Below are positions 1 through 64,000 of a stretch of 64,000 nucleotides of DNA, in pieces. A model generated the notes under the pieces. That model had not been told where the DNA came from, searched no databases, and saw only the letters and a program-made list of their open reading frames with translations. How positions within the stretch are numbered: position 1 is the first letter of the stretch; every line of letters begins with the position of its first letter. The stretch is from a virus: IMG/VR virus record IMGVR_UViG_3300001533_003062, positions 26,327-90,326 of that record; one strand, written 5' to 3'. Position numbers and translations under genes: made by a program.

Positions 1-3000
1 CGTACTCCATGTGGAGTAAATCTAAAGCTAATACAGGTCTTAAGTCCCCGTCTAAATCTAAATAGCTTTCGATTTCTTGGTAGTCCGGTTTAGGTATCAA
101 AAGCTCCGCAGGAAGATCACCATATCCCTCATGCACCAACTTAGATGTTAGTCCTGTAAAGGGCTCCTTAGAGTTTATATCTTCAATTATATCGAAGAAG
201 TTACCGTTTAGAACAAAATTATATTCGGTGATGTATTTCCCATACATTACATCCCCAAAAGGCTCGAACCCAGAGGTGCCCGTAAGATTCAATGCAGGAC
301 TTGTATTGTATGCGGGTTTAATCACAGAGGCTATGAAAAAAGGTTCAAATGAGAAATTATTTAGATGTCTCCTTGAGTTTATAACACTAACCAACCCCTC
401 AATAGTATATAAGGGAGTATTATAGGATATATTCAGAGGATAAACAATATTTCCGCTGTACCTAACAGTAGCAGTTAAGGTAATTCTATCTCTGCTAGAG
501 GGTACACTATAGCTAACATCCGTCACCTCCCAAGCAGAACCTGTCACAGATCCCGAGCTGGCTATTATACTTAGATCAAAAGCAGGCGCAGTTGTGAATA
601 CTTCTTTCTCCAAAGTAACAGGGGATACACTAAGACTTCCAGAACCGCTTAGTAAGTCCGTGCTGCTGCCGTCTCCTCCAAGTGCTAGTACCGCGTTAAA
701 CATAGGAGTCCCTGTCTCTGGTATAGTCTCTAAATTTATAGCCCCTACTAATTCAGATATTGTGTCATAAGACGTATTATTAAATAAAAAATCCTGCTGG
801 TAAGTTAGTTCTGTAGTGTAGTTACCTGTAAAGGATAAAGTTTTACCCACATCATCTACTCGATATTGTAGATTTGAAAAATCGTAAAAATCTGAATTAG
901 GCACCACAGAAAAAACTTTAGCATTAGTCTTAATATCTAAACTACTAGACCTATAAACGGGATAATCTTCTATAGTAGTATTATTTAGCTTGTCCGGAAG
1001 AGACTCATTAAAACCGGGTGTCAGGGGGTTATTTGATTTTTCATTTATCCTAATCTCGGTCTCCTCTGTGGGAGTTAAACCCACTACCTCATCTCTCATC
1101 AAATATATTTTATCTAGCTCTGATTTATATAATTCAGTTTTCTGGTCAGGTAAATAGGTATACTCGAAATACCCTCTATTGCCGTCCTCACTAATCTTAC
1201 CGTCTTCACCCCTTTTAAAGTCCCTGTCCCACCTTAGGTTACAATAGAAATAAGCGTTAGAATCCGAACCAACGCTACCAGAGCCTGATAATTGACCGTT
1301 TATCCTATCTAGAAGTTCGTTCAAGGTCTCGCCCTCTATAGATCGGCCTTCTGGCCTTTCGCCTGATGACGCTAAAGGTATACTTACGTCTACGTTTAAA
1401 CTTTTAAACCTTATCCAATTATTTTTTATTTCAAAAAATCTACCCTCCTCTTCATCTGGTTCATCCCAACAGTAGACGTGAAAAGGAGTAATATCTACGG
1501 AATTTCCAAAATTACCCGAATCAGCCATGAGTTCCTGAGCGCGCCCAGGTGATGAGGCGAAAGCAAAATTTTCAGTATCTCTGACACTATAATTATCTTG
1601 TACTACGCTTAAGTCTACGCTACCACCAAAATCTGATCGAGAGACCTGTAGCTTCCAACCGGCTATATAGGCCTTAGAATCTGTATAACTCCCATTTAAA
1701 TTAAGAAGCTCCCCGTCAACACCTTTGACTAGGGATACCTCGTCCGTCCTATAGAATTTCCCCTCACCGCCATTATCCGATTTAGAAAATATCCTAAAAT
1801 ATTTCCTAACAGGCTCATAGGATACCTTCAGATTCTGAGTGTCTAAATCAAGCACCCAATCTCCGCCTACCGCAGTGGCCTCGTAATGTCCGCCAGAATT
1901 TTCCGGATCTTCCCCAAAAATATAGGCTCCAGGCACTACCTCACCTTTTTCATTTGTATATTCCCCCCGCCATTGCGCATTATTTATGGCCTCTATTAAG
2001 TCCCTTATCTTTTTGTATTTGCCTAAGTCTAATTTTAATATGTACTTTCCGCCTTCCGCTTCCCTTCTTAATAGAACTATATTTCTCACTATTTTTGTGC
2101 TAGGCCTGTTTATAGGGACATTAGCCCTAAGTTTCTGGTATTCATCAGGGGTTATTATTGCTAAATTTGGGTCACCTGTTATATTTACCTCTTCCACTAT
2201 TTTAGCTAGTCTTCTATACAGTTTAATCAACTCCTCCTCACCCAAAGACCTCAGTCTCTCTTCAAAGCGATACTGAAGAGAGGCGCTCCCCTCTATAAGG
2301 GTTACTAAAGCAAACAAACCTTGGTTAGAATCTATTTCTTGCTTTTCATCTCCGAGGAAATCAACTATTCTTTTAAAAAGCTTCCCCCCCTCCCCGTTAC
2401 CATCTAAGATAACATCGAGGGCATCTCTTTCCCATAGTATCTCTCTTAAATCCTCACCTGCAGAATATTCATTTAGGGGGGGCCTCCCATCATCAAAATC
2501 TATTAGGTCTAAATCATTCTCTTCACTCCTTATATATTCCACTTTCTCAACACTCTCTCCGCCCTCGGTCCCTACTAAAATATCGGCATTGTCATAGGTC
2601 ACCAAGAACTCGGCAGTACCCCTAGATTTAATGCTAATAGCATTAAAAACATCACGTGTTTCCCACTCACCTGGTACTGGAAGGTTCTCAAATGAATGTA
2701 CCAGAGAATCCTCTAAGGCTTCTTTTCTTGGGTTACCGTTTTTTACGTAGACGGGAAATGTCCGATACACCGCCGCCTCCGTAGTTAAGCTATCCCTAAA
2801 ACCTCTATCTAAAAATAATACCCTAGAGTCATAGAGCCTGTGATCTGGCACACCTGTTATGCTTAATGTGAAATCTTCTATAGCTTTTACCCCCTCATCT
2901 TTAACGATATTCCGGGTATCCATTAAATAGGATCCTCCCTCCCTATCTAATACCCTAATATCTTCTAAGGCTATAAACGGGCTCAATAAAGAAACGGAGA

Positions 3001-6000
3001 ATATCTCTGTTCCTTTTTCTTTAAAAGATTCCACATTTTTAACGAATTCAGATAACGTATAATGTTTAGGGTCATTGATAATATCTCTATCGTTATCATA
3101 AATAGGGTCCCTGTAATAGCTGAAAATTCTTTCAATATTGAGCTCACTCAGTTCGGGATTTATTCTATGGATTAAGTCGTATGTGATCCGTAACTCCCCT
3201 AAACCGTCAAATCCTGTGGTAGACTTAATTTCTATATTTTCTACCAAGAAATCTGAGGGGCTGGCCTTAAGGTTAAATCTTAATAGCGGGTATTCCACCG
3301 GTCCTAAAACTATGGGACCTGAATTAAGCATTTCCCGGGCTATACGCTGATATAATACGCCCCTTTCTAAGCTTATACTCCATTCTTTATATCCCTTAGA
3401 TATACGCTTATCCCAGAACTCTAGCAATTTCTTATATACCCTTGTAATCGATTTAAAGCCCCCATAATTTGATAGGGCATCTCGGGCATTATCGTACGAA
3501 GTGATTATCTCGTTGGACGCCTTATCCTCCTCATGGGTCTCTGTCGATCCCGGTTTGGTGAAAGCTTTCTCTATTACATCCGGTGTAAGAATATTTCTTA
3601 CAGAACCATACTCCTTATACTCATCCCCGTAGGTTTCGGTTAAAAAATTCATATGTATCTCATAGGCCATCATTCGAGTTAGTACCAACCTTATAGCCTC
3701 TAAAAGATAACCTTTAAATCTACTACTATCCACAAGTAACCCTCCACCATCAGGTGAAATACCATAAGATCCCGAGGAATAATCTAAGGTTCCATCTAAA
3801 AAACATCGAGCTATTTTATTGTCGAAAAGTAATAAGTCCTTATCTATAAGCTCAAGTAACTGCCAGGCCTGCTTCTCCCTTAATAGGTGCCTGAAGATAT
3901 TGTCTGGATCGTAAAAATTTTTATATTTGCGTCCAGGGATTAGCCCGTAGTCCTCTATAACATCGTTACCGCCAGAAGAATACGGGTAAAGCCAATGGTC
4001 TCTATTCTTACCTCTAAAAACTAAACCCTCGACAAAAGATCCCGCATCCTTATTGTAGGTCTTTTCAAAAGTGATGTCAGCTACATCTCCAAATCTAGGA
4101 TCTTTCTGATCAACGCCCTCTATTAAGGCGTCCATAGTGTCTGATACTTTTCTCTCCTCGAAAATATTCAAACCTTTAAGGTTGAGCTCCTTATTAACCC
4201 CAGGAGCATCCTCTTTTATAGATACATCCATAGTACCCTCGTCAGGAGAGTCTACCATCATTCTGAATAATTTATCTGGTTCTAAAAGTGCTAATAGGCC
4301 AGGTGGTAGGAAAGGAGCAAACAATAAAAATGCGGGAAGACCTTTCTTTATTTTATTTTTACCTCTTTCGTGTCCCTTGATTTCATCACCTACTATCCTA
4401 GCCCCAAAATTACCCTCATCATCCCACATGGGAAATTCTTGAGCCACACTTTTCTCAATCCACACCCTAAAACCGTCTACAGGTAAGGAATCTTGAAGCT
4501 CTCTTAAAGTAAGATAGGCATGGTAAATTCTATTAGATCCCAGCTTACCTGTAAAACCCGTATCAAAATATACCCCCGCAGGATAATAAGACCCGTCTTC
4601 CTTAAGAACCGTATTCTCTTCAACAAAGAATACCTTATAAGTAGGTATACCCCTCTCGCTAAAATAACGGCCCTTTTCTAAGGTTGAGATATCTCCACTT
4701 CTTAAGGATATTAATTCATATGGTAGCCTCTTCTGGTTTTTGGCCTGTTTGTATACGAAACTATCCTCGTCCCAATCCTTAGCCATTTCTTTAAATTCAT
4801 CCTCAGATAGCTGACGTATGTTAGACTCTTTGGTTATGTCTTCTATCTCATAGTAGGTTTTTCTCCCGTCTATCTTTATCTTATCCCCAACGCTCACCCT
4901 AGTCAAAAAATCATAGGGATTTTCCTTAGCGGAAAAAAGCTTATCTTTATCTCTTATAACCACATCATAGTTAGCTACTAAATTCGTCTCTTGTCCCTTA
5001 AGTATCCTGTAGTCGACTGTAGGCATACCATTATTCACATCATTATTGACCCATCCAGGGTTAGCCGATTTTACATAACCTACCTTTATTTTATTATATT
5101 CTATGTTGTAACAATACACATCGTTATTCAGTTTCTGCCTCTTACCAAATCTATCATAGTACTTTGGAGATGCTCCGTCATAACCAACTGGAAAAAATAT
5201 AGAGAAACCATTATCTATCTGAGCTATTTCCTCATCAGTAGTTAGTGTGTAGTTATGGTCTTCTACGCTACTATCCGCTAACTTAAATATCCCATCCTCT
5301 TTAATAACGTGCTGGCAATTACCAAACCTAAAACCCAGTATAAGTTGTAGCTCAGATGCAAAGTTCCTTAAACGATCCTTATACCACTTATAAATCTTTA
5401 AGTATATCTGCTTTTTTATTTCTTCGTCCCTTAGGAGATACTTAAGGTTCTCTATCCCCCCTTTATATACCTCGACTAGGTCATCCCCGCCGACCTCATC
5501 GCCTGAGCCTCCGCCGGAACTTTTATCCTTAACTATCTGACCTATCTCAGGAATGGACTCTATCTCTATAAACTGCCTCTCCGTTAAAGTCTGTATATAA
5601 AATTGATCTCTATTTAAAAAATCCATATAGACCTCTACGGAGCTTCCCACAGGTAAGTCCTTAAAATATCGGCAAGAACACGTTATCGATTTACCTTCTT
5701 CTTCCGGATAAGCATTTAGGCCTAGGTAGTTCAGACGGAACCTGTCATCAGTTACTAAGGGCTCCGTAAGAGATAAGCCTCCTCCCTCCACAGCATAGTC
5801 CTCGTCAGCTACTAATTTACTTTCTCCCGAAAGTAAATAATACGAGTACCCATCATTAAAATCCACCCGAGATCTAAATTGTACGGGATAACTAGTGTAA
5901 GAGATATCAGGGGAAGCTAGCAAGGTATCTAGCTCTTCCTCATTTAGAGGGACATCAAAATATACCCGCATTAGTGCCGACTCATATACACTTTCATCCA

Positions 6001-9000
6001 TATATTTTTCAATGCTCGACACCGCTCTTATAAGATCATTATTAAATCTTATGATAGATCCGGGCACCATATCGGTAAGAAAATCAGATACGTCTAACCC
6101 GTCTGGAGAAAATAAAGAAAAATTCTCTGCAGTGACATCAGTAAATGACAGACCCGAAGAAACGGATCTAAAAACAGGTAAGGTATAGGAGAAATCTGCG
6201 GAGGAGGACACCTCCTGAAGCTTTTGGGTATCTATGGGCGAATCAAAAGTCACCCTTACAACTTCTGTGCCGTCCCTACCCTCATCTACGTACCTATCTA
6301 CCCTATATATTGTCCTAAATTCTTTATTAAGCACCTTTAAAACAGAGCCTTGAATTAAGCCCCGGGTCTTATAGGCTAGGTCGTTACCTGGATCCGCGAA
6401 GGAAACACTATCCTCTTTGCCGTCTATGATAACGAGCGAACCATCAAGGGTACTGAACACAGGCTCCGTTACAGCTATATCGGAGGCCCCTGATATCATT
6501 ACCAATAGTTCCATATCTAAAGGTCTATTAAAATTTACCTTTACGATCTCTATGTTGGACCTATTTGTATCTACGTAATTTTCTACAGACTCTATATGCC
6601 TGATATCCGTATCTTTAAATTTTATCAGAGATCCTCTTACCAAAGCCTTTAAAGACCTAAAAACATCCGTACCTGGTGGAGTTGTTAGGGATAAACTACT
6701 CTCTTTACCGTCTATTATGATAAGATCCTGATTAAAGTGCTCTAAGCTTACCCATTCTGCTTCCTTGCTGACCCAAACTCCCGGCTCAACCGTGTGCTCA
6801 TTGAATTCAGGATATACCGTTATATCAGTTTTATTCTCTTTTTCATTATACTCACAGGATAATACCTTATGAAAATAGGACTCCCCCGTTATATTACTTC
6901 TATAAGCTAGCAGAGAATTCTCCTTAAGGGCGTACGATCTATCTACGTCTAATATGGTATACTTATCTTTACCTAATACCGTTCTTATTAATTTTCTCTT
7001 ATAAAGTTCCTGTATTATGCCCACTGTGTACGGTAAGCTCTCATAGACATTTTCCTCAAAGGGCTGGATAGACAGGCTCTCCCTACCGCCACCTTTTACA
7101 AAATTTACCACCTTAAAAGGCTTATAGTTCTCCGGATAATTTCCATCTAGCGCATTAAAGGTACTTACCGTATCCTCTATAGCAGCCACCAAAGAATCTA
7201 TAGTCGGATATTCACTGTATCTAAAATCGTAGCTATCCCCATTAAGGACTCCCCCTAAAGACTCGAGGAGAGATATTCTATTAGTATCGATCTGTATCTT
7301 AGCGTTTCCCTCAAAACCGTCGGGTACCGCATAATCTATTTTAAAAGCAGACTCTTCGGGATCTGTTAGAACAAATTTTTTTGTTATTAAATCGGTACCA
7401 CCTAAAGTATATATAGGCAACTCAGACACAGCGACCCCATCTTCTATGTTGCTTATAAGAGAGGGAAATATAGTAGCCTTTACTTCCCCGGCCTCTAGTC
7501 GGGATTCAAGAACGATATAGATATCTCTACCGTCCACCATCAATAGGTGATTAGAAGCCACGGACTCTAATAACTGCAGAGTATTGCCTCTAAAAGATAC
7601 AGTGTCATTGCCCACTGATATATTTTTATTTACTTCCGTACTAGGAGGTAAACTCGTCCACTCTACGCTTTTATCGAACACATAAAAAGAGGGATTATAG
7701 ATATCTTCAGGGTAGCTACCATAAAATTCCACAAAGGTGCTATTATCTGCAAAACGCACGGATTTAACTCTCAAGTAATAAGTAGCCTCTGGGGCCATAT
7801 TATCTATTCTAAGGACATCCCCGGGATAAATAATATCCCTTCTATCAAAGCCCTCGATCAAAAGAGTGTTAGACCCCTCTTCCAGCACATTATAAAGTCT
7901 TTGGATAGGTGCGTATGGGAGTATCTCACTTTCAAAACTATAAGAAACATTTACGATACTATTCCGATTTAGGACCGCTGTATTTAAGCTGTTATCTAAG
8001 GTGAGAGTCCTCTCTATATTGTCATAGGTATAACCCTCGGTATTTAATAACCTGATATCCCCGCCCTCGATCACTCTTAAATTACTGAGAGAAACCTCTT
8101 CCAAATCTCCGGAAAATTGAAATTTATCAGGGTCTCCAGATTTTTTAAATGGGTCCTCAATTACCCTAGATACTGCAGGATTAGTGACCGAAAATATATA
8201 AGACCCCTCATCAGAGACCTCTAGCGTATCATTTAGTATAGTCATCTTATAAGTAGTTTCGCTGGTATCTGACGGTTGTATCACTGTATGCAGTAAAGAT
8301 AAGGGGGTGTATATAGCCTCAATAGAATCCACCGAGGAACTTAAAACATCTGCATCGAATATTCTTATTTTACCTGTAAGATAGGATACCTCAAAATCAG
8401 CGCCCTCGGAGAGTCTTCGACTACCGCTTTTAATATCTCCACCACTCTCCTGCTGAGTCCAGTTAACGGTTAATCTCACTGTCCCGTTTAATATGGGGTA
8501 TTGGCTAAGCCTTAAGTTGTCCCCGCTTATTCTCTCTCCCTCGACATCCTTACCCTCGACATAGTACGATACAAGTACAGCTTCATCTTTTGAAAGCGGG
8601 GTATTGAACAATAGTGCCCCCGATGTGTAGTCTATTTCACACCCTTCCCCAGGGAATAAATGATTCTCCTCTCTATCTTCAAAATAAAGGGGATTTTCTA
8701 TACCTACACCAGTGAAACCCTGATCTACTACCAGCTCATTCTTATCTAATATAGTAGAATAGGGTGCACCCTTAATAATACTCATACCATCCCAAAGTAT
8801 TCTTTTTCTCGTAGCTATAGATCCTATTATCTCTTCAGAATTATAATGATCCGATAAAAAAACTACCCCTCCCGGATAATCAATCTTATAATTGTCGTCT
8901 TTTACGAGCAGATTTTCATTGACCCTTATCTCTTCCGAGTTGGGTATTATATTACTAATAGGGGTTATTAGAGGTTCTCCTCCCCCTATTTCTTTCTTTT

Positions 9001-9955
9001 TAATTATTGAAAATATACCCTCAAATGACCCATCTATAGGCTCTACTTGGGAGGCTCCTTTCCCACCTACCTTACCTAACTCATCTAAAAATTTAATATA
9101 GGCTACATCTCTTTCCTCATAGGCTGGAAACGGAAATTTATATTGATCCTCTTGGGAATAGTTTACAACATAATCCTTATTCTCTTCCTTAAGTAATAGC
9201 TCCCCACCCTCTTCAGACCAGTAAACCTTTAGAGTTTCGTGAGGGAAAGGTAATGGATCCAAGGACAAATCAGATATAGGACTTTTTGAGTTAGTCACTA
9301 ATTTTTTCCTAGGCTCGGTAGAATTAACAGTCATCATATCCGCGGAGTTAGTAGACGCCCCCGGAAAAATTTTAAATCTTATGTTATCATCCTCTAAAGG
9401 TTTTTCCCATCCCGTTGCGCCAGATACGACGGTAAGGGCCTCCACACCCGTGAATCCCCAGGCATTCCTATCCCTATCAAAAAACATACCTGATTCATCC
9501 TGAAGGGTTTTTACAACCTCATAGCTAACACTACCTTTTTTTATTTTTCTTAGAGTACAAACCCCCTCTTTTTCATCCGGATCGGTATCGTTTAATTTCT
9601 GATATTTATCCGTCAAGTATATTTTATTTCCGTCTGCACTTATACCCGTTATAGCCCAAAACCTTTCGTCCGAATCAAATCTTATGATATCGCCGTGAAC
9701 GACCTCTTTTTTATCCCCTATGAATTTAAAGTTACTCACTTCTTCGCTATCTTGTTTAAACTTACCCGAGCCCTTAAATTGGTTTTTACTTAGAGAAGCC
9801 TGTACTAAGTAATTAGCGCCAGTCTCGAAGGTCCTTATATCAGGATCAACTTCTATAGTAGACGTAGTAGATGCGTTATTAGTCGTTACTTTAGCTCCTC
9901 TAGCTACCGTATTACCTAAATAAAGTGATTTTAGTCTAAATACTTCTGATCCCAT
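1..9955 (-). CDS. Giant baseplate/tail-fibre-type structural protein, C-terminus beyond the window
   Basis: The reading frame starts at the ATG at 9955-9953 and stayed open wherever I translated it, down to the left edge, so the product has at least about 3318 residues. It is the last gene of the tail cluster, ten bases after the Ala/Gly-rich protein. The sequence is beta-rich and acidic, with many GxxI/YxVxF strands, a Gly/Ser linker near 5515 (around residue 1480) and no membrane segments or enzyme motif that I recognise. Three consecutive modules of about 97 residues repeat between about 6000 and 6690. Its place after the hub and spike suggests a baseplate wedge, tail-tip or long fibre component; this is inference from order and size. 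Proteins of this length are known in virions of some giant myoviruses. The function is not proven. Confidence 0.8.
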   Translation of the reverse strand, partial: MGSEVFRLKSLYLGNTVARGAKVTTNNASTTSTIEVDPDIRTFETGANYLVQASLSKNQFKGSGKFKQDSEEVSNFKFIGDKKEVVHGDIIRFDSDERFWAITGISADGNKIYLTDKYQKLNDTDPDEKEGVCTLRKIKKGSVSYEVVKTLQDESGMFFDRDRNAWGFTGVEALTVVSGATGWEKPLEDDNIRFKIFPGASTNSADMMTVNSTEPRKKLVTNSKSPISDLSLDPLPFPHETLKVYWSEEGGELLLKEENKDYVVNYSQEDQYKFPFPAYEERDVAYIKFLDELGKVGGKGASQVEPIDGSFEGIFSIIKKKEIGGGEPLITPISNIIPNSEEIRVNENLLVKDDNYKIDYPGGVVFLSDHYNSEEIIGSIATRKRILWDGMSIIKGAPYSTILDKNELVVDQGFTGVGIENPLYFEDREENHLFPGEGCEIDYTSGALLFNTPLSKDEAVLVSYYVEGKDVEGERISGDNLRLSQYPILNGTVRLTVNWTQQESGGDIKSGSRRLSEGADFEVSYLTGKIRIFDADVLSSSVDSIEAIYTPLSLLHTVIQPSDTSETTYKMTILNDTLEVSDEGSYIFSVTNPAVSRVIEDPFKKSGDPDKFQFSGDLEEVSLSNLRVIEGGDIRLLNTEGYTYDNIERTLTLDNSLNTAVLNRNSIVNVSYSFESEILPYAPIQRLYNVLEEGSNTLLIEGFDRRDIIYPGDVLRIDNMAPEATYYLRVKSVRFADNSTFVEFYGSYPEDIYNPSFYVFDKSVEWTSLPPSTEVNKNISVGNDTVSFRGNTLQLLESVASNHLLMVDGRDIYIVLESRLEAGEVKATIFPSLISNIEDGVAVSELPIYTLGGTDLITKKFVLTDPEESAFKIDYAVPDGFEGNAKIQIDTNRISLLESLGGVLNGDSYDFRYSEYPTIDSLVAAIEDTVSTFNALDGNYPENYKPFKVVNFVKGGGRESLSIQPFEENVYESLPYTVGIIQELYKRKLIRTVLGKDKYTILDVDRSYALKENSLLAYRSNITGESYFHKVLSCEYNEKENKTDITVYPEFNEHTVEPGVWVSKEAEWVSLEHFNQDLIIIDGKESSLSLTTPPGTDVFRSLKALVRGSLIKFKDTDIRHIESVENYVDTNRSNIEIVKVNFNRPLDMELLVMISGASDIAVTEPVFSTLDGSLVIIDGKEDSVSFADPGNDLAYKTRGLIQGSVLKVLNKEFRTIYRVDRYVDEGRDGTEVVRVTFDSPIDTQKLQEVSSSADFSYTLPVFRSVSSGLSFTDVTAENFSLFSPDGLDVSDFLTDMVPGSIIRFNNDLIRAVSSIEKYMDESVYESALMRVYFDVPLNEEELDTLLASPDISYTSYPVQFRSRVDFNDGYSYYLLSGESKLVADEDYAVEGGGLSLTEPLVTDDRFRLNYLGLNAYPEEEGKSITCSCRYFKDLPVGSSVEVYMDFLNRDQFYIQTLTERQFIEIESIPEIGQIVKDKSSGGGSGDEVGGDDLVEVYKGGIENLKYLLRDEEIKKQIYLKIYKWYKDRLRNFASELQLILGFRFGNCQHVIKEDGIFKLADSSVEDHNYTLTTDEEIAQIDNGFSIFFPVGYDGASPKYYDRFGKRQKLNNDVYCYNIEYNKIKVGYVKSANPGWVNNDVNNGMPTVDYRILKGQETNLVANYDVVIRDKDKLFSAKENPYDFLTRVSVGDKIKIDGRKTYYEIEDITKESNIRQLSEDEFKEMAKDWDEDSFVYKQAKNQKRLPYELISLRSGDISTLEKGRYFSERGIPTYKVFFVEENTVLKEDGSYYPAGVYFDTGFTGKLGSNRIYHAYLTLRELQDSLPVDGFRVWIEKSVAQEFPMWDDEGNFGARIVGDEIKGHERGKNKIKKGLPAFLLFAPFLPPGLLALLEPDKLFRMMVDSPDEGTMDVSIKEDAPGVNKELNLKGLNIFEERKVSDTMDALIEGVDQKDPRFGDVADITFEKTYNKDAGSFVEGLVFRGKNRDHWLYPYSSGGNDVIEDYGLIPGRKYKNFYDPDNIFRHLLREKQAWQLLELIDKDLLLFDNKIARCFLDGTLDYSSGSYGISPDGGGLLVDSSRFKGYLLEAIRLVLTRMMAYEIHMNFLTETYGDEYKEYGSVRNILTPDVIEKAFTKPGSTETHEEDKASNEIITSYDNARDALSNYGGFKSITRVYKKLLEFWDKRISKGYKEWSISLERGVLYQRIAREMLNSGPIVLGPVEYPLLRFNLKASPSDFLVENIEIKSTTGFDGLGELRITYDLIHRINPELSELNIERIFSYYRDPIYDNDRDIINDPKHYTLSEFVKNVESFKEKGTEIFSVSLLSPFIALEDIRVLDREGGSYLMDTRNIVKDEGVKAIEDFTLSITGVPDHRLYDSRVLFLDRGFRDSLTTEAAVYRTFPVYVKNGNPRKEALEDSLVHSFENLPVPGEWETRDVFNAISIKSRGTAEFLVTYDNADILVGTEGGESVEKVEYIRSEENDLDLIDFDDGRPPLNEYSAGEDLREILWERDALDVILDGNGEGGKLFKRIVDFLGDEKQEIDSNQGLFALVTLIEGSASLQYRFEERLRSLGEEELIKLYRRLAKIVEEVNITGDPNLAIITPDEYQKLRANVPINRPSTKIVRNIVLLRREAEGGKYILKLDLGKYKKIRDLIEAINNAQWRGEYTNEKGEVVPGAYIFGEDPENSGGHYEATAVGGDWVLDLDTQNLKVSYEPVRKYFRIFSKSDNGGEGKFYRTDEVSLVKGVDGELLNLNGSYTDSKAYIAGWKLQVSRSDFGGSVDLSVVQDNYSVRDTENFAFASSPGRAQELMADSGNFGNSVDITPFHVYCWDEPDEEEGRFFEIKNNWIRFKSLNVDVSIPLASSGERPEGRSIEGETLNELLDRINGQLSGSGSVGSDSNAYFYCNLRWDRDFKRGEDGKISEDGNRGYFEYTYLPDQKTELYKSELDKIYLMRDEVVGLTPTEETEIRINEKSNNPLTPGFNESLPDKLNNTTIEDYPVYRSSSLDIKTNAKVFSVVPNSDFYDFSNLQYRVDDVGKTLSFTGNYTTELTYQQDFLFNNTSYDTISELVGAINLETIPETGTPMFNAVLALGGDGSSTDLLSGSGSLSVSPVTLEKEVFTTAPAFDLSIIASSGSVTGSAWEVTDVSYSVPSSRDRITLTATVRYSGNIVYPLNISYNTPLYTIEGLVSVINSRRHLNNFSFEPFFIASVIKPAYNTSPALNLTGTSGFEPFGDVMYGKYITEYNFVLNGNFFDIIEDINSKEPFTGLTSKLVHEGYGDLPAELLIPKPDYQEIESYLDLDGDLRPVLALDLLHMEY
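5940..6690 (-). repeat. Three tandem protein modules inside the giant gene
   Basis: Segments starting with GSLIKF (near 6640), GSVLKV (near 6350) and GSIIRF (near 6060) each continue with an SVExYVDE-like strand, a (V/M)RVxFDxP strand and a PVF strand. The spacing is about 290 bp (97 residues). The copies are divergent at DNA level, so this is an old domain repeat rather than a recent duplication. Confidence 0.6.
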
Positions 9956-9964
9956 ATAATCCTC

Positions 9965-10588
9965 TTAATTTATCTTTGAATATATCGCGGGTATACCCAC
10001 CACTGCTAAGGGTCCCACAGGCGGTACAGGTGCAATAGCCCCCGTAACTAATATAGTAAATGTCGCACCGGATTTTAGCTGATTAACAACCCCGTACGAT
10101 ATACAATCAGCGATCTTATTTATATCCCTACCCATAAGGGCCTTGGAGGCTAAATTAGCCTGCATGATCTTTATTAAAGCTTGGGCATTTATCTTAGTTA
10201 ATTTTGCAGTTCCGCCACCTATAGCTAAACCCGCGAAATTACCTTGGACTATAGCCCCGTTCATAACCTGGCATACGCCATTAGCTATAGCGGAGAAAAA
10301 AGATCCCATGTCTCTTCCACCAGCCCCAAAACCTAATTGGGCCGCTCGAGCTCGCATAAGATTAGACATAGCCGCAGGTACTATACCCGCTACAACTAAA
10401 CTGGAGGCGGTCCCTACCGGGCCCGCAGTACCTGAGCATGTAAAGGATAGCATATTGGGCGTAGTGATATGTAAAGCAACAGAGGAGCCTACGGCGTCCG
10501 CTATATCAATAGCATTACGCCCTATAATCCTCTTAGAACCAAAATTAGCCATTATAGCTGCCGTTATTAATTTACCTGTAACGGGCAT
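9965..10588 (-). CDS. Ala/Gly-rich tail protein, possibly tail-tip
   Basis: 207 residues. The start codon overlaps the stop of the spike gene (TAATG at 10590-10586), which indicates translational coupling and probably matched amounts. The sequence is strikingly rich in Gly, Ala, Ile and Val, with several apolar stretches (for example VTGAIAPVPPVGPLAVVGIP near the C-terminus) but no clear signal peptide. I do not recognise the family. Lying between the spike and the giant protein, it could be a tip or sharpening protein in the place usually held by PAAR proteins, or a small baseplate part. PAAR motifs were not seen, so that idea is only positional. Confidence 0.7.
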   Translation of the reverse strand: MPVTGKLITAAIMANFGSKRIIGRNAIDIADAVGSSVALHITTPNMLSFTCSGTAGPVGTASSLVVAGIVPAAMSNLMRARAAQLGFGAGGRDMGSFFSAIANGVCQVMNGAIVQGNFAGLAIGGGTAKLTKINAQALIKIMQANLASKALMGRDINKIADCISYGVVNQLKSGATFTILVTGAIAPVPPVGPLAVVGIPAIYSKIN

Positions 10589-12660
10589 TATAAACTCGCC
10601 TTTACTGTTTTCGACCCCATTAACGGAGCTCCTGTTATATAATCTTTATGCGAGTTAACGGTAACTACCCCACTTAATGCTGCCCCCGCACCTTTTATGT
10701 CTACAAGCATCCCCCTCAGTTGAGCCTTGCCTGCAGTTGCTTCCAGTTTCATACCTAAGGTCGAGGAAGCCTCTAATTTTCCCGCTACTGTCTTTAAAAT
10801 TACTTTACCGGCAACTGTTTTTAAAGATAAATCTCCTTTTAATGTCTCTACCTTAAAATCCCCGGCGGTCGAAAAAAACGTTCTATTTCCTTTTGTTATT
10901 ATTCTTTCTTCTATGTCACCCTTGGTGAGAGTGACCGACTTACCCCCTCTACCCACAACTGACTCTTCTATGTCACCTCTAGTAGTAGGTTTAGTGGGTA
11001 GCATTTTTAACTCGCTTTTACCCTCAGTTATCGTGGTCTCTCTGCTGCCGTAACCCTCTTGTTTCTCCTTAGATACTTTCTCATTGAAACTATTGCCCAC
11101 ACTTAAATTGAAGGATTCCCCTATATTAGTATTCGAGGAACCTCCTACAGTAAGCTCCTCCTTACCGTTTATACTGATTTTATCACTACCCTCTATTATA
11201 GTCTCACGAGACATTTCTACTTGTTTTCTCTCGAAGCCCGCGATAAATTCTATTTTTTTATACTTATTTATATTACCTACAGGTTCTCCCTCATTTTCGA
11301 AATCCTCAATTGTGGTTAGCTCCTTTTCTAAACCATACTTAAAAAAGACCCCCCTAGAAGTAGTAACATCCATACTCAGGTTCTTATGAGGGTTGTCCGA
11401 ACTTTCCCCATGGTTGCCTATTACCCACTTCAACCCACCATCAAGAACCATATCCCATGAATTACCAAACCTAGAGTCCGCTCCCCAAATTTCCTTACGA
11501 CTTCCTCTAGCTAATAAAGAAAGAGACCTCCCTGGACATATACCTCCCCCAGAACCTGACGGAAGAAAATGGTAAAAATGACCCTCTTTATCGGCTCCAA
11601 AAAAGGCACCCCTTTCAGCATTTCTTCTATTCGGAGCAAAAAGTGAAAAAGCCATTCCTATAGTATCCGGCTCTTCTCCTGTAAGAACATCAAAAATAAA
11701 ATCCCCCTCTACATCCCCGTAGTCATTGAATAACGTAGGTTTTAAAATCTTGCTGTAGGTATCCTCATACCTCTCGTTATTCCCTATAAAATGGCCCATA
11801 CTAAAAATAGCGTCAGGATTTCTGAACGTCTCTACGCCTATTTGATTTACGTCATTACCGGGCATATCATCTTTAGCCCTACCGTCTACCTCTATCCTAT
11901 ATTCGGTATAATAATCCGAAGCATTTTTATTATCGTTAGGCCTAAGATTATAGTTGATTGTACCGTCAACCTTTCGATCCTTTTCTACGTATGAGCCCTC
12001 TTCTCTGTTAAAATCCTCAGCAGAATTTCTCTGGGCTATACCTGCATTTACCCATACCCCACTGGTGAATACATAATTATTTGAAGAAGTACTTATGATC
12101 GTATTATCTTCAGACCTTATCTTAAAATTATCCCCTTGCCTAGTAGATATGTTTATATCACTATTGAAAAAAATCTCAGCGCCCTTATTAGAGGAGATAC
12201 TTATTTCACCCTCATCTAATCTCCTTAAACGATAAAAGTATTCATTCTTGTCATTAGTTTTTACCTTTTCTTTATTCCACTGAACGGCGTGCTCTTGTTT
12301 AAGACCCAATTTATACTTCGGTATAAATGTGACAGGGTAACAACCGTAGGGACTTTCTACCACCACAACCGTGGAATTTACCTCGGGAGCCGCGCATATA
12401 AAACTAGAGTTACCCGAGTAAGGCTGAGATATCATTACATCATCTAGGATATCCCCTCTTCTGTCGCCCATAAGGGATACCTTCATGATTTGTCTATCTG
12501 TATCGATACTTACGACGTTCCCTATGACTACAGATATACCCTCCTTACGTCTTATCGCAGGAGAGGGTAGCTCACCCTCCGCGTATATTCTTCCCGATAC
12601 TGGAGGGTCTATACGGCTTGTGCTTGACTGACTTTTAGCCACATTCACATTTACACTCAT
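10588..12660 (-). CDS. Baseplate spike protein (gp5/VgrG-type)
   Basis: 690 residues. An N-terminal region of about 100 residues reads as an OB-fold (GNVVSIDTDRQIMKVSLMG...). The middle is rich in GW/GN turns. The C-terminal 200 residues are a regular beta-helix built of short repeats: TTRGDIEESVVGRGG, TLTKGDIEERIITKGN and KTVAGKVILKTVAGKLEASS. This layout matches the T4 gp5/VgrG spike family, in which a trimeric beta-helix forms the membrane-piercing needle. No lysozyme domain is present here; the lytic domain sits in a neighbouring baseplate protein instead. The gene follows the hub gene by two bases. Confidence 0.8.
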   Translation of the reverse strand: MSVNVNVAKSQSSTSRIDPPVSGRIYAEGELPSPAIRRKEGISVVIGNVVSIDTDRQIMKVSLMGDRRGDILDDVMISQPYSGNSSFICAAPEVNSTVVVVESPYGCYPVTFIPKYKLGLKQEHAVQWNKEKVKTNDKNEYFYRLRRLDEGEISISSNKGAEIFFNSDINISTRQGDNFKIRSEDNTIISTSSNNYVFTSGVWVNAGIAQRNSAEDFNREEGSYVEKDRKVDGTINYNLRPNDNKNASDYYTEYRIEVDGRAKDDMPGNDVNQIGVETFRNPDAIFSMGHFIGNNERYEDTYSKILKPTLFNDYGDVEGDFIFDVLTGEEPDTIGMAFSLFAPNRRNAERGAFFGADKEGHFYHFLPSGSGGGICPGRSLSLLARGSRKEIWGADSRFGNSWDMVLDGGLKWVIGNHGESSDNPHKNLSMDVTTSRGVFFKYGLEKELTTIEDFENEGEPVGNINKYKKIEFIAGFERKQVEMSRETIIEGSDKISINGKEELTVGGSSNTNIGESFNLSVGNSFNEKVSKEKQEGYGSRETTITEGKSELKMLPTKPTTRGDIEESVVGRGGKSVTLTKGDIEERIITKGNRTFFSTAGDFKVETLKGDLSLKTVAGKVILKTVAGKLEASSTLGMKLEATAGKAQLRGMLVDIKGAGAALSGVVTVNSHKDYITGAPLMGSKTVKASL

Positions 12661-12662
12661 GA

Positions 12663-14870
12663 CTACCCTCTATCCTTAGGTTTCAATTTTAACAACCTTA
12701 TATTCTTGTATTCTTCAGAATTTATCCTGTCAGCAAGATCCACGAATTTATAATTATCTTCTCTATCTAATAATAAATTAGCTCCGTAAGGAAAAGCTCC
12801 TATATGCTCATAACCATTTTTATCTGTGTATGGCACGGTCTCTTTTGTTATGTGTATCATCTCATTGCTAAGTATTTTAAGAGAAGTCTCGGCGTCAGTA
12901 TTCCCGTCTTCGGGCTTACCTTGATCTACCACCTTGTCTCTAGTTATCTCTTTTGATGCAGGCCTTATCTCGGTGAAACCCTCCGAGTTATTACCCGCAT
13001 ATAAACCACTAGTACTCTCTAAATACTGCTTCTGAAGTTTATTAAGCTCATTCGCCTTGTTATCCTTACCAAGATCTCCCTGAGTCCTAGCTCCTTGGGC
13101 TATAGGTTCCAGCTTTTCATCATCGACAGCTTTTCCCTCCGCTAATATTTCTGAGATCTCATTCCTTAACTTCACTACATAACCTTTGAGTATCTTGCCA
13201 GGCACACTTGTTACTTCTCCTGAGTCAAAAACTCTATCTCTTCTAGCCTCAAGGTTAAGCTGAGTCGTTGCGGAAGATCCGAAAGAGAAACTATGGGAGA
13301 TACCCGATACATAGTAAAAACAGTCTGCGTGACTTATATAAACAGGGTACCCCAACCTCATCTCAGATCTAAGAGGGATAGACAAGGCTCCTGTTTTTGT
13401 TTTAGCATTTATCCTAGCCATCTCAGCTACCGCTATAGCCCTTAGTGTAGCTGGAGTGTTACCGTAGTTCATACTCAATGTCTGATGCCTAAGGCCGTAC
13501 CTTTTCACAGACTCATAATCTATATGGACACCCAAATACGCCAACTCCGGGAAGTGGTAATTAAAGGGCCCGGTTACCTCTAAGTAATTGACTATAGCGT
13601 CTGTGTTTTGCGAGAATGAAAAATTGATTATATCTTCCGATTTCATGACATATGTCTCATCTCCTCCAAATACTACATCTAAATTATACATAGGGGGCTT
13701 AAAGACAAAACTACCATTTAGGTCCACAAAAAATTCCATATGCGTATCTTCACATATCTTATTAGCTATTTCTAGCTTAGTATTCTGGAGAGATTGGGAA
13801 CCATCTCCATATAGACTAAAAGCACCATAGGGTAAAACTCTCTCTAATATAGAAAAGTCAAGATCTAACTCAGCCCTTGTTGTCCTATTCTTTGATTTAT
13901 CCGACGTAGACATATATTCTTTAACAGACTGAGCTATACTCTTCAGTTCTATAGGGCCCACTAACCCATACATTTCTAGGGCGGCCTTACCTTTTTTAGC
14001 CAGGTCCTCCTCACTTGCACTTTTATCCCCTATTATACCATCAGGACCTGCAAAAGATTGAAAATCGAATCTCCGGGACCAATACTCTGTTGCACTTCTA
14101 GCTAGACCTCCTAGAACCTTACCTACATCGTCCCCAGAAACATTACCTATCTGAGGGTTATTATAAAGGCTAGAAAAATTAGGGTAAACAAAATTATCAG
14201 TTGAGTCCGAACCCTTCCTATTGAAAAATGTATCTAAAAACAAAGAGTATATTATTTCCCAGGGATTCATAAACTCAAAGATTGTAGATATTTGATCTTT
14301 TTGATTGGAACCCAAAATAGTATTAGCTAAAGACGGGGCGACCGTGAGCTTCTGAAAAGCCCACCAATTCAAGAGATCCACACAATTCAGGCTAAAGGTG
14401 CTTACCCCTCCTGAATAACTCTCTGTGACATTTGTTATAAACCCCCAAAAAACTGGATAGTACTGAGGCCTATACTTATTGGCGGGGGCTTTTTCTATAA
14501 AACGGGATTTCATGAATATTTTTACTTCTGTCATGGGCAAAAAGTAAGGGACCCTTATCCCATTAGGCATATCGACATAGTAATCGTTATGTAAGCCCTT
14601 ATACTGAGGAGCAACCACCTCTATATTAGCTCTCCCGGAACCTGACGGAGAAATAGAGGCACTAACATTTATGGATGTAATACCGCCCTGAAGATACTTC
14701 ATTGATTCCTTATTACCCGATACACTGAAGCTATTATTAGTCTCAGGGTCCATAGGAGATATAGCCTTCTCCCCAAAAGCATTATTCATGATAGCTATAG
14801 CGTCAGGTGCAAGCTTAAGAACGCTTCTATCTTTTATACCTTTTAGACTAAATAATCCAGAACTATCCAT
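12663..14870 (-). CDS. Baseplate hub protein (gp27/gpD-like)
   Basis: 735 residues. The N-terminal half carries beta-sheet segments typical of tail hub proteins: INVSASISPSGSG, a FWGFITNVTESYSGGVSTF strand pair, and SLNCVDLLNWW. A central part resembles the late-control gpD/gp27 fold (LEVTGPFNYHF, a YYVSGISHSFSFG strand). The last 170 residues are a charged tail with Lys/Asp/Glu stretches that may contact the next protein. It precedes the spike gene directly, as hub and spike genes commonly do. Family assignment is from architecture and order, not a database match. Confidence 0.65.
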   Translation of the reverse strand: MDSSGLFSLKGIKDRSVLKLAPDAIAIMNNAFGEKAISPMDPETNNSFSVSGNKESMKYLQGGITSINVSASISPSGSGRANIEVVAPQYKGLHNDYYVDMPNGIRVPYFLPMTEVKIFMKSRFIEKAPANKYRPQYYPVFWGFITNVTESYSGGVSTFSLNCVDLLNWWAFQKLTVAPSLANTILGSNQKDQISTIFEFMNPWEIIYSLFLDTFFNRKGSDSTDNFVYPNFSSLYNNPQIGNVSGDDVGKVLGGLARSATEYWSRRFDFQSFAGPDGIIGDKSASEEDLAKKGKAALEMYGLVGPIELKSIAQSVKEYMSTSDKSKNRTTRAELDLDFSILERVLPYGAFSLYGDGSQSLQNTKLEIANKICEDTHMEFFVDLNGSFVFKPPMYNLDVVFGGDETYVMKSEDIINFSFSQNTDAIVNYLEVTGPFNYHFPELAYLGVHIDYESVKRYGLRHQTLSMNYGNTPATLRAIAVAEMARINAKTKTGALSIPLRSEMRLGYPVYISHADCFYYVSGISHSFSFGSSATTQLNLEARRDRVFDSGEVTSVPGKILKGYVVKLRNEISEILAEGKAVDDEKLEPIAQGARTQGDLGKDNKANELNKLQKQYLESTSGLYAGNNSEGFTEIRPASKEITRDKVVDQGKPEDGNTDAETSLKILSNEMIHITKETVPYTDKNGYEHIGAFPYGANLLLDREDNYKFVDLADRINSEEYKNIRLLKLKPKDRG

Positions 14871-14883
14871 AATTTATAAAACC

Positions 14884-16581
14884 TTATTTCTTAACTACTG
14901 TACTTAAAACATTTACTAGATATCCATTTTTCTTGTTTTCAGCCCCCGCTAAAATATAACCCACTGTAGGGTCAGCAGGTATACTATTCGTTTTTAAATT
15001 ACTAGGGCTCGAGTTATAAGCCCCAAGCTCCTTCAGAGTATCTCCCTCTATACCTAATGACTTAGCATTAGAATTCAACAAAAATATCGAAGATATCATA
15101 CCGAAGCTAGGATCGTTATCACAATTTTCGAAATTAATTTCACCCTCTTTATTTTTATACCCCATGCCCTCCATGAAAGGGATGAACTTAGGATCTTCCA
15201 CCAATCCCTTGAAAGTAGCCCCAGACATTTGAGTAACACCTAATGATGGAAGTTTCTGATCCGTATCACCCACTATGGCTTTTTTTATCGTGACGCTATT
15301 ACCGTCTGAAGACCAGTAACCCTGCGACTCATTATTAATGATAGTAGCTAAGAGTACAGGATCCAGATTATACCCTAACTTCTCCGCCGCTTCTGCAGCC
15401 ACCTGCCCAAAGGTTTTATCTCCGTGTGTACTACCCGCCTTAGATCGAAAGAAATTTACAGTCTCTTCTATATTACTATTATCTTTGGCTTTTCCTCCCG
15501 CGTCTACTAAGTTATCCTCAAATTGCTCATCCGTTAGGGTCAATATAGGGGTATTCCCCTCCGTTACTTTCATATAAGTGATTTCCCTGCCATCCTTGAA
15601 CCTACGTGTATAGGTGGTCCCTACAGGACTATCGGAGTCTACCTCACCCGATATAGGTTTTTGACTCTTATAATCCTGAAAGTCAAAAGTAAACTCAGGA
15701 TTTTTGGGGTTTTCGCTAAAAAAATCCTTTATCTTAAACACGTCATTTAAATCTTCTTTACTCATGAGAACAGTTTTAGCGAAAAAAGAATTTTTACCCT
15801 GTACTGAGAAGGGAATATCCTCGTTCTCATTAGACACCTCATTACCTTCCATCCTTAAATGGCCTTCCATAGCATCTCCGCGCATGCCCGAAACTACAAA
15901 CTCAAAATTATAGCTTAAATTAAAAGGCTTAGAAGGATCCTCACTTAAAGTAAAAGAATTGAAGTTACCTACATACTCAGACCCATCATAGGATAAAAGG
16001 ATACTATCCATTACATTGATAACCCGGCTCTTTGAACTGTATAAACTAGAATTTCTACTACCATTTAGGAAATAGTTACCGTTATTCCGATACATGGAAA
16101 TTAAATCTAAAAGATTAATGAAACCTAAAGTCTCTTTTCTATTTTTGGTTGTTAAACCGCTATTAAAAATCTTACCTTTATGAGAAACTCCAGTTCCTAT
16201 AAAAAAGGCCGCGGATACTCCCGAACAAGCTATCGTTTGTTGCTGACTTCCCCAGAGAGTAGACACCCAAGACTGTCTCGTGTAACTATTAGAGGATATA
16301 AAAGACAGGCCCATCTGTATATCCTGAGGGTTTATTAATAAACCCAATTCGACCTCTTCCGTGTCCGTGTAGTAATTGTATATAGAGAACTTAAAAAGTA
16401 GACCATGGTTTGTCCGTAAGGACCTAGCAGAAGAGTAGTATTGCCCCGATGAGTTATTGAGGACAGACAACGCGTTCGACATAAAATAAACCTTATCATC
16501 CCTTAAAAAGAATGAGCCCCCTTGCCTTGAAGAAAGGTTATCGAATGCTGTTAAACTATCACTTACTTTATTTAAAGCCAT
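14884..16581 (-). CDS. Baseplate protein with C-terminal lytic transglycosylase domain
   Basis: 565 residues. The N-terminal 260 residues share a fold with the preceding 426-residue protein: compare YDGSEYVGNFNSFTLSED here with YDYITCLGYIDSFDLTED there, each followed by a pattern of Pro-Phe-x-Leu-x-Tyr. Residues about 390-540 form an SLT/goose-lysozyme-like domain: the probable catalytic Glu lies in LLATIINNESQGYW, followed by SLGVTQMSG (the GLMQ-like motif) and a late AYNSS. Such tail lysins open the peptidoglycan during injection. The linker between the domains is low complexity and acidic. Confidence 0.75.
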   Translation of the reverse strand: MALNKVSDSLTAFDNLSSRQGGSFFLRDDKVYFMSNALSVLNNSSGQYYSSARSLRTNHGLLFKFSIYNYYTDTEEVELGLLINPQDIQMGLSFISSNSYTRQSWVSTLWGSQQQTIACSGVSAAFFIGTGVSHKGKIFNSGLTTKNRKETLGFINLLDLISMYRNNGNYFLNGSRNSSLYSSKSRVINVMDSILLSYDGSEYVGNFNSFTLSEDPSKPFNLSYNFEFVVSGMRGDAMEGHLRMEGNEVSNENEDIPFSVQGKNSFFAKTVLMSKEDLNDVFKIKDFFSENPKNPEFTFDFQDYKSQKPISGEVDSDSPVGTTYTRRFKDGREITYMKVTEGNTPILTLTDEQFEDNLVDAGGKAKDNSNIEETVNFFRSKAGSTHGDKTFGQVAAEAAEKLGYNLDPVLLATIINNESQGYWSSDGNSVTIKKAIVGDTDQKLPSLGVTQMSGATFKGLVEDPKFIPFMEGMGYKNKEGEINFENCDNDPSFGMISSIFLLNSNAKSLGIEGDTLKELGAYNSSPSNLKTNSIPADPTVGYILAGAENKKNGYLVNVLSTVVKK

Positions 16582-16594
16582 GTATCTTACCTAA

Positions 16595-17875
16595 CTACAC
16601 GAAGGCAGTAGGCTCCTCTGAGCCCGAACTCGGATAAATGAATTTATTAGAATCCAATAGCCCGCCATAGGTATTGTCCTTACTCTCCACATTAAAATTA
16701 GTATCCACCTGTAAAGGTACCCTATCTCTGTTTGCTGTGACACCTTGATTATATATAGTTTTCTCGGACCTATAGGTCATACTATACCTTAATCTGAAGG
16801 GTGAACTGCTATCTTCTGTGAGGTCAAAACTATCTATATACCCTAAACACGTTATATAGTCATAGTGTAACTTAATATAAAGCCTTTCTTTAGGCAGACC
16901 TCTTCTAGGGTGGTTGTTTAAGAAATAACTGTTAGAACGATCTCTTATGAACTCTTGAGTTAAACTACTATCGTCATAGGACTTAGCATCATGATACAAC
17001 ATACCGTTAGTCCTATACAACTTTACTATCTCCTTAAGCATTTCATAGGGTTTGGTTTTCCTTCTATTTACAACGGATAAACCCTCACCCTGGTACTCTC
17101 TATCATCATAGTACTCAAATAATCCAAAGGTACCTCCTGAAAAAGTTATGGTGTCTATCTCATCCCCCCAATGCTCCTCTATCCACCGAGTCATAGTGTG
17201 GTACCTATTTATTATTTTAGACGAATTTATAACTAAACTATCGGGGGTAGGGGTAAGCGATATAGCGCTTACGATAGAACAATCTCCCATACTCATAAGA
17301 TAAGATTGACCCGTAGAATCTACCATATCTAATATAAACTTTTTTTCACCCTTATTTCTTTTAGTGTACTCAGGCCGTATTTCCCTCTCATTGTTGTACT
17401 TTCCGTAGGGGAGCTTAATTTTCATAATAGGCCCACACTCAGGTACTGTATGCGGTTTTATGAAAGGAGTGGGTACATTCGGTACAGAAATAGGATCTTC
17501 CCCTGTTTCTTCTTTTATGGTATCTTCCTCGGTTTTTATATTAGTTATAGTGGGCTCTTTAATCTCAGGATCCCCCTTAATCTCTATCTCTCCGAAATCG
17601 TACACTACACTCGTATTAGACCCATACAAATCAACCACTAATAACCCTTGGGGGTTTAATGTACTTACAGTATAACCTGTAGCATCTTGTACGGCTAGTT
17701 CTCCCCCACCTCCATCAGACACTATCTCGGAACCAAAGGACCCAGAAGCACCCCCACTCCCGGAAGAACCTCCCTGGAAGAATTCAGAAGAGTCCACGAC
17801 ATTACTACTCGTGTCATAATCTTCGGGTACGTCCTTACCCTTAAAAAAATCTAATACAGGATCCCAAGAGGCCAT
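16595..17875 (-). CDS. Baseplate protein, paralogue of the lysin's N-terminal half
   Basis: 426 residues. An N-terminal Gly/Ser-rich stretch (QGGSSGSGGASGSFGSEIVS) is followed by Thr/Glu/Pro-rich linker and then a beta-rich domain, residues about 145-390, that resembles the N-terminal domain of the next gene's product. The gene lies directly after the tape measure, where distal-tail or hub-ring proteins are normally encoded. I infer an early baseplate or distal tail role. No enzymatic motif is visible. The gap to the tape measure gene is 11 bases. Confidence 0.65.
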   Translation of the reverse strand: MASWDPVLDFFKGKDVPEDYDTSSNVVDSSEFFQGGSSGSGGASGSFGSEIVSDGGGGELAVQDATGYTVSTLNPQGLLVVDLYGSNTSVVYDFGEIEIKGDPEIKEPTITNIKTEEDTIKEETGEDPISVPNVPTPFIKPHTVPECGPIMKIKLPYGKYNNEREIRPEYTKRNKGEKKFILDMVDSTGQSYLMSMGDCSIVSAISLTPTPDSLVINSSKIINRYHTMTRWIEEHWGDEIDTITFSGGTFGLFEYYDDREYQGEGLSVVNRRKTKPYEMLKEIVKLYRTNGMLYHDAKSYDDSSLTQEFIRDRSNSYFLNNHPRRGLPKERLYIKLHYDYITCLGYIDSFDLTEDSSSPFRLRYSMTYRSEKTIYNQGVTANRDRVPLQVDTNFNVESKDNTYGGLLDSNKFIYPSSGSEEPTAFV

Positions 17876-17886
17876 TTATATAATCC

Positions 17887-20800
17887 TTACGTTTTCGTTA
17901 CTGATTTAGCTTTACTTTCAGCTATTTTCTGCTTAGTTATCTTCTCTATCTTAGCTGTTAATTCTGTATCTAGTTTGATCTCAATATCCACTTTATCACC
18001 CTCAAGAGCCTCCTTAAGGTTAGTGAAATTTTTGTCTATCAATTCAAGCAGAACAGGCTCGCCAGCCTTACTCAACAGGAAGTCCCTCTCCTTCTTCGTC
18101 TCACCCTTTAAAAGCGTGTTTAAAGCCTTGTCTTTCTCCTTTTCAGTACTTTTATCAACCGTTAGAACTTTAAGTAGACCCTCTAGTTTATCATTATGCA
18201 TACCTTTGGTATCTAGCGCCCACTTAGAACCTTTCTTTTTCTCTTTTTCATGTTGAATATCCTTTTTCCAATCAACGGCGAGAAACTGGCTTTCTATTTC
18301 TACTGCTCTGCGACCAGTTTCCACAAACGAGTCATCGACCCTAGTATCGCCTGTATAATTAGTGCCATCTTTTTTATAGCTTTTCCCGTAAGCATCCGTC
18401 TTTATGTTTTGGATATACCCTTGTATATTCTTATAGCCTGGCACAGACTCTACCTCTTTTATGTATCCCTCTAATTTAGGTATAGAAGCCTCTAATTCTT
18501 TGAGTAATTTCGTTTCAACCTTAGTCAGGCCCTTCTCACCCCCCTGTCTCGCCTTTAGTCCCGCTATCTCTCTTTTACGCCCTTCTAGCATAGCTACAGA
18601 ATCCGTATACTTCTCTTTAAAAACCTTATCAAATCTTTCCATAGCATTTTTATTTTTATTTCTAAACCAACTTTGGATAATATTAAAAATACCGCCTGTA
18701 TTAGTAGCTATATTTGATATACCCGCAAGGGTGTCCCTTGCAACATCGCTGGAGGCCAATGCGTATCTTAATTGCTCTTTTCCTATACCTACATATTTAG
18801 ATAAAGGATTAGTCATCTCACCTATACCCGCCGCTATATTTTTCTGCTGCTTTTCATCAGCTCTAATATCTGGAGTTTTTTGAACCATTAAAGTATCCGT
18901 GAGTTTGGTGATAAAATCAGCATACCCCCCTTTAGCCCCTCCGCCCTCAAGGGTAGTTATGAGGCCCTGAATATTAGTGGCATCATCCTCGATTAATTTT
19001 AAAAGGGAATTTATTAAACCCTCATTTGCGCCTCCTGCTTTTAAGGCCTCTAAATCCGTCTTTATCTTAGTAGCGTAATCCTCCTTAGACATATCACCCG
19101 AGGAATATTTTTCAAACAAGGTCTTAAACTCACCGAACTTTTTACCTATATCATCACCGAGTTTACCTGATTTTATTATATTAAATAGCTCTTCAGCACC
19201 TGCTCGTTTTAAAGACCCTCTTCTAGCCAGAGACCTATCTCTTAGGCTATCTATTACGCTAGAGTCTACATTAATCTGCTTAAGTACGTTTTTTATTCGC
19301 ATAAATACGTTTTCCTGCTCTGAGCCTATAGCAGATAAACTACCCCCAAATTTTCCGGCTAGCATCTGCATATAAGACACAGGGTCTCTTGCCAGTTCCT
19401 CTCTCACTCCGCGACCCATTTGATAGGGATCACTACTACCGGCACTATACTTCATAATATCGAACCTACCAAGGGCTGTTTTTAGGTTAGCCTCCATGGA
19501 GGCTACTAGAGATTCTGCTGCTTTTTTCTCATCAGCGCCACTAGCGCTCTTAAGTCTCTCTTTAGCGGCATTTAGACTCTCTTTTGCTTTAGCTACTTCC
19601 TCTTCCCTATACTTCAGGCCCTTATCTAATATCTGCTTTACTGATGAACTATCCATACCTCCCAGCATACTCATAAACTTCATTGTGGTGTTATCATCCA
19701 TATTGCCCATAGTTTGAGATAGAGAAGATAGATCCTTAGCAGCATCTTTAAAACCAGTGATACCCTCTTCCATGAATTTAGTAAGATGGCCGGAGGTACT
19801 TTTAAGATAACTTCCATACCGGCTTAAACCTGAAGATACATTCATCACCTCTTGGTAAAATCTATTAGAGCTTACACCAGCCACCGTAGCATCATAAGAC
19901 ATCTGAGAAAAAGAGTCAGATACTTCATCTAAACTACTCTTTAGATTCAACATCTGATCTGAAATCATCCCGCCCATGTCAGAAAGACCCACCCCAAACG
20001 TGCGGCTTAGTACAATAGTTTTCTCTAAAGCCTCATTATAAGAGCCAATAGATTTCTCGATACCGCCCAAACTCATACCACTAGATTTAAATCCAGAGAA
20101 AGCCTGTTTTACCTCTTCAGCATTTACCCCATATTTCATCTTTATCTCGGAGTTATATAAGGTATCTGTGAAATTTCTTACTTTCTCTCCTAAGTCTGTT
20201 AAGGAGGTTATAGGCCCTTGCATTTCAAAATATGATTGATTAGCCTTCTTTATAAATTCATCCAAAGCAGACCCGAACTTAACTAAAGCGCCCACAGCTG
20301 ATATAATAAGACCAAACCACCCGGCTGTCCCTACAGCCTTCATGGCAACGCCTAAGCCCTTAAAAGCAACCTTCAAGCCTCCGACATTCTTCCCCAACCC
20401 ATCAGCGGCCCTACCCATATCCTGAAGGCCTTTAATATTTTTACCTATGGCTGTCAGACCTGAACCTTTTCCCTGAAAAAGGCTCTTTACTCCCACCACA
20501 GTACCCGTTATATGTCCTGAGGCCCTCCCCTTTAATTCTTCCTTCGCTTTCTCCTGCGCACTTTCAGTGATTACACCCCCTTTTAACGTCTCACCCTTAA
20601 GTGCTTTAGATATTAACCTCTCTAAATCTATATTTTTGAAGCCTTGATTAAAAATGTCTGTTGCAAACTCCTCGGCCTGAGCCACGCCCTTTTGAAAACC
20701 CTCAGACTTTATTGCCCCTAACTCAAGCTGGGCCTTCAGGTCTTTTATCCTTAAGTCAGTCAACTTCTTTATTGCTGCAGCCTCATCCGCCTTTGTCTTT

Positions 20801-21306
20801 ATCCCCGATCTAGCTAACTCATTAGCCCTGCTTGCCGTGTTGGACATGGCCTTCATAGCATTCTTATAATTATCTGCGTTTTTACGCGCTTTCTCTAGAC
20901 TTCCAGCGACTATCTCTTGTTGTTCTTTGAAAGTATCCTCTACTTTAATCGCTTTATCAAAAGCTTCGTTTGTTTCATCCAAAGATTTTTTTAATCGCTC
21001 TGATTCTTCCTTAAATTTTTTCTCGCTGAGGGATCCCTTTTTATAAGCCTTTTCTAATCCCTTTAGCGCCCTCTCTTCACCCTCGATACCTTCCATAATT
21101 TTATCAATTTTTTCTTTTTGGTCATCCAGAGCTCCTGAAAGAACGTTCTCCGCACTGGTTAAGCCTTTTATGGACCCCTCTGCCTTTCTTACTCTGCGGT
21201 CATACGTTGTTATAGTTTCGTTATGACTACTAAGCTCCCTATCAAGTCTACTGAGACTCTCTTGTATAGCATCTAATTGTTCCTTAGATAATTTATTAAC
21301 CGCCAT
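17887..21306 (-). CDS. Tail tape measure protein
   Basis: 1139 residues, predominantly alpha-helical. The first 200 residues are a long heptad coiled coil rich in Glu, Lys, Leu and Ala. A hydrophobic segment follows at about 325-345 (AVGTAGWFGLIISAVGALV), as in most tape measures, and further coiled coil with Lys/Glu-rich ends comes after it. Position after the chaperone pair and before baseplate genes is diagnostic. Taking the usual figure of about 1.5 angstrom per residue, it would predict a tail of roughly 170 nm, an inference. No peptidase or lysozyme domain was noticed within it. Confidence 0.9.
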   Translation of the reverse strand: MAVNKLSKEQLDAIQESLSRLDRELSSHNETITTYDRRVRKAEGSIKGLTSAENVLSGALDDQKEKIDKIMEGIEGEERALKGLEKAYKKGSLSEKKFKEESERLKKSLDETNEAFDKAIKVEDTFKEQQEIVAGSLEKARKNADNYKNAMKAMSNTASRANELARSGIKTKADEAAAIKKLTDLRIKDLKAQLELGAIKSEGFQKGVAQAEEFATDIFNQGFKNIDLERLISKALKGETLKGGVITESAQEKAKEELKGRASGHITGTVVGVKSLFQGKGSGLTAIGKNIKGLQDMGRAADGLGKNVGGLKVAFKGLGVAMKAVGTAGWFGLIISAVGALVKFGSALDEFIKKANQSYFEMQGPITSLTDLGEKVRNFTDTLYNSEIKMKYGVNAEEVKQAFSGFKSSGMSLGGIEKSIGSYNEALEKTIVLSRTFGVGLSDMGGMISDQMLNLKSSLDEVSDSFSQMSYDATVAGVSSNRFYQEVMNVSSGLSRYGSYLKSTSGHLTKFMEEGITGFKDAAKDLSSLSQTMGNMDDNTTMKFMSMLGGMDSSSVKQILDKGLKYREEEVAKAKESLNAAKERLKSASGADEKKAAESLVASMEANLKTALGRFDIMKYSAGSSDPYQMGRGVREELARDPVSYMQMLAGKFGGSLSAIGSEQENVFMRIKNVLKQINVDSSVIDSLRDRSLARRGSLKRAGAEELFNIIKSGKLGDDIGKKFGEFKTLFEKYSSGDMSKEDYATKIKTDLEALKAGGANEGLINSLLKLIEDDATNIQGLITTLEGGGAKGGYADFITKLTDTLMVQKTPDIRADEKQQKNIAAGIGEMTNPLSKYVGIGKEQLRYALASSDVARDTLAGISNIATNTGGIFNIIQSWFRNKNKNAMERFDKVFKEKYTDSVAMLEGRKREIAGLKARQGGEKGLTKVETKLLKELEASIPKLEGYIKEVESVPGYKNIQGYIQNIKTDAYGKSYKKDGTNYTGDTRVDDSFVETGRRAVEIESQFLAVDWKKDIQHEKEKKKGSKWALDTKGMHNDKLEGLLKVLTVDKSTEKEKDKALNTLLKGETKKERDFLLSKAGEPVLLELIDKNFTNLKEALEGDKVDIEIKLDTELTAKIEKITKQKIAESKAKSVTKT

Positions 21307-21308
21307 AA

Positions 21309-22367
21309 CTAATCCCTCTTATTGCTCTTAATTACCCTAGAACCCATTCTTCTTATCAGGTCCTCCGACTTACCTAAATCTGCATAAGCAGAGTTGTACA
21401 TCTCTGTATGCCGCCTCTTATTTGATCTTCGGTTTACTATATTGTTTAATTCCTCTGGAGTGGCCCTACGAGTCCCCTCAATATCTAAAGATTTCTCATC
21501 GAATTCTTTACGGAACTTATTAGCTTTTTCTATCCTTATCTCCTGAGCCTTTTTGTCTGCTTCAGCCCTTCTTCTTAGCCACTCATCTATAAATTGATCA
21601 TGTTTATCCTTCTCGCCCCTTTTTACCCTATTTAACTCTCTGACTAAGTCCTCGTTAGTTACCAAGGGTTTAGACCACTTATCATTTCTCTTCTTAACTG
21701 CTATTCTACGCTTATTATGGCCATACTCTAATATTTCTTCTCTTTCCTTATCTCTTTCTTCTCTCTTCAATTTTATGGAGTTTGTCACGCTCTTAACACC
21801 AGTAGGGTTATATGAGGAAGCTACAAAAAGGGCTAAATCGAGATTACCTCCGTCACGATCTTCTCTATCTAATCTCTCATTCAGGATTATCCACTTATCT
21901 TTAATAAAGTTGTTCAAAGAAATGTCCACGCTTAAAACATCCCTATCTCTACCTAGGGAATTCAAACGCTTAATCCATATTTCCTTAGATTCTGGGGTAT
22001 AACAGAAGCCCTCTAAAAAACTATGAGCTTCTACAAATATACGGAATAAGTCATCTATCTTATCGGATAGAGTATTCAGGATAAAAGCAGGGATACTGCC
22101 GTAGAATACTTCTAAATATTCTAACTTCTTGTGCCGGTCTATTAAACAATTATTGCCGTTTAAAAAATAAGTAGAGTAAGCTATCTTCTCCGTTACAGGT
22201 ATATTAGATATGTCTTTCTCATTATGTTTTACTGCTAAATAATTCAGCTCTCTATCAGTTAAGGACTTTAATACTATATTAAAGTCCTTATACTTTAAGC
22301 CTAAAGTAATGAAGCCCCCAGACACTATATCCTCTAAATAACTGTAAGCTTCTTTTACTTCCATCAT
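21309..22367 (-). CDS. Second tail assembly chaperone (T-like)
   Basis: 352 residues, highly charged, with helices rich in Arg/Lys/Glu. It lies between a smaller chaperone-like gene and the tape measure gene, the exact place of the G/GT-type tail chaperones. The frame entering its ATG pair (22367 and 22364) stays open back to a TGA at 22397-22395, and an A7 run lies in this short window at the end of the upstream gene, so the product may also be made as a fusion. An independent start with AGGG six bases upstream is also credible. One or both modes may be used. Confidence 0.65.
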   Translation of the reverse strand: MMEVKEAYSYLEDIVSGGFITLGLKYKDFNIVLKSLTDRELNYLAVKHNEKDISNIPVTEKIAYSTYFLNGNNCLIDRHKKLEYLEVFYGSIPAFILNTLSDKIDDLFRIFVEAHSFLEGFCYTPESKEIWIKRLNSLGRDRDVLSVDISLNNFIKDKWIILNERLDREDRDGGNLDLALFVASSYNPTGVKSVTNSIKLKREERDKEREEILEYGHNKRRIAVKKRNDKWSKPLVTNEDLVRELNRVKRGEKDKHDQFIDEWLRRRAEADKKAQEIRIEKANKFRKEFDEKSLDIEGTRRATPEELNNIVNRRSNKRRHTEMYNSAYADLGKSEDLIRRMGSRVIKSNKRD

Positions 22368-22383
22368 CAGGTCCCTATGGATA

Positions 22384-22397
22384 CTATATTTTTTTCA
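22384..22397 (-). other. Possible programmed frameshift site (A7 run at chaperone junction)
   Basis: The coding strand reads TTTTGAAAAAAATATAG. Reading +1 (or -2) on the A7 run avoids the TAG at 22386-22384 and continues as Tyr-Ser-Ile-His-Arg-Asp-Leu into the ATG-ATG of the next chaperone with no stop. In that second frame the first upstream stop is TGA at 22397-22395, so the window of possible shifting is exactly the A-run. Tail chaperone frameshifts are well known (lambda -1, Mu -2). Confidence 0.5.
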
Positions 22398-22938
22398 AAA
22401 CTACATCGTCTTCTTCAGACAGTTCAATGTCCTCTTCTCTATTTTTATTTTCCTCTAAGTCCGCTTCACCAGAATCCTCGGAGTTACCTGAATCGCCTTC
22501 TAAAGTCTTATTTTGTTCTCTACCCCTTGTTTCAGGGTCTTTAAACCAGCTATAAACAATTTCCTTATCGATAGATGCCTCAGACTCTTCCTTTAGATCT
22601 GTGTAGATAATAAATAAAGTATCAATTATTCTAGTAGGCAATTTATCTAAAAAATCCTTCAAATAAAGTGTTTTTTCTATTCTTTCCCCTTCTACCTCTA
22701 CTACGTCCGGGATCTCTACCCCATCTATCTTTGTTATTGACATAGCCAACAGATGCTTCTTCCAGTCCCCTAGTACTGAAATATCCTCGTTATCGGATAA
22801 AGCCTCTATGAGCTTGGAAAGCTGAGCCTCTTCTCTGAAAGAAAGAACTCTCTGGGCGATAACCACGTCGTTAACCGTACAATCTTTGGTAAATACCGTA
22901 TTTTGTGAAAGTTTTAATAGACTGTCTTGAAAACTCAT
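22384..22938 (-). CDS. First tail assembly chaperone (G-like)
   Basis: 184 residues. The N-terminal 120 residues form a compact domain (SFREEAQLSKLIEALSD..., then a strand pair around ITKIDGVEIPDVVEVEG). The last 50 residues are very acidic. A gene of this size between tube and tape measure is usually the tail chaperone that coats the tape measure. It ends TTG-AAA-AAA-ATA-TAG, where seven consecutive A's meet the stop. A 237-base leader with a promoter-like motif precedes it, so it may begin a transcription unit. Confidence 0.65.
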   Translation of the reverse strand: MSFQDSLLKLSQNTVFTKDCTVNDVVIAQRVLSFREEAQLSKLIEALSDNEDISVLGDWKKHLLAMSITKIDGVEIPDVVEVEGERIEKTLYLKDFLDKLPTRIIDTLFIIYTDLKEESEASIDKEIVYSWFKDPETRGREQNKTLEGDSGNSEDSGEADLEENKNREEDIELSEEDDVVLKKI

Positions 22939-22962
22939 AAAAACTCCTAATTTAATATTTTA

Positions 22963-22978
22963 TATTAATAGATAAAAA
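22963..22978 (-). promoter_or_regulatory. Recurrent 16-bp promoter-like motif
   Basis: Minus strand TTTTTATCTATTAATA, one of about 13 copies of TAATNATCTNTTAATA. It ends 25 bases before the first chaperone's ATG. The left half deviates from the consensus. Confidence 0.4.
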
Positions 22979-23082
22979 CAATCGCATAGATAATAAGAGT
23001 TGAGATAGCTCGAAGGAAGGGTATCTGATATTAGATCTTATGTGAATATTTAAAAAATGTATTATCTATATTTTATCTTTTA

Positions 23083-23155
23083 AATGACCACAGAACTTAC
23101 GTTCTGTGGTCCAATCCTTCGGCAGACGAGAAAGCTTAACTCCCCGTCCGCGCAA
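23083..23155 (-). ncRNA. Two-hairpin element, possible relic IS605 right end or omega-RNA
   Basis: On the minus strand an imperfect long hairpin (arms at 23151-23145 and 23128-23122, GCGGACG paired with CGTCTGC) is followed by a perfect 11-bp stem with a 4-base loop (arms 23111-23101 and 23096-23086, stem GACCACAGAAC). No U-run follows, so it is a poor terminator. The arrangement resembles the 3' scaffold of TnpB-associated RNAs, but no tnpB is adjacent. It could also be an RNA-processing signal between the tube gene and the chaperones. Confidence 0.35.
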
Positions 23156-23175
23156 CCCCAAAAATACTAACAGCC

Positions 23176-23859
23176 TTAACCGTTAGTATTTGTACCAGTT
23201 ATTATACTAGACTTAGCATTTAGGTTAAAAAGCCTTTCTCCTGCATCTGTCTCATCCCCGTAAGGAAGTGAACCCGGTGCAGCCACAATATCAGTCACGT
23301 TGACTGTAACACTTTCTTGTACTAAAGCGGTATCCGAAGTATAGGAAGTATTAAAGTCACTTAGCCAGCACCCTTGGTAATAGGTAAGAATAGCGTCCAA
23401 ACTCTGAGCGTTCTGGAAAGGTCCTACAGTTCCGTCAGGACTAGGTGTATTGTATGCACCCGCAAAATCCTCGGTAACAACTTGACTAATTACAAGTTCC
23501 TGGACGATATCAAAAGGCCATTTATGGTGCCTGAGAGATCTAACGATACCGTCTATACCCCCCTTATAACCAAATACCTGAAAAAGATTCGACAGATACT
23601 GCGCCGTCCTATCCACAGATATCGTCATAGGGTCGGTGTATCCGGGAACAAGTTCCGCTACGTGGTCTCCATAACCTATACCTCTTACGGGCTCTATAGT
23701 CCTAGATTCTGTCGGGCTAAACGTAGCCACAACACCTATCTGAACTTCACCCGAATCGTATGAGGGTATAGAATAAATTTTATTCTTAGAACTTATAACT
23801 GAAGTGGTCTCAGGAGTCACCCCCTGACGGTCAATATAAGTATCTCTGTCTCTAGCCAT
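23176..23859 (-). CDS. Tail tube protein
   Basis: 227 residues, the normal size for a myovirus tube subunit, encoded after the sheath and one spacer gene. The sequence is beta-rich with the pattern ERTIEPVRGIGYG-like region (residues 50-70), PGYTDPMTISVDR, and a C-terminal VQESVTVNVTDIV strand typical of tube proteins. Start ATG at 23859 has a strong AAGGAG eight bases upstream. Many copies per virion are expected, in agreement with the clean ribosome binding site. Confidence 0.85.
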   Translation of the reverse strand: MARDRDTYIDRQGVTPETTSVISSKNKIYSIPSYDSGEVQIGVVATFSPTESRTIEPVRGIGYGDHVAELVPGYTDPMTISVDRTAQYLSNLFQVFGYKGGIDGIVRSLRHHKWPFDIVQELVISQVVTEDFAGAYNTPSPDGTVGPFQNAQSLDAILTYYQGCWLSDFNTSYTSDTALVQESVTVNVTDIVAAPGSLPYGDETDAGERLFNLNAKSSIITGTNTNG

Positions 23860-23892
23860 ATATTACTCCTTAATTTGTGTTCTTCGCCTATA

Positions 23893-24834
23893 TTAAGAGA
23901 AGAGTTTTCCAAGATCTTCAGCTTCTTTAGCATCTAAAGAAACGTCAATCATAGGAGCGTTAAGTTCAACACCTTCAGAAACATAAGCTTCTTTATTTTC
24001 ACTTTTAGCCATGTCTTCCATGGAGCCACTTTCCCTAGCAGGCTTAGCCATATTCTCAGGATCTACTTCACCAGATTCATCTTTCTTAGTCTGGACCATA
24101 TCCTGTTTAGCGGCAGCCTCTACAGGAGACTCTTTTTCTGCTTTTTCCTTGTCTTTATTCTTCTTACATTCAGGAGAATCCTTCATAGGTCCTGTACCGT
24201 CAGGTACTCTCATAGGTCCTGTACCGTCAGGTACTCCCGGACCCTCTATAGCTCCCGCCTCTTTTTCTGCTTTTTCCTTGTCTTTATTCTTCTTACATTC
24301 AGGAGAATCCTTCATAGGTCCTGTACCGTCAGGTACTCCCGGACCCTCTATAGCTCCCGCCTCTTTTTTAACCGCGCCATGAGACTTTTCTACGATCTTA
24401 GACTTAAGAACCTCATCTATCTTAGGAGTCTGGTCGTCCTTAAGTGTAAAGGGTTTCTCTGCCTTCTTACACCCGTCAGGAGTCTGCTCTTTCTTAAGTT
24501 CAGCACCCGTCACGTCTTTAACGAGACTAGCCAAAACTATATCAGAAGCTTCCCTGTTCCAGTAAAGGCCATCCTCTGAAGCGTTCTTATCTTTTTCACA
24601 CTCCTCAGCCTCAACAGAATTCTCTAAGTCCTCATTAATAAGGTCTTCAGTTTTCTTTGCTGCTTCCCTCTCTTCGTCGGACTCATATTCCGACGATAAA
24701 ATAGTCTTAAATTTATCGTCACTCATTTTATCGAGTGTATAGGCCATTGCCTTGAGATCAGTAGCTATAGGTGTCTCTGACGCAAATACAGAAGACAAAC
24801 CCTCTAATCTCTTTGACAGTGCTTTACGATCCAT
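23893..24834 (-). CDS. Acidic repeat protein between sheath and tube genes
   Basis: 313 residues, unknown family. The N-terminus (LEGLSSVFASETPIATDLKA...) weakly resembles the helical N-terminal segment shared by other proteins of this window. The centre has direct repeats of EAGAIEGPGVPDGTGPM followed by KDSPECKKNKDKEKAEK, and the C-terminus is acidic. Cys residues fall within the repeats. Charged, low-complexity and repeat-bearing, it may be disordered. An insertion between sheath and tube genes is not typical, so it may be an accessory virion or scaffold protein. Ribosome binding site GAGGAG precedes the ATG at 24834. Confidence 0.7.
   Translation of the reverse strand: MDRKALSKRLEGLSSVFASETPIATDLKAMAYTLDKMSDDKFKTILSSEYESDEEREAAKKTEDLINEDLENSVEAEECEKDKNASEDGLYWNREASDIVLASLVKDVTGAELKKEQTPDGCKKAEKPFTLKDDQTPKIDEVLKSKIVEKSHGAVKKEAGAIEGPGVPDGTGPMKDSPECKKNKDKEKAEKEAGAIEGPGVPDGTGPMRVPDGTGPMKDSPECKKNKDKEKAEKESPVEAAAKQDMVQTKKDESGEVDPENMAKPARESGSMEDMAKSENKEAYVSEGVELNAPMIDVSLDAKEAEDLGKLFS
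24130..24345 (-). repeat. Direct repeats in coding sequence, 129-bp period
   Basis: The segment beginning CTCTTTTTCTGC on the plus strand at 24130 recurs at 24259, a period of 129 bp or 43 codons, with near-identical sequence. A shorter unit, CATAGGTCCTGTACCGTCAG, occurs at 24184, 24211 and again near 24313. Near-identity at DNA level indicates recent duplication and in-frame slippage. Confidence 0.85.
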
Positions 24835-24877
24835 AATTAACTCCTCTTTATTTCTTTATATAAATTAATAATATTCT

Positions 24878-24909
24878 ATAATAGGGGGGTCTTTACGGCC
24901 CCCTATTAT
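24878..24909 (-). terminator. Hairpin terminator after the sheath gene
   Basis: An 11-bp stem (ATAATAGGGGG with CCCCCTATTAT) and 10-base loop lie just after the sheath stop codon. No long U-run follows, so efficiency is uncertain. It separates the very abundant sheath transcript from the downstream gene. Confidence 0.55.
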
Positions 24910-24912
24910 GCT

Positions 24913-27903
24913 TTAGTTATTAAGCCCAAGATTAAGGGTCACTACTATCCAGTTAAGCGGAACTACTGGACTGTAAAATACCTCTATATCTAATGTAGAA
25001 GGATCCTGCTCATTAACTTCCACGTTAACATCTTTGTATCCCGCTATAATTTCAGAATCCTGGAGACCCTTGAAATAAGAAGAAACAGAATTCTTCACTT
25101 GAGGTATCAGCCTAGGAAGATTTTTACTTCCTATGTATTTCCTAAGATTTCTCCTAATCCCCTGCTGGACAGCATGTTTAACTTCTACTATCCTCGGGTT
25201 ACGAGTAAGTATATCAGACATATCCGTAGTTAAGTACATGAGTACCCTGATTACGGGGGTTTCTTCCTGAAGTACTGTTGTACCCGCGTTAGCGACCTGA
25301 CCCGCAACAACGCCGTCGAGTCTTCTTGACATTCTCTTAAGACCTGTTATAGTCTTATTAGTGAGTGTAGTCGCTATATCTTCTACAGGAGAGACATCCC
25401 TACCCGCAACAGCCGCTGCGATCATAGAACCGTCTACAAGGTATTCCACTGAGTTACCAAAAACATCTTCTAATTCAACAACCGCTGAATCAGGGTAAAT
25501 AGCTGTGATCTTCTCAGAATTAATAGCCCTTACCTGGTTAATAACTTCGTCCGGTGTAGTACCTATGGCGAAACCTATTATACTTGTCCTCTCATTTCTA
25601 TACCTAATACTGGATTGTATAGCATTAGAGGTTTTTAGATAAGAATGTATCTGAGGATCCGTCGAAAGAGGTTGTATAAGGGAGGGTCTAGTACCATTAC
25701 TAAGAGGAGCATTAAATTCCTCTATAGCCTCTATATAGTCCTGTACCGTCGCATCGGTCCCCCCGGGAGCTCTTTTAACTTGTTTAATAGCTACTGCCTG
25801 CGCACCATTAAGGAAAGCTAAATTAGCTGCCACTACTGCCTTATTGTTGATCTCAAGAGGACCAAAATACTTTTTAACATCTCTCATATTTGAGAGATAC
25901 TTAATTTCATAGTCTAGCTTAGCTTTGTCGAATGTTACATAATAATAGTCACCGACCGAGGGCTCAGCACCCAACTTATTATATGTGGTTAATATAACCG
26001 TATTATTTGTATTATCTACAGCCCCTCCATCAGTAGTAGCAACAGTTAAATTTACTCCTGGAATTGCTTTTATAATATCTGAACTAGCAAATATATCATA
26101 CTTCTCTGAAGCTACACTAGTTCCCGGATTACCTATATCATAGATAAGAGTGCTGCCCGGAGTAGGTACAGGCCCTAAATTACCATCATCTAAGGTAATT
26201 CTGAAACCTGTGGTGGGATCTATATAAGTCTGGCCCACATAACCTATGTTAGCACCGTTAGTAGTGACCGATCCTGTCTTACCCGCAGCAAGAGTGCTGG
26301 GGTCAATAGACGTTACAGTGAACATACCATCAACACCAAAAGTAAGCGTCACCCTCTCAACAGAAAGTAATAGGGGATTAGCCTCTGCATTAAAAGACCC
26401 TGAACCAGCGTAATATGGAGTAGCATCCCCACCATACTGGGTAACAGGTACAGCGTTTCCGCTTAACCTAGAAGATATTGTGTAGATTCCTACACCAGCA
26501 TCTCCAGGGACTTTATTGGTAATAGTCCAAATATCGTCTATAAGATTATTCTCATAATATGTTACAAAAACTTTTTCTGAATTGTCTAAATCTCCAGCAT
26601 CAAAAATAGGGACTACATCCGCTAGAGTAACCTCCCTACCTGATACAGAAGCTATGGCCACAGGACCCGCAGCTTTAGCAGAGGCCCAATCAACGCCCAC
26701 ATATGCTATGATATCGTCCGTAGGTACGGCCTCAGAGTCAGGACCATCGCCGAAGTTTTCAGTGGCTTTACCTACACCAGTACCATCAACTGGTACCGAA
26801 GGTAGTATAAAAGTCTTATTATTATTAGAAGCGTTATTAAGCACCCTACCCATAGAGTCCGTTATAGCCTCTCCGCTACCATCCAACTCGGGGTCCGCTG
26901 GTACAGAAAAAACGCCATATACCCTAACATCTGTAAGAGATGCTTCTGTATTGTTTACTAAGGGATCTGAACCAGGGGAAAAAACACCAGATACAGTCTG
27001 CAGGGAATGTCCCCAGTGTATCTTGTTAGCGCCTGAAAGAACCACGTCAGAACCTATCGAGTAGTCTGAAGTATCTGAACTGTTACCAACTTTAGTGATT
27101 CTGTTCACGATAGGAGCCGGAAGAATATCGTAGGTATCTTGCCAATTGTTAGTGAAATAGGAAACCGTTATAGTCTGTCCCGCAGATACTGCATTAGTTA
27201 GTCTAAAAGTAGCATTAGCCCCGTCTATTTCAGAAATACCGACAGAAACCCCGTCTACCTTTACGTCCAGGACTTTAACAGTTCTTTCAAACTCATCCCC
27301 GTATACGTTCTCATTAGGGTTATAAAGAAAACTTATGGTACTACCTATATCTGAATTAGTAGCGCTTATTCCGCCGTTATCACCCTTAACTATACGCCGA
27401 CTTTTTACCTTGAACGCAGTTGCGCCATCAGCAGCCTGCTCTGATATATCCTCGTTTTCTATGAAGGTGTCCCTTCTCTTATAGTAGTAAGACGCTCTTA
27501 CTATATCGCTTTCCTCAGGAATACTAGCAAGACCAATAGAACCTGTAAGACCATCTATAGAATTAACAGCCACTATCTCTCCATTTACAGTAACGAGGAC
27601 CTCAGTTGGTAGACTTGCAACAGTACCTCTGCCATCTCCTTTTACAAGGGGGAAATTGGACACTGTGAAATTTTTATTCGTGCCGTCAAACTGAGAACTT
27701 ACATCCTCATCGATTATCACGTTATCCGCAATAGAAGATGAGCCTCTAATCATTTCATAGTTTGAGATACGCTCTTCCTCGGCAGCAACGCCTATAATCG
27801 CTGGATACCTTAAGTTACCGGAAGCAGATACAGACGAGGGCTGATTTACTGTTCTAGTGAATACGCCTGGAAAGGCAAAGCTTTCTAAAGGTCCAATACC
27901 CAT
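24913..27903 (-). CDS. Tail sheath protein, unusually long
   Basis: 996 residues, well above the 400-700 common in myoviruses. The C-terminal 120 residues carry the conserved sheath end: basic helix GIRRNLRKYIGSKNLPRLI, a helix ending YFKGLQDSEIIAGYK, then a final strand VPLNWIVVTLNLGL. The middle has the sheath domain with ATLTNKTITG. The first half contains added beta-sandwich modules (VLVTVNGEIVAVNSIDG and VKVDGVSVGISEIDG, each followed by an SYY/SYF strand) that probably decorate the outside of the tail. Contraction of this protein drives injection. ATG at 27903 follows AAAGGAG. Confidence 0.92.
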   Translation of the reverse strand: MGIGPLESFAFPGVFTRTVNQPSSVSASGNLRYPAIIGVAAEEERISNYEMIRGSSSIADNVIIDEDVSSQFDGTNKNFTVSNFPLVKGDGRGTVASLPTEVLVTVNGEIVAVNSIDGLTGSIGLASIPEESDIVRASYYYKRRDTFIENEDISEQAADGATAFKVKSRRIVKGDNGGISATNSDIGSTISFLYNPNENVYGDEFERTVKVLDVKVDGVSVGISEIDGANATFRLTNAVSAGQTITVSYFTNNWQDTYDILPAPIVNRITKVGNSSDTSDYSIGSDVVLSGANKIHWGHSLQTVSGVFSPGSDPLVNNTEASLTDVRVYGVFSVPADPELDGSGEAITDSMGRVLNNASNNNKTFILPSVPVDGTGVGKATENFGDGPDSEAVPTDDIIAYVGVDWASAKAAGPVAIASVSGREVTLADVVPIFDAGDLDNSEKVFVTYYENNLIDDIWTITNKVPGDAGVGIYTISSRLSGNAVPVTQYGGDATPYYAGSGSFNAEANPLLLSVERVTLTFGVDGMFTVTSIDPSTLAAGKTGSVTTNGANIGYVGQTYIDPTTGFRITLDDGNLGPVPTPGSTLIYDIGNPGTSVASEKYDIFASSDIIKAIPGVNLTVATTDGGAVDNTNNTVILTTYNKLGAEPSVGDYYYVTFDKAKLDYEIKYLSNMRDVKKYFGPLEINNKAVVAANLAFLNGAQAVAIKQVKRAPGGTDATVQDYIEAIEEFNAPLSNGTRPSLIQPLSTDPQIHSYLKTSNAIQSSIRYRNERTSIIGFAIGTTPDEVINQVRAINSEKITAIYPDSAVVELEDVFGNSVEYLVDGSMIAAAVAGRDVSPVEDIATTLTNKTITGLKRMSRRLDGVVAGQVANAGTTVLQEETPVIRVLMYLTTDMSDILTRNPRIVEVKHAVQQGIRRNLRKYIGSKNLPRLIPQVKNSVSSYFKGLQDSEIIAGYKDVNVEVNEQDPSTLDIEVFYSPVVPLNWIVVTLNLGLNN

Positions 27904-28014
27904 CTTATATTCTCCTTTTATTCTCGATTTTCACCGTAAAAATTTTTTCGTAATTTAATCTAATATCTTATAAATCTTAAAAGAGACTTATAGTGTTATT
28001 ATATATTATATAGA

Positions 28015-28030
28015 TATTAATAGAATATTA
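28015..28030 (-). promoter_or_regulatory. Recurrent 16-bp promoter-like motif before the sheath gene
   Basis: Minus strand TAATATTCTATTAATA, 112 bases before the sheath ATG. The remainder of the 135-base gap is AT-rich with no other feature seen. Confidence 0.45.
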
Positions 28031-28038
28031 GGTATAGC

Positions 28039-28551
28039 CTATTCAAAAGATCCCGCCTCATCAAACTGAGCCAATCCTTTTTCCTTACGTTTAGCCCTGT
28101 GCTCTTCTAGAGCGTCAACAAACTCTTTTCTAATCTTCTTTTCTTTATCATCACCTAAATGCATGACAGGAGTGTACTTCCCATCTGGATCTTTAGGTAT
28201 CTCTATTTCTTTAGGTTCAAGACCCTTTCTTCTTTCTTTCTGCCTGGCCCTGTAGATATCATGGTATTCTTTATCGAAACCAAAGGTGCCACCAGAAATA
28301 CCTTTTGACCTTTTTTCTATTATTTCTCTTTTTTTATCCGCGTCCTCACCTACTACTTTATCTATCTCCTTAGGAGATACTATCGTATCTCTTCTAGGAT
28401 CAAGCGTAGTCTTCACCGAGACGCTATCTGGAAACTGTCTCTCTGAGGAATACCCACAACTAGGGCATTTCACTTTATTAGATTCCTCAAAATCAACAAT
28501 TTCTTCAAAATTCAAAGAACAACCTTCACAAATATATTTGTAGATAGGCAT
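28039..28551 (-). CDS. Zinc-ribbon protein (FmdB-type), paralogue of the one at 51 kb
   Basis: 170 residues. Residues 1-45 form an FmdB-type zinc ribbon: MPIYKYICEGC, then KVKCPSCGYSSERQFP, giving two CxxC pairs. The rest is a charged, helical tail. A second protein of the same N-terminal type is encoded at 51082-51525. The family is common in phages and bacteria and its role is not settled; regulator or small metal-binding virion protein are both possible. It lies just before the sheath gene in transcription order. Confidence 0.75.
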   Translation of the reverse strand: MPIYKYICEGCSLNFEEIVDFEESNKVKCPSCGYSSERQFPDSVSVKTTLDPRRDTIVSPKEIDKVVGEDADKKREIIEKRSKGISGGTFGFDKEYHDIYRARQKERRKGLEPKEIEIPKDPDGKYTPVMHLGDDKEKKIRKEFVDALEEHRAKRKEKGLAQFDEAGSFE

Positions 28552-28607
28552 GTGAATCTCCTTATTTATTATTTATGATATATTTTACATCTATTTATTA
28601 AGTCTAT

Positions 28608-28623
28608 TATGAAAAGATTATTA
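28608..28623 (-). promoter_or_regulatory. Recurrent 16-bp promoter-like motif
   Basis: Minus strand TAATAATCTTTTCATA, 57 bases before the zinc-ribbon gene and identical to the copy at 34114. Confidence 0.45.
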
Positions 28624-28670
28624 CGAAAGCGAGCGGGAAAGCCCACGGTTTTAACCGTGGGAGCAGTCAC
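28621..28670 (+). mobile_element. Solo IS200/IS605-type right end
   Basis: The 29 bases from 28642 (CCCACGGTTTTAACCGTGGG then AGCAGTCAC) are identical to those that close the tnpB remnant at 59399-59427. The preceding GCGAGCGGGAAAG resembles the 3' region of TnpB-associated RNAs. No transposase or tnpB lies beside it. The palindrome sits six bases past the stop of the 478-residue protein gene on the other strand and might now serve as its terminator. Confidence 0.6.
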
Positions 28671-28676
28671 GGAGTA

Positions 28677-30113
28677 TTAACCCATCATAGGATAACCAGG
28701 CTTACCGTACTCAACCTCAAAAGGCTCTTTTTTAGGATATAATTTAGATTCCATTCCAACGACCCTATTTTGGTAAATATCCACGTACTCATTAGACCTA
28801 ATATGTAAAGTACTAAAACTTAGGTCAAAGTCTATAACCTCAAACAAAACAGGTACGAACTTTTTCCACTCTGATATAATAGCCATATTCAAAGAATTTT
28901 TATAATAAAGATCTCCCGTATTTTCATCATAAACTTCTTCTGTTTCCCCCCCGGAGTCCAACTCATCTATAGTTATACCCTCACTAATAAGAGGGATCCT
29001 CTTGTTGTTCCATATATCGTTGATAATATAATCAACCATACCTGGGAGCTGGACAGTGTCTCTTGTAAATATCTCTATATCTAAACTTACATTAAAATGA
29101 CCTCCGTAAACTCTAGCTGCTACCTCTCTTTCAGGATAAACTATAAGCACTACCTTATCGCCTAAATTAACTTTATTATTAAAACACAACACGGCCCCTT
29201 TTATCGTTTCATGGTCGTATCTATTGTCTTCGGGTATCTTTACAGGCCCTATCTCTTCTCCTATCCATCTATAATAAGCTATTAAATTAGTATGAGGTTC
29301 CAGAGAAAAACCCCCTATAAATGTTATAGCGCCGGTTATGTCTATGGTGTACTCTTCGTCACGTATAAGTCTAACGCTATAATCCGTACCTGGTTTGCGC
29401 ATGAATAGTATAACCTGATCTACCATAATATTCTGATTCTCTAAATTACCCCCTATTTCGGACCCTTTAGCGTTAGCGATAACTATCTCCTCCTTAACAG
29501 AATAAAGAGGGTTTACTACATACTTCAACTCAGGACCATCTTGCACTATCTCTAAATAGTATCTACCGGGTTTTGCTACATTTCTATAGAAATAAGATAT
29601 CTCTACTCTTGCACCAGCAGGAGGACTTGTATATAAAGTCACCAAACCGTTTACAGCGTCTACCTCTTGGGCATAGGACTTAACACCGTCTATAAATACC
29701 TTCACTTGCCTAAAATTACTCAGCAATTCCGTGTTACCTGGGCCCTTAGTTAAAAATTTATTACTAAGCTGTACCATCCTGTTAGAACCCGTTATCTGAG
29801 AGGACACATCCTCCCTAAAGTGCTTAACTAAATTATGAGGATCCTCCCAAACCCACTCTAAAAATTCCCCTGACTTATTACCCGCACGGGCTAAAGCGAA
29901 ATGACTCCTCAGTATCCCCACAAAGTCGTCTGGGGAGAGCTTCTGCCTGTTAAATGACATATTCTTTAAGACAATTCCGTGCTGTACCCTCTCTTTATAA
30001 GGAAATTTATGATAAATTTTGACTTTATCCCTATATTCAGAGTTCTTGCCTATAGTATCCTCTAGCTCATCAAATAGCCTGGTTTTTATAGACTCAAATA
30101 GATTTATTTTCAT
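28677..30113 (-). CDS. Virion structural protein, neck or baseplate
   Basis: 478 residues. The N-terminal 130 residues are helical and basic. A beta-sandwich module follows at about 145-190 (VKVFIDGVKSYAQEVDAVNG, then VTLYTSPPAGARVEISYFY), closely like modules in the sheath. Another is at about 230-290 (TGAITFIGGFSLEPHTNLIA). The C-terminal part carries VPVLFEVIDFDLSFSTLHIR. This type appears in tail and baseplate proteins; I cannot decide between tail completion, neck and baseplate. It is followed by the solo IS end. Confidence 0.6.
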   Translation of the reverse strand: MKINLFESIKTRLFDELEDTIGKNSEYRDKVKIYHKFPYKERVQHGIVLKNMSFNRQKLSPDDFVGILRSHFALARAGNKSGEFLEWVWEDPHNLVKHFREDVSSQITGSNRMVQLSNKFLTKGPGNTELLSNFRQVKVFIDGVKSYAQEVDAVNGLVTLYTSPPAGARVEISYFYRNVAKPGRYYLEIVQDGPELKYVVNPLYSVKEEIVIANAKGSEIGGNLENQNIMVDQVILFMRKPGTDYSVRLIRDEEYTIDITGAITFIGGFSLEPHTNLIAYYRWIGEEIGPVKIPEDNRYDHETIKGAVLCFNNKVNLGDKVVLIVYPEREVAARVYGGHFNVSLDIEIFTRDTVQLPGMVDYIINDIWNNKRIPLISEGITIDELDSGGETEEVYDENTGDLYYKNSLNMAIISEWKKFVPVLFEVIDFDLSFSTLHIRSNEYVDIYQNRVVGMESKLYPKKEPFEVEYGKPGYPMMG

Positions 30114-30158
30114 ATAATAACCTTAAATAAAAAGTGGATCTCACATATTCTCTTATTT

Positions 30159-30174
30159 TATTAATAAATAATTA
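30159..30174 (-). promoter_or_regulatory. Recurrent 16-bp promoter-like motif
   Basis: Minus strand TAATTATTTATTAATA, 46 bases before the ATG of the 478-residue protein and directly after a terminator, so it would start a new transcript. Confidence 0.5.
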
Positions 30175-30175
30175 A

Positions 30176-30206
30176 AAAGGGCCTTAGGTATTAACTAAGG
30201 CCCTTT
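30176..30206 (-). terminator. Rho-independent terminator after the actin-like gene
   Basis: A 12-bp perfect stem (AAAGGGCCTTAG paired with CTAAGGCCCTTT) with a 7-base loop is followed on the minus strand by a T-rich run. It ends the transcript of the actin-like gene. Confidence 0.85.
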
Positions 30207-30235
30207 CTATTTAAATAGCCGATAAATAATATTAA

Positions 30236-31246
30236 TTACTCATTCATAGCAGCAATAAGCAGACCCTTAGCTACATCATTAAGAGGATCGTTAGCCACCC
30301 TAATCTCAGATATATTAATTGGGAAATCCTTGACCTTTGAAAATTCTTGTTTAAAGAATTCTAAAAAGTTTATAGCCTTTGAAGTACCTCCGCTAATAAC
30401 CCAGGGAATACCATCCGGAAGCTCTATACTTGAATTATCCTTCTTGAATTCTTTCTTTATAGTATCGATTACCCTGTGTATTAAATTCTTATAATACACA
30501 GATATAGCCTCTCGCTCTCTGATATACTTAGGATCGCCCTTTGACGGATCTAAAAGGTCTACACCCTTTTCTTTAACAGACATAATCTTAGTAGCAGTAG
30601 TACCTACCGCCGCTGCCGCAGACTGGTCTATCCAGTCGCCACTCGTCTGTATACTAAAAGACATACCCACCATAGTCTGGTATACCAAAGAGGTGTTCAC
30701 CATACCCGCTCCGAACGAGCTACTCATTGCCGTGAACATCTCAGAAGAACAATTAGAATATACTATAGCGGCAGCCTCATTCATAGAGGTAGCTTTAAAT
30801 CCCATAGTCTCTATTATTTTCTTAAACATAGCCTCATGGTAGACTACATCCTTATCCGAGTCCACAGGTTTAGCAGGGATAGAATAATAAACAGTCTCAT
30901 CCTCCACCTTTGGTGCACCTAGGATATTCTTAAGCAATATGACCAACATCCTTTCAGCATCAGACTCTCCCGCAGATATGACTCCTTTACTTAGGGGGCG
31001 CCTTGCCTCCCTCTTAAAAAGATTAGCCATATTAAGAGCGGGTTCTCCTACTATAAAAACTTGCTCATCCTCACCCGGTACAAATGAAACGTTAGACATC
31101 TTAAGCATATTGAGTGTTGCCTGATCTGCCTCAATATCTAAAAAAGCGTCCCTTACCGATTTAATATCTACATCGGAGTTAGGTTCATTATTCTCCTTAG
31201 AAGCACACACTAAGAAACAGGTCCCTACGTCTAATCCTCTAGCCAT
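30236..31246 (-). CDS. Actin/MreB/Hsp70-superfamily ATPase
   Basis: 336 residues. The five landmarks of the superfamily are visible: phosphate-1 GLDVGT (residues 4-9), connect-1 NEAAAIVYSN (156-165), phosphate-2 SFGAGMVNTS (177-186), an MreB-like SGDWID (202-207) and the adenosine motif ISGGTSKAIN (284-293). Phosphate-2 has Ser where most members have Asp, which could weaken hydrolysis. Length fits MreB or ParM, not full Hsp70. Phage actin-like proteins usually position DNA or virus particles; here it lies inside the tail region. The following gene is probably co-transcribed with it (12-base spacing). Confidence 0.8.
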   Translation of the reverse strand: MARGLDVGTCFLVCASKENNEPNSDVDIKSVRDAFLDIEADQATLNMLKMSNVSFVPGEDEQVFIVGEPALNMANLFKREARRPLSKGVISAGESDAERMLVILLKNILGAPKVEDETVYYSIPAKPVDSDKDVVYHEAMFKKIIETMGFKATSMNEAAAIVYSNCSSEMFTAMSSSFGAGMVNTSLVYQTMVGMSFSIQTSGDWIDQSAAAAVGTTATKIMSVKEKGVDLLDPSKGDPKYIREREAISVYYKNLIHRVIDTIKKEFKKDNSSIELPDGIPWVISGGTSKAINFLEFFKQEFSKVKDFPINISEIRVANDPLNDVAKGLLIAAMNE

Positions 31247-31257
31247 ATAATATCTCC

Positions 31258-31998
31258 TTATTTATTATTTTTTAAAGCTTTTAGAGCGTCCAAGGCATTT
31301 GACACTTGGCTGCCGCTCTCCACTACTCTCGTTTTTAAATTTATTTTTGCATTTGCATCTTCAACTTTGATATTAGGTATATACACCTCATCAGAACTTC
31401 GCGGAGAAGTATAATCCCCGACATTAGAACGAGGGCCGCTCGATACCGCCCCAGATTGTATAAGATTTATGAGCATATCTATCTTACTATCTATGTTATT
31501 ATCTACCGGTTTTTCCTTTTCAGGAGCGGGCTCAGTGTTAATACTATTTATCCCAGATAATCTCTGTTCTAGTCTTTCGTTTACTCCCGCCATGAACTGT
31601 TCCATCAAGCTATTCTTATCCTCTTCCGGGGACTCACTTATTCTTTTTTCAAGAGATATTATCTTTTCAAGAAGCATGTCTATCTTACTTTCATCATTTT
31701 TAGCGGGAACCTCTCTTATTACTTCTTTCTCTATAATTATAGGATCTTTTTGAGATTCTGAGACTACTTCGTTGATAGAGGCTGACGTACTATGCTCTAT
31801 ACTAAAGTCGCTATTAGAGGGGGTGGTGTCTTTACTCTGCTTAAGAACTATCAAACGCCCTGATTTTATCTCACGCTTTAAATCGAGCGACCGATCATAG
31901 TCCGAGTCAGTGTAGGACTTCTGCTGCTTATAATAGACCACATCCTCAAGATCTTTTATCTCTAATTTTTTAGTGGAGTTACCTAAGACTACGATCAT
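31258..31998 (-). CDS. Coiled-coil protein upstream of the actin-like gene
   Basis: 246 residues from the ATG at 31998, preferred over an upstream in-frame ATG at 32079 because AGGAT lies eight bases before it. The N-terminus is a small beta region (MIVVLGNSTKKLEIKDLEDV), then an acidic helix of about 90 residues with heptads (IDMLLEKIISLEKRISES) and a Ser/Pro-rich linker. The C-terminus is short and basic (ALDALKALKNNK). Family not recognised. Expressed with the ATPase, it could be its adaptor or anchor; that is inference. Confidence 0.65.
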   Translation of the reverse strand: MIVVLGNSTKKLEIKDLEDVVYYKQQKSYTDSDYDRSLDLKREIKSGRLIVLKQSKDTTPSNSDFSIEHSTSASINEVVSESQKDPIIIEKEVIREVPAKNDESKIDMLLEKIISLEKRISESPEEDKNSLMEQFMAGVNERLEQRLSGINSINTEPAPEKEKPVDNNIDSKIDMLINLIQSGAVSSGPRSNVGDYTSPRSSDEVYIPNIKVEDANAKINLKTRVVESGSQVSNALDALKALKNNK

Positions 31999-32044
31999 CT
32001 TATATATCCTATATAGAAAATTTTTTATTCTCACTACAAAAAGA

Positions 32045-32081
32045 TAAATGATAGCCTCAAAGGTAGGGATATTTATCATTT
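32045..32081. other. Inverted repeat in the leader of the coiled-coil gene
   Basis: ATAAATGATA at 32045-32054 is matched by TATCATTTAT at 32072-32081, a perfect 10-bp inverted repeat with a 17-base spacer. A second 9-bp repeat (ATTTCTATA with TATAGAAAT) lies at about 32108-32131. Both sit between the tnpB end and the start at 31998 and could be an operator or weak terminator. Confidence 0.4.
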
Positions 32082-32140
32082 ATTATATACATATTCAAAT
32101 AGTTGCAATTTCTATAGAAAAATATAGAAATCGGTTTTTT

Positions 32141-32240
32141 AGACGCTTCACCGTCAATCGCGCCCCCCCCGGAGGGGCGAGCGTCTTACATCGACTCTGC
32201 GTCCGTTAAGCACAGGCAACTCCCTGTGCTTGCGCCTCGC
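32141..32240 (-). ncRNA. Candidate TnpB omega-RNA scaffold / IS right end
   Basis: Overlapping the last codons of tnpB, AAGCACAGG and CCTGTGCTT form a 9-bp stem. Downstream, AGACGCT (32186-32180) pairs with AGCGTCT (32147-32141) and encloses a second GC-rich hairpin (32179-32161, CGCCCC with GGGGCG). An RNA that overlaps the tnpB 3' end and runs to the right end is the known arrangement for TnpB guides. Exact ends cannot be read from sequence. Confidence 0.45.
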
Positions 32241-33306
32241 GCAATATGTTCCGAGATGCGTTCACATCTCTATCATGTACTACTCCACACGCCTCACACA
32301 CCCAGGACCTATCCCGAAGGGATAGGTCCTGGTGCAGTGTCCCACAGTCAAAACACATCTTTGAGGATGGAAAGAACCTGTTGACTTTAACTATTTTTTT
32401 ATCCGACCTTTGAGCTTTATAGTCAAGGAAAGATACAAATTTAGTCCAACCAGCATCTGAAATAGATTTAGATAGTCTTCTATTTTTAACCATCCCTTTT
32501 ACATTCAAGTCTTCCAGACCAATAAAATCGTAATCCCTCACCAGGTCCGAAGAGACCTGGTGCAGGAACCACAATCTTTGGTTAGCTATCTTTGAATGTA
32601 TCTTAGCTACTTTGAGTTTACATTTTTGATATCTATTCGATCCTTTCTTTTTCTTAGAAAGGTGCTTTTGAGCCTTGCGCAATGGCGCGTGGTTTTTGCG
32701 GAACCATTGCGGATTAGATATCTTTGTACCATCAGAAGTAACTACAAAATCCTTAAGTCCCAGATCGACCCCCACGACCCGTAGGGTCTGAGGGGCTTTG
32801 TCATGGACTATCTCATCGACTAAAACAGAAACAAAATACTTACCCGTCCGGTCTCTCGAGACCGTCACGGAAAGGTACTTACAGTCTTTGTTAGGTCTTC
32901 TTTCCATGACTGTTTTGATCCAACCTATTTTTTCAAGTCTGATCTCATGATTACCTAAATCAAACTTCTGATTAGGCAGTCGATACGACTGCCTGTCAAA
33001 CTTATTCTTAAAACTACATCTACCTATCTTCTTTAACCTACTCTTATTGAAGAACTGGCTCTTGTAAGTTCTGAAGTCGATTTCTTTCTGCTGCAAAGCA
33101 GCAGCTGAGACCTCGGACATCCATTCAAGATTATTTCTTATTTCTGTAGAAGTCCTAAATGTTGGTTTAGGGTTATTGACTTTATCATAGGTGTTGAAGG
33201 TAGCTACATTAGTATTCCAAATGACCCGGACGCACCCAAAAGTCTTGCGAAGCAAGACCTCCTGTTCAGCGTCCGGGTATATCCTATACTTGTAAGCTTT
33301 ATGCAC
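32206..33306 (-). CDS. tnpB: TnpB RNA-guided endonuclease, apparently intact
   Basis: 366 residues from a GTG start (33306) with AAGGA seven bases upstream. All three RuvC acidic motifs are present: VVGVDLGLKD (Asp181), FIGLEDLNVKG (Glu265) and HDRDVNAS (345-352). The zinc finger is CFDC (318-321) with CEAC (337-340). The N-terminal segment HKAYKYRIYPDAEQ is typical. No tnpA transposase is next to it. The element lies between two minus-strand structural genes in the same orientation. TnpB nicks or cuts DNA guided by its omega-RNA and keeps the element in the population. Confidence 0.92.
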   Translation of the reverse strand: MHKAYKYRIYPDAEQEVLLRKTFGCVRVIWNTNVATFNTYDKVNNPKPTFRTSTEIRNNLEWMSEVSAAALQQKEIDFRTYKSQFFNKSRLKKIGRCSFKNKFDRQSYRLPNQKFDLGNHEIRLEKIGWIKTVMERRPNKDCKYLSVTVSRDRTGKYFVSVLVDEIVHDKAPQTLRVVGVDLGLKDFVVTSDGTKISNPQWFRKNHAPLRKAQKHLSKKKKGSNRYQKCKLKVAKIHSKIANQRLWFLHQVSSDLVRDYDFIGLEDLNVKGMVKNRRLSKSISDAGWTKFVSFLDYKAQRSDKKIVKVNRFFPSSKMCFDCGTLHQDLSLRDRSWVCEACGVVHDRDVNASRNILREAQAQGVACA

Positions 33307-33389
33307 CTTTTGATCCTTTTATTACTCTACTCTTAAATATACATAGAAGACAATTCTATTTTAAACCATATTCTTCTATATTTATTTTA

Positions 33390-33405
33390 TATTAATAGCA
33401 TATCT
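33390..33405 (-). promoter_or_regulatory. Partial copy of the 16-bp promoter-like motif
   Basis: Minus strand AGATATGCTATTAATA, 84 bases before tnpB. The right half matches and the left half is weak. It may originally have served the next structural gene and now also tnpB. Confidence 0.3.
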
Positions 33406-33410
33406 CAAAG

Positions 33411-33436
33411 GGGGAGAAGTACGATGACCTCTCCCC
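33411..33436 (-). terminator. Hairpin after the Asp/Glu-rich zinc protein gene
   Basis: GGGGAGA and TCTCCCC arms (7 bp, 12-base loop) lie just downstream of the gene's stop, with CTTTGAG following on the minus strand. A moderate terminator. Confidence 0.5.
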
Positions 33437-33447
33437 TCCACTTAATC

Positions 33448-34053
33448 TTAGAAATTAGAATACCTATCAACAGCCATATCGAAAGCTGTTTTAGATTTCT
33501 TTTTATCCTCGTCGCCGAATTGAGCCCCAGGTTCTTCCTTAAACTCGACCCTGCCGTCTGAATCCTCTTTATCTTTAGTAGTTCTCTTCTTAGGCTTAGG
33601 CTCTTCGTCTTCTTCATCTTCCTCGTCTTCTTCATCTTCCTCGTCTAAGTCATTCTCGTCTGTCTCTTTTTCAGTCTTCTTTTTAGGTTTATCTTCTTCC
33701 TCTTCATCGACTTCTTCCTCAAAAACATCCTCTTCAGTATCATCGTCAGTATCTATAGGGTCTCCAGAATCATCCGCCGCCTCTATAAAAAATCTCTCAC
33801 TTTCCTCAGTAGCAGCGTACTTCATATCTCCCCCACAAGCCTTACAAGAAACCGTGTCATCTACAGAAACACTGGCCACATACTCTATCCCGTTGTCCGA
33901 AGCAAATTTAGACCGGATACTATTAATAGATGCCAGATTAGAAGTGTGATTACAACTTTCACAAACAAAGTAGGTTTTCTCCGACGCCTGCTTCTCTATC
34001 ATATCTGCTATCTCGAAGAGCTTCTCTGCCGCCTGTTTTACATTAAAAGACAT
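33448..34053 (-). CDS. Zinc-ribbon protein with Asp/Glu-rich tail
   Basis: 201 residues. After a short helix (AAEKLFEIADMIEKQASEK) come CESC and CKAC pairs about 45 residues apart, forming a zinc ribbon. The next 100 residues are nearly all Asp, Glu and Lys, including DEEDEEDEEDEE. The final basic-aromatic end is DMAVDRYSNF. Acidic tails of this type mimic DNA or bind basic proteins. The family is unknown to me. It is the third zinc-ribbon protein in the window. Confidence 0.7.
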   Translation of the reverse strand: MSFNVKQAAEKLFEIADMIEKQASEKTYFVCESCNHTSNLASINSIRSKFASDNGIEYVASVSVDDTVSCKACGGDMKYAATEESERFFIEAADDSGDPIDTDDDTEEDVFEEEVDEEEEDKPKKKTEKETDENDLDEEDEEDEEDEEDEEPKPKKRTTKDKEDSDGRVEFKEEPGAQFGDEDKKKSKTAFDMAVDRYSNF

Positions 34054-34113
34054 ATTTATTCTCCTTTAAAATTGATATACGACTAATAAATTTATAAGTA
34101 TAACACAGATACT

Positions 34114-34129
34114 TATGAAAAGATTATTA
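34114..34129 (-). promoter_or_regulatory. Recurrent 16-bp promoter-like motif
   Basis: Minus strand TAATAATCTTTTCATA, 61 bases before the ATG of the acidic zinc protein; identical to the copy at 28608. Confidence 0.45.
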
Positions 34130-34167
34130 ATTTTTTACACATAATCCATATATGTTAGGTTCATGCA

Positions 34168-35607
34168 TTAGCTGCTTAGCACTCCTACGGTAATTAGGGT
34201 TAAGTTAAATATTGCGGCAACGAGTGGGGGTAAAGCGTACATAATATTTTCGAAGGTTACTGTTCTTCCGGTTCTTTCATACTGGTCAGGTATCTCCGGT
34301 TTATTAGGTATCGCAGGACTTGCATCTGAAGAAGGAGCCTCCCTAAAGGCGTTAAAAGAAGCAGGAACATTAACTACGCCTCCGTTAATAGGTACTACAT
34401 ACCTTATATCCTGCTGATCTAAAGGAGATAAATTGAAATGCTGTTGGTATATAGCACCCCTCGATCCTTGCGGGTTCACACGCGCAATAGAATACCTATC
34501 ATTATTGCCTCTAACTATAAAATCTCTATCATTTATAAGCGGATGAGGGCCTGTCCACGTAGCCCAATCATAAGATATGTGTAGACCTATATCTGTTAAA
34601 TTTACCATTTTCTCTGTTTCTGGAGGTGCCACTAAGATATCATACGGGCCCTCGTAACCCCCCGTATACCCTGTACCAAAACATAGAGGACAGTCAGTCT
34701 TAGACTGCCTGTATTGCTCATCCCAGCAAGAACACCTTTCACCCGCCCATTTACGTATAAATAACTTTACACGCTCTCCCGCCTGCTCTAAGAGCCACTT
34801 ATTCCTTCTGATAGCCTCGGCCCAAATCCAATCTACTTTTTCCATATCGTAGAGACTGATGGGGTCTATTTGATTTAAGGGGGTCTCCATGGTAGCCCCT
34901 GACTCTGGGTCTAAAGCTACCGTGGCCACCTTGTAGTAAATTTTTCTATTTATATCCGTCTGAATAGCATTATTTATGTAGGTATAGGAAATCCTCACCT
35001 CTCCACCCATATTAGGGTCGGGTAATATTGGTTTATCTATTTGGTGCGTAGTATGGTTAAAGATCTTATTTTTAATAAGATATACTTCTCCCGCATCTCC
35101 CAAAACCTTAAAAGCAGGCACAGTCTGAAAATCATCAGAACTCGTAGCTTTTATATCCACCCTTACATGCTGCGGCGAGTTAGCTATCTGACCGTTGGTG
35201 CCTGGTATTGTTATAGGTTTATAATACGTCTTTATTATCCAATCCCCGGTGGCATTAGTCCCCGCAATAAGCCTTCCCCCAAGCATTGGATCTTCCTCTA
35301 AAACTAAAACTTCTCTAGTCTCGTCTCTATAATAAAGAGAGCCTATAGGAGTATCATTTAATTTTTCGTAGTTACCTTCAGGAGTATCATAAGACCTATA
35401 AATATTAACGCCCAACATATCTAGATTATTATGCTCGGCATATATGCCCGGATTATCCCATCTTATATCTATCACGCCTATTAAATAAGGACTTGTCACA
35501 TGCACATTCTTAGGTCCTAGGGGAAGAGACGGCGGAGTGTAGTCACCCTCCTTATAAGGTAGTTTGAAACCAGGCCTGCTATATGCTCCGAAATCGTGAC
35601 TTAACAT
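34168..35607 (-). CDS. Structural protein with Cys cluster
   Basis: 479 residues. A fibronectin-like N-terminal domain (VTSPYLIGVIDIRWDNPG, then NIYRSYDTPEGNYEKLN) is followed by a module like those in the sheath (VRISYTYINNAIQTD). At about residues 290-310 sits RCSCWDEQY followed by CPLCFGTGYTGGY, a CxC/CxxC cluster that probably binds zinc. The C-terminal 30 residues end in a hydrophobic segment (ALPPLVAAIFNLTLITVGVL). Cys-cluster proteins of this sort are seen in phage head-tail or baseplate regions; exact role unknown. It begins almost directly after the beta-helix gene. Confidence 0.65.
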   Translation of the reverse strand: MLSHDFGAYSRPGFKLPYKEGDYTPPSLPLGPKNVHVTSPYLIGVIDIRWDNPGIYAEHNNLDMLGVNIYRSYDTPEGNYEKLNDTPIGSLYYRDETREVLVLEEDPMLGGRLIAGTNATGDWIIKTYYKPITIPGTNGQIANSPQHVRVDIKATSSDDFQTVPAFKVLGDAGEVYLIKNKIFNHTTHQIDKPILPDPNMGGEVRISYTYINNAIQTDINRKIYYKVATVALDPESGATMETPLNQIDPISLYDMEKVDWIWAEAIRRNKWLLEQAGERVKLFIRKWAGERCSCWDEQYRQSKTDCPLCFGTGYTGGYEGPYDILVAPPETEKMVNLTDIGLHISYDWATWTGPHPLINDRDFIVRGNNDRYSIARVNPQGSRGAIYQQHFNLSPLDQQDIRYVVPINGGVVNVPASFNAFREAPSSDASPAIPNKPEIPDQYERTGRTVTFENIMYALPPLVAAIFNLTLITVGVLSS

Positions 35608-35609
35608 TA

Positions 35610-37946
35610 TTAAACCCCATCCCTTATTCCAAAAGTACTTTTATGTATCCGCTCGATATTATCCTCACCGGTATAGTCATTAACCATTTTAAAAGAAGAT
35701 ACACTCACGGGGCCACCAGATACACCACCCACCGAGAACTGGATCCCTGTATAAGAGGGTTCCCACAGTGTTATGGACTTCTCATAAACGGAACCATTAC
35801 CCCTAACCTTATAATCCATTACAGCGCCTGTAACGCCCATAATGCCCGTCACACCCAAATCCACCAGTACCTCACCAGAAATCTCTGGAGCGGGTATAGT
35901 GTAAGAAATCCCATCTACTTTATGAGATATGCTTACTCCTGATTTTTTATTTATAGAGAACCCATGAGTCCCATTACTCAGCTCTATTTTAAAGTCATTC
36001 ACGGAATCCACTTTAAGGTGCATCCTTAAAGGAAATTCAAAATACTCGTCGTACATAACCGAGCCGCCATCAAAGACTTTTAAACTGTTGAAGTTAAAAT
36101 TAACTTCTCCCGAGGTGGACCACTCTTCCCTTAAAAATTTACTTACTATTTTTCCTCCTCGGTCTACCTCTACTGTTTTAGACACACCTATTAGGTGCAT
36201 ACCTGATGCACCTGTAAATTCAGGATATATACCGGGGAAAACTATTATATTCTCCGCAGAAGATGCAGCAATAGCTCCGTTTATAGTCCGGAAAGGTCCT
36301 GTATAAGAACCATTGTATGTCCCGGTCTCAGACCCTATCATAAAATACCCTGTATCACCCCCATCCGGAGATACATAAACTTTATTGGCAGACAAACTAG
36401 GATACGATGAGTGTATTAAAGCAGTATTATCTAAACCTGACACACCTACATCTACCCTAGAGTAGCCCTTGAAAAGAATATTTCTACTACGGTACCGACC
36501 TATTTCAGGTATACCCACCATACCTGTATAACCCGCAGCAGGATTCAAATTTACGTTTAAATCCTTAGCCTCTAAGAAGGCTCTATCAAGGGTTGCAAAA
36601 GGACCTGTTTCACCTCCTGTACCTATAAAATCGAAACCTCTCTCGTCAATATAGTTAATAAGGTCGCCACTAACGCCCGTTACATACTCAAAAGCACCTA
36701 TATCCGGTGTTACGTAATTTCTTCTAGCGCCTAGTTTATCTTTATTTCTATTAAAGGGCACCGCATTATATACTGTACCTCCCGTTATCCCTAACCAAGC
36801 CTGTGCCCATCTCTCGGGATCTGCGGAATCTATACTAGGAGACCCTGACCTTAGTTTAAAGTCATTACCTGGAATATCCTTGAATAAGGTATCTGCAGAG
36901 ATGTTGCCCGTATCATCAGAGGCCACAGATCCATCGTAATTAGTGGTTACCCCGTAAAAATTATTATATCTTATCTTAACTGGGGTATTTAAGTATACCC
37001 CCAGAGCTATATCAGGGAAGGGAGCTCCTAGACCTGAAAAATTATTCGAGTCTATACTACTGTTGGTATCTATGATATTTTGGGCCCTTATGGCCTCACC
37101 ACTAATCGCAGGAGCACCCTCTGAGTACATCACCCTTAGTACCTCACCCACCTCTAACTGATTTTCTAATATGAGGCCTTCCCATGAAACTATGTACCCG
37201 TTACCTATTACAGTGTAATCATCCCCATAGTAAAAACTGGGACCTGTTGTAACAGAAAGACCTACATCGTACCCGTAGCTATTTTGGGACGCCAAAGAAG
37301 GTAAGGATATCCTCTTATTCTGTATATCGAAAGGAGTTAAAGTATGGTATATTACCCTTAAGCTACTATCTGGAGGCACCGTCGAGGATACCGTCCCAGA
37401 ATCCACTATAGTATTATGATAAACCTCAAGATGGCCTATGGTATTCACATCGATAGATCTGGACCCCCTCGCAAATACATTACCAGATATATTTACGCCC
37501 TTAGCCGTCTCTATTTTAATACCCTCTACAAAACCTATAAAATCACACTGAGCTATCGAAATATAATTAACATCTTTAATATTTATAGGATTATCTATAC
37601 CATCGAAATAACACTCTTTTAGGGATATACTCCCCAACCCTACGCTAGATACCACTACGCCCTCTATGAGAGATGTATCGAAAGTTAAACCCCGGAAAAG
37701 TCCTTGAGAAGTGTTTATAGTCAATTTACCTATAACAGGGTAGGAACCGTAAGCCGCTAAGATACTTATATTTTTAGACACAGTTAAATCACCATAGGAA
37801 GATCCGTCACCCTCTTGTAGGATAATCAGCCCTCCACTAGAGGACCTATCATAAGCCTCCCCCAAGCTTTGAAGAGGCTCTAGGATATTTCCTGAATTTA
37901 AATCATTACCATTTAAATTATCTACGTAGTATATTGCTAATGGCAT
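35610..37946 (-). CDS. Parallel beta-helix protein, tailspike or fibre-like
   Basis: 778 residues. The N-terminus YYVDNLNGNDLNSG... with PLQSLGEAY is the start of a right-handed beta-helix of the DUF1565/pectate-lyase type, and similar entries recur at YVSPDGGDTGYF with PFRTINGAI, and at FIGTGGETGPFATLDRAF. Short turn repeats (NISGNVFARGS, IRYNNFYGV) follow. The C-terminal 150 residues form a separate beta domain. Beta-helix proteins in phage tails bind or cut surface glycans; no catalytic residues can be assigned here. ATG at 37946 follows AGGATG. Confidence 0.75.
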   Translation of the reverse strand: MPLAIYYVDNLNGNDLNSGNILEPLQSLGEAYDRSSSGGLIILQEGDGSSYGDLTVSKNISILAAYGSYPVIGKLTINTSQGLFRGLTFDTSLIEGVVVSSVGLGSISLKECYFDGIDNPINIKDVNYISIAQCDFIGFVEGIKIETAKGVNISGNVFARGSRSIDVNTIGHLEVYHNTIVDSGTVSSTVPPDSSLRVIYHTLTPFDIQNKRISLPSLASQNSYGYDVGLSVTTGPSFYYGDDYTVIGNGYIVSWEGLILENQLEVGEVLRVMYSEGAPAISGEAIRAQNIIDTNSSIDSNNFSGLGAPFPDIALGVYLNTPVKIRYNNFYGVTTNYDGSVASDDTGNISADTLFKDIPGNDFKLRSGSPSIDSADPERWAQAWLGITGGTVYNAVPFNRNKDKLGARRNYVTPDIGAFEYVTGVSGDLINYIDERGFDFIGTGGETGPFATLDRAFLEAKDLNVNLNPAAGYTGMVGIPEIGRYRSRNILFKGYSRVDVGVSGLDNTALIHSSYPSLSANKVYVSPDGGDTGYFMIGSETGTYNGSYTGPFRTINGAIAASSAENIIVFPGIYPEFTGASGMHLIGVSKTVEVDRGGKIVSKFLREEWSTSGEVNFNFNSLKVFDGGSVMYDEYFEFPLRMHLKVDSVNDFKIELSNGTHGFSINKKSGVSISHKVDGISYTIPAPEISGEVLVDLGVTGIMGVTGAVMDYKVRGNGSVYEKSITLWEPSYTGIQFSVGGVSGGPVSVSSFKMVNDYTGEDNIERIHKSTFGIRDGV

Positions 37947-37954
37947 TATTCATC

Positions 37955-38257
37955 CTATTCGTATTCATAAATGACCCGTACTACAGGGCTCTCCGACCCC
38001 ACCCCACTAACTCCTATATCTTGCTCCCTTACCTTCTTTATGGAAGAGTTTTCAAGGTTATACGTAATAAAGCCATAATCTATCCCAGTCAAACCCCAAT
38101 CTATCCCTTCCTTCTGAGCCGGACCGTGGACTGGATCCACTAATACCTTCCACTCACCCTCCAGGCCTGTAATCGGGGGGTACTTCAGCCTAAATAAACC
38201 ATCTCCTGGATTACTTATAGTACCTGTTAATAGGTGATTTTCGAATTCTATAGGCAT
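37955..38257 (-). CDS. Small structural paralogue B
   Basis: 100 residues from the ATG at 38257; a TTG three bases upstream is the only other start. It is a paralogue of the adjacent upstream gene, with the same segments: LLTGTISNPGDGLFRLKYPP, a VDPVHGPAQKEG loop, YGFITYNLE and VRVIYEYE. All-beta, with no Cys. It follows its twin and precedes the beta-helix gene, which suggests a small tail or fibre-attachment role. Not recognised beyond that. Confidence 0.75.
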   Translation of the reverse strand: MPIEFENHLLTGTISNPGDGLFRLKYPPITGLEGEWKVLVDPVHGPAQKEGIDWGLTGIDYGFITYNLENSSIKKVREQDIGVSGVGSESPVVRVIYEYE

Positions 38258-38260
38258 CAA

Positions 38261-38563
38261 TTACTCTCTGTTATATGTAACGCGTATCTCGGGACCAGTA
38301 AAACCTACACCATACTTATCTATATCGTGTAACCTGACACCTTTAATGGCAGAACCCTCTAGGTTATAAGTGAGAATATTGTATTCCGCACCTGTTAAAC
38401 CAAAATCCTGTCCCAATCTTTGGCTTCTGCCATGGATAGGGGTAACCTCTATATCAAAAGTTCCCGCAGGCCCTGTCGTAGGATAACCCCGAAGGGGTAT
38501 AAGACCATCCCCTGGGTTAGATATTGTACCTGTTAGGGTATAGTATTCTACAGCTATTGGCAT
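38261..38563 (-). CDS. Small structural paralogue A
   Basis: 100 residues. Shared segments with its neighbour are YTLTGTISNPGDGLIPLRGY, VTPIHGRSQRLGQDFGLTG, YNILTYNLEGSAIKGVR and IRVTYNRE. The end strand is similar to the SYxY end of modules found in the sheath and other structural proteins. The ATG directly follows the TAG of the broken exonuclease gene (TAGATG), so the two were probably translated together. Confidence 0.75.
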   Translation of the reverse strand: MPIAVEYYTLTGTISNPGDGLIPLRGYPTTGPAGTFDIEVTPIHGRSQRLGQDFGLTGAEYNILTYNLEGSAIKGVRLHDIDKYGVGFTGPEIRVTYNRE

Positions 38564-38871
38564 CTATTTATCCTTCTTTTTGTTCTTTTTATTATAGGAT
38601 TTATACCACTCTAACTCTTTTATGTGCTTCGCCTGTTCTTTTAGATAAGTATCTGTACCTGAAAAACCTATATTCTCCTCCACAAAATTATGGCACCTAT
38701 CTCTGTTACCTGATTTTTGTGGTGATCAAGTCATGTAGTTTCTGTATCAAAAAATATAGATGTCTTACCCTTTAAACGATCAAACATCTCTTTAGGGCTG
38801 CCTAAATATTTAGACGCCGCCTCCACCTGATTACCCAGATAACTTAAGACTACTTTAAATCTATCGCCCAA
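38564..38871 (-). pseudogene. Remnant of a DnaQ-like 3'-5' exonuclease
   Basis: From a TTG at 38871 (GAGAGG upstream) the frame reads LSYLGNQVEAASKYLGSP, KTSIFFDTETT, then TGA at 38733-38731, then LDHHKNQVTEIGAIIL. DxETTGL is the ExoI motif of DnaQ-type exonucleases, and the stop replaces the Gly. The frame closes soon after; a different frame then gives a plausible Lys-rich C-terminus (GFSGTDTYLKEQAKHIKELE...) ending with TAG at 38564. Motifs ExoII and ExoIII are missing. So there is at least a nonsense change and an internal deletion or frameshift. The plus-strand selfish gene starts 140 bases upstream. Confidence 0.75.
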
Positions 38872-38916
38872 AATAAACCTCTCGATTTAAGATACAACTA
38901 GTATCAAGTATGTTTT

Positions 38917-38932
38917 TATTAATAGAAAATTA
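38917..38932 (-). promoter_or_regulatory. Recurrent 16-bp promoter-like motif
   Basis: Minus strand TAATTTTCTATTAATA, 46 bases before the TTG of the broken exonuclease gene and identical to the copy at 58656. Confidence 0.5.
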
Positions 38933-38956
38933 GTATTAAAAAAGTAGATAGAATAA

Positions 38957-38965
38957 AGTATATTA
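38957..38965 (+). promoter_or_regulatory. Plus-strand AGTATATTA motif
   Basis: AGTATATTA lies 48 bases before the selfish gene's ATG. Similar sequence precedes the plus-strand genes at 61215 and 62115. The rest of the gap 38966-39012 shows nothing. Confidence 0.35.
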
Positions 38966-39012
38966 CTATAGGTGCTTAAAGACCCTTAATAACCATATGA
39001 AACGAGTTGTAC

Positions 39013-41490
39013 ATGCCGAACCGATGGACAAGCCTAGAGGACTCCTTGCTTAAGGAGATATACCCTAATAATAGAAAGTCCTTCATTGAGGAGACACTCA
39101 AAAAAGACTGGACCTGTATCAAAAGGAGAGCACAAAGACTCGGACTAGCGAGAGACCCTGATTTAGTGAATAAGGATAGAGCAGTAAGAAAACAGAGAAA
39201 AGATGCCTGGACCCCTGACCAGGAAAAGTATTTAATTGAGATATTCGAATCTAATACCAAAGAATATATTCTCTCTAAAATAGATAGGCCGTGGAAGGGT
39301 ATCCATGCCCGGGCTAAAAAACTTGGATTGACCCGAGACCTTAAAATAGTTAAAAAAGAGATGATTGAAGGCGGTAAAAAATCATTAGAGACTATGGATG
39401 GTATCTGGTCTGACCAAGAAAACTCAGTACTAAACACCTGTTACAACTGTATGCCCCGGGAAGAGCTCTTGAATAAGTTAAAGGGAAGAACCTGGTCAGC
39501 CATAAGGGCTCAGGCCTTTAAATTAAAGTTGAGACGAGACCCAGACCTCGTAAAAGAAGAGAACGCCATCTACACCAAAAAAGCTATTAATGAAAAGTAC
39601 GGAGTCGATTCTTACTATCAAACAGAGGAGTTTAAGGAGAGGTCCAAAAAAACTAATCAAGAAAAGAGAGGAGCCGACTACCCAACCCAGGACCCCGTAG
39701 TAAAAGATAAGGTAAAGAACGCGGTCTACGAAAAATACGGGGTCGATAATGTATTCCAATCAGAACTTATCAAAGAAAAAATAAAAGACACCAATATGAA
39801 CAAATACGGGGTAGAAAGCCCCCTGCAAAATAAAGAAATACTTAAAAAAGCACGAGATACTAATAAAGAAAAATACGGTGTAGAGAATCCTTTTCAGATG
39901 GTAGACAGAGTTAAAAAAGGTATGCTTGAAAAATACGGTGAAGAAATCCCTCTTCGTGTACCTGAAATTATGGAAAAGAAAATAAGAACAAATATAAGTA
40001 AATATGGATTTGGGACATCTTCTAAGAACCCAGAGGTAAAAGTCAAAATATCTGAGGCTCGCAAAAAACCAGAAGCCAAAAGAAAGGATTACGAGACCCG
40101 TAAAAAGAACAATACTTTTACCGTCTCTAAAGAAGAAATAACTTTCGGTTTATACTTAAAGAATATAGACCCTGATATAAAACACCATCATATCCATCCG
40201 GAACTTGGGCATACAATAGACTTCTTTTCTCCTAAGTATAACATTTGGATCCAATATGATGGGACATACTGGCATAGGGAGGGTAGTAGAACTTATGGCA
40301 TAGATAAGACCCAAAATGATTTAATAAAAAACCTAGTCAGATTTGATTCTGTAGAAGTGTCTGAGCATATCAAAGATAATACAGTAATAAATTTTATTAA
40401 GCACACAATAGAAGATAAGATAAAACAAAATGTAGACCTTATTATGTGCCACCAATACGCCAAGAAATTGGAGCACTATACCGAGGATGTAAAAGGCCTC
40501 GATTTCAATCCTAATAATATAAAAGCCTCAGACATCTCCTATCAGTTAAGCCCCTTGGATAGTAATATAAGATTCTTCATAAAAAAATATGAGTGGCTAG
40601 GAACGATAGGTAATAGCCCTAAATGGTGCTTTACAGCTAAATTTAGAGATATTCTTGTAGGAGTACTTCTTATTAACGAGCCTAACGCTTATTCAAAGAT
40701 GTTAGGCAAGGACACACCCAAGTATGAAGCTCTTATTCAAAGGGGAGCCACTATATCCTGGGCGCCTATAAATACTGGTAGTAAGCTTATTATGTTCGCT
40801 TGTAAATGGATGGTCAATAATACCGACAAAAGATTGTTCGTGGGTTATGCCGACCCGGCTGCCGGTGAGAGAGGCACAATCTATAGGGCATGTAATTTCT
40901 ATTACATAGGGAACAATTTCGGAAACACTCGGGTATACCACCACTCGAGCATGCCCAAGTTATTCACTTACCAAGACCTAAATAGGACAGCTTCTTTTAA
41001 AAGATGGTGCAAAGATAATCATATAGAACCTGAAAAAGAGTGGTTCAAAGAGAACGGATTCAAAGATATTTATAAGATACCTCAGGAGATCAGAACTAAG
41101 TGGACGCTATGGAAAAAAAATCTGATAAATAATTCGGATACTATAGAGTTAGCGCCTAAGATGAAGTTTGCACTTATTCTAGGTAAAAATAAAAGAGAGC
41201 TTAAGTTTTTAATGTCCTTAAAAAACTTTGAGGTAAAAAAATTTCCTAATAATCGTAGTACCAGCGGTTCCGTTTGTACACCTAAAAGTATATCCGTTAA
41301 AAACAAGGCAAAAATCAACCATGGAAAGACATCAGATAGAAAAAATCCCGAAAAAATTAAATTTATAACAGAAAACCACGGAAAAATGAGCCGAGAGGAC
41401 CTCTCGAAATATCTTAAAGAAACCCCGAGATGGGTTAAGAGACAGATAGCAAACCTTATAAAGGTCGGGGCTATCACCCCTAAAAAGTAA
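39013..41490 (+). CDS. Selfish nuclease: Myb repeats, KYG repeats, EDxHD-type nuclease and Mom/GNAT-like domain
   Basis: 825 residues from the ATG at 39013 (a TTG six bases earlier is possible). It is the only long plus-strand gene. In order: three Myb/SANT-like repeats (about 3-175, ending RAQRLGLARD, RAKKLGLTRD and AFKLKLRRD); six or seven copies of a KYGVDNxxQ repeat (195-335) as in homing-endonuclease DNA-binding regions; a Vsr/EDxHD-like core (375-425) with HTIDFFSPKYN and IQYDGTYWHR; a Mom/GNAT-like domain (480-660) with KRLFVGYADPAAGERGTIY; and a C-terminal helix-turn-helix near 794. It ends one base from a convergent gene. Target site unknown. Confidence 0.8.
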   Translation: MPNRWTSLEDSLLKEIYPNNRKSFIEETLKKDWTCIKRRAQRLGLARDPDLVNKDRAVRKQRKDAWTPDQEKYLIEIFESNTKEYILSKIDRPWKGIHARAKKLGLTRDLKIVKKEMIEGGKKSLETMDGIWSDQENSVLNTCYNCMPREELLNKLKGRTWSAIRAQAFKLKLRRDPDLVKEENAIYTKKAINEKYGVDSYYQTEEFKERSKKTNQEKRGADYPTQDPVVKDKVKNAVYEKYGVDNVFQSELIKEKIKDTNMNKYGVESPLQNKEILKKARDTNKEKYGVENPFQMVDRVKKGMLEKYGEEIPLRVPEIMEKKIRTNISKYGFGTSSKNPEVKVKISEARKKPEAKRKDYETRKKNNTFTVSKEEITFGLYLKNIDPDIKHHHIHPELGHTIDFFSPKYNIWIQYDGTYWHREGSRTYGIDKTQNDLIKNLVRFDSVEVSEHIKDNTVINFIKHTIEDKIKQNVDLIMCHQYAKKLEHYTEDVKGLDFNPNNIKASDISYQLSPLDSNIRFFIKKYEWLGTIGNSPKWCFTAKFRDILVGVLLINEPNAYSKMLGKDTPKYEALIQRGATISWAPINTGSKLIMFACKWMVNNTDKRLFVGYADPAAGERGTIYRACNFYYIGNNFGNTRVYHHSSMPKLFTYQDLNRTASFKRWCKDNHIEPEKEWFKENGFKDIYKIPQEIRTKWTLWKKNLINNSDTIELAPKMKFALILGKNKRELKFLMSLKNFEVKKFPNNRSTSGSVCTPKSISVKNKAKINHGKTSDRKNPEKIKFITENHGKMSREDLSKYLKETPRWVKRQIANLIKVGAITPKK

Positions 41491-41491
41491 A

Positions 41492-42382
41492 TTACATAGA
41501 GCCCGCTCCGCTCACATAGTTTCTTCTGGACTGTATCCCTGACCTTGAGAAAGGCCCTAAAGCAGATTGCAGACCTATTCCGTACCTCGGCTGCTGAAGC
41601 CCCTTTATTATCTTTATGGATCTCTTAGCAAGTTCAAGTCCCTTCTCAAACTCTCCCCAGAAGTTATTCTTCATTGCCTCATATTTAGAGGATTTCTCTA
41701 TGCTAAGACTTACCCCCGATACGCTGTAGTCAAACTCGTCAGCGATCCAGTTCATAGCAAGCGCAGCACATGCATACCCTGCTGCACGCATCAGGATGAG
41801 CGTAGACCATCTAGTGGGCATACTCTTGATAGTTACACCGGTTACTGGAGGCGCCATATTAAACGAGTCTATACCCATCAGTATATACTCATAGAGTTCT
41901 TCATCTTCCCAGATGTAGCCAAATACCTGTGTCTGGTTCTGGATAAAATTTTCTGTTGATGGAGGTCTAAACCGGTAATTCCTGTCCGGATTATTGTCTC
42001 TTAGCATGATCCTGAGTCTTCTTATTAGCCCATCCTCAAAGTCGTTACCTGTTATAGAAACGACCATATCTTCTCCAACTATATTAAACTCTTGGACTAC
42101 CTCTATGAGAGGGGATGTGGGAGATTCTCTGAAGTTCCACCGTACCAACCAATCTCCGATGTTTGCGTCAAGTGGTATAGTAGAGTTCACGTGGTACTGG
42201 CCGACGCCAGTAGTCGAAGGTATTCTATCCTGATCTCCTATAAGTACCTGTATACCTGTTGTATTATCAAATAGAGAATAAACTATGTAGTAGGGATCTG
42301 TAGGCGTACCCGCCGAATCCCTTATTACGATCTTAAGATCGTTCTCTGTTAGAATCTGCCCTTTTTTATAAGCTACGCCCAT
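41492..42382 (-). CDS. Structural protein, neck/head-tail type
   Basis: 296 residues. An Ig-like N-terminal domain (about 1-105) has GQYHVNSTIPLDANIGDWLV followed by RWNF, a pattern shared with the 137-residue protein at 43343. After VVSITGNDFEDGLIRRLRIM comes a helical domain with a hydrophobic helix (ILMRAAGYACAALAMNWIAD) and a basic C-terminus with Arg, Gly, Ser and Gln. This looks like an adaptor or neck protein; not proven. The gene's 3' end is only one base from the end of the plus-strand selfish gene. Confidence 0.6.
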   Translation of the reverse strand: MGVAYKKGQILTENDLKIVIRDSAGTPTDPYYIVYSLFDNTTGIQVLIGDQDRIPSTTGVGQYHVNSTIPLDANIGDWLVRWNFRESPTSPLIEVVQEFNIVGEDMVVSITGNDFEDGLIRRLRIMLRDNNPDRNYRFRPPSTENFIQNQTQVFGYIWEDEELYEYILMGIDSFNMAPPVTGVTIKSMPTRWSTLILMRAAGYACAALAMNWIADEFDYSVSGVSLSIEKSSKYEAMKNNFWGEFEKGLELAKRSIKIIKGLQQPRYGIGLQSALGPFSRSGIQSRRNYVSGAGSM

Positions 42383-42434
42383 AATGCTTCCTTAATAGGA
42401 TTAATCAATACCCGTATTCTTTTTATGGCGTACT

Positions 42435-42450
42435 TATTAGAAGATAATTA
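42435..42450 (-). promoter_or_regulatory. Recurrent 16-bp promoter-like motif
   Basis: Minus strand TAATTATCTTCTAATA, 53 bases before the 296-residue protein's ATG. Confidence 0.5.
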
Positions 42451-42461
42451 TAGATAAGATA

Positions 42462-43313
42462 CTAAATAAGGGGTTTTAGTATCTTATCTATTTCTTGCCT
42501 TTTAGTCTGTATCTTAATCTTAGACTCCGAAATCTCTTCTTCAGTTTCTCTTCTATCAGAGCTATCCATAGATGACCGGTTTATCTCCATATAATTCTTT
42601 AGGGAAGAAAGAGACTCAACCAGCCCGACAAGCTCGTCTTGTGCCCCTTTAAGATTTTTTAGTAAGTCAGCATCAACCGACGCCGCCTTCTCCCAAGGTG
42701 CTTTAGACTTAAGTATAGATCCCTCATCAAAGTCTTTCTCCCATCTATCTAGCATGCCTTGGAGGGCCTGAAGAGGGACTCCGTGAGTATTCTTACCACT
42801 GAGCTCTTTTACATCAAATTTCCAGGGTGTATCTGCTTCTTCTACAGCTATATTATAACCATACTTTTTAGCCTCAGACACATAGGGCCTAGCCTCCCAT
42901 TTCTGGACATTAGTATTATCTACTATAATGGGGCTTATTCCTGAGGCCATAGAGTCAAAAGCTCGACTCTGATTCCACTCATGTGCGGCCACAATCATAG
43001 GTTTTCCATCTTTTCCTTTTTCACCGCCACGGAATACCATCTTACCGTTTTCATCCTTACTATATAGACCGGGATAATCGTCCGTAGAAAAAACCTCTCC
43101 ACCTAATTCGCTGTGTAGCTTTTTAGCCTTGGTACTCTTACCACTACCTGGTAGACCCCTCATGATAATCAAAGTTTTATCAGAACCTTCTTTAGCCGCG
43201 ATAACTTCCAAAGTATTGGAAATCTTATCTAATTCAGATGCCTCTCTAATTAGTCCCTTAGATTCTAAAGACTCCGCTACCTCATCTAACATGGAAGAAA
43301 TCTTACTGTACAT
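42462..43313 (-). CDS. P-loop polynucleotide-kinase-like protein (N4BP2L type) with N-terminal tag
   Basis: 283 residues. Residues 1-40 are the shared helical segment (SMLDEVAESLESKGLIREA). The kinase domain then has Walker A GLPGSGKST (53-61), STDD (76-79), HEWNQSRAF, IVDNTNVQKWEARPY (130-144) and a late KNTHGVPLQALQGMLDRWE; these fit the zeta-toxin/N4BP2-like ATPase fold. The C-terminal 60 residues are helical. A role in nucleic-acid end repair or nucleotide modification is plausible; kinase substrate unknown. AAAGGGG precedes the ATG. Confidence 0.8.
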   Translation of the reverse strand: MYSKISSMLDEVAESLESKGLIREASELDKISNTLEVIAAKEGSDKTLIIMRGLPGSGKSTKAKKLHSELGGEVFSTDDYPGLYSKDENGKMVFRGGEKGKDGKPMIVAAHEWNQSRAFDSMASGISPIIVDNTNVQKWEARPYVSEAKKYGYNIAVEEADTPWKFDVKELSGKNTHGVPLQALQGMLDRWEKDFDEGSILKSKAPWEKAASVDADLLKNLKGAQDELVGLVESLSSLKNYMEINRSSMDSSDRRETEEEISESKIKIQTKRQEIDKILKPLI

Positions 43314-43342
43314 TTACGTATACCCCTTTAAACATTATTATT

Positions 43343-43756
43343 TTAATCGATTATATTCAAGTCCGCAGGTAGATCTAAGAACCCTCCTAGCATCTTCTTC
43401 GAGTAGTCATACAGACCGCCGGTTGCTATATAAAAAGAAATATCTGCATACTCCACATTAGTACCCGCAGATTTCTTATACTTCCAACGTATCTTATATA
43501 GACCAACATCCCAATCAGGTCCTATAATAAAATTAGGTCTAAATATACCTGTTTCTACTTCTACAGGCAAACGAAATAAGGATCCCTTAGGGTAATAGGA
43601 TAGGTTGTCTTCTTGGACCTGACCTATCTCATACCTGACCCAATAAGGAGAATACTTTTGAGGCAGTGAACCGTAAGGATATGCGACAGAATCGCTATAA
43701 AAAGTATAATGAAGATCCCCTTCTTTTAGCCTATAATCTTGCTTAAGGATCTCCAT
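43343..43756 (-). CDS. Small Ig-like structural protein
   Basis: 137 residues with beta-strand pattern FRLPVEVETGIFRPNFIIGP and a DWDVGLYKIRWKY segment, matching the GDWLVRWNF part of the 296-residue protein's N-terminal domain. This suggests a common accessory domain. Family otherwise unrecognised. It lies between two genes that both begin with the helical tag. Confidence 0.6.
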   Translation of the reverse strand: MEILKQDYRLKEGDLHYTFYSDSVAYPYGSLPQKYSPYWVRYEIGQVQEDNLSYYPKGSLFRLPVEVETGIFRPNFIIGPDWDVGLYKIRWKYKKSAGTNVEYADISFYIATGGLYDYSKKMLGGFLDLPADLNIID

Positions 43757-43785
43757 TAAATATCACCATTCTTTGTGAAAAAAAA

Positions 43786-44379
43786 TTAAGGCTTTACACT
43801 GCCTATAACTTCAGGACCTAATAATTTATCTGTGCCGTGAATTAGCTTTCTAGCCTTGTCGTCCTCATTGACTTTCTTCTTTATCTCTTTCAAGGCTTCG
43901 TCATGGTCTTTACCCTTGAAAAATAAGCGTGAAAGCTGTTCACTTAGGTAATTATTTTTAGGTAGAATCTCGTCCACCCCATAATCCTGAGCCATATAAG
44001 CTATTATGGCGAGGTCCTGTCTATCACCTCTATTTATGAACGCGTTTACTATTTTTGGCGTAAAATAGGACACGACGTTACTCTTGTCGTTCTCTTCATT
44101 CGCCTTTAATAGCTCTATAACGTATAGATCATTAGACCCTATAAGTTCCAAGAGCTCCTGTTCCGACGCCACATTTTTAAGGACACCACCATTATCCTTT
44201 ATATAATCTGAGAGGCCGTTCTCTTCTAATACATCCTCCAGAACCTTTATATTGGTGTTACTACCTGCGTATTTATCTAGCGTATTAGCTACGACGTCTA
44301 ATTGTCTAGCTTCTCTGATTAAGCCCTTATCCTCCAATGATTGAGCTACCTTATCTATTAAGGTAGAGATATTATCCAT
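43786..44379 (-). CDS. Unknown protein with N-terminal helical tag
   Basis: 197 residues from the ATG at 44379, which lies just after the preceding gene's TAA, with GAGGGAG upstream; an in-frame ATG at 44403 is less likely because it starts inside the neighbour. The first 30 residues are the shared tag (TLIDKVAQSLEDKGLIREARQLD). The rest is helical and charged with ELIGSNDLYVIELLKANEEN, a possible HEAT-like surface. No enzyme motif. Probably in the same transcript as the kinase-like protein. Confidence 0.7.
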   Translation of the reverse strand: MDNISTLIDKVAQSLEDKGLIREARQLDVVANTLDKYAGSNTNIKVLEDVLEENGLSDYIKDNGGVLKNVASEQELLELIGSNDLYVIELLKANEENDKSNVVSYFTPKIVNAFINRGDRQDLAIIAYMAQDYGVDEILPKNNYLSEQLSRLFFKGKDHDEALKEIKKKVNEDDKARKLIHGTDKLLGPEVIGSVKP

Positions 44380-44380
44380 A

Positions 44381-44860
44381 TTAACTGTCTCCCTCTTCAA
44401 CATTCAGTACTAATTCCAATGTAAAATGAATCTCATTATTTTCTTCATCTATTTCTGGGTGGTAGTCCACCTGTTCTTCCCATATATAATCATCAAAGTC
44501 TTCTTCTAAATCCGAGGTGTCTATGTCCGGATACTCTTTATTTAAAAAGGGTATCAGCTTAGGATTAATGATTTTCTTTATTGAATCCTCGTTATCATCT
44601 ACCCAATCCATTATCATGGAGTTTAGAACTCTATAACTTTGAGGAGCATCTCCACTAAATTTTAATTTAAGCTCACACACTATATCAAACATATCCGCGT
44701 CAAATACAACAGTGCTTTTATCGGAAGTACTATTAGTTACTTGGATAGAGCTTGTTATATCCGCCCTACCTATATCATTGAATCCTATAAATTCAACGTC
44801 CTTAAGAGTAAATTTTTTTGATGCTATCTTTTTAAAGATCTGAATCTCAGTAGTTCTCAT
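44381..44860 (-). CDS. Unknown acidic protein
   Basis: 159 residues. The N-terminal half is beta-rich (FTLKDVEFIGFNDIGRADI and a strand with VVFDADMFDIVCELKLKF); the C-terminal half is strongly acidic (YPDIDTSDLEEDFDDYIWEE). No Cys cluster, membrane or nucleotide motif. The ending HFTLELVLNVEEGDS is directly followed by the start of the next gene. Unknown family; the context of small structural genes suggests virion or assembly. Confidence 0.6.
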   Translation of the reverse strand: MRTTEIQIFKKIASKKFTLKDVEFIGFNDIGRADITSSIQVTNSTSDKSTVVFDADMFDIVCELKLKFSGDAPQSYRVLNSMIMDWVDDNEDSIKKIINPKLIPFLNKEYPDIDTSDLEEDFDDYIWEEQVDYHPEIDEENNEIHFTLELVLNVEEGDS

Positions 44861-44866
44861 AACTAT

Positions 44867-45166
44867 TTAAAATCCGTGCTTTTTATTATTGAAACTTCCA
44901 GTAAATCCCTGAATACCCGTGATACCTTGTTCAAAACCTACGAAGGTAACGTCGTACCCGATGTACTTTCCTGTTATTCCCGCAAAAGTTTGTAAGTCCT
45001 TGTAGGTATCTAAATCTTTGACACCTGTATAAGTATAATTTTCAGGAGGGTTTCCCATTTCTTCGAATATTCCGGTAGCTCCGTATACTTCGTTAGTATT
45101 AACAATCTTATACGCCCCGATAGCGGGGGAGATACCATTGAATGTCCAACCTTTTGACTTAGCCAC
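44867..45166 (-). CDS. Small Gly-rich protein
   Basis: 99 residues. The C-terminal part FEQGITGIQGFTGSFNNKK has Gly-x-Thr-Gly turns of the kind seen in fibrous virion proteins. A strand pair NTNEVYGATGIFEEMGN precedes. Unknown family; possibly a decoration or tail-attached protein. Confidence 0.55.
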   Translation of the reverse strand: MAKSKGWTFNGISPAIGAYKIVNTNEVYGATGIFEEMGNPPENYTYTGVKDLDTYKDLQTFAGITGKYIGYDVTFVGFEQGITGIQGFTGSFNNKKHGF

Positions 45167-45168
45167 TA

Positions 45169-45456
45169 TTAGCCTCTTTTGATCTCATTATTAACTATGC
45201 TTGCACATAAACTCTTCAGCGATTTAACATTATCTGCGTACGTAAGGGCATCTATCTTAGCCTGCCTCAAATAATAATCCGCCTTGAGCTTTTCTACAAT
45301 AGCGTTCTCTTCGAAATAGAAGAATACCCTTCTGTCATCCCTACTCGTCTTTTTTATATTACATCCCGCAGATGATAAAAAAGCAGCTAAATAAAGATCA
45401 CACGTCTTGTAGCCGTCTTCTGTTAGTATTAAATCTCCGTGTATTCTATCACCCAT
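45169..45456 (-). CDS. Small helical protein
   Basis: 95 residues. The N-terminal half contains GDLILTEDGYKTCDLYLAAF and a strand RVFFYFEE; the second half is basic helical. Two bases separate it from the next gene, so the two are co-translated. No family recognised. Confidence 0.6.
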   Translation of the reverse strand: MGDRIHGDLILTEDGYKTCDLYLAAFLSSAGCNIKKTSRDDRRVFFYFEENAIVEKLKADYYLRQAKIDALTYADNVKSLKSLCASIVNNEIKRG

Positions 45457-45534
45457 AATTTATCCTATCTATATTATACCATATATATCTTATGTGAGAG
45501 TTACCATGAGGTAACTCTCACAAATAAAGACAAT

Positions 45535-45951
45535 TTAGACATTACCGTAGTAATAACCTGTTGCACCGGCTATGCCTGTAGGTGCGTACTTATCGTTAGC
45601 AAGGCGTGTCATGTACTCATCTGTAAATCTACCTGTGTCACCTGTGACGTCACGAAGAGGAACCTCATCACTTGATGTAAAAATTCCTGAAGTAACAGTG
45701 ATAGGGGCTCCTGTAGGAAATACAGCTGAATCGTCGGTACTGTAATACTTGAGGATACCTGAAGCAAGACTCATAAGAACATCACCTGTTTTCTGAAGAA
45801 CTACTGTTTCACCCCAGATAATGTATTGATCCTGTCCTCCGTTATAGTTACCTTCCTGAGCACCGCCGAGACCGAGTCTCTTTTCGATGTCTGAGAGATA
45901 AATTTTACCCACATTAGTTCCATTATACTGGATTTTAATCTGGTCACTCAT
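45535..45951 (-). CDS. Small virion-like protein
   Basis: 138 residues from the ATG at 45951 with AGGAGG eight bases upstream; an upstream in-frame ATG at 45975 is rejected. It has repeated Gly-Asp-Thr-Gly turns (DVTGDTGRF, TGIAGATGYYYG) and the strand IIWGETVVLQKTGD. It is beta-rich, with no Cys after the start. The strong ribosome binding site and promoter-like motif suggest an abundant product, but identity is unknown. Confidence 0.65.
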   Translation of the reverse strand: MSDQIKIQYNGTNVGKIYLSDIEKRLGLGGAQEGNYNGGQDQYIIWGETVVLQKTGDVLMSLASGILKYYSTDDSAVFPTGAPITVTSGIFTSSDEVPLRDVTGDTGRFTDEYMTRLANDKYAPTGIAGATGYYYGNV

Positions 45952-46029
45952 ATCGTGCCTCCTTAAAAAACACATTCGTTATAATTTATATTAAACGGCT
46001 TAAATAAGCCTGTACAACTATTATAGTTA

Positions 46030-46045
46030 TATTAAAAGATAATTA
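46030..46045 (-). promoter_or_regulatory. Recurrent 16-bp promoter-like motif
   Basis: Minus strand TAATTATCTTTTAATA, directly after a terminator and 79 bases before the ATG at 45951. Confidence 0.5.
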
Positions 46046-46052
46046 CAAAATG

Positions 46053-46085
46053 AAAAAGGCCCTAAACTTAATTCAGGGCCTTTTT
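46053..46085 (-). terminator. Rho-independent terminator
   Basis: An 11-bp perfect stem (AAAAAGGCCCT with AGGGCCTTTTT) and 11-base loop lie downstream of the glycan protein and the small tag-only gene. The second arm ends in five T's on the minus strand. It closes that transcript. Confidence 0.9.
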
Positions 46086-46109
46086 AGTCTGTATATTATA
46101 AATATAATA

Positions 46110-46229
46110 TTAATCTTTATCACCGGACCACGGGTTTAGGCGCTCTATTTCTTCTACCTTTTTCTTTAAACCCTTAGACTCGAGGCTCCCAGCTACTTTA
46201 TCTAACATTGATGCGATCTTATCGTACAC
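46110..46229 (-). CDS. Tag-only mini-gene
   Basis: 39 codons from a GTG at 46229 with AGAGGAGG six bases upstream and TAA at 46112-46110. The product is little more than the shared helical segment (SMLDKVAGSLESKGLKKKV) plus the ending NPWSGDKD, so it has no cargo domain. It lies between the glycan protein gene and a terminator. It may be a decayed longer gene or a deliberately minimal one. Good ribosome binding site and clear family likeness support it as real. Confidence 0.65.
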   Translation of the reverse strand: MYDKIASMLDKVAGSLESKGLKKKVEEIERLNPWSGDKD

Positions 46230-46286
46230 CTAAATCCTCCTCTAACAAATATAATAGTGCTGTCTTAATAGTATATCATTAAAATA

Positions 46287-49200
46287 TTATACCTTATAAT
46301 GTATAAACCAGTTTGATGGGACACCTGTATCAGGATATTCCACATACTCAAGTCTAAAACCTTCTTTACCTCCCCAAAAAGACTTAATTAGCTCCTCCGT
46401 GGGAGTCCACAAGTGTTGCTTGTTCTCTTTATGGTCTTGATCAGGCAGAGATATTAAAATACCTTTAGTGGCTATCTTCTCCATCTTATCTATGTATACC
46501 GGTATGGAGTCTAAAGGCACGTGCTCTAGAGTCTCAAAACACAGCACGGCATCAAAAATATCTGAAATAGAAACCTCATCAAAAGCCCCTTTATGTACCT
46601 TATATTTCTTATTATTCTTTACAGCATATCTCTCAGCTGATAAGGCTAGGCCCTCTATGAATTCTACACCCTCTACATCGTAGCCCTTGTCGATAAGAAG
46701 AAAGTCCAACCAGCCATCATAAGAGCCTACATCCAGTACTTTTTCCGCACCTAAGTCCTCTAGGACCTCTAAAGCCTTTGTAAAGTGCTTATTATCTCTC
46801 TTATTACCTATGTGAGCCTCAGGTACAGGTAGATAACTTTCAGGGATTGTAACCTCGTGATTAGCCCTTATTTCCTCTTTAGTACTTACAGGAAATTCTA
46901 GCCCAAACTGCCTCATCCAGCCTTCAGCAATATTATCCCAAGAATACTCTAGCATCTTATTATAAGCTTTCTCGGACCATTCTTTAGTAAGCTCTTCGTC
47001 CTTAAGGAGCTTAATAGCAGCTTCTATAAAAGATTTTTGATATTCTTCTGAGTGGCTATCTCCATCAATAAGCATGCCTGAGCTACCTACTGTAGTCGTA
47101 AGGCCTGCAAAGTTAGAAGAAAGAATAGCGTTTTTAGCTAAACCGTTCTCCACCGCAGATATACAAAAACTCTCAGAGAACCACGTGGGATAGAGCCACC
47201 ACTTAGATTCCATCTGGTACCTAGCAAGTACGTCCTTCGATACTCTATCTACGTACTCTACTCCAGGCTGTTCCATCGATTTCTTTATTTCTTGGATAAA
47301 AGCCATACCCTTTTCGTCGCCTCTAGCTTTTACGGCTGACTCCCAGTTGTAGAACCCATAAGCTACTATGAGCTTAAGATCCGGACAAGCCTCCCTAAGC
47401 TTAGGGAACATCATCAGAAGCTCATATAAACCTCTATCAGGGCTAGAACTATAAACAATCTGGTTCTTCTTCTCAACCTTATCTACATCTTTATAAAGAT
47501 CAAAGTTAACCCCGTTTGCTGTGAGGAACATCTTATCTTCCGGCATATTGTGGTGCTGTTTTAAGAAATCTTTGTGCCACTCAGAAAGATAGCCGTAACC
47601 ATCTGTTTTCCATGCTAATATATCGTAATTCTTATCATGATTCAACCATATGTCATGTATCATGACATAACGCCTCATAGCGTGTATACTGTGCTTAAAA
47701 GGTTCTACGGTACGGGAACTTATAAAGTAATCTATTGCCTCGCACTTAAGATCTTCTAGCATGTGCGCATGGTGCCTATATGCTACGTACCCCTTACCCA
47801 CACCCAGGGTCTCTCTGTATAAAGACTTATCTACATCATACTCCTCTTTAAGGTATACGCCTCTATCTTTCTCAGGCAAGTCGTTATAGATAATTACACC
47901 GTACCCTCTCCTGGCAAAAGCAATAGCTAAATAAACCGCCCAGGTCTCTGAACCTGCCATACCTTTATCTACCTTCTCCTTGTCCCAAGGCTCCCATGCG
48001 GGTCCCGTATAAATTACTATTTTTTTGTATTCCCATTTTTTGTGGTATATAAGATGATTTAACTTGTCCTCTTTAGCATATTCTTCCCTATCTTCTACCT
48101 CATAAGCACCCCTGCTGATCCCTCCGAAATGATATACAAAAGAGTCTATTGCCTGACCTATCCTATAGCCAAAAGAGGTCAACCTTCTACACAGATCCAA
48201 ATCTTCGCAACCGTTTTTGTAGTTGGTATCAAACAAACCCACCTCGTTTATAGCGCTCCGTGCAAAAACTGTGGCATATGCCGCCACCCATTGCTGCTCA
48301 ACGAATTTGCCTGATAAGCTCTTATTAGAATCATCCATAAAATCGTAGAGTTCATCTATATAGGGTTTTACCTGATCCATTTTCATCCCAGGTACTAACT
48401 CTAATCCACTCTTATTTAGCCTCATATTATATGAAGGCTTACCAGGAATGCCGTGTAACCAACCTCTATCGCAGTTAGAAAGTACACCACAAGCTGCCAA
48501 CCTACTTTCTGTATCCATTTTTTTAACAATATTCTCTAACCAGCCTTTGGAAACTACCATATCCGAATTCAAGATAGCAAAGTACTTCGAATTAGAAGCA
48601 GCTATACCCGCATTACAAGCCTCTGAAAAATTAAGGCGTTTATCAGGACTACCTAGAATAGTCATACCTTTTAGAGTCTTTAGATATTCCCAGGTCTCTT
48701 CGTTGCTTCCTGCATCCGATATTATGATTTGGAAAGGATATATAGTCTTCAAAAGTATAGAGCTTACAAACAATTTTAGGTACTCTACGTTATTATAGTT
48801 CGTTATGATAAGATCTACAGGTTCTTTAAAATTACTGTCCACACTTACATCCTCTAAAATCTTAGACCTCTTTTCAACTAATAGCCCTTTAAACAAATCC
48901 GTGTACTTACTCAACATAGCATCAGAGGTATATGCCGACGCCGTGATATAAGCATTCTCCCCTATATTCTTTCTAGTCTTAGAGTCTTTTAATTTTTTTA
49001 ATACCTCGGTCCATTCCTCTATCTTATCACAGATGAAACCGTTAACCCCGTGCATCACTGTTTCTTTATAAGAGGGTAAGGGGGAGCATATTACGGGCAT
49101 ACCTAAAGCCATAGCTACTGAAGCTTTTACGTTACTCTTTGCGGGCTGCACGTCCACCCTTTGAGGGCATAGTACGACATCACAGCTCCTCATATCATCA

Positions 49201-51014
49201 GACCAAGTATTTAGATCCCATTTTATATCCGCATCCTCCCACTCGGTTATAACTACTAATTCATAACCCGCCTCTTCTATCGCTGGTTTCAAATGCTCTT
49301 TTACTAAAAAACTATTCCCACCCATTCCCATGTAGAGTGCTTTAGGTTTCTCATACCGGTCACCATATTCTTCCTCAGGCCTCTTTTCATAGAACTCTAC
49401 GATATCAGAGATTACATCAGTATTAGAGAAACCTTTCTCATTTACCATATCAGATAACTTAGTAGAGCAACAGATAATTTTATCTGCTTCTCGCATACAA
49501 TCTAAAATACTAGGGTGGTCGAAAACAGCTTCACATTTATCTAATAAGATTTTCTTGCCTGATGCTTTAAAGTCTCGTATCAATTCTAATTCTAAATCTC
49601 CAGAATTTACAAAGACTACTATGTTAGCGTCTCCTACCGCATTTATAGTATTTTTAAAACCTAACATATGGTAATCAGATATTATCTTACTTTTCACTCC
49701 CCGGTCTCTCAATAAAGCATCGACATTGAGCCTTCGTATACGTGTAGCGGGGTCATTATAATTTTTAGCGGGGACTAGCCATGCCACCTCTAACTCCCTT
49801 TTACGGTAGAGGTGCACCTCTGCATGATCCCCTGTATTAGACTCAAGAAGCATATCGTATCCTTCTGAGTCTAATATCTCAACCAATTTATCCAAATCTT
49901 TTATAGTGGGTTCTTTATCCCTCACAGATATTTCTAGCTCTGACCTCTTTTTAACTTCCTGCATCTGAGCGTGATCGGGTTTATCTTTTAACGCTATAGA
50001 AGAATACTTAAGTGATTTATCATAATCTTTCTTATTCATATAAATAAGCGCTAGGTTAGCCGCAGGAAGAAAAGAATAGAAATCCACTAACTGAGACATT
50101 CCCGCGTCCATCTTTTTCCCTAGAGCATCCTGATAGTACTTTACGGCTATTTCCTCCTGGCCTTGTCTTTGAGCTATATCCCCCAATACTACAAAATTTT
50201 CAGCATAAGACGAGTTAAATTTAATGCCCTTCATGGCGTAGGTCTTAGACTTGTCAATATCGCCCTCTGAGAAGTAATACCTAGAGACTTTTATAGAGGC
50301 TACCGCCAGATTATCCTTATATCCTTCACCCTTATCCAAGTATTTCTCCAACACCTCTAAGCCTCTCTCCCAATCTCCTGTATCTATAAGCTCTTTCCCG
50401 TAATAGAATTGGGTCCTAGGGGATGGGTCCGGTTTTTCATACTGATCTTTCAATAAGCTAAGATTCCTATCAGGGTCAAAAGGCTTAACACGATAGTGGT
50501 GTATTTTCGCGCCCTCTAATTTATAGATATTTTGAGAGGTATCCATATTGAGATATTCATGTATAGGATCATGCCAAGATATATGATCACAGTTCTTAAC
50601 GATGCGTTCTCTAGGAAGGACTACTATGGGGTTGTCGTCGTCATCATGAGCATAGATATAATCCATTAAAACCATATCGTACTTATATAAATCTTTTTTC
50701 AGATCCAATATCTTCTGATAATCTTCTGGTTTTACAACATCATCAGCATCTAGCCACATTATATGTTTACCGCGTGCTTGGCTAAAATTGTAATTACGAG
50801 CTTTCCCAAAATCTCGACACCACTCAAAATAAGAAACATTATCAGTGAATTCCTCAGCAACCTTTCTTACCTCACTATCTCCAGACGTAACAGTGATAGC
50901 TATGTCGTCGAATAAATTACCTTGGATACTCTCAAGGCACCGTCTCAATTCCTTAGATTCTCCAGGACCCACTATTATACAAAGGGAAAGATCCCTATCT
51001 AAAACTTTTTCCAT
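46287..51014 (-). CDS. 1575-residue multi-domain glycosyltransferase/methyltransferase
   Basis: Domains in order, rough positions: GT2 glycosyltransferase (8-190; SLCIIVGPGES, a GKHIMWLDADD motif); TPR-like helices (200-380; YYFSEGDIDKSKTYAMKGIK); GT4-like domain (400-720; KASVAMALGMPVICSPLPSY); second GT2 (735-1010; PVDLIITNYNNVEYLKLFVS, KYFAILNSDM); a second GT4-like region (1035-1390; KGMAGSETWAVYLAIAFARR, a KWWLYPTWFSESFCISAVEN-like segment); and a SAM methyltransferase (1430-1575; AEKVLDVGSYDGWLDFLL, CFETLEHVP). Such fusions build and cap an oligosaccharide. A likely target is a virion protein or host glycan; not determinable from sequence. Confidence 0.9.
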   Translation of the reverse strand: MEKVLDRDLSLCIIVGPGESKELRRCLESIQGNLFDDIAITVTSGDSEVRKVAEEFTDNVSYFEWCRDFGKARNYNFSQARGKHIMWLDADDVVKPEDYQKILDLKKDLYKYDMVLMDYIYAHDDDDNPIVVLPRERIVKNCDHISWHDPIHEYLNMDTSQNIYKLEGAKIHHYRVKPFDPDRNLSLLKDQYEKPDPSPRTQFYYGKELIDTGDWERGLEVLEKYLDKGEGYKDNLAVASIKVSRYYFSEGDIDKSKTYAMKGIKFNSSYAENFVVLGDIAQRQGQEEIAVKYYQDALGKKMDAGMSQLVDFYSFLPAANLALIYMNKKDYDKSLKYSSIALKDKPDHAQMQEVKKRSELEISVRDKEPTIKDLDKLVEILDSEGYDMLLESNTGDHAEVHLYRKRELEVAWLVPAKNYNDPATRIRRLNVDALLRDRGVKSKIISDYHMLGFKNTINAVGDANIVVFVNSGDLELELIRDFKASGKKILLDKCEAVFDHPSILDCMREADKIICCSTKLSDMVNEKGFSNTDVISDIVEFYEKRPEEEYGDRYEKPKALYMGMGGNSFLVKEHLKPAIEEAGYELVVITEWEDADIKWDLNTWSDDMRSCDVVLCPQRVDVQPAKSNVKASVAMALGMPVICSPLPSYKETVMHGVNGFICDKIEEWTEVLKKLKDSKTRKNIGENAYITASAYTSDAMLSKYTDLFKGLLVEKRSKILEDVSVDSNFKEPVDLIITNYNNVEYLKLFVSSILLKTIYPFQIIISDAGSNEETWEYLKTLKGMTILGSPDKRLNFSEACNAGIAASNSKYFAILNSDMVVSKGWLENIVKKMDTESRLAACGVLSNCDRGWLHGIPGKPSYNMRLNKSGLELVPGMKMDQVKPYIDELYDFMDDSNKSLSGKFVEQQWVAAYATVFARSAINEVGLFDTNYKNGCEDLDLCRRLTSFGYRIGQAIDSFVYHFGGISRGAYEVEDREEYAKEDKLNHLIYHKKWEYKKIVIYTGPAWEPWDKEKVDKGMAGSETWAVYLAIAFARRGYGVIIYNDLPEKDRGVYLKEEYDVDKSLYRETLGVGKGYVAYRHHAHMLEDLKCEAIDYFISSRTVEPFKHSIHAMRRYVMIHDIWLNHDKNYDILAWKTDGYGYLSEWHKDFLKQHHNMPEDKMFLTANGVNFDLYKDVDKVEKKNQIVYSSSPDRGLYELLMMFPKLREACPDLKLIVAYGFYNWESAVKARGDEKGMAFIQEIKKSMEQPGVEYVDRVSKDVLARYQMESKWWLYPTWFSESFCISAVENGLAKNAILSSNFAGLTTTVGSSGMLIDGDSHSEEYQKSFIEAAIKLLKDEELTKEWSEKAYNKMLEYSWDNIAEGWMRQFGLEFPVSTKEEIRANHEVTIPESYLPVPEAHIGNKRDNKHFTKALEVLEDLGAEKVLDVGSYDGWLDFLLIDKGYDVEGVEFIEGLALSAERYAVKNNKKYKVHKGAFDEVSISDIFDAVLCFETLEHVPLDSIPVYIDKMEKIATKGILISLPDQDHKENKQHLWTPTEELIKSFWGGKEGFRLEYVEYPDTGVPSNWFIHYKV

Positions 51015-51081
51015 TTATATTTAACCTTATTGATTTTAAAATATAAAAATACTATAAATGCATTTTATTTTAAAGTATTAT

Positions 51082-51525
51082 TTAAGCTTTGTTCTTAGCT
51101 TCTTTTGCTTTTTTCCACTTCCGGTCGTCTACGTTATTAGTAATGACCGAATTCTTTTCAGAAGCTACATAAGAATTATACGTCTTAGGGTCGATACCAG
51201 ACTCTTTGGCTAGTTTTTGAGCATCAGACCAACTCTCCGTCTCCTGACCTGCTACATTAGGTCTAAGTTTGGGGCCGTTACCGTATCTCTCTATTTGCTT
51301 TAACTCTAAATCAGCGTTCTTCTTCTTTCGGAGCCGAGTTTCCTTCCAAAGTTTTGTGGGAGAGTCCCCCTTAACTACAAAACCCCCTGGATTATTAGAG
51401 ATCATCCTAGAGAGAGGCTTAGGTGATGAGCATTCATCACAAAATATCTCTGGCTCAACTTTTATCGAATGTATTTCTTCTTGAACGTGCCCGCAAGAAC
51501 GGCACCTATACTCGTAGGTAGGCAT
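51082..51525 (-). CDS. Zinc-ribbon protein (FmdB-type)
   Basis: 147 residues. MPTYEYRCRSCGH with FCDECSSPKPLSRMI makes two CxxC pairs, an FmdB-type ribbon. The rest is basic and helical with KLWKETRLRKKKNADLELKQ. Its paralogue is at 28039-28551. Proximity to virion genes and similar size suggest parallel roles. Confidence 0.75.
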   Translation of the reverse strand: MPTYEYRCRSCGHVQEEIHSIKVEPEIFCDECSSPKPLSRMISNNPGGFVVKGDSPTKLWKETRLRKKKNADLELKQIERYGNGPKLRPNVAGQETESWSDAQKLAKESGIDPKTYNSYVASEKNSVITNNVDDRKWKKAKEAKNKA

Positions 51526-51553
51526 TTAAAATCTCCTCATTTAATATCTATAT

Positions 51554-51853
51554 CTATATTGGTAATAGCTCTAATTTAAGAGATAAAGTATCCTCATAAT
51601 TAGTGAACTTGATTACATCATCCCTTAAACCCGGATGGAACTTCAAATAAGCAGTTCTTAAGTAACCGACACCGTTTGGTATATAATCAAATTTTATTTC
51701 CTCAGGTATCTCAAGTATTACTTTTTTCATGGTAGCAGCATTTACATATACGTATCTGACTATTTCATCCAGGACCTCTAACTCAGTGAAGCTATCTTCT
51801 ATCCCTATCCTCAAATTGTCTATATGAGCAGTCTTAAAGATCTGACTTGACAT
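51554..51853 (-). CDS. Small unknown protein
   Basis: 99 residues from the ATG at 51853, chosen for GAGG six bases upstream; an ATG at 51865 overlaps the upstream stop region and lacks a site. Strands TMKKVILEIPEEIKF and TLSLKLELLPI flank a helix LEVLDEIVRYVYVN. No recognised family. It follows the SWIM gene and was probably cotranslated with it. Confidence 0.6.
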   Translation of the reverse strand: MSSQIFKTAHIDNLRIGIEDSFTELEVLDEIVRYVYVNAATMKKVILEIPEEIKFDYIPNGVGYLRTAYLKFHPGLRDDVIKFTNYEDTLSLKLELLPI

Positions 51854-51865
51854 CGTAAACCTCAT

Positions 51866-53548
51866 TTACCATCTAGATTTTACAGATTTAATTCCGTTAT
51901 TTATTATCTCTCTTATTTTTTTATCTAAAGGCCTTATCTTCCTCTTACGTAAAAGTCTGTTGATAATACCCTTTATATAAGTTACGCTTTCTCCCTTATT
52001 ATCTTCTAGGACCTCTTCTACAATATTCTCCGCCTCTTCTATCTTGGACTGTTCTTCTTCTTTAAGCTGCTCTTCCTTCTCGCCTTCGCTATCTTCAGCT
52101 TCTTCTGACTCTTCTATAACTTGCATCTGCTCATCAGAGGGAAGACCCTCAGGAGATACATCACCAGTACCTTTAGGAGTGCCCTCTTCCGGTTCAGGGA
52201 CCTCTTCCGGAGGAGTCCCTGACTGGATTACCCTGTCCATGATATCAAAGGCATATTTTATTAAATAATCAGAAGTTTTACCCAAGGAATAATAACCATC
52301 TCGAGTTATTATCAAAAATATTTCTTCAGGATGATTCGATATTGTTTCCAATACTTTTATTTTCTCCTGGTCCGTCCGCGGTAGCCAAACATCCCTTACC
52401 CACTCTATAAACTTTCTTTTTCTCGTTTTTTCTCTGAAATGACGGATAGGTTTCCTTGATTTTACCGCCCTCTTAACTTCCTCTAAATTAAAGTCGAAGC
52501 CGAAAAGATCGCGCCATACTTTTGTATTTATTATAGGAGAAACTGGACCTATATAAGGAAATTTTTCGGAGACCTTATCTACTTTTAAATCTTGAGTATT
52601 CTGCTCCATAAACTTGTAGACAGCTAATATGTGTTTACACACTCTAAAGTTAACACCCCTACCTGGGTTCTTCCTATTGAACCTATAGGAGGATACCTGA
52701 TCGCGGGGAGTCGGGGCTATATTCCTATCCCTAGTCTTAGCCACCAAACCGCCTTTATAAATATATCGCCCTAGAATCGCGTAGTATTGGGCCCCGTGGT
52801 AGAGGAAAGAATCACAATTACAGGAAATAAGTACAGGATAGTCCAGTAAAGAACCTAACTGACCCCCTCCTGACTTGGGCCTAAGGAATTGCAAATGAAC
52901 TGTCTTAGCCCCACTTTTACCCCTAACTCTACCTTCCCCATCAGGGGAGAGAGCTGAAAAACGGTATAAACCTGATTTCTTCTCCTCTTCATTACTCAAA
53001 AGCGATACAGATACCTTTAAAGATCTTTCTTCTTTTTTAGGTCTATTATAGTGAGTATCCTTGCTTATGACATCTTTTAGAGAATTAGCCGTCTTCAAGA
53101 AACTAGCACTCCTACCGGAACCCGGAGAACGTGTTAAGCTCACCGCGGGGCTCTGCTGGTCCTCATCCTCAGTCCAATCTTCTTCTCTAACTTTTTCCCA
53201 ATAATCTAAAGGAGATTCGTCTTTAAATACCTTAGGCTGATTATAAAAGCCTTGATCTATTTCAGCAGGTATCTGATTCACAAAAGGAGCAGAATCACGT
53301 TGATCCTTAGGTGCAGTATTAGGATCAACGTAATCATAAGGATTAACAGATACCCCAGGCTTAGTATCCTTCATTACGCTCTTAAATTTATCTTTATCTA
53401 CCATCTTCATGATTACATCAGAGGGTAAGGCATCTACTTTAGACTTATTCTTTAAGTGAGTGACCCAATCCTCTTCCTGCTCATAGGGCCCCATATTCTG
53501 AGGCTCCTCTCTGTACCTAGCAATGACGTTTTTTATGGAAGCTGGCAT
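51866..53548 (-). CDS. SWIM-type zinc-finger protein
   Basis: 560 residues. A CNC...CKH pattern (Cys at about 243 and 245, then Cys 303 and His 305) fits the CxC...CxH of SWIM domains, with an unusually long insert between halves (VSSYRFNRKNPGRGVNF). The second half is acidic and Pro/Glu-rich (PEEVPEPEEGTPKGTGD). The end is a basic helix. SWIM domains bind nucleic acid or proteins. The order suggests a virion or early injected protein; no more can be said. Confidence 0.65.
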   Translation of the reverse strand: MPASIKNVIARYREEPQNMGPYEQEEDWVTHLKNKSKVDALPSDVIMKMVDKDKFKSVMKDTKPGVSVNPYDYVDPNTAPKDQRDSAPFVNQIPAEIDQGFYNQPKVFKDESPLDYWEKVREEDWTEDEDQQSPAVSLTRSPGSGRSASFLKTANSLKDVISKDTHYNRPKKEERSLKVSVSLLSNEEEKKSGLYRFSALSPDGEGRVRGKSGAKTVHLQFLRPKSGGGQLGSLLDYPVLISCNCDSFLYHGAQYYAILGRYIYKGGLVAKTRDRNIAPTPRDQVSSYRFNRKNPGRGVNFRVCKHILAVYKFMEQNTQDLKVDKVSEKFPYIGPVSPIINTKVWRDLFGFDFNLEEVKRAVKSRKPIRHFREKTRKRKFIEWVRDVWLPRTDQEKIKVLETISNHPEEIFLIITRDGYYSLGKTSDYLIKYAFDIMDRVIQSGTPPEEVPEPEEGTPKGTGDVSPEGLPSDEQMQVIEESEEAEDSEGEKEEQLKEEEQSKIEEAENIVEEVLEDNKGESVTYIKGIINRLLRKRKIRPLDKKIREIINNGIKSVKSRW

Positions 53549-53568
53549 ATAAAAACCTTATCTTATTT

Positions 53569-54666
53569 TTACAAACTATCTAATAAAGATGACACGTCTA
53601 TGCTGTCATCAGAATCAGTTACTACTACAGCATTATCCGAAGTAATATCCACGGCGATATCCTCCCCGGACTTACTAAAAGAGGCCTTCCCTACGGTAAT
53701 CTCACTATTTGACTCAAAAACAACTCCACTATCCTCAGAATCTACTCCGCCTATAGTCAACTTAGAATCTATATCCCGGATATTCCCCTCTACTTCGATA
53801 GGGGAGCCCTTTTTCACAACTACGCCGTCTTGATCCAAAGGCGTATTTAAGCTATCCTCTATTGTGAGACCCTCCAAGGCATCCTCTTCTACTTTTTTAG
53901 TAGGAGACTTTTTACTTGTAGCTTTCTTACTAACCGTTTTCTTTCCTGTAGCCTTAGTCTTAGCGGGCTTTTCCTCTACCTGAGCCTGCGTAGACGAACT
54001 AATATCAGTTCTTTTAGGATCATCATAAGCGGTCTCTACTACAACGTCTTCTTCTACTGAAACCTTTTCCGTGCTCTCCGTATTTTTAGAATCTTCTTTT
54101 TTATTATCATAAGTAGTTTTCTTAGCTACTGAATCTTCATCCGAGATTATTTCTCTTTTCTTTTCCTCAGCAGCATCAGAGATCTCTACAGAAGAACTAC
54201 TTCTAGTCTCCGCAGCCTGATCATCTTTAGTGACTTTCCTAACCTCTCTTTGATCATCATTTACAACTTTAAGAGCGGTCTCCTCTTCGTTTACAATTTT
54301 TTTCAGCTCTTTATTTGTCCCCGGAGCTGGATTTCTGCTCAAGTCATGATTGGTATCTGGGCTACTATGCTCCACTGTGCTATTAGCTATTACCTTTCTA
54401 AGAGACTGAGGTTTTACTATTCTACCTCTAATCTTTTCTTGAACCTTGAGTAAAAACTCATCAGAGCCATTATAAGCTTCGATCCATTCACCCTTTACCT
54501 TACGGAGTGCCGCAGCAGTACCTTGCTCCTCACCACCCATTACTACATTGGTCTCATCGAAATCAAGGGCGTCACCCATTTTAATCTCAAGAGTCTTAGT
54601 GGCTCCATTTTTACTGACATTCAGCGAAAAATTATCTATCGCCACGTACCTCTGATAACTAGACAT
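53569..54666 (-). CDS. Lys/Ala/Ser-rich acidic protein
   Basis: 365 residues from the ATG at 54666 with AGGAGG four to five bases upstream; an upstream ATG at 54705 lacks a site. The first 100 residues form a compact domain (YVAIDNFSLNVSKNGATKTLE). The remaining 260 residues are low complexity: KKTVSKKATSKKSPTKKVEE and several Asp/Glu/Val blocks, ending DSDDSIDVSSLLDSL. It could be a scaffold or disordered virion component. Unknown family. Confidence 0.65.
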   Translation of the reverse strand: MSSYQRYVAIDNFSLNVSKNGATKTLEIKMGDALDFDETNVVMGGEEQGTAAALRKVKGEWIEAYNGSDEFLLKVQEKIRGRIVKPQSLRKVIANSTVEHSSPDTNHDLSRNPAPGTNKELKKIVNEEETALKVVNDDQREVRKVTKDDQAAETRSSSSVEISDAAEEKKREIISDEDSVAKKTTYDNKKEDSKNTESTEKVSVEEDVVVETAYDDPKRTDISSSTQAQVEEKPAKTKATGKKTVSKKATSKKSPTKKVEEDALEGLTIEDSLNTPLDQDGVVVKKGSPIEVEGNIRDIDSKLTIGGVDSEDSGVVFESNSEITVGKASFSKSGEDIAVDITSDNAVVVTDSDDSIDVSSLLDSL

Positions 54667-54734
54667 AAAACCTCCTATTTTTGATTTAGATATACTGTCT
54701 ATCATTTAAAATTTTATTGTAATACATATACTTA

Positions 54735-54750
54735 TATTAATAAATTATTA
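54735..54750 (-). promoter_or_regulatory. Recurrent 16-bp promoter-like motif
   Basis: Minus strand TAATAATTTATTAATA, 69 bases before the ATG at 54666 and identical to the copy at 61144. Confidence 0.5.
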
Positions 54751-54764
54751 TAATTTCTTTTGAT

Positions 54765-55673
54765 TCAAGAAGAAATCTTTAGTGTTACCTTTTTATTGGC
54801 CTTACTTGAAAATATAATATTGTCTACACTAAATGTTAAACCTCTAAAATAATCATTACCTATATATTTCTTAGCCATGCCTTTTTTAAGATACGCTATA
54901 GTTACGTGCGGCTGGAACGTGGGGAAGGTGTTGTCGTTCTCAAGCTCATGCTCAAATAAATAGTGCATGCTCTCTAGAACAGGGGACTCCACAGATATCT
55001 TTAACACATCATTATCGGGGGTATCAAAATGTGTAATTAGACCTAATCTTATCTCGAAAGGCCTGAAGTGTCTTAAAATTTTACGAACCTGGCCCGGGTC
55101 GTCACTTTTTATACCGTAAAAAATAGTAGCGTGTATTTCGTCCTCTAAACCAATACCCTCTAAATCCTCTTTAGGTATGTTTTCCTTGCCCCAGGACATA
55201 ACCTCATCTGCTAAGTAAGAAGGTAAGTCTACCTGTGTAGAAGCGTAACTATAGGTCTCTCCTAGTTTAGCTGTTTTCGAATTATTAACCCTGACCCCGT
55301 CCGCTAACTCATATTTATGTTCTTTACTATTATATTTAAGTAATACCAGAGGGCCTGAACTCTTTAAAAAACTATCCATTAGATAAAGAATCGTATCCTT
55401 ACCCTTGTCAGACATCTCACCAATATTTATAGTCTTTATACTATTAGTTATCGGTTTATTAATAGGTCCTATGCTATCACCAAAATCAGCTAAAGTTATC
55501 GTCTCTCCGCTCAAAAAATCTTCAAATAACTTCTTTTTATCTTTTTTATCCATTACCTCAAAATAAAAATCAAAGCCGCTGTGATCCTTTTTAGAACCGT
55601 GTGGCATAGCATTTTTTAGGATAGATTCACCAACCCCTCTTATAGCTTGGGCTGCGGATATTCGGATTGACAT
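54765..55673 (-). CDS. 2H phosphoesterase (2'-5' RNA ligase-like)
   Basis: 302 residues. The ATG at 55673-55671 overlaps the previous stop (TAATG); a GTG nine bases upstream is less likely. Two HxT motifs, EIHATIFYGI (about 185) and QPHVTIAYLKKG (about 260), define the 2H family (LigT, cyclic phosphodiesterase). The first 90 residues form a separate module with the strand HSGFDFYFEVMDKKDKKKLF. Phage 2H proteins hydrolyse cyclic nucleotide ends or signal nucleotides, so an anti-defence or RNA-end role is possible. It is the only gene here that ends with TGA. Confidence 0.8.
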   Translation of the reverse strand: MSIRISAAQAIRGVGESILKNAMPHGSKKDHSGFDFYFEVMDKKDKKKLFEDFLSGETITLADFGDSIGPINKPITNSIKTINIGEMSDKGKDTILYLMDSFLKSSGPLVLLKYNSKEHKYELADGVRVNNSKTAKLGETYSYASTQVDLPSYLADEVMSWGKENIPKEDLEGIGLEDEIHATIFYGIKSDDPGQVRKILRHFRPFEIRLGLITHFDTPDNDVLKISVESPVLESMHYLFEHELENDNTFPTFQPHVTIAYLKKGMAKKYIGNDYFRGLTFSVDNIIFSSKANKKVTLKISS

Positions 55674-55873
55674 TAAGACCACCTTGACATAGAATCTTTA
55701 GCCCAGAATAAAGCCTCTCTTATCTTATTTAAGGAGATATTTTTCTCCGGGCATTCAAGACACCTATCTTCTGTCATCTCCGCAAGATATATAGCAGAAT
55801 TACTTATCACCTTGAAGCTCTCCTCTGAGTTAGGATTTAAAGTATCAAGGTAGAATATATTTTTATCTATCAT
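55673..55873 (-). CDS. Small Cys-containing protein
   Basis: 66 residues. A CLEC motif follows a helical stretch (ISNSAIYLAEMTEDRCLECP), then a helix KIREALFWAKDSMSRWS. Coupled by TAATG to the 2H phosphoesterase. Function unknown; it may be a partner of the enzyme. Confidence 0.55.
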   Translation of the reverse strand: MIDKNIFYLDTLNPNSEESFKVISNSAIYLAEMTEDRCLECPEKNISLNKIREALFWAKDSMSRWS

Positions 55874-55884
55874 AATTAAGGCTC

Positions 55885-56538
55885 CTACTCTGTGGTTTTA
55901 CCATCAAAATGCTCGGAATCTTCCATAGCATCGCCTTTAGTTTTGTGAATCACCCCATCTTTGTGGTGTGGGGGGCTGTATATTGAGTATAATTTTAAAG
56001 GACCCTTTCCGGTATTTATAAAATTATGCTTAGCTCCCGCAGGCACTATAACCGAAGAATCATCCTTAACCTTATACGTTTTACTATTAATTATAGCCTC
56101 ACCCTCTCCCTCTTCTATACGGAAGAACTGATCAACATCGTGCACCTCGTCACCTATATCTTCTCCAGGCCCTATACTCATTAAAACTAATTGGCTACTT
56201 TTTCCTGTGTATAATACTTCCCTGAAGTTATTGTTATCTATAGTGGTCTTGCTGATATCCTTGTCGTAGAAACCCTCTAAACTGGGATTTTCAGACACCT
56301 CCTCTTCTTCAGAAAATTTATAGATTATAGAATCCGCTAAATTCCGCATATAGTCCGCCATGGTCATGGGAACCTCGTTCGCTTTTTTATTTTTTTTCTT
56401 CTTTTTATCTTTATTACGCCACATATCCAGGCATATTGCCACAGATTGGTCTTGAGGCTTACCCTCTACTCTACGGAGCTGGTGCATGCAGGCACCCATC
56501 CACCCGTCTTTATTCTTGAATTTTTTAGGATCAGGCAT
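55885..56538 (-). CDS. Cupin protein with phage-type N-terminal helix
   Basis: 217 residues. Residues 9-43 (DGWMGACMHQLRRVEGK, SVAICLDMWRNK) are an N-terminal segment seen in several phage proteins. A cupin domain lies at 90-195: VLMSIGPGEDIGDEVHDVDQ, FFRIEEGEGEAIINSK and VIVPAGAKHNFINTG give the metal-binding His/Glu pattern with HDVDQFF and late AGAKHN. A Lys-rich linker joins them. Cupins bind small ligands or metal, so enzyme or sensor are both possible. The gene ends with a TAG and is followed closely by the small Cys protein. Confidence 0.7.
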   Translation of the reverse strand: MPDPKKFKNKDGWMGACMHQLRRVEGKPQDQSVAICLDMWRNKDKKKKKNKKANEVPMTMADYMRNLADSIIYKFSEEEEVSENPSLEGFYDKDISKTTIDNNNFREVLYTGKSSQLVLMSIGPGEDIGDEVHDVDQFFRIEEGEGEAIINSKTYKVKDDSSVIVPAGAKHNFINTGKGPLKLYSIYSPPHHKDGVIHKTKGDAMEDSEHFDGKTTE

Positions 56539-56547
56539 GATTTATCT

Positions 56548-56609
56548 CCTATTATACTTATTGAATTCTTCTTGAATACCTATTATACTTATTGAATTCT
56601 TCTTGAATA
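56548..56609 (-). repeat. Perfect 31-bp tandem duplication at a gene end
   Basis: Two identical copies, 56548-56578 and 56579-56609, of CCTATTATACTTATTGAATT continuing with CTTCTTGAATA. The unit is 31 bp, not a multiple of three, so it shifts the reading frame at the end of the helical protein. It also carries the ribosome binding site of the next gene. Confidence 0.9.
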
Positions 56610-57907
56610 GCAGAATCCATCTTACGTATAGTATCTACAATTAACTTAACAAGTTCCTCGGACTTACCCTCTTTACCCTCTGGATCTTTATTATACTCGA
56701 TAATAGTATTATCGATGATACGTTTCAAAGTACCTGTGTCAAACTTTTTAACCTTTTTTAAAGTTTCTCCTATGGTGCCCTCTAACTCTTCTATAAGGCC
56801 CTTGAACTTTTTAAGCACTAAGTTAGGATCACCTACAGCAATGCTCTCAAATTGGTCCTCTAAGGACTTCAATTTAAAGGACTCATCCATCGAGGCAGTA
56901 CCTGCTGTCCGCACAATAAGGCTCCTCAGCTCATAAGCAGCCTCTTCTTTTCCTATAAGCTTAGCAACATTTGCAGCTTGCTTTAAAACCTTAGCGGTCT
57001 TGAGTGCTTTAATTTTTTTAGATATAGTACCCATAGCATCCCTCAGACTTTTTGAATCCGAGTGGCCTAAATCCTCAGCAAAACCGGGGTTCTCTATAAT
57101 AGTCTCTATTACCGCTATAAGGGCCTTATTTGTAGCCGAGTCTTCGGTTATTTCCTTTAATTTTTCTATTTCTTCCTTAAGATCGGACTTAGACATTCTA
57201 CTATATTTCTTAACAGCATCAAGAATAACATTTTGATCTATATTGCCCAGTGTGGACCCCGCTATCTCGTATAAAGAAGAGGTCACTCCAATAGCACTCT
57301 CTTCTCTATCTCCCGCTTTTTCTAACATAGACCCTACTTTTTCCGATAGAGAATACACCACATTAGCAATTTTAGAATAACCAGAGTCTCGCATCTTTTT
57401 AGAGATGATCTCTAGGTCACGAGCATTTTTCTGTATTTTATTTTTATGCATTAGATTTTTTAGGTAGGTGTCATCTCCCTTATCCTCTATGATAACTCCC
57501 TTAAGTAGATTGAGCCTCCTCTTATCTTTCTTACTTTGGCTTTTATCTAACCTACGGTACTCAGCCTCAATCTGATTAACGCCCAGACTTTTATACCCCC
57601 GGACTAGATCGACTAACTCTTTTACAGGTAAGGGCTCCTCATCCTGCGGGTCTATCTGAATTACGTCCGGATTCTTGTACCAGTCTTTTTCTAAGATCTC
57701 GGGTTTACCCGTCTGCATTGGTTTACCTTTATTAATAGGCCCTCTTACCCTATCTTTAAGCCTTTCTCTCTTACCAGGCCAAATACCTGGAAAAGCAGCC
57801 TCCCTAATGATCCGAGCTTCCTCTGACTTACCCTTAGCGGCCAGCTTCTCTGATAAAAGGTTGAGAGCCTTCTCTACTAAATCTAGTGCTTTACTATCGT
57901 CCGACAT
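56558..57907 (-). CDS. Long helical protein
   Basis: 449 residues, almost entirely alpha-helical. The first 35 residues loosely match the helical tag (ALDLVEKALNLLSEKLAAKG). The sequence then shows repeated Lys/Glu/Leu helices without enzyme motifs. Its C-terminus has been changed by a tandem duplication: without the second copy the protein would end NKYNRR, instead of NKYNRYSRRIQ. The RBS AAGGAGCAATAA before the ATG is itself duplicated. Likely scaffold or virion interior component; inference only. Confidence 0.65.
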   Translation of the reverse strand: MSDDSKALDLVEKALNLLSEKLAAKGKSEEARIIREAAFPGIWPGKRERLKDRVRGPINKGKPMQTGKPEILEKDWYKNPDVIQIDPQDEEPLPVKELVDLVRGYKSLGVNQIEAEYRRLDKSQSKKDKRRLNLLKGVIIEDKGDDTYLKNLMHKNKIQKNARDLEIISKKMRDSGYSKIANVVYSLSEKVGSMLEKAGDREESAIGVTSSLYEIAGSTLGNIDQNVILDAVKKYSRMSKSDLKEEIEKLKEITEDSATNKALIAVIETIIENPGFAEDLGHSDSKSLRDAMGTISKKIKALKTAKVLKQAANVAKLIGKEEAAYELRSLIVRTAGTASMDESFKLKSLEDQFESIAVGDPNLVLKKFKGLIEELEGTIGETLKKVKKFDTGTLKRIIDNTIIEYNKDPEGKEGKSEELVKLIVDTIRKMDSAIQEEFNKYNRYSRRIQ

Positions 57908-57908
57908 T

Positions 57909-57930
57909 TATTGCTCCTTTATTGCTCCTT
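57909..57930 (-). repeat. 11-bp tandem duplication of a ribosome binding site
   Basis: TATTGCTCCTT occurs twice in direct succession (57909-57919 and 57920-57930). On the coding strand this gives two AAGGAG sites before the ATG at 57907, the first being part of the upstream gene's last codons (AAG-GAG-CAA-TAA). Confidence 0.85.
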
Positions 57931-58617
57931 ATAGTATTCAGCTAATTTCTCATCGAAATATTTTATTTTATTCTTCGGCAGAAAACTCTTGAGACCGGAA
58001 GTATAGTATGCGAACGAATCTGCCCAATCGTCCCATGGATTTCTTTTAGCATAAAAACGTGTAAAACCTGCGTCAGGTGAATAATACCAATCATCTTTTA
58101 AAACAGGCATACCCTTCTCTTTAATTACCATCCTTTTGTGACCCGGGATAGGCTTCTCAGACCATCCTGAAAGATTCAGCCACTCTGGTTGAAGAGAGAG
58201 GTCAGAACCTACATCTTTACCTTTTTCAGCATCCCACCCATGACCTAACTCATGGTAAAGAGTCTGATCGAATTTATTTAACCGCCTTCCCTCAGGATCT
58301 ACATCCTCCGACACGTCATCTAATAACCTCTCATTTAAAATAAGAGTTCCCCCGTCTATGTACTTACCATGATTAGGGTAAAACTCTTTAGATTCTCCCA
58401 TGTCCTCAAAACCTAAACGGCTAATTTTGCAATCATTTACTAGCTCCGCCGGTATCCTCTTTAGACTATTCACAAGTAAATCAAAGTATTCGGGATTAGT
58501 ATTTTCAACTAAACCTATTCCATAGGTACTACTTAAGACTTCTGCAGAGCTGTTCTTATTAGACCAGTCCTGTATTTCTTTAGCTAAACGCCTTAATTTT
58601 TGTACCTGTGAAAACAT
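57919..58617 (-). CDS. Zincin-type metallopeptidase
   Basis: 232 residues from the ATG at 58617 (in-frame ATG at 58632 lies within a hairpin). TLYHELGHGWD carries the HExxH zinc motif (His-Glu-Leu-Gly-His), and the downstream WADSFAYY gives the usual third acidic or aromatic ligand region of gluzincins such as lethal-factor-like peptidases. No signal peptide. A virion-processing, host-targeted or toxin role is open. The SD AAAAGG is inside a stem-loop at 58620-58653. Confidence 0.75.
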   Translation of the reverse strand: MFSQVQKLRRLAKEIQDWSNKNSSAEVLSSTYGIGLVENTNPEYFDLLVNSLKRIPAELVNDCKISRLGFEDMGESKEFYPNHGKYIDGGTLILNERLLDDVSEDVDPEGRRLNKFDQTLYHELGHGWDAEKGKDVGSDLSLQPEWLNLSGWSEKPIPGHKRMVIKEKGMPVLKDDWYYSPDAGFTRFYAKRNPWDDWADSFAYYTSGLKSFLPKNKIKYFDEKLAEYYKEQ

Positions 58618-58619
58618 AA

Positions 58620-58653
58620 AAAGCCTTTTCATAACATATTATGAAAAGGCTTT
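58620..58653 (-). promoter_or_regulatory. RBS-sequestering hairpin
   Basis: A perfect 15-bp stem (arms 58620-58634 and 58639-58653, 4-base loop) on the minus strand, AAAGCCTTTTCATAA paired with TTATGAAAAGGCTTT. The second arm contains the AAAAGG ribosome binding site of the ATG at 58617 and the alternative ATG at 58632. It could block translation until opened, or protect the 5' end of the mRNA. Confidence 0.65.
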
Positions 58654-58655
58654 AA

Positions 58656-58671
58656 TATTAATAGAAAATTA
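58656..58671 (-). promoter_or_regulatory. Recurrent 16-bp promoter-like motif
   Basis: Minus strand TAATTTTCTATTAATA directly before the hairpin and 39 bases before the peptidase ATG. Identical to the copy at 38917. Confidence 0.5.
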
Positions 58672-58682
58672 TAAATATATTG

Positions 58683-58967
58683 TTAAGCTTTTCGCCCCCT
58701 TAACTCATCCCTAGATAATCTAATGATCTTATCTGATACGCTATTAGAAGTGTTAAGATAAAGTCCTAGCCTTGCTATAGCCTCTAATTCCTCTGTAGCT
58801 AAGCAAGGATATATAGCCTCTACCCGAGCTATTAAAGATGCTTTATTCTTTCCTTCTATACGCTCACTTTTAAACTCTGAGAAATATTTATCCCTAATTT
58901 TTTTAGCCAATAACTCAGCAGCCAGCGCTAGCCTTTTGCATCTCTCCTGCTCTTCACTTTCTTGCAC
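58683..58967 (-). CDS. Small helical protein, possibly flanked by IS insertion
   Basis: 94 residues from a GTG at 58967. Helical and charged (CKRLALAAELLAKKIRDKYF). The open frame extends upstream to about 59035 with plausible sequence (AWDLFESVVKRKLVQES) into the tnpB remnant on the other strand. So the start could be an artefact of the insertion, or the GTG is genuine. No family recognised. Confidence 0.5.
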   Translation of the reverse strand: MQESEEQERCKRLALAAELLAKKIRDKYFSEFKSERIEGKNKASLIARVEAIYPCLATEELEAIARLGLYLNTSNSVSDKIIRLSRDELRGRKA

Positions 58968-58981
58968 TAATTTTCTCTTTA

Positions 58982-59427
58982 CTACAGACTCAAATAAATC
59001 CCAAGCCTGTGACCTCGGCTGCCGTGCCTTGGTCTATGGATCTGATAACACTAAAATAATGGCCCCTAAATTTTTTAGGGAAGCTGAAAAAGACCTTTAT
59101 AAAGTACAGAGGAAACTTAGTAAAAACTTAAAAAATTTACTAAAGAGAGGGCTAAGCAGAAAAAAATAGTATCTAAAGTCTACGGAAGAATTTCTAATAA
59201 AAGAAATGATTTTAGCCATAAAGTGGCCAATAACTTGGTTCAATCCTTTGATGTAATTTGTCTCGAAGATTTGGCTATAAAGAAAATGATAGAAACAAAG
59301 AAGCACTCTAAGAGCATAGCTGATGCGTCTTGGGCAAAACTGATTCAAATGATTACCTACAAAGCGGAAGAAGCTGGTAGGTTGGTTATTCCAGTTAACC
59401 CACGGTTTTAACCGTGGGAGCAGTCAC
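58982..59427 (+). pseudogene. tnpB: Decayed tnpB with right-end hairpin
   Basis: Plus strand, several frames. Readable parts are LVYGSDNTKIMAPKFFREAE with EKDLYKVQRKLSKNLKN, then after a frameshift SKVYGRISNKRNDFSHKVAN and SFDVICLEDLAIKKM (the RuvC-II Glu), ending VIPVNPRF. The N-terminal third and the zinc finger are missing. The 3' end runs directly into the hairpin CCCACGGTTTTAACCGTGGG (59399-59418) and AGCAGTCAC. It sits between the 94-residue gene and an orphan coding fragment. Confidence 0.85.
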
Positions 59428-59534
59428 TTCCTCTTAAATTTATGGTCAATTTCGACCTGATCTCTCACGAAAATTTTACCCTCAAGATTAAGATAAAATA
59501 CAACAGGAGACCCCTCTCTAGCATTTACCAGTAA
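59424..59534 (-). pseudogene. Orphan coding fragment next to the IS remnant
   Basis: An open frame with no start codon reads LVNAREGSPVVFYLNLEGKI followed by FVRDQVEIDHKFKRK and ends at TGA at the IS boundary. It overlaps the end of the 164-residue gene by ten bases in another frame. It looks like the end of a gene that was damaged when the element entered. Deleting the element would change its last codon to AAG-TAA. Weak evidence. Confidence 0.35.
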
Positions 59535-60019
59535 TCATCGTCCTCTTCCTTTTTATCAAGATCCGGTTTAAAAGCGGGAGGGTGCTTTAATTTAATTGTA
59601 CGCCAAGCATCTCTTTTATTCTGGTCTTGCTTAAAATTCTGCTTCTCTGCTTCATAGAGCTCCGGATCCTCATAAGGGTCTGCATTATTAATTCCGATGA
59701 TTTTCACCCCACCATGCTTTATGTAGTCCTTGATATGAGTAGCTAAATTATCTGAAAATTCTTTGTTTAGCTCTAAAATAGACACCATATGGCTTAATGT
59801 ATTCTTAGGCCTAGGATAACCTTTCCAATTCTTAAGAGTTTTCTTAAACTTACTTATAAGATCTTCGCCATCTTTAACATCGCGATAAGTCTCCCGAGAC
59901 TCTTTAGCTATGTCTGTTAAAGAATCTATTATAGACTCGTTATTAAAATTATAGTCGCCTTCCCCTGATTCCTTAGGAAAAAGACTAGCACCTACCCAAT
60001 CTAAATGATCAACCAACAT
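59525..60019 (-). CDS. Unknown hydrophilic protein
   Basis: 164 residues from the ATG at 60019 with AGGAG seven bases upstream; a TTG at 60052 is rejected. The protein is charged and helical (SLTDIAKESRETYRDVKDGE) with an acidic end DKKEEDDDYW. A strand GVKIIGINNADPYED lies in the middle. No family recognised. It is co-transcribed with the nucleotidyltransferase gene. Confidence 0.6.
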   Translation of the reverse strand: MLVDHLDWVGASLFPKESGEGDYNFNNESIIDSLTDIAKESRETYRDVKDGEDLISKFKKTLKNWKGYPRPKNTLSHMVSILELNKEFSDNLATHIKDYIKHGGVKIIGINNADPYEDPELYEAEKQNFKQDQNKRDAWRTIKLKHPPAFKPDLDKKEEDDDYW

Positions 60020-60038
60020 ACACCACTCCTTTTTTAAA

Positions 60039-61124
60039 TTATCTGATTCCAATATCTTGAGCCTTTCTTGACCTGCGATCCAACTTTTTATCTCGGTTAC
60101 TTAGGAACTCTTCATAGTCATCAAAATCTTCTGGGACAACTTTATCTACTTCTGCTTTTATTTCAGGGTAAAACTTTAAGAGCTCCTCCACCACCCGAGA
60201 ATCTTGGATTCCTTGGTCTATCGCGTCCTTCACATCTCCTTCACGACCTCTTAACTCAAAAACGTCCCACCTTTGCCGATTCAAGGACACTAAGACATTT
60301 ACTAATAGTGTGTAAGGATCTCGATCTCCGTTATAGCCATAATAAGATAACTTCTCCGCAAATTCCGAGGCTACCCCGATTTCTATTGCCCTGAATAAAT
60401 GAACAACCACATGGAAAGGATCTAGGCCCCTATACTTTATGCTTTCTGCTAAAGCCCTTTCAGTCCCCGAGGCTATCTTCTTCCCCTCTCTCACCGCAGT
60501 CAGAATAACCCTCAGGGCGGCTCTATCCCCTAATAAACCTTTGTCGTCTGTTATGCCCTCTCCCCTCTCAAATTCGTATGGGGTTGCCCGAACAATGCCG
60601 TCCGCTATATCTCTAGAGGCTCTCAAAGTGTACACTATTTTACCCGGGCGATATAAAACCTCATTTATAGTTAGGTCCCTAAATCGCATATAACTCTCAA
60701 AGGATCGCTCGGTGTCTATGCCCCCAAAATTGTGGTACCCTTCCGTAGCCTGACTAAAAACTTCACTCTTTTCACTCAACTCCCTTAATTCTCTCTCAAG
60801 GTCGGGGTCTTCTGACCCTATTAGAACTAGGTCAAGGTCCCGAGGGGACTCTTTAGTCCTACCGGTTATATGCTTCCTTAAAACCTCACGAGCTACCCCT
60901 CCCTTTACCCACAAATTTTTGTGCTTCTTAAAAACTGGCGAGAGAGCCTCCAGGGCTTCTCCTACTTTTCCAGCAAAAGGCACAGAGGAGGTGTTGTCCT
61001 CTTTAATTACTTTCCTATAGTCTAAAAACGACAGCACCACGCGGAAAGGCATATTTGGTGTATTTTTTAGATGATTAAAACTCAAGGCTTTCAGACTCCC
61101 TAAAAAGATATAATTAGGCATCAT
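60039..61124 (-). CDS. Pol beta-type nucleotidyltransferase (CCA-adding/poly(A) polymerase-like)
   Basis: 361 residues. NLWVKGGVAREVL (70-82) with PRDLDLVLIGSED (94-106) is the GG...DxD signature of the nucleotidyltransferase head of class II CCA-adding enzymes and poly(A) polymerases. The following GGIDTERSFESYMRFRDLTINEV segment and the helical body (ALAESIKYRGLDPF) fit the neck/body region. A phage enzyme might repair tRNA 3' ends, tail RNA or modify a host RNA. The first 45 residues are extra. Two ATG codons (61124, 61121) are equally good starts. Confidence 0.75.
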   Translation of the reverse strand: MMPNYIFLGSLKALSFNHLKNTPNMPFRVVLSFLDYRKVIKEDNTSSVPFAGKVGEALEALSPVFKKHKNLWVKGGVAREVLRKHITGRTKESPRDLDLVLIGSEDPDLERELRELSEKSEVFSQATEGYHNFGGIDTERSFESYMRFRDLTINEVLYRPGKIVYTLRASRDIADGIVRATPYEFERGEGITDDKGLLGDRAALRVILTAVREGKKIASGTERALAESIKYRGLDPFHVVVHLFRAIEIGVASEFAEKLSYYGYNGDRDPYTLLVNVLVSLNRQRWDVFELRGREGDVKDAIDQGIQDSRVVEELLKFYPEIKAEVDKVVPEDFDDYEEFLSNRDKKLDRRSRKAQDIGIR

Positions 61125-61143
61125 AGAACTATCGACTATCTCT

Positions 61144-61159
61144 TATTAATAAATTATTA
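61144..61159 (-). promoter_or_regulatory. Recurrent 16-bp promoter-like motif
   Basis: Minus strand TAATAATTTATTAATA, 20 bases before the nucleotidyltransferase ATG and identical to the copy at 54735. Confidence 0.45.
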
Positions 61160-61187
61160 TAAGGACTTAATTTTTGGGGCATTAAAA

Positions 61188-61196
61188 AGTATATTC
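61188..61196 (+). promoter_or_regulatory. Plus-strand AGTATATT motif
   Basis: AGTATATTC with CTACTAGG following, 19 bases before the ATG at 61215. Same type as before the genes at 39013 and 62115. Confidence 0.35.
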
Positions 61197-61214
61197 CTAC
61201 TAGGAAGGATGCTT

Positions 61215-61547
61215 ATGAGATACGCAGAACAACTAAAAGCATATAGCGATATCTTATGTCGAGAAGCGCTTAAGGTATCCTCTGCTGAGTGGGATTATCC
61301 GGCATCTTTGAACTATGTGCTATGTTTTAAGGACTGCACCATTGAGAATGCTTTCTATAGTTTTCTACTAAACTTTAAACCCATAGATGAAATCACAAAT
61401 AGTAAAGATTATCTTATAAAGGCGGACATACCGCTTACTTTAAAGGTGCTCTTCACGGAGAAGATAGAAAATATACCACTATATATTAATAACTCAAATC
61501 TTTTTGTACGGTGTGCGGCTATCTTCCGATTGAATGGCGGACCTTAA
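61215..61547 (+). CDS. Small HEAT-like protein A
   Basis: 110 residues, plus strand, from the ATG at 61215; the ATG at 61209 has no spacing after GGAAGG. The C-terminus YINNSNLFVRCAAIFRLNGG resembles the end of the neighbouring plus-strand protein (ISHENLHIKAASELRLS), so the two are distant paralogues with one or two HEAT-like helical repeats. Function unknown. It converges with a minus-strand gene 14 bases away. Confidence 0.6.
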   Translation: MRYAEQLKAYSDILCREALKVSSAEWDYPASLNYVLCFKDCTIENAFYSFLLNFKPIDEITNSKDYLIKADIPLTLKVLFTEKIENIPLYINNSNLFVRCAAIFRLNGGP

Positions 61548-61561
61548 CAACATTAAAAAAC

Positions 61562-62005
61562 CTATAAATCGGAGACCTTAGTGCCTTCAGGTATCCCCGG
61601 CTTCTTAGGACCTACAACCTCGGGGGTACTTTCCCCTATTTCCTTTAGGGTACTTAAAATTTTGGGTTTTACCGTACTAGTAAGGTAATTTCTTATCTTC
61701 CCCATCTCATTAAGTATCATTTGATACTCTCCCCTGAACTTAGGGTTAGTCTTTTTTACAGAGATACCCCTGGTCACCCTATCCTTTGTTATGCCCCATT
61801 TTTTTAAGTTAGCACCAAAGTCCGCTAACATACTATTAAGGGTTATACCGAGTTCCTCCAGGGCCGATAGAATCTCAGGGGACTTATCTTCTGATAAAGA
61901 CTCTGCGGTATTAGCAATAATATCCATTCCGTAAGCAAGGTCATAATTCCCTGAGGACTCAAACAAGTCCGAGATACTATCCATAGATGCTATAATTTCC
62001 CTCAT
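61562..62005 (-). CDS. Unknown helical protein with tag-like N-terminus
   Basis: 147 residues from the ATG at 62005, chosen because GGGAGG lies just upstream; another in-frame ATG is at 62017. The start EIIASMDSISDLFESSGNYD with IIANTAESLSEDKS resembles the shared helical segment. The rest is helical (LSALEELGITLNSMLADFG) with a Pro-rich end. No enzyme motif; probably the same protein group as the tagged genes at 42-46 kb. Confidence 0.6.
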   Translation of the reverse strand: MREIIASMDSISDLFESSGNYDLAYGMDIIANTAESLSEDKSPEILSALEELGITLNSMLADFGANLKKWGITKDRVTRGISVKKTNPKFRGEYQMILNEMGKIRNYLTSTVKPKILSTLKEIGESTPEVVGPKKPGIPEGTKVSDL

Positions 62006-62050
62006 CTCACCTCCCATATAACGGATAAAAGTCTATAGAACATAAACTTT

Positions 62051-62066
62051 TATTACTAGATTATTA
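62051..62066 (-). promoter_or_regulatory. Recurrent 16-bp promoter-like motif
   Basis: Minus strand TAATAATCTAGTAATA, 46 bases before the ATG at 62005. Confidence 0.5.
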
Positions 62067-62085
62067 TAATAACACCGACTTAAAT

Positions 62086-62094
62086 AGTATATTA
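62086..62094 (+). promoter_or_regulatory. Plus-strand AGTATATTA motif
   Basis: AGTATATTA lies 21 bases before the ATG at 62115 and overlaps the divergent promoter region of the minus-strand gene. Confidence 0.35.
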
Positions 62095-62114
62095 TGTGTA
62101 GGAGGGAAATAACT

Positions 62115-62459
62115 ATGCAATACTCGATAAATGACTATAAGAGATTCTCAGAGATATTAGATAGACTCTATCTAGGACTAGGACTTGAATTTGGAAAGCC
62201 CTCTAATATTACAAAATGCCTCGTAGCATATGAAGACACTTCTGGGAGTGACCTCCTAATACGGTATATCGAATTAATTGAAAAAAGCGGCCCAGAAGAA
62301 GGACCCCTGTTCGTGTCAAAAACACATAAAGAACTCCTGCTTTCTATCTTGTTTGAGGATGGCTTAGAAAAGGCGATATTAAACATATCACACGAAAACC
62401 TACATATCAAAGCCGCCTCTGAGCTACGCCTAAGCTTTCAAGAGCGTCCTCGTAGCTAA
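62115..62459 (+). CDS. Small HEAT-like protein B
   Basis: 114 residues from the ATG at 62115 with AGGAGG nine bases upstream; an ATG at 62094 is rejected because this site lies inside it. The N-terminus YSINDYKRFSEILDRLY and C-terminus ISHENLHIKAASELRLS match the other plus-strand paralogue at 61215. A short HEAT-like protein. It ends two bases from a convergent small minus-strand gene. Confidence 0.6.
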   Translation: MQYSINDYKRFSEILDRLYLGLGLEFGKPSNITKCLVAYEDTSGSDLLIRYIELIEKSGPEEGPLFVSKTHKELLLSILFEDGLEKAILNISHENLHIKAASELRLSFQERPRS

Positions 62460-62461
62460 AA

Positions 62462-62575
62462 TTAAAAACCAGGTGTTGAATATTTCATTTTAGGCTCTGG
62501 ATAATTCGCCTCTTCAGGGCAGTCCTCTTCAGGGCAGTCCTCGGGTTGTGTTTCTGCTTGCTTTGTCCCTCTCAA
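62462..62575 (-). CDS. Small Cys/Glu-rich ORF behind the structured RNA
   Basis: 37 codons from a TTG at 62575 with AGGAGG eight bases upstream. The product has a duplicated PEDCPEE motif (ETQPEDCPEEDCPEEANYPE) and ends STPGF. The DNA unit CTCTTCAGGGCAGTC is itself duplicated. It lies directly after the 128-nt structured RNA, so it could be regulated by it. Start codon and length make it only moderately certain. Confidence 0.45.
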   Translation of the reverse strand: MRGTKQAETQPEDCPEEDCPEEANYPEPKMKYSTPGF

Positions 62576-62604
62576 TTAACCGTCCTCCTGTCTAAATATT
62601 AAAA

Positions 62605-62732
62605 GGTGTGGCCTTCGTTTGCGGCTGTAGAATTATCGCTGGATCTAAAGTCATCAAGCACCCGAGGGCGAGCCGGGGACGCCCTCGTGAGGGCCCTTTG
62701 TCTACTATTTCTCTCCGTTTGCCTGCCACACC
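62605..62732 (-). ncRNA. Unassigned 128-nt GC-rich structured RNA candidate
   Basis: The ends form a perfect 8-bp stem, GGTGTGGC (62605-62612) with GCCACACC (62725-62732). Inside there is GTAGA pairing with TCTAC, a GAGGGCG/CGCCCTC hairpin (7 bp) and an alternative GCCCT/AGGGC one. The sequence GCAAACG occurs on both sides of the outer internal loop (once followed by GAG and once by AAG). GC content is far above its surroundings. A TTTTAA follows on the minus strand, and an AGTATATTA motif lies 18 bases before the 5' end. It is not a tRNA: no T-arm. Not matched to a known family by eye. Confidence 0.5.
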
Positions 62733-62749
62733 CATATCAACTTCTACTT

Positions 62750-62758
62750 TAATATACT
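62750..62758 (-). promoter_or_regulatory. AGTATATTA motif before the structured RNA
   Basis: Minus strand TAATAGTATATTAAAG, matching the motif found before plus-strand genes. It ends 18 bases upstream of the structured RNA's 5' end. Confidence 0.35.
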
Positions 62759-62810
62759 ATTAAGGACCTCTAATCTTAAAGCTATTTATAGTCCTCTACA
62801 ATATAAAACC

Positions 62811-62852
62811 ATCAACTATCCCCAACAAAAGGGGGAGTTGGGGATAGTTGAT
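62811..62852. terminator. 16-bp inverted repeat, bidirectional terminator
   Basis: ATCAACTATCCCCAAC (62811-62826) and GTTGGGGATAGTTGAT (62837-62852) form a perfect 16-bp stem with a 10-base loop. It lies downstream of the minus-strand KYG-repeat gene and upstream of the structured RNA. T-runs on either side are short. The remaining intergenic sequence, 62853-62926, shows nothing. Confidence 0.65.
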
Positions 62853-62926
62853 CGTGCAAAAACACACACTGAAAAATTCTAATCTGGAGTTAATAACAGC
62901 TAATTGGGGAGAGGATTTGAGCCATT

Positions 62927-63754
62927 CTAATTAAAATTCTCTAAGAAGTCCAAATATAAGGACTGGTCGCCTGCCACCCGGTAGAGTTCTTCTCTGTATG
63001 GAGCATACTTCTTACCCTTGTTAAAGAGTCTTTTTAGTCTGCTCATGTGGAGATGGCCCGCTATCTTACCGTAATCATAAAACGATAACGCCTTGCCCTC
63101 CTCATAGCATGTTTTTAAGTAAGACTCAACATTTGATCTAGGTTTTTCATATCCTTTTTTACTATGCTTAACGACCCTCTGAAGGCCCATCTCTCGGACC
63201 CATCGACTTATTACAGGTTCTGATTTTTTGTACTTTTCACACAGGCCGCCGTAGGGCATACCAGCTTCATAATCTTTTTTGAATTGGACAGGGTCTTCAG
63301 GGTAGGATTTTTCAGGGGGAGGGCAATTGAATACCTTACCATACCTCTCTTTCAATGTTTTTAATCGCTTATCAATTACTTCTGGAGCGGCACAAGAATA
63401 TGCTACCCCGTATTTTTCTATATTAGTCTTTTCCCTCTGCTCCTGATTAGTATAATTAGGGTCTCCATACCGTTCTAGCTTAGTCTGCTCACCCTTTTCA
63501 CGTACCCTAGGGTCCTTAAGAGGGTGCCCGCCTTCATAAACGCTATACATTAACCTTCGGGCTTCTTCATTCCTCCAATTAGGATCACCATGTTTTTCTT
63601 GGGTAGTATCCTTACGTTTTTCTATAACGCTATGGGATATTAGAGGACTGTTATACTTACTATAATATTCTTCTTTGCTCATATCATGGTGATTCTTTAT
63701 GTGCTGAGAAATATCCAATCCTGAAAAGCCACAAATTTTACACTCTACACTCAT
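62927..63754 (-). CDS. Zinc-finger protein with KYG repeats (homing-endonuclease type, nuclease core not seen)
   Basis: 275 residues. MSVECKICGFSGLD with SQHIKNHHDMSKEEYYSKY is a CxxC...HxxxH finger typical of phage homing enzymes. Four short repeats then follow with K(Y/H)G at their core: QEKHGDPNW, LERYGDPNY, IEKYGVAYSC and KERYGKVFN. The last half has a helix-turn-helix (MPYGGLCEKYKKSEPVISRW) and a basic end. No HNH, GIY-YIG or EDxHD core is visible, so it may be a DNA-binding derivative. The KYG repeats link it to the nuclease at 39013. Confidence 0.7.
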   Translation of the reverse strand: MSVECKICGFSGLDISQHIKNHHDMSKEEYYSKYNSPLISHSVIEKRKDTTQEKHGDPNWRNEEARRLMYSVYEGGHPLKDPRVREKGEQTKLERYGDPNYTNQEQREKTNIEKYGVAYSCAAPEVIDKRLKTLKERYGKVFNCPPPEKSYPEDPVQFKKDYEAGMPYGGLCEKYKKSEPVISRWVREMGLQRVVKHSKKGYEKPRSNVESYLKTCYEEGKALSFYDYGKIAGHLHMSRLKRLFNKGKKYAPYREELYRVAGDQSLYLDFLENFN

Positions 63755-63823
63755 TTTTAACCTGGTTTATTAAACTTATAAAAAGTTTAAAGGGACACCT
63801 TTCTATGCCCTTTAAGTTTTACG

Positions 63824-64000
63824 TTAACTTCTTGTTTCCCAGAGGCCAGTTTCATAAACCAGCGAAGGCTGGAGTACCAGAGCTTGCCTCTCCACAAGCT
63901 TTGGCGGCAAACCCTGCCGCAATATGTTTTGAGCTGCGTTTAGATCTCTATCGAGTACTAATCCACAATCACACTTAAATACTCTATCACTAAGTTTCAT
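63824..64000 (-). CDS. tnpB: TnpB C-terminal part, N-terminus beyond the window
   Basis: The last 58 residues of a TnpB: FKCDCGLVLDRDLNAAQNIL carries the second half of the zinc finger (CDC) and the DRDLNAAQNI RuvC-III motif; stop TAA at 63826-63824. The DNA under the last codons (GGCAAGCTCTGGTACTCCAG, then CCTTCGCTGG) can fold and may be the omega-RNA scaffold. The gene enters from the right edge, so its integrity is unknown. Confidence 0.85.
   Translation of the reverse strand: MKLSDRVFKCDCGLVLDRDLNAAQNILRQGLPPKLVERQALVLQPSLVYETGLWETRS

Follow-up and report, generated by a model that had tools for sequence, protein, structure and literature searches.

Homing endonucleases are normally thought to spare the genome that hosts them, since their own insertion destroys the site that they cut. 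The Hef protein of the T4-like phage U5 is a homing endonuclease reported to cleave nrdB (PMC2988022). In Hef-like homing endonucleases (PHROG 3339/559), the C-terminal domain can be aligned to classic Mom (hhalign, 98.4%), and a model of the Hef-type domain has Mom as its best PDB match. Of 50,697 phage records, 375 contain a member of the Hef/PHROG_3339 family; its loci with a Mom-like GNAT C-terminus include L133, L111, L131, L150 and others, and the domain is named by neither Pfam nor PHROG. Because Hef-type domains vary at the Ser position, not all of them need be active. Differently named are the Mom-REase fusions of jumbo phages described by Iyer et al. in 2021, who reported five momylating enzymes in PA5oct and predicted a role in restriction, the word 'homing' occurring 0 times in their paper (PMC7824862). 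PA5oct holds exactly five places that match the Hef C-terminal domain, and the best of them is annotated as a Hef-like homing endonuclease. This agreement in both count and phage suggests that the names Hef homing endonuclease and Mom-REase fusion refer to the same proteins.

The locus analyzed here lies in a 64,000-nucleotide stretch, hereafter the window, taken from a virus record of 90.3 kb. It encodes a protein with a KYG array, an EDxHD nuclease and a C-terminal Mom-like GNAT in the same order as in Hef-type homing endonucleases. Unlike these, it adds Myb repeats and a terminal winged helix, and its Mom domain belongs to another clade (hhalign probability of 4% between the A6C and WM profiles). 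It matches the Hef family PHROG 3339 in part only and the C-terminal domains are not close, so that it represents a sibling architecture rather than a member. It shares with the jumbo-phage Mom-REase fusions the presence of Mom and nuclease in one chain, but no same-site methyltransferase counterpart is described for them (PMC7824862), unlike what is found at the window site. The initial annotation regarded this combination of domains as unfamiliar, a view that does not hold, since Mom-REase fusions were published in 2021 (PMC7824862) and the Hef family also carries a Mom-like GNAT. What is new here is the shared insertion site, the methyltransferase counterpart and the cassette swap.

The fusion gene and its genomic setting

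The fusion gene (39013..41490, + strand) encodes 825 aa arranged as three Myb-like repeats, a KYG array, an EDxHD nuclease, a Mom-like GNAT and a winged helix. The start codon may be the ATG at 39013 or a TTG at 39007, with the frame open to the stop at 41490, and residues are counted from the ATG. The gene lies on the + strand, while the surrounding virion-region genes are on the - strand. It starts 449 bases past the gene at 38261..38563 (- strand), from which it is separated by an AT-rich leader (38564..39006, 32% GC). At its other end, its stop codon falls one base short of the end of a convergent gene of the virion region, 'nb' (41492..42382, - strand, 296 aa), whose 3' end forms the edge of the putative homing site. 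When the entire protein was used as a single query against viral contigs, there were zero matches, and phmmer against the PDB gave none either; the homologue scans used Mom-like sequences in one case and the nuclease in the other.

The N-terminal half consists of predicted DNA-binding modules. The three Myb-like repeats (residues ~5-44, 66-105 and 132-172; 39025..39528, + strand) appear as three-helix units in the AlphaFold2 model, with pLDDT values mostly above 90, and match PHROG_323 (3e-9), while Pfam Myb gives sub-threshold matches only, in relatives. They are followed by an array of six KYG repeats and one KRG (39580..40062, + strand; DUF7487, 9e-30). Both modules had been proposed from the letters of the gene alone, and both are borne out. 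The array also matches phage PHROGs annotated 'homing endonuclease' (2e-23 and 1e-21). The initial domain list lacked the C-terminal winged helix (residues 771-825; 41323..41487, + strand), which proved important: it is common to the LAGLIDADG-methyltransferase proteins found at the same site, which are 44-53% identical to it across 55 aa (E 5e-10 to 7e-14).

The nuclease and the Mom-like domain

The EDxHD/Vsr-like nuclease core (40108..40428, + strand), which had likewise been predicted, contains TIDFFSPKYNIWIQYDGTYWH, with E375, D403, H421 and D431 invariant across seven relatives; these acidic and His residues are conserved candidate ligands for a metal. The core matches that of the Hef-type nucleases at the profile level (96.5%), and the Hef-type profile in turn matches I-Bth0305I (3r3p, 1.1e-6). 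A profile built from the nucleases of the window, L010 and L011 finds no PDB relative by direct search; a probable link to a solved EDxHD nuclease runs through the Hef nuclease. I-Bth0305I may thus have a related nuclease core, but it is intron-encoded, unlike the window gene, and the 105-residue 3r3p chain comprises the nuclease core only.

The nuclease is followed by the Mom-like GNAT domain (40444..41247, + strand), whose assignment as a Mom/GNAT-type domain is upheld by several lines of evidence. It matches Pfam PF25680 (9.4e-11) at 42.2 bits, over the curated cut-off of 27.1, and PHROG_1384 'Mom-like' (3e-13), and reaches 99.3% in hhalign. GYADPAAGERGTIY falls inside the domain, which also contains a YADP motif, and the YADPAAGERGTIY motif (40846..40884, + strand) aligns with FADERCGRAGVVY of Mu Mom. 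In the AlphaFold2 model, built from 41 sequences, this region folds as a Mom/GNAT; the mean pLDDT of the model is 85.7, with values of roughly 90 and above in most parts of the Mom domain. The top Foldseek match in the PDB is 8bv8, the Mom of phage Mu (E 1.1e-6; target-length TM 0.66). S590 and D614 are invariant in all 41 fused and stand-alone sequences, together with 20+ further residues, and align with the NSEA and FAD of 8bv8. More precisely, S590 aligns with the residue that is Ala in the crystal of the inactive S124A mutant (chain position 115 of 8bv8, assuming a numbering offset of +9) and D614 with the Asp of FAD. The domain thus shares with Mu Mom (8bv8, PF25680) the GNAT fold and the aligned Ser and Asp positions, but differs from it by an identity of ~15%, a fused nuclease and a longer C-terminal extension. 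It also differs by its motif: the classic H-Y-S of Mom is not matched, E-W-L being found instead in the window and in the whole clade, hereafter the EWLG clade. As judged from sequence, the window domain is a divergent clade of the Mom superfamily rather than a classic Mom. Given this replacement, the exact chemistry may differ and the product may not be that of Mu.

Occupied and empty insertion sites

The architecture of the window protein recurs in seven proteins (window, L010, L011, L090, L092, L093 and L095), and an eighth full-length homologue of this type (L201) comes from a short contig that was assigned to the bin of a KSB1 bacterium. At all seven loci with readable flanks (window, L010/L174, L011, L090/L170, L092, L093/L169 and L095/L195), the EDxHD-Mom fusion gene stands immediately past the stop codon of nb, on the opposite strand. 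Empty sites exist as well: in L175, 16 bases separate the nb stop from the ATG of the next gene, the counterpart of 38261..38563, and in L171 nb and the gene that follows it overlap at their ends. In L172, this nb-flanking site holds a gene for a uracil-DNA glycosylase (5943-6647).

The phages of L090 and L093 offer a direct comparison of two occupied alleles. They share 96% identity in the 3.9 kb that precede the fusion gene and in the 2.4 kb that follow it, while in the gene itself the segment from the late KYG array through the nuclease, the Mom domain and the C-terminus is swapped for a divergent allele. The nuclease and the Mom domain were therefore replaced together, as one block. The nb tree, built from fetched nb relatives, is weakly resolved, so that repeated gain of the EDxHD-Mom gene is not proven and presence at the same site could be partly vertical; the viral contigs compared at the nb site may also be incomplete.

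In several homologues of nb, the reading frame is extended by an insert close to codon 219 (L195 5001-6533, L177 3069-5451, L192, L193 and L196), and those of L195 and L177 match intein splicing domains. Group I/II introns were considered near the site, and no Rfam match was found in eight loci. Together with the splicing-domain matches, this identifies the nb inserts as inteins rather than RNA introns, and their presence in nb makes the region a hot spot. The nb gene of L177 resembles a 'fractured gene', with a Vsr-like endonuclease lying between the intein halves.

A LAGLIDADG-methyltransferase counterpart at the same site

The same insertion site also houses genes of another type, on the nb strand (L173 5968-8253; L176 5939-8194; L177 5532-7820; L225 4501-6777; L224 3-1571). 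These five genes encode proteins of about 750-762 aa, the L224 gene being cut by the contig end, so that only its later part is present, next to a homologue of the 38261 gene. The products begin with a winged helix like that of the window C-terminus, followed by a LAGLIDADG nuclease and an N6/N4 DNA methyltransferase, in which the motifs DPCAGWGGR and TSPPY are present. In those that were scanned, LAGLIDADG (PF03161) is over the cut-off in two of three and N6_N4_Mtase (PF01555) in three of three. All four readable loci are adjacent to nb. In L177, a truncated Myb-KYG remnant is kept next to the LAGLIDADG-methyltransferase gene, and the long tail of the L092 fusion protein can be aligned to residues 1-180 of the LAGLIDADG proteins (1e-27), so that the two types may have a recognition module in common. 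As read from their domain matches, two unrelated nucleases are present at one site, each with a predicted DNA-modification domain. A limited literature search of titles and abstracts found no LAGLIDADG-methyltransferase fusions, and an earlier report is possible.

Recurrent fusion of nucleases and Mom-like domains

A second group of fusions (L019, L021, L029, L032, L034, L063 and L120) combines KYG repeats and a PD-(D/E)xK-like core (PDFY...IEIK) with a Mom-like domain of the same clade, which also includes about 45 related stand-alone proteins. In the Mom-domain tree, each of the fusion groups forms a clade of its own (support 100/99 and 100/98), with stand-alone genes between the two. A single origin of all EWLG-clade fusions was considered and is rejected when they are constrained to one clade (AU p=3.8e-7). 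It follows that nuclease-Mom fusion arose at least twice in the EWLG clade, besides the widespread Hef family. In the PD-(D/E)xK sister group, dN/dS is about 0.11-0.23 for the nuclease and 0.15-0.16 for the Mom domain, which shows that both domains are under purifying selection in these fusions.

Stand-alone EWLG-clade Mom-like genes are also found in genome contigs (L202-L219), many of them from Bdellovibrio-like bacteria. The 96 neighbours of viral and genomic stand-alone genes include 5 integrases and 4 AdoMet decarboxylases; some nucleases and DNA methyltransferases are present among them too, a raw count of neighbours that is no more than suggestive. In the Geobacillus phage PK3.6 (L002 2514-3696) and the Synechococcus phage DSL-LC03 (L003 2493-3663), the Mom gene overlaps an upstream nuclease gene (HNH; annotated type II REase) and forms a two-gene version of the same pairing.

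Possible roles of the modification domain

The initial annotation suggested a modification-restriction or homing device, and the homing reading gains support from the site-specific occupancy, the empty sites, the cassette swap and the purifying selection acting on the domains of the sister fusions. Its further idea, that one chain could both cut and modify DNA, is a prediction strongly suggested by the recurrence of the fusion and by the LAGLIDADG-methyltransferase at the same site. We consider it an even proposition that the gene encodes a free-standing, site-specific homing endonuclease carrying its own DNA-modification domain, which shields its own genome. In such a model, the protein would be anchored to a long target, situated at the nb/38261 junction or close to it, through its Myb repeats, its KYG array and its winged helix, as the modules shared between proteins of this site suggest. 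In phages without the gene, the EDxHD domain would cut this target, and repair by recombination would then copy the gene in, consistent with the occupied and empty alleles. The Mom-like domain would acyl-modify bases in or near the target, probably at adenine N6. The modified resident genome would then be spared by its own nuclease and by the same-site rival, while unmodified competitor DNA would be cut.

The position of the gene bears directly on this proposal. Since the gene lies just past the nb stop and the conserved 3' end of nb is intact in carriers, a target located there would survive the insertion alone, and would presumably have to be masked chemically. The target may also span the junction and be destroyed by the insertion, in which case self-protection would be unnecessary. 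The site is shared with an unrelated nuclease, and each of the two comes with a modification enzyme, which argues for a role of modification in the homing strategy.

A second reading, which we hold to be doubtful yet deserving of some weight, is that the Mom-like domain is cargo that modifies phage DNA broadly against host restriction, while the nuclease merely spreads the gene and the targets of the two domains may differ. Phages commonly encode stand-alone members of this enzyme clade, indicating that the domain is useful without a nuclease, and Mu Mom is described as a general anti-restriction enzyme (PMC6483171). Furthermore, in a set of 13 records, the fusions account for all matches to the Mom family (six of six carriers, none of the seven others), so that the fusion is the only such match in phages that carry it. 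However, the exchange of nuclease and Mom domain as one block, and the presence in the second same-site nuclease of its own, different modification domain, fit a coupled pair better than random cargo.

It is unlikely that the protein is primarily a restriction-modification weapon, which would modify the phage genome and degrade host or superinfecting DNA at many sites, with homing as a by-product. This is how Iyer et al. (2021) read the Mom-REase fusions of jumbo phages (PMC7824862), and nuclease and modification in one chain is the design of type IIG restriction-modification enzymes. Compared with these, the window protein has different folds, long DNA-binding arrays and a homing-like insertion. 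The fixed site, common with another class of homing endonuclease, and the long tandem DNA-binding array indicate rare, long targets instead, and the Hef relatives are known homing endonucleases (PMC2988022). Still less likely is a Mom-like domain acting only as a non-catalytic DNA-binding or DNA-bending module of a homing endonuclease, as the E-W-L that replaces H-Y-S and the varying Ser of the Hef type might suggest, given the identity of the candidate catalytic Ser and Asp and of many other residues in fused and stand-alone proteins, the comparable strength of purifying selection on nuclease and Mom domain in the sister group, and the recurrent capture of the domain together with a methyltransferase counterpart.

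Beyond this locus, we regard as a real though less than even possibility that self-protecting homing endonucleases form a convergent class, in which EDxHD, PD-(D/E)xK-like and LAGLIDADG nucleases are combined with two Mom-like clades or an N6/N4 methyltransferase, and in which target modification replaces target disruption. Homing would then work like a mobile restriction-modification system, also excluding same-site rivals, and if some homing endonucleases do carry a modification domain, homing and restriction-modification would be the two ends of one continuum. The finding opens the way to a direct test; it also suggests a predicted function for a large, mostly unexplained C-terminal domain, present in 375 phage records, and provides candidates for enzymes that modify bases or cut rarely.

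Two further genes of the window deserve mention. Near its right end, a second KYG/DUF7487 ORF of 275 aa (62927-63754, - strand) is possibly another homing endonuclease or a remnant of one. A 1575-aa ORF (46287-51014, - strand) combines several glycosyltransferase domains with TPR repeats and a methyltransferase.
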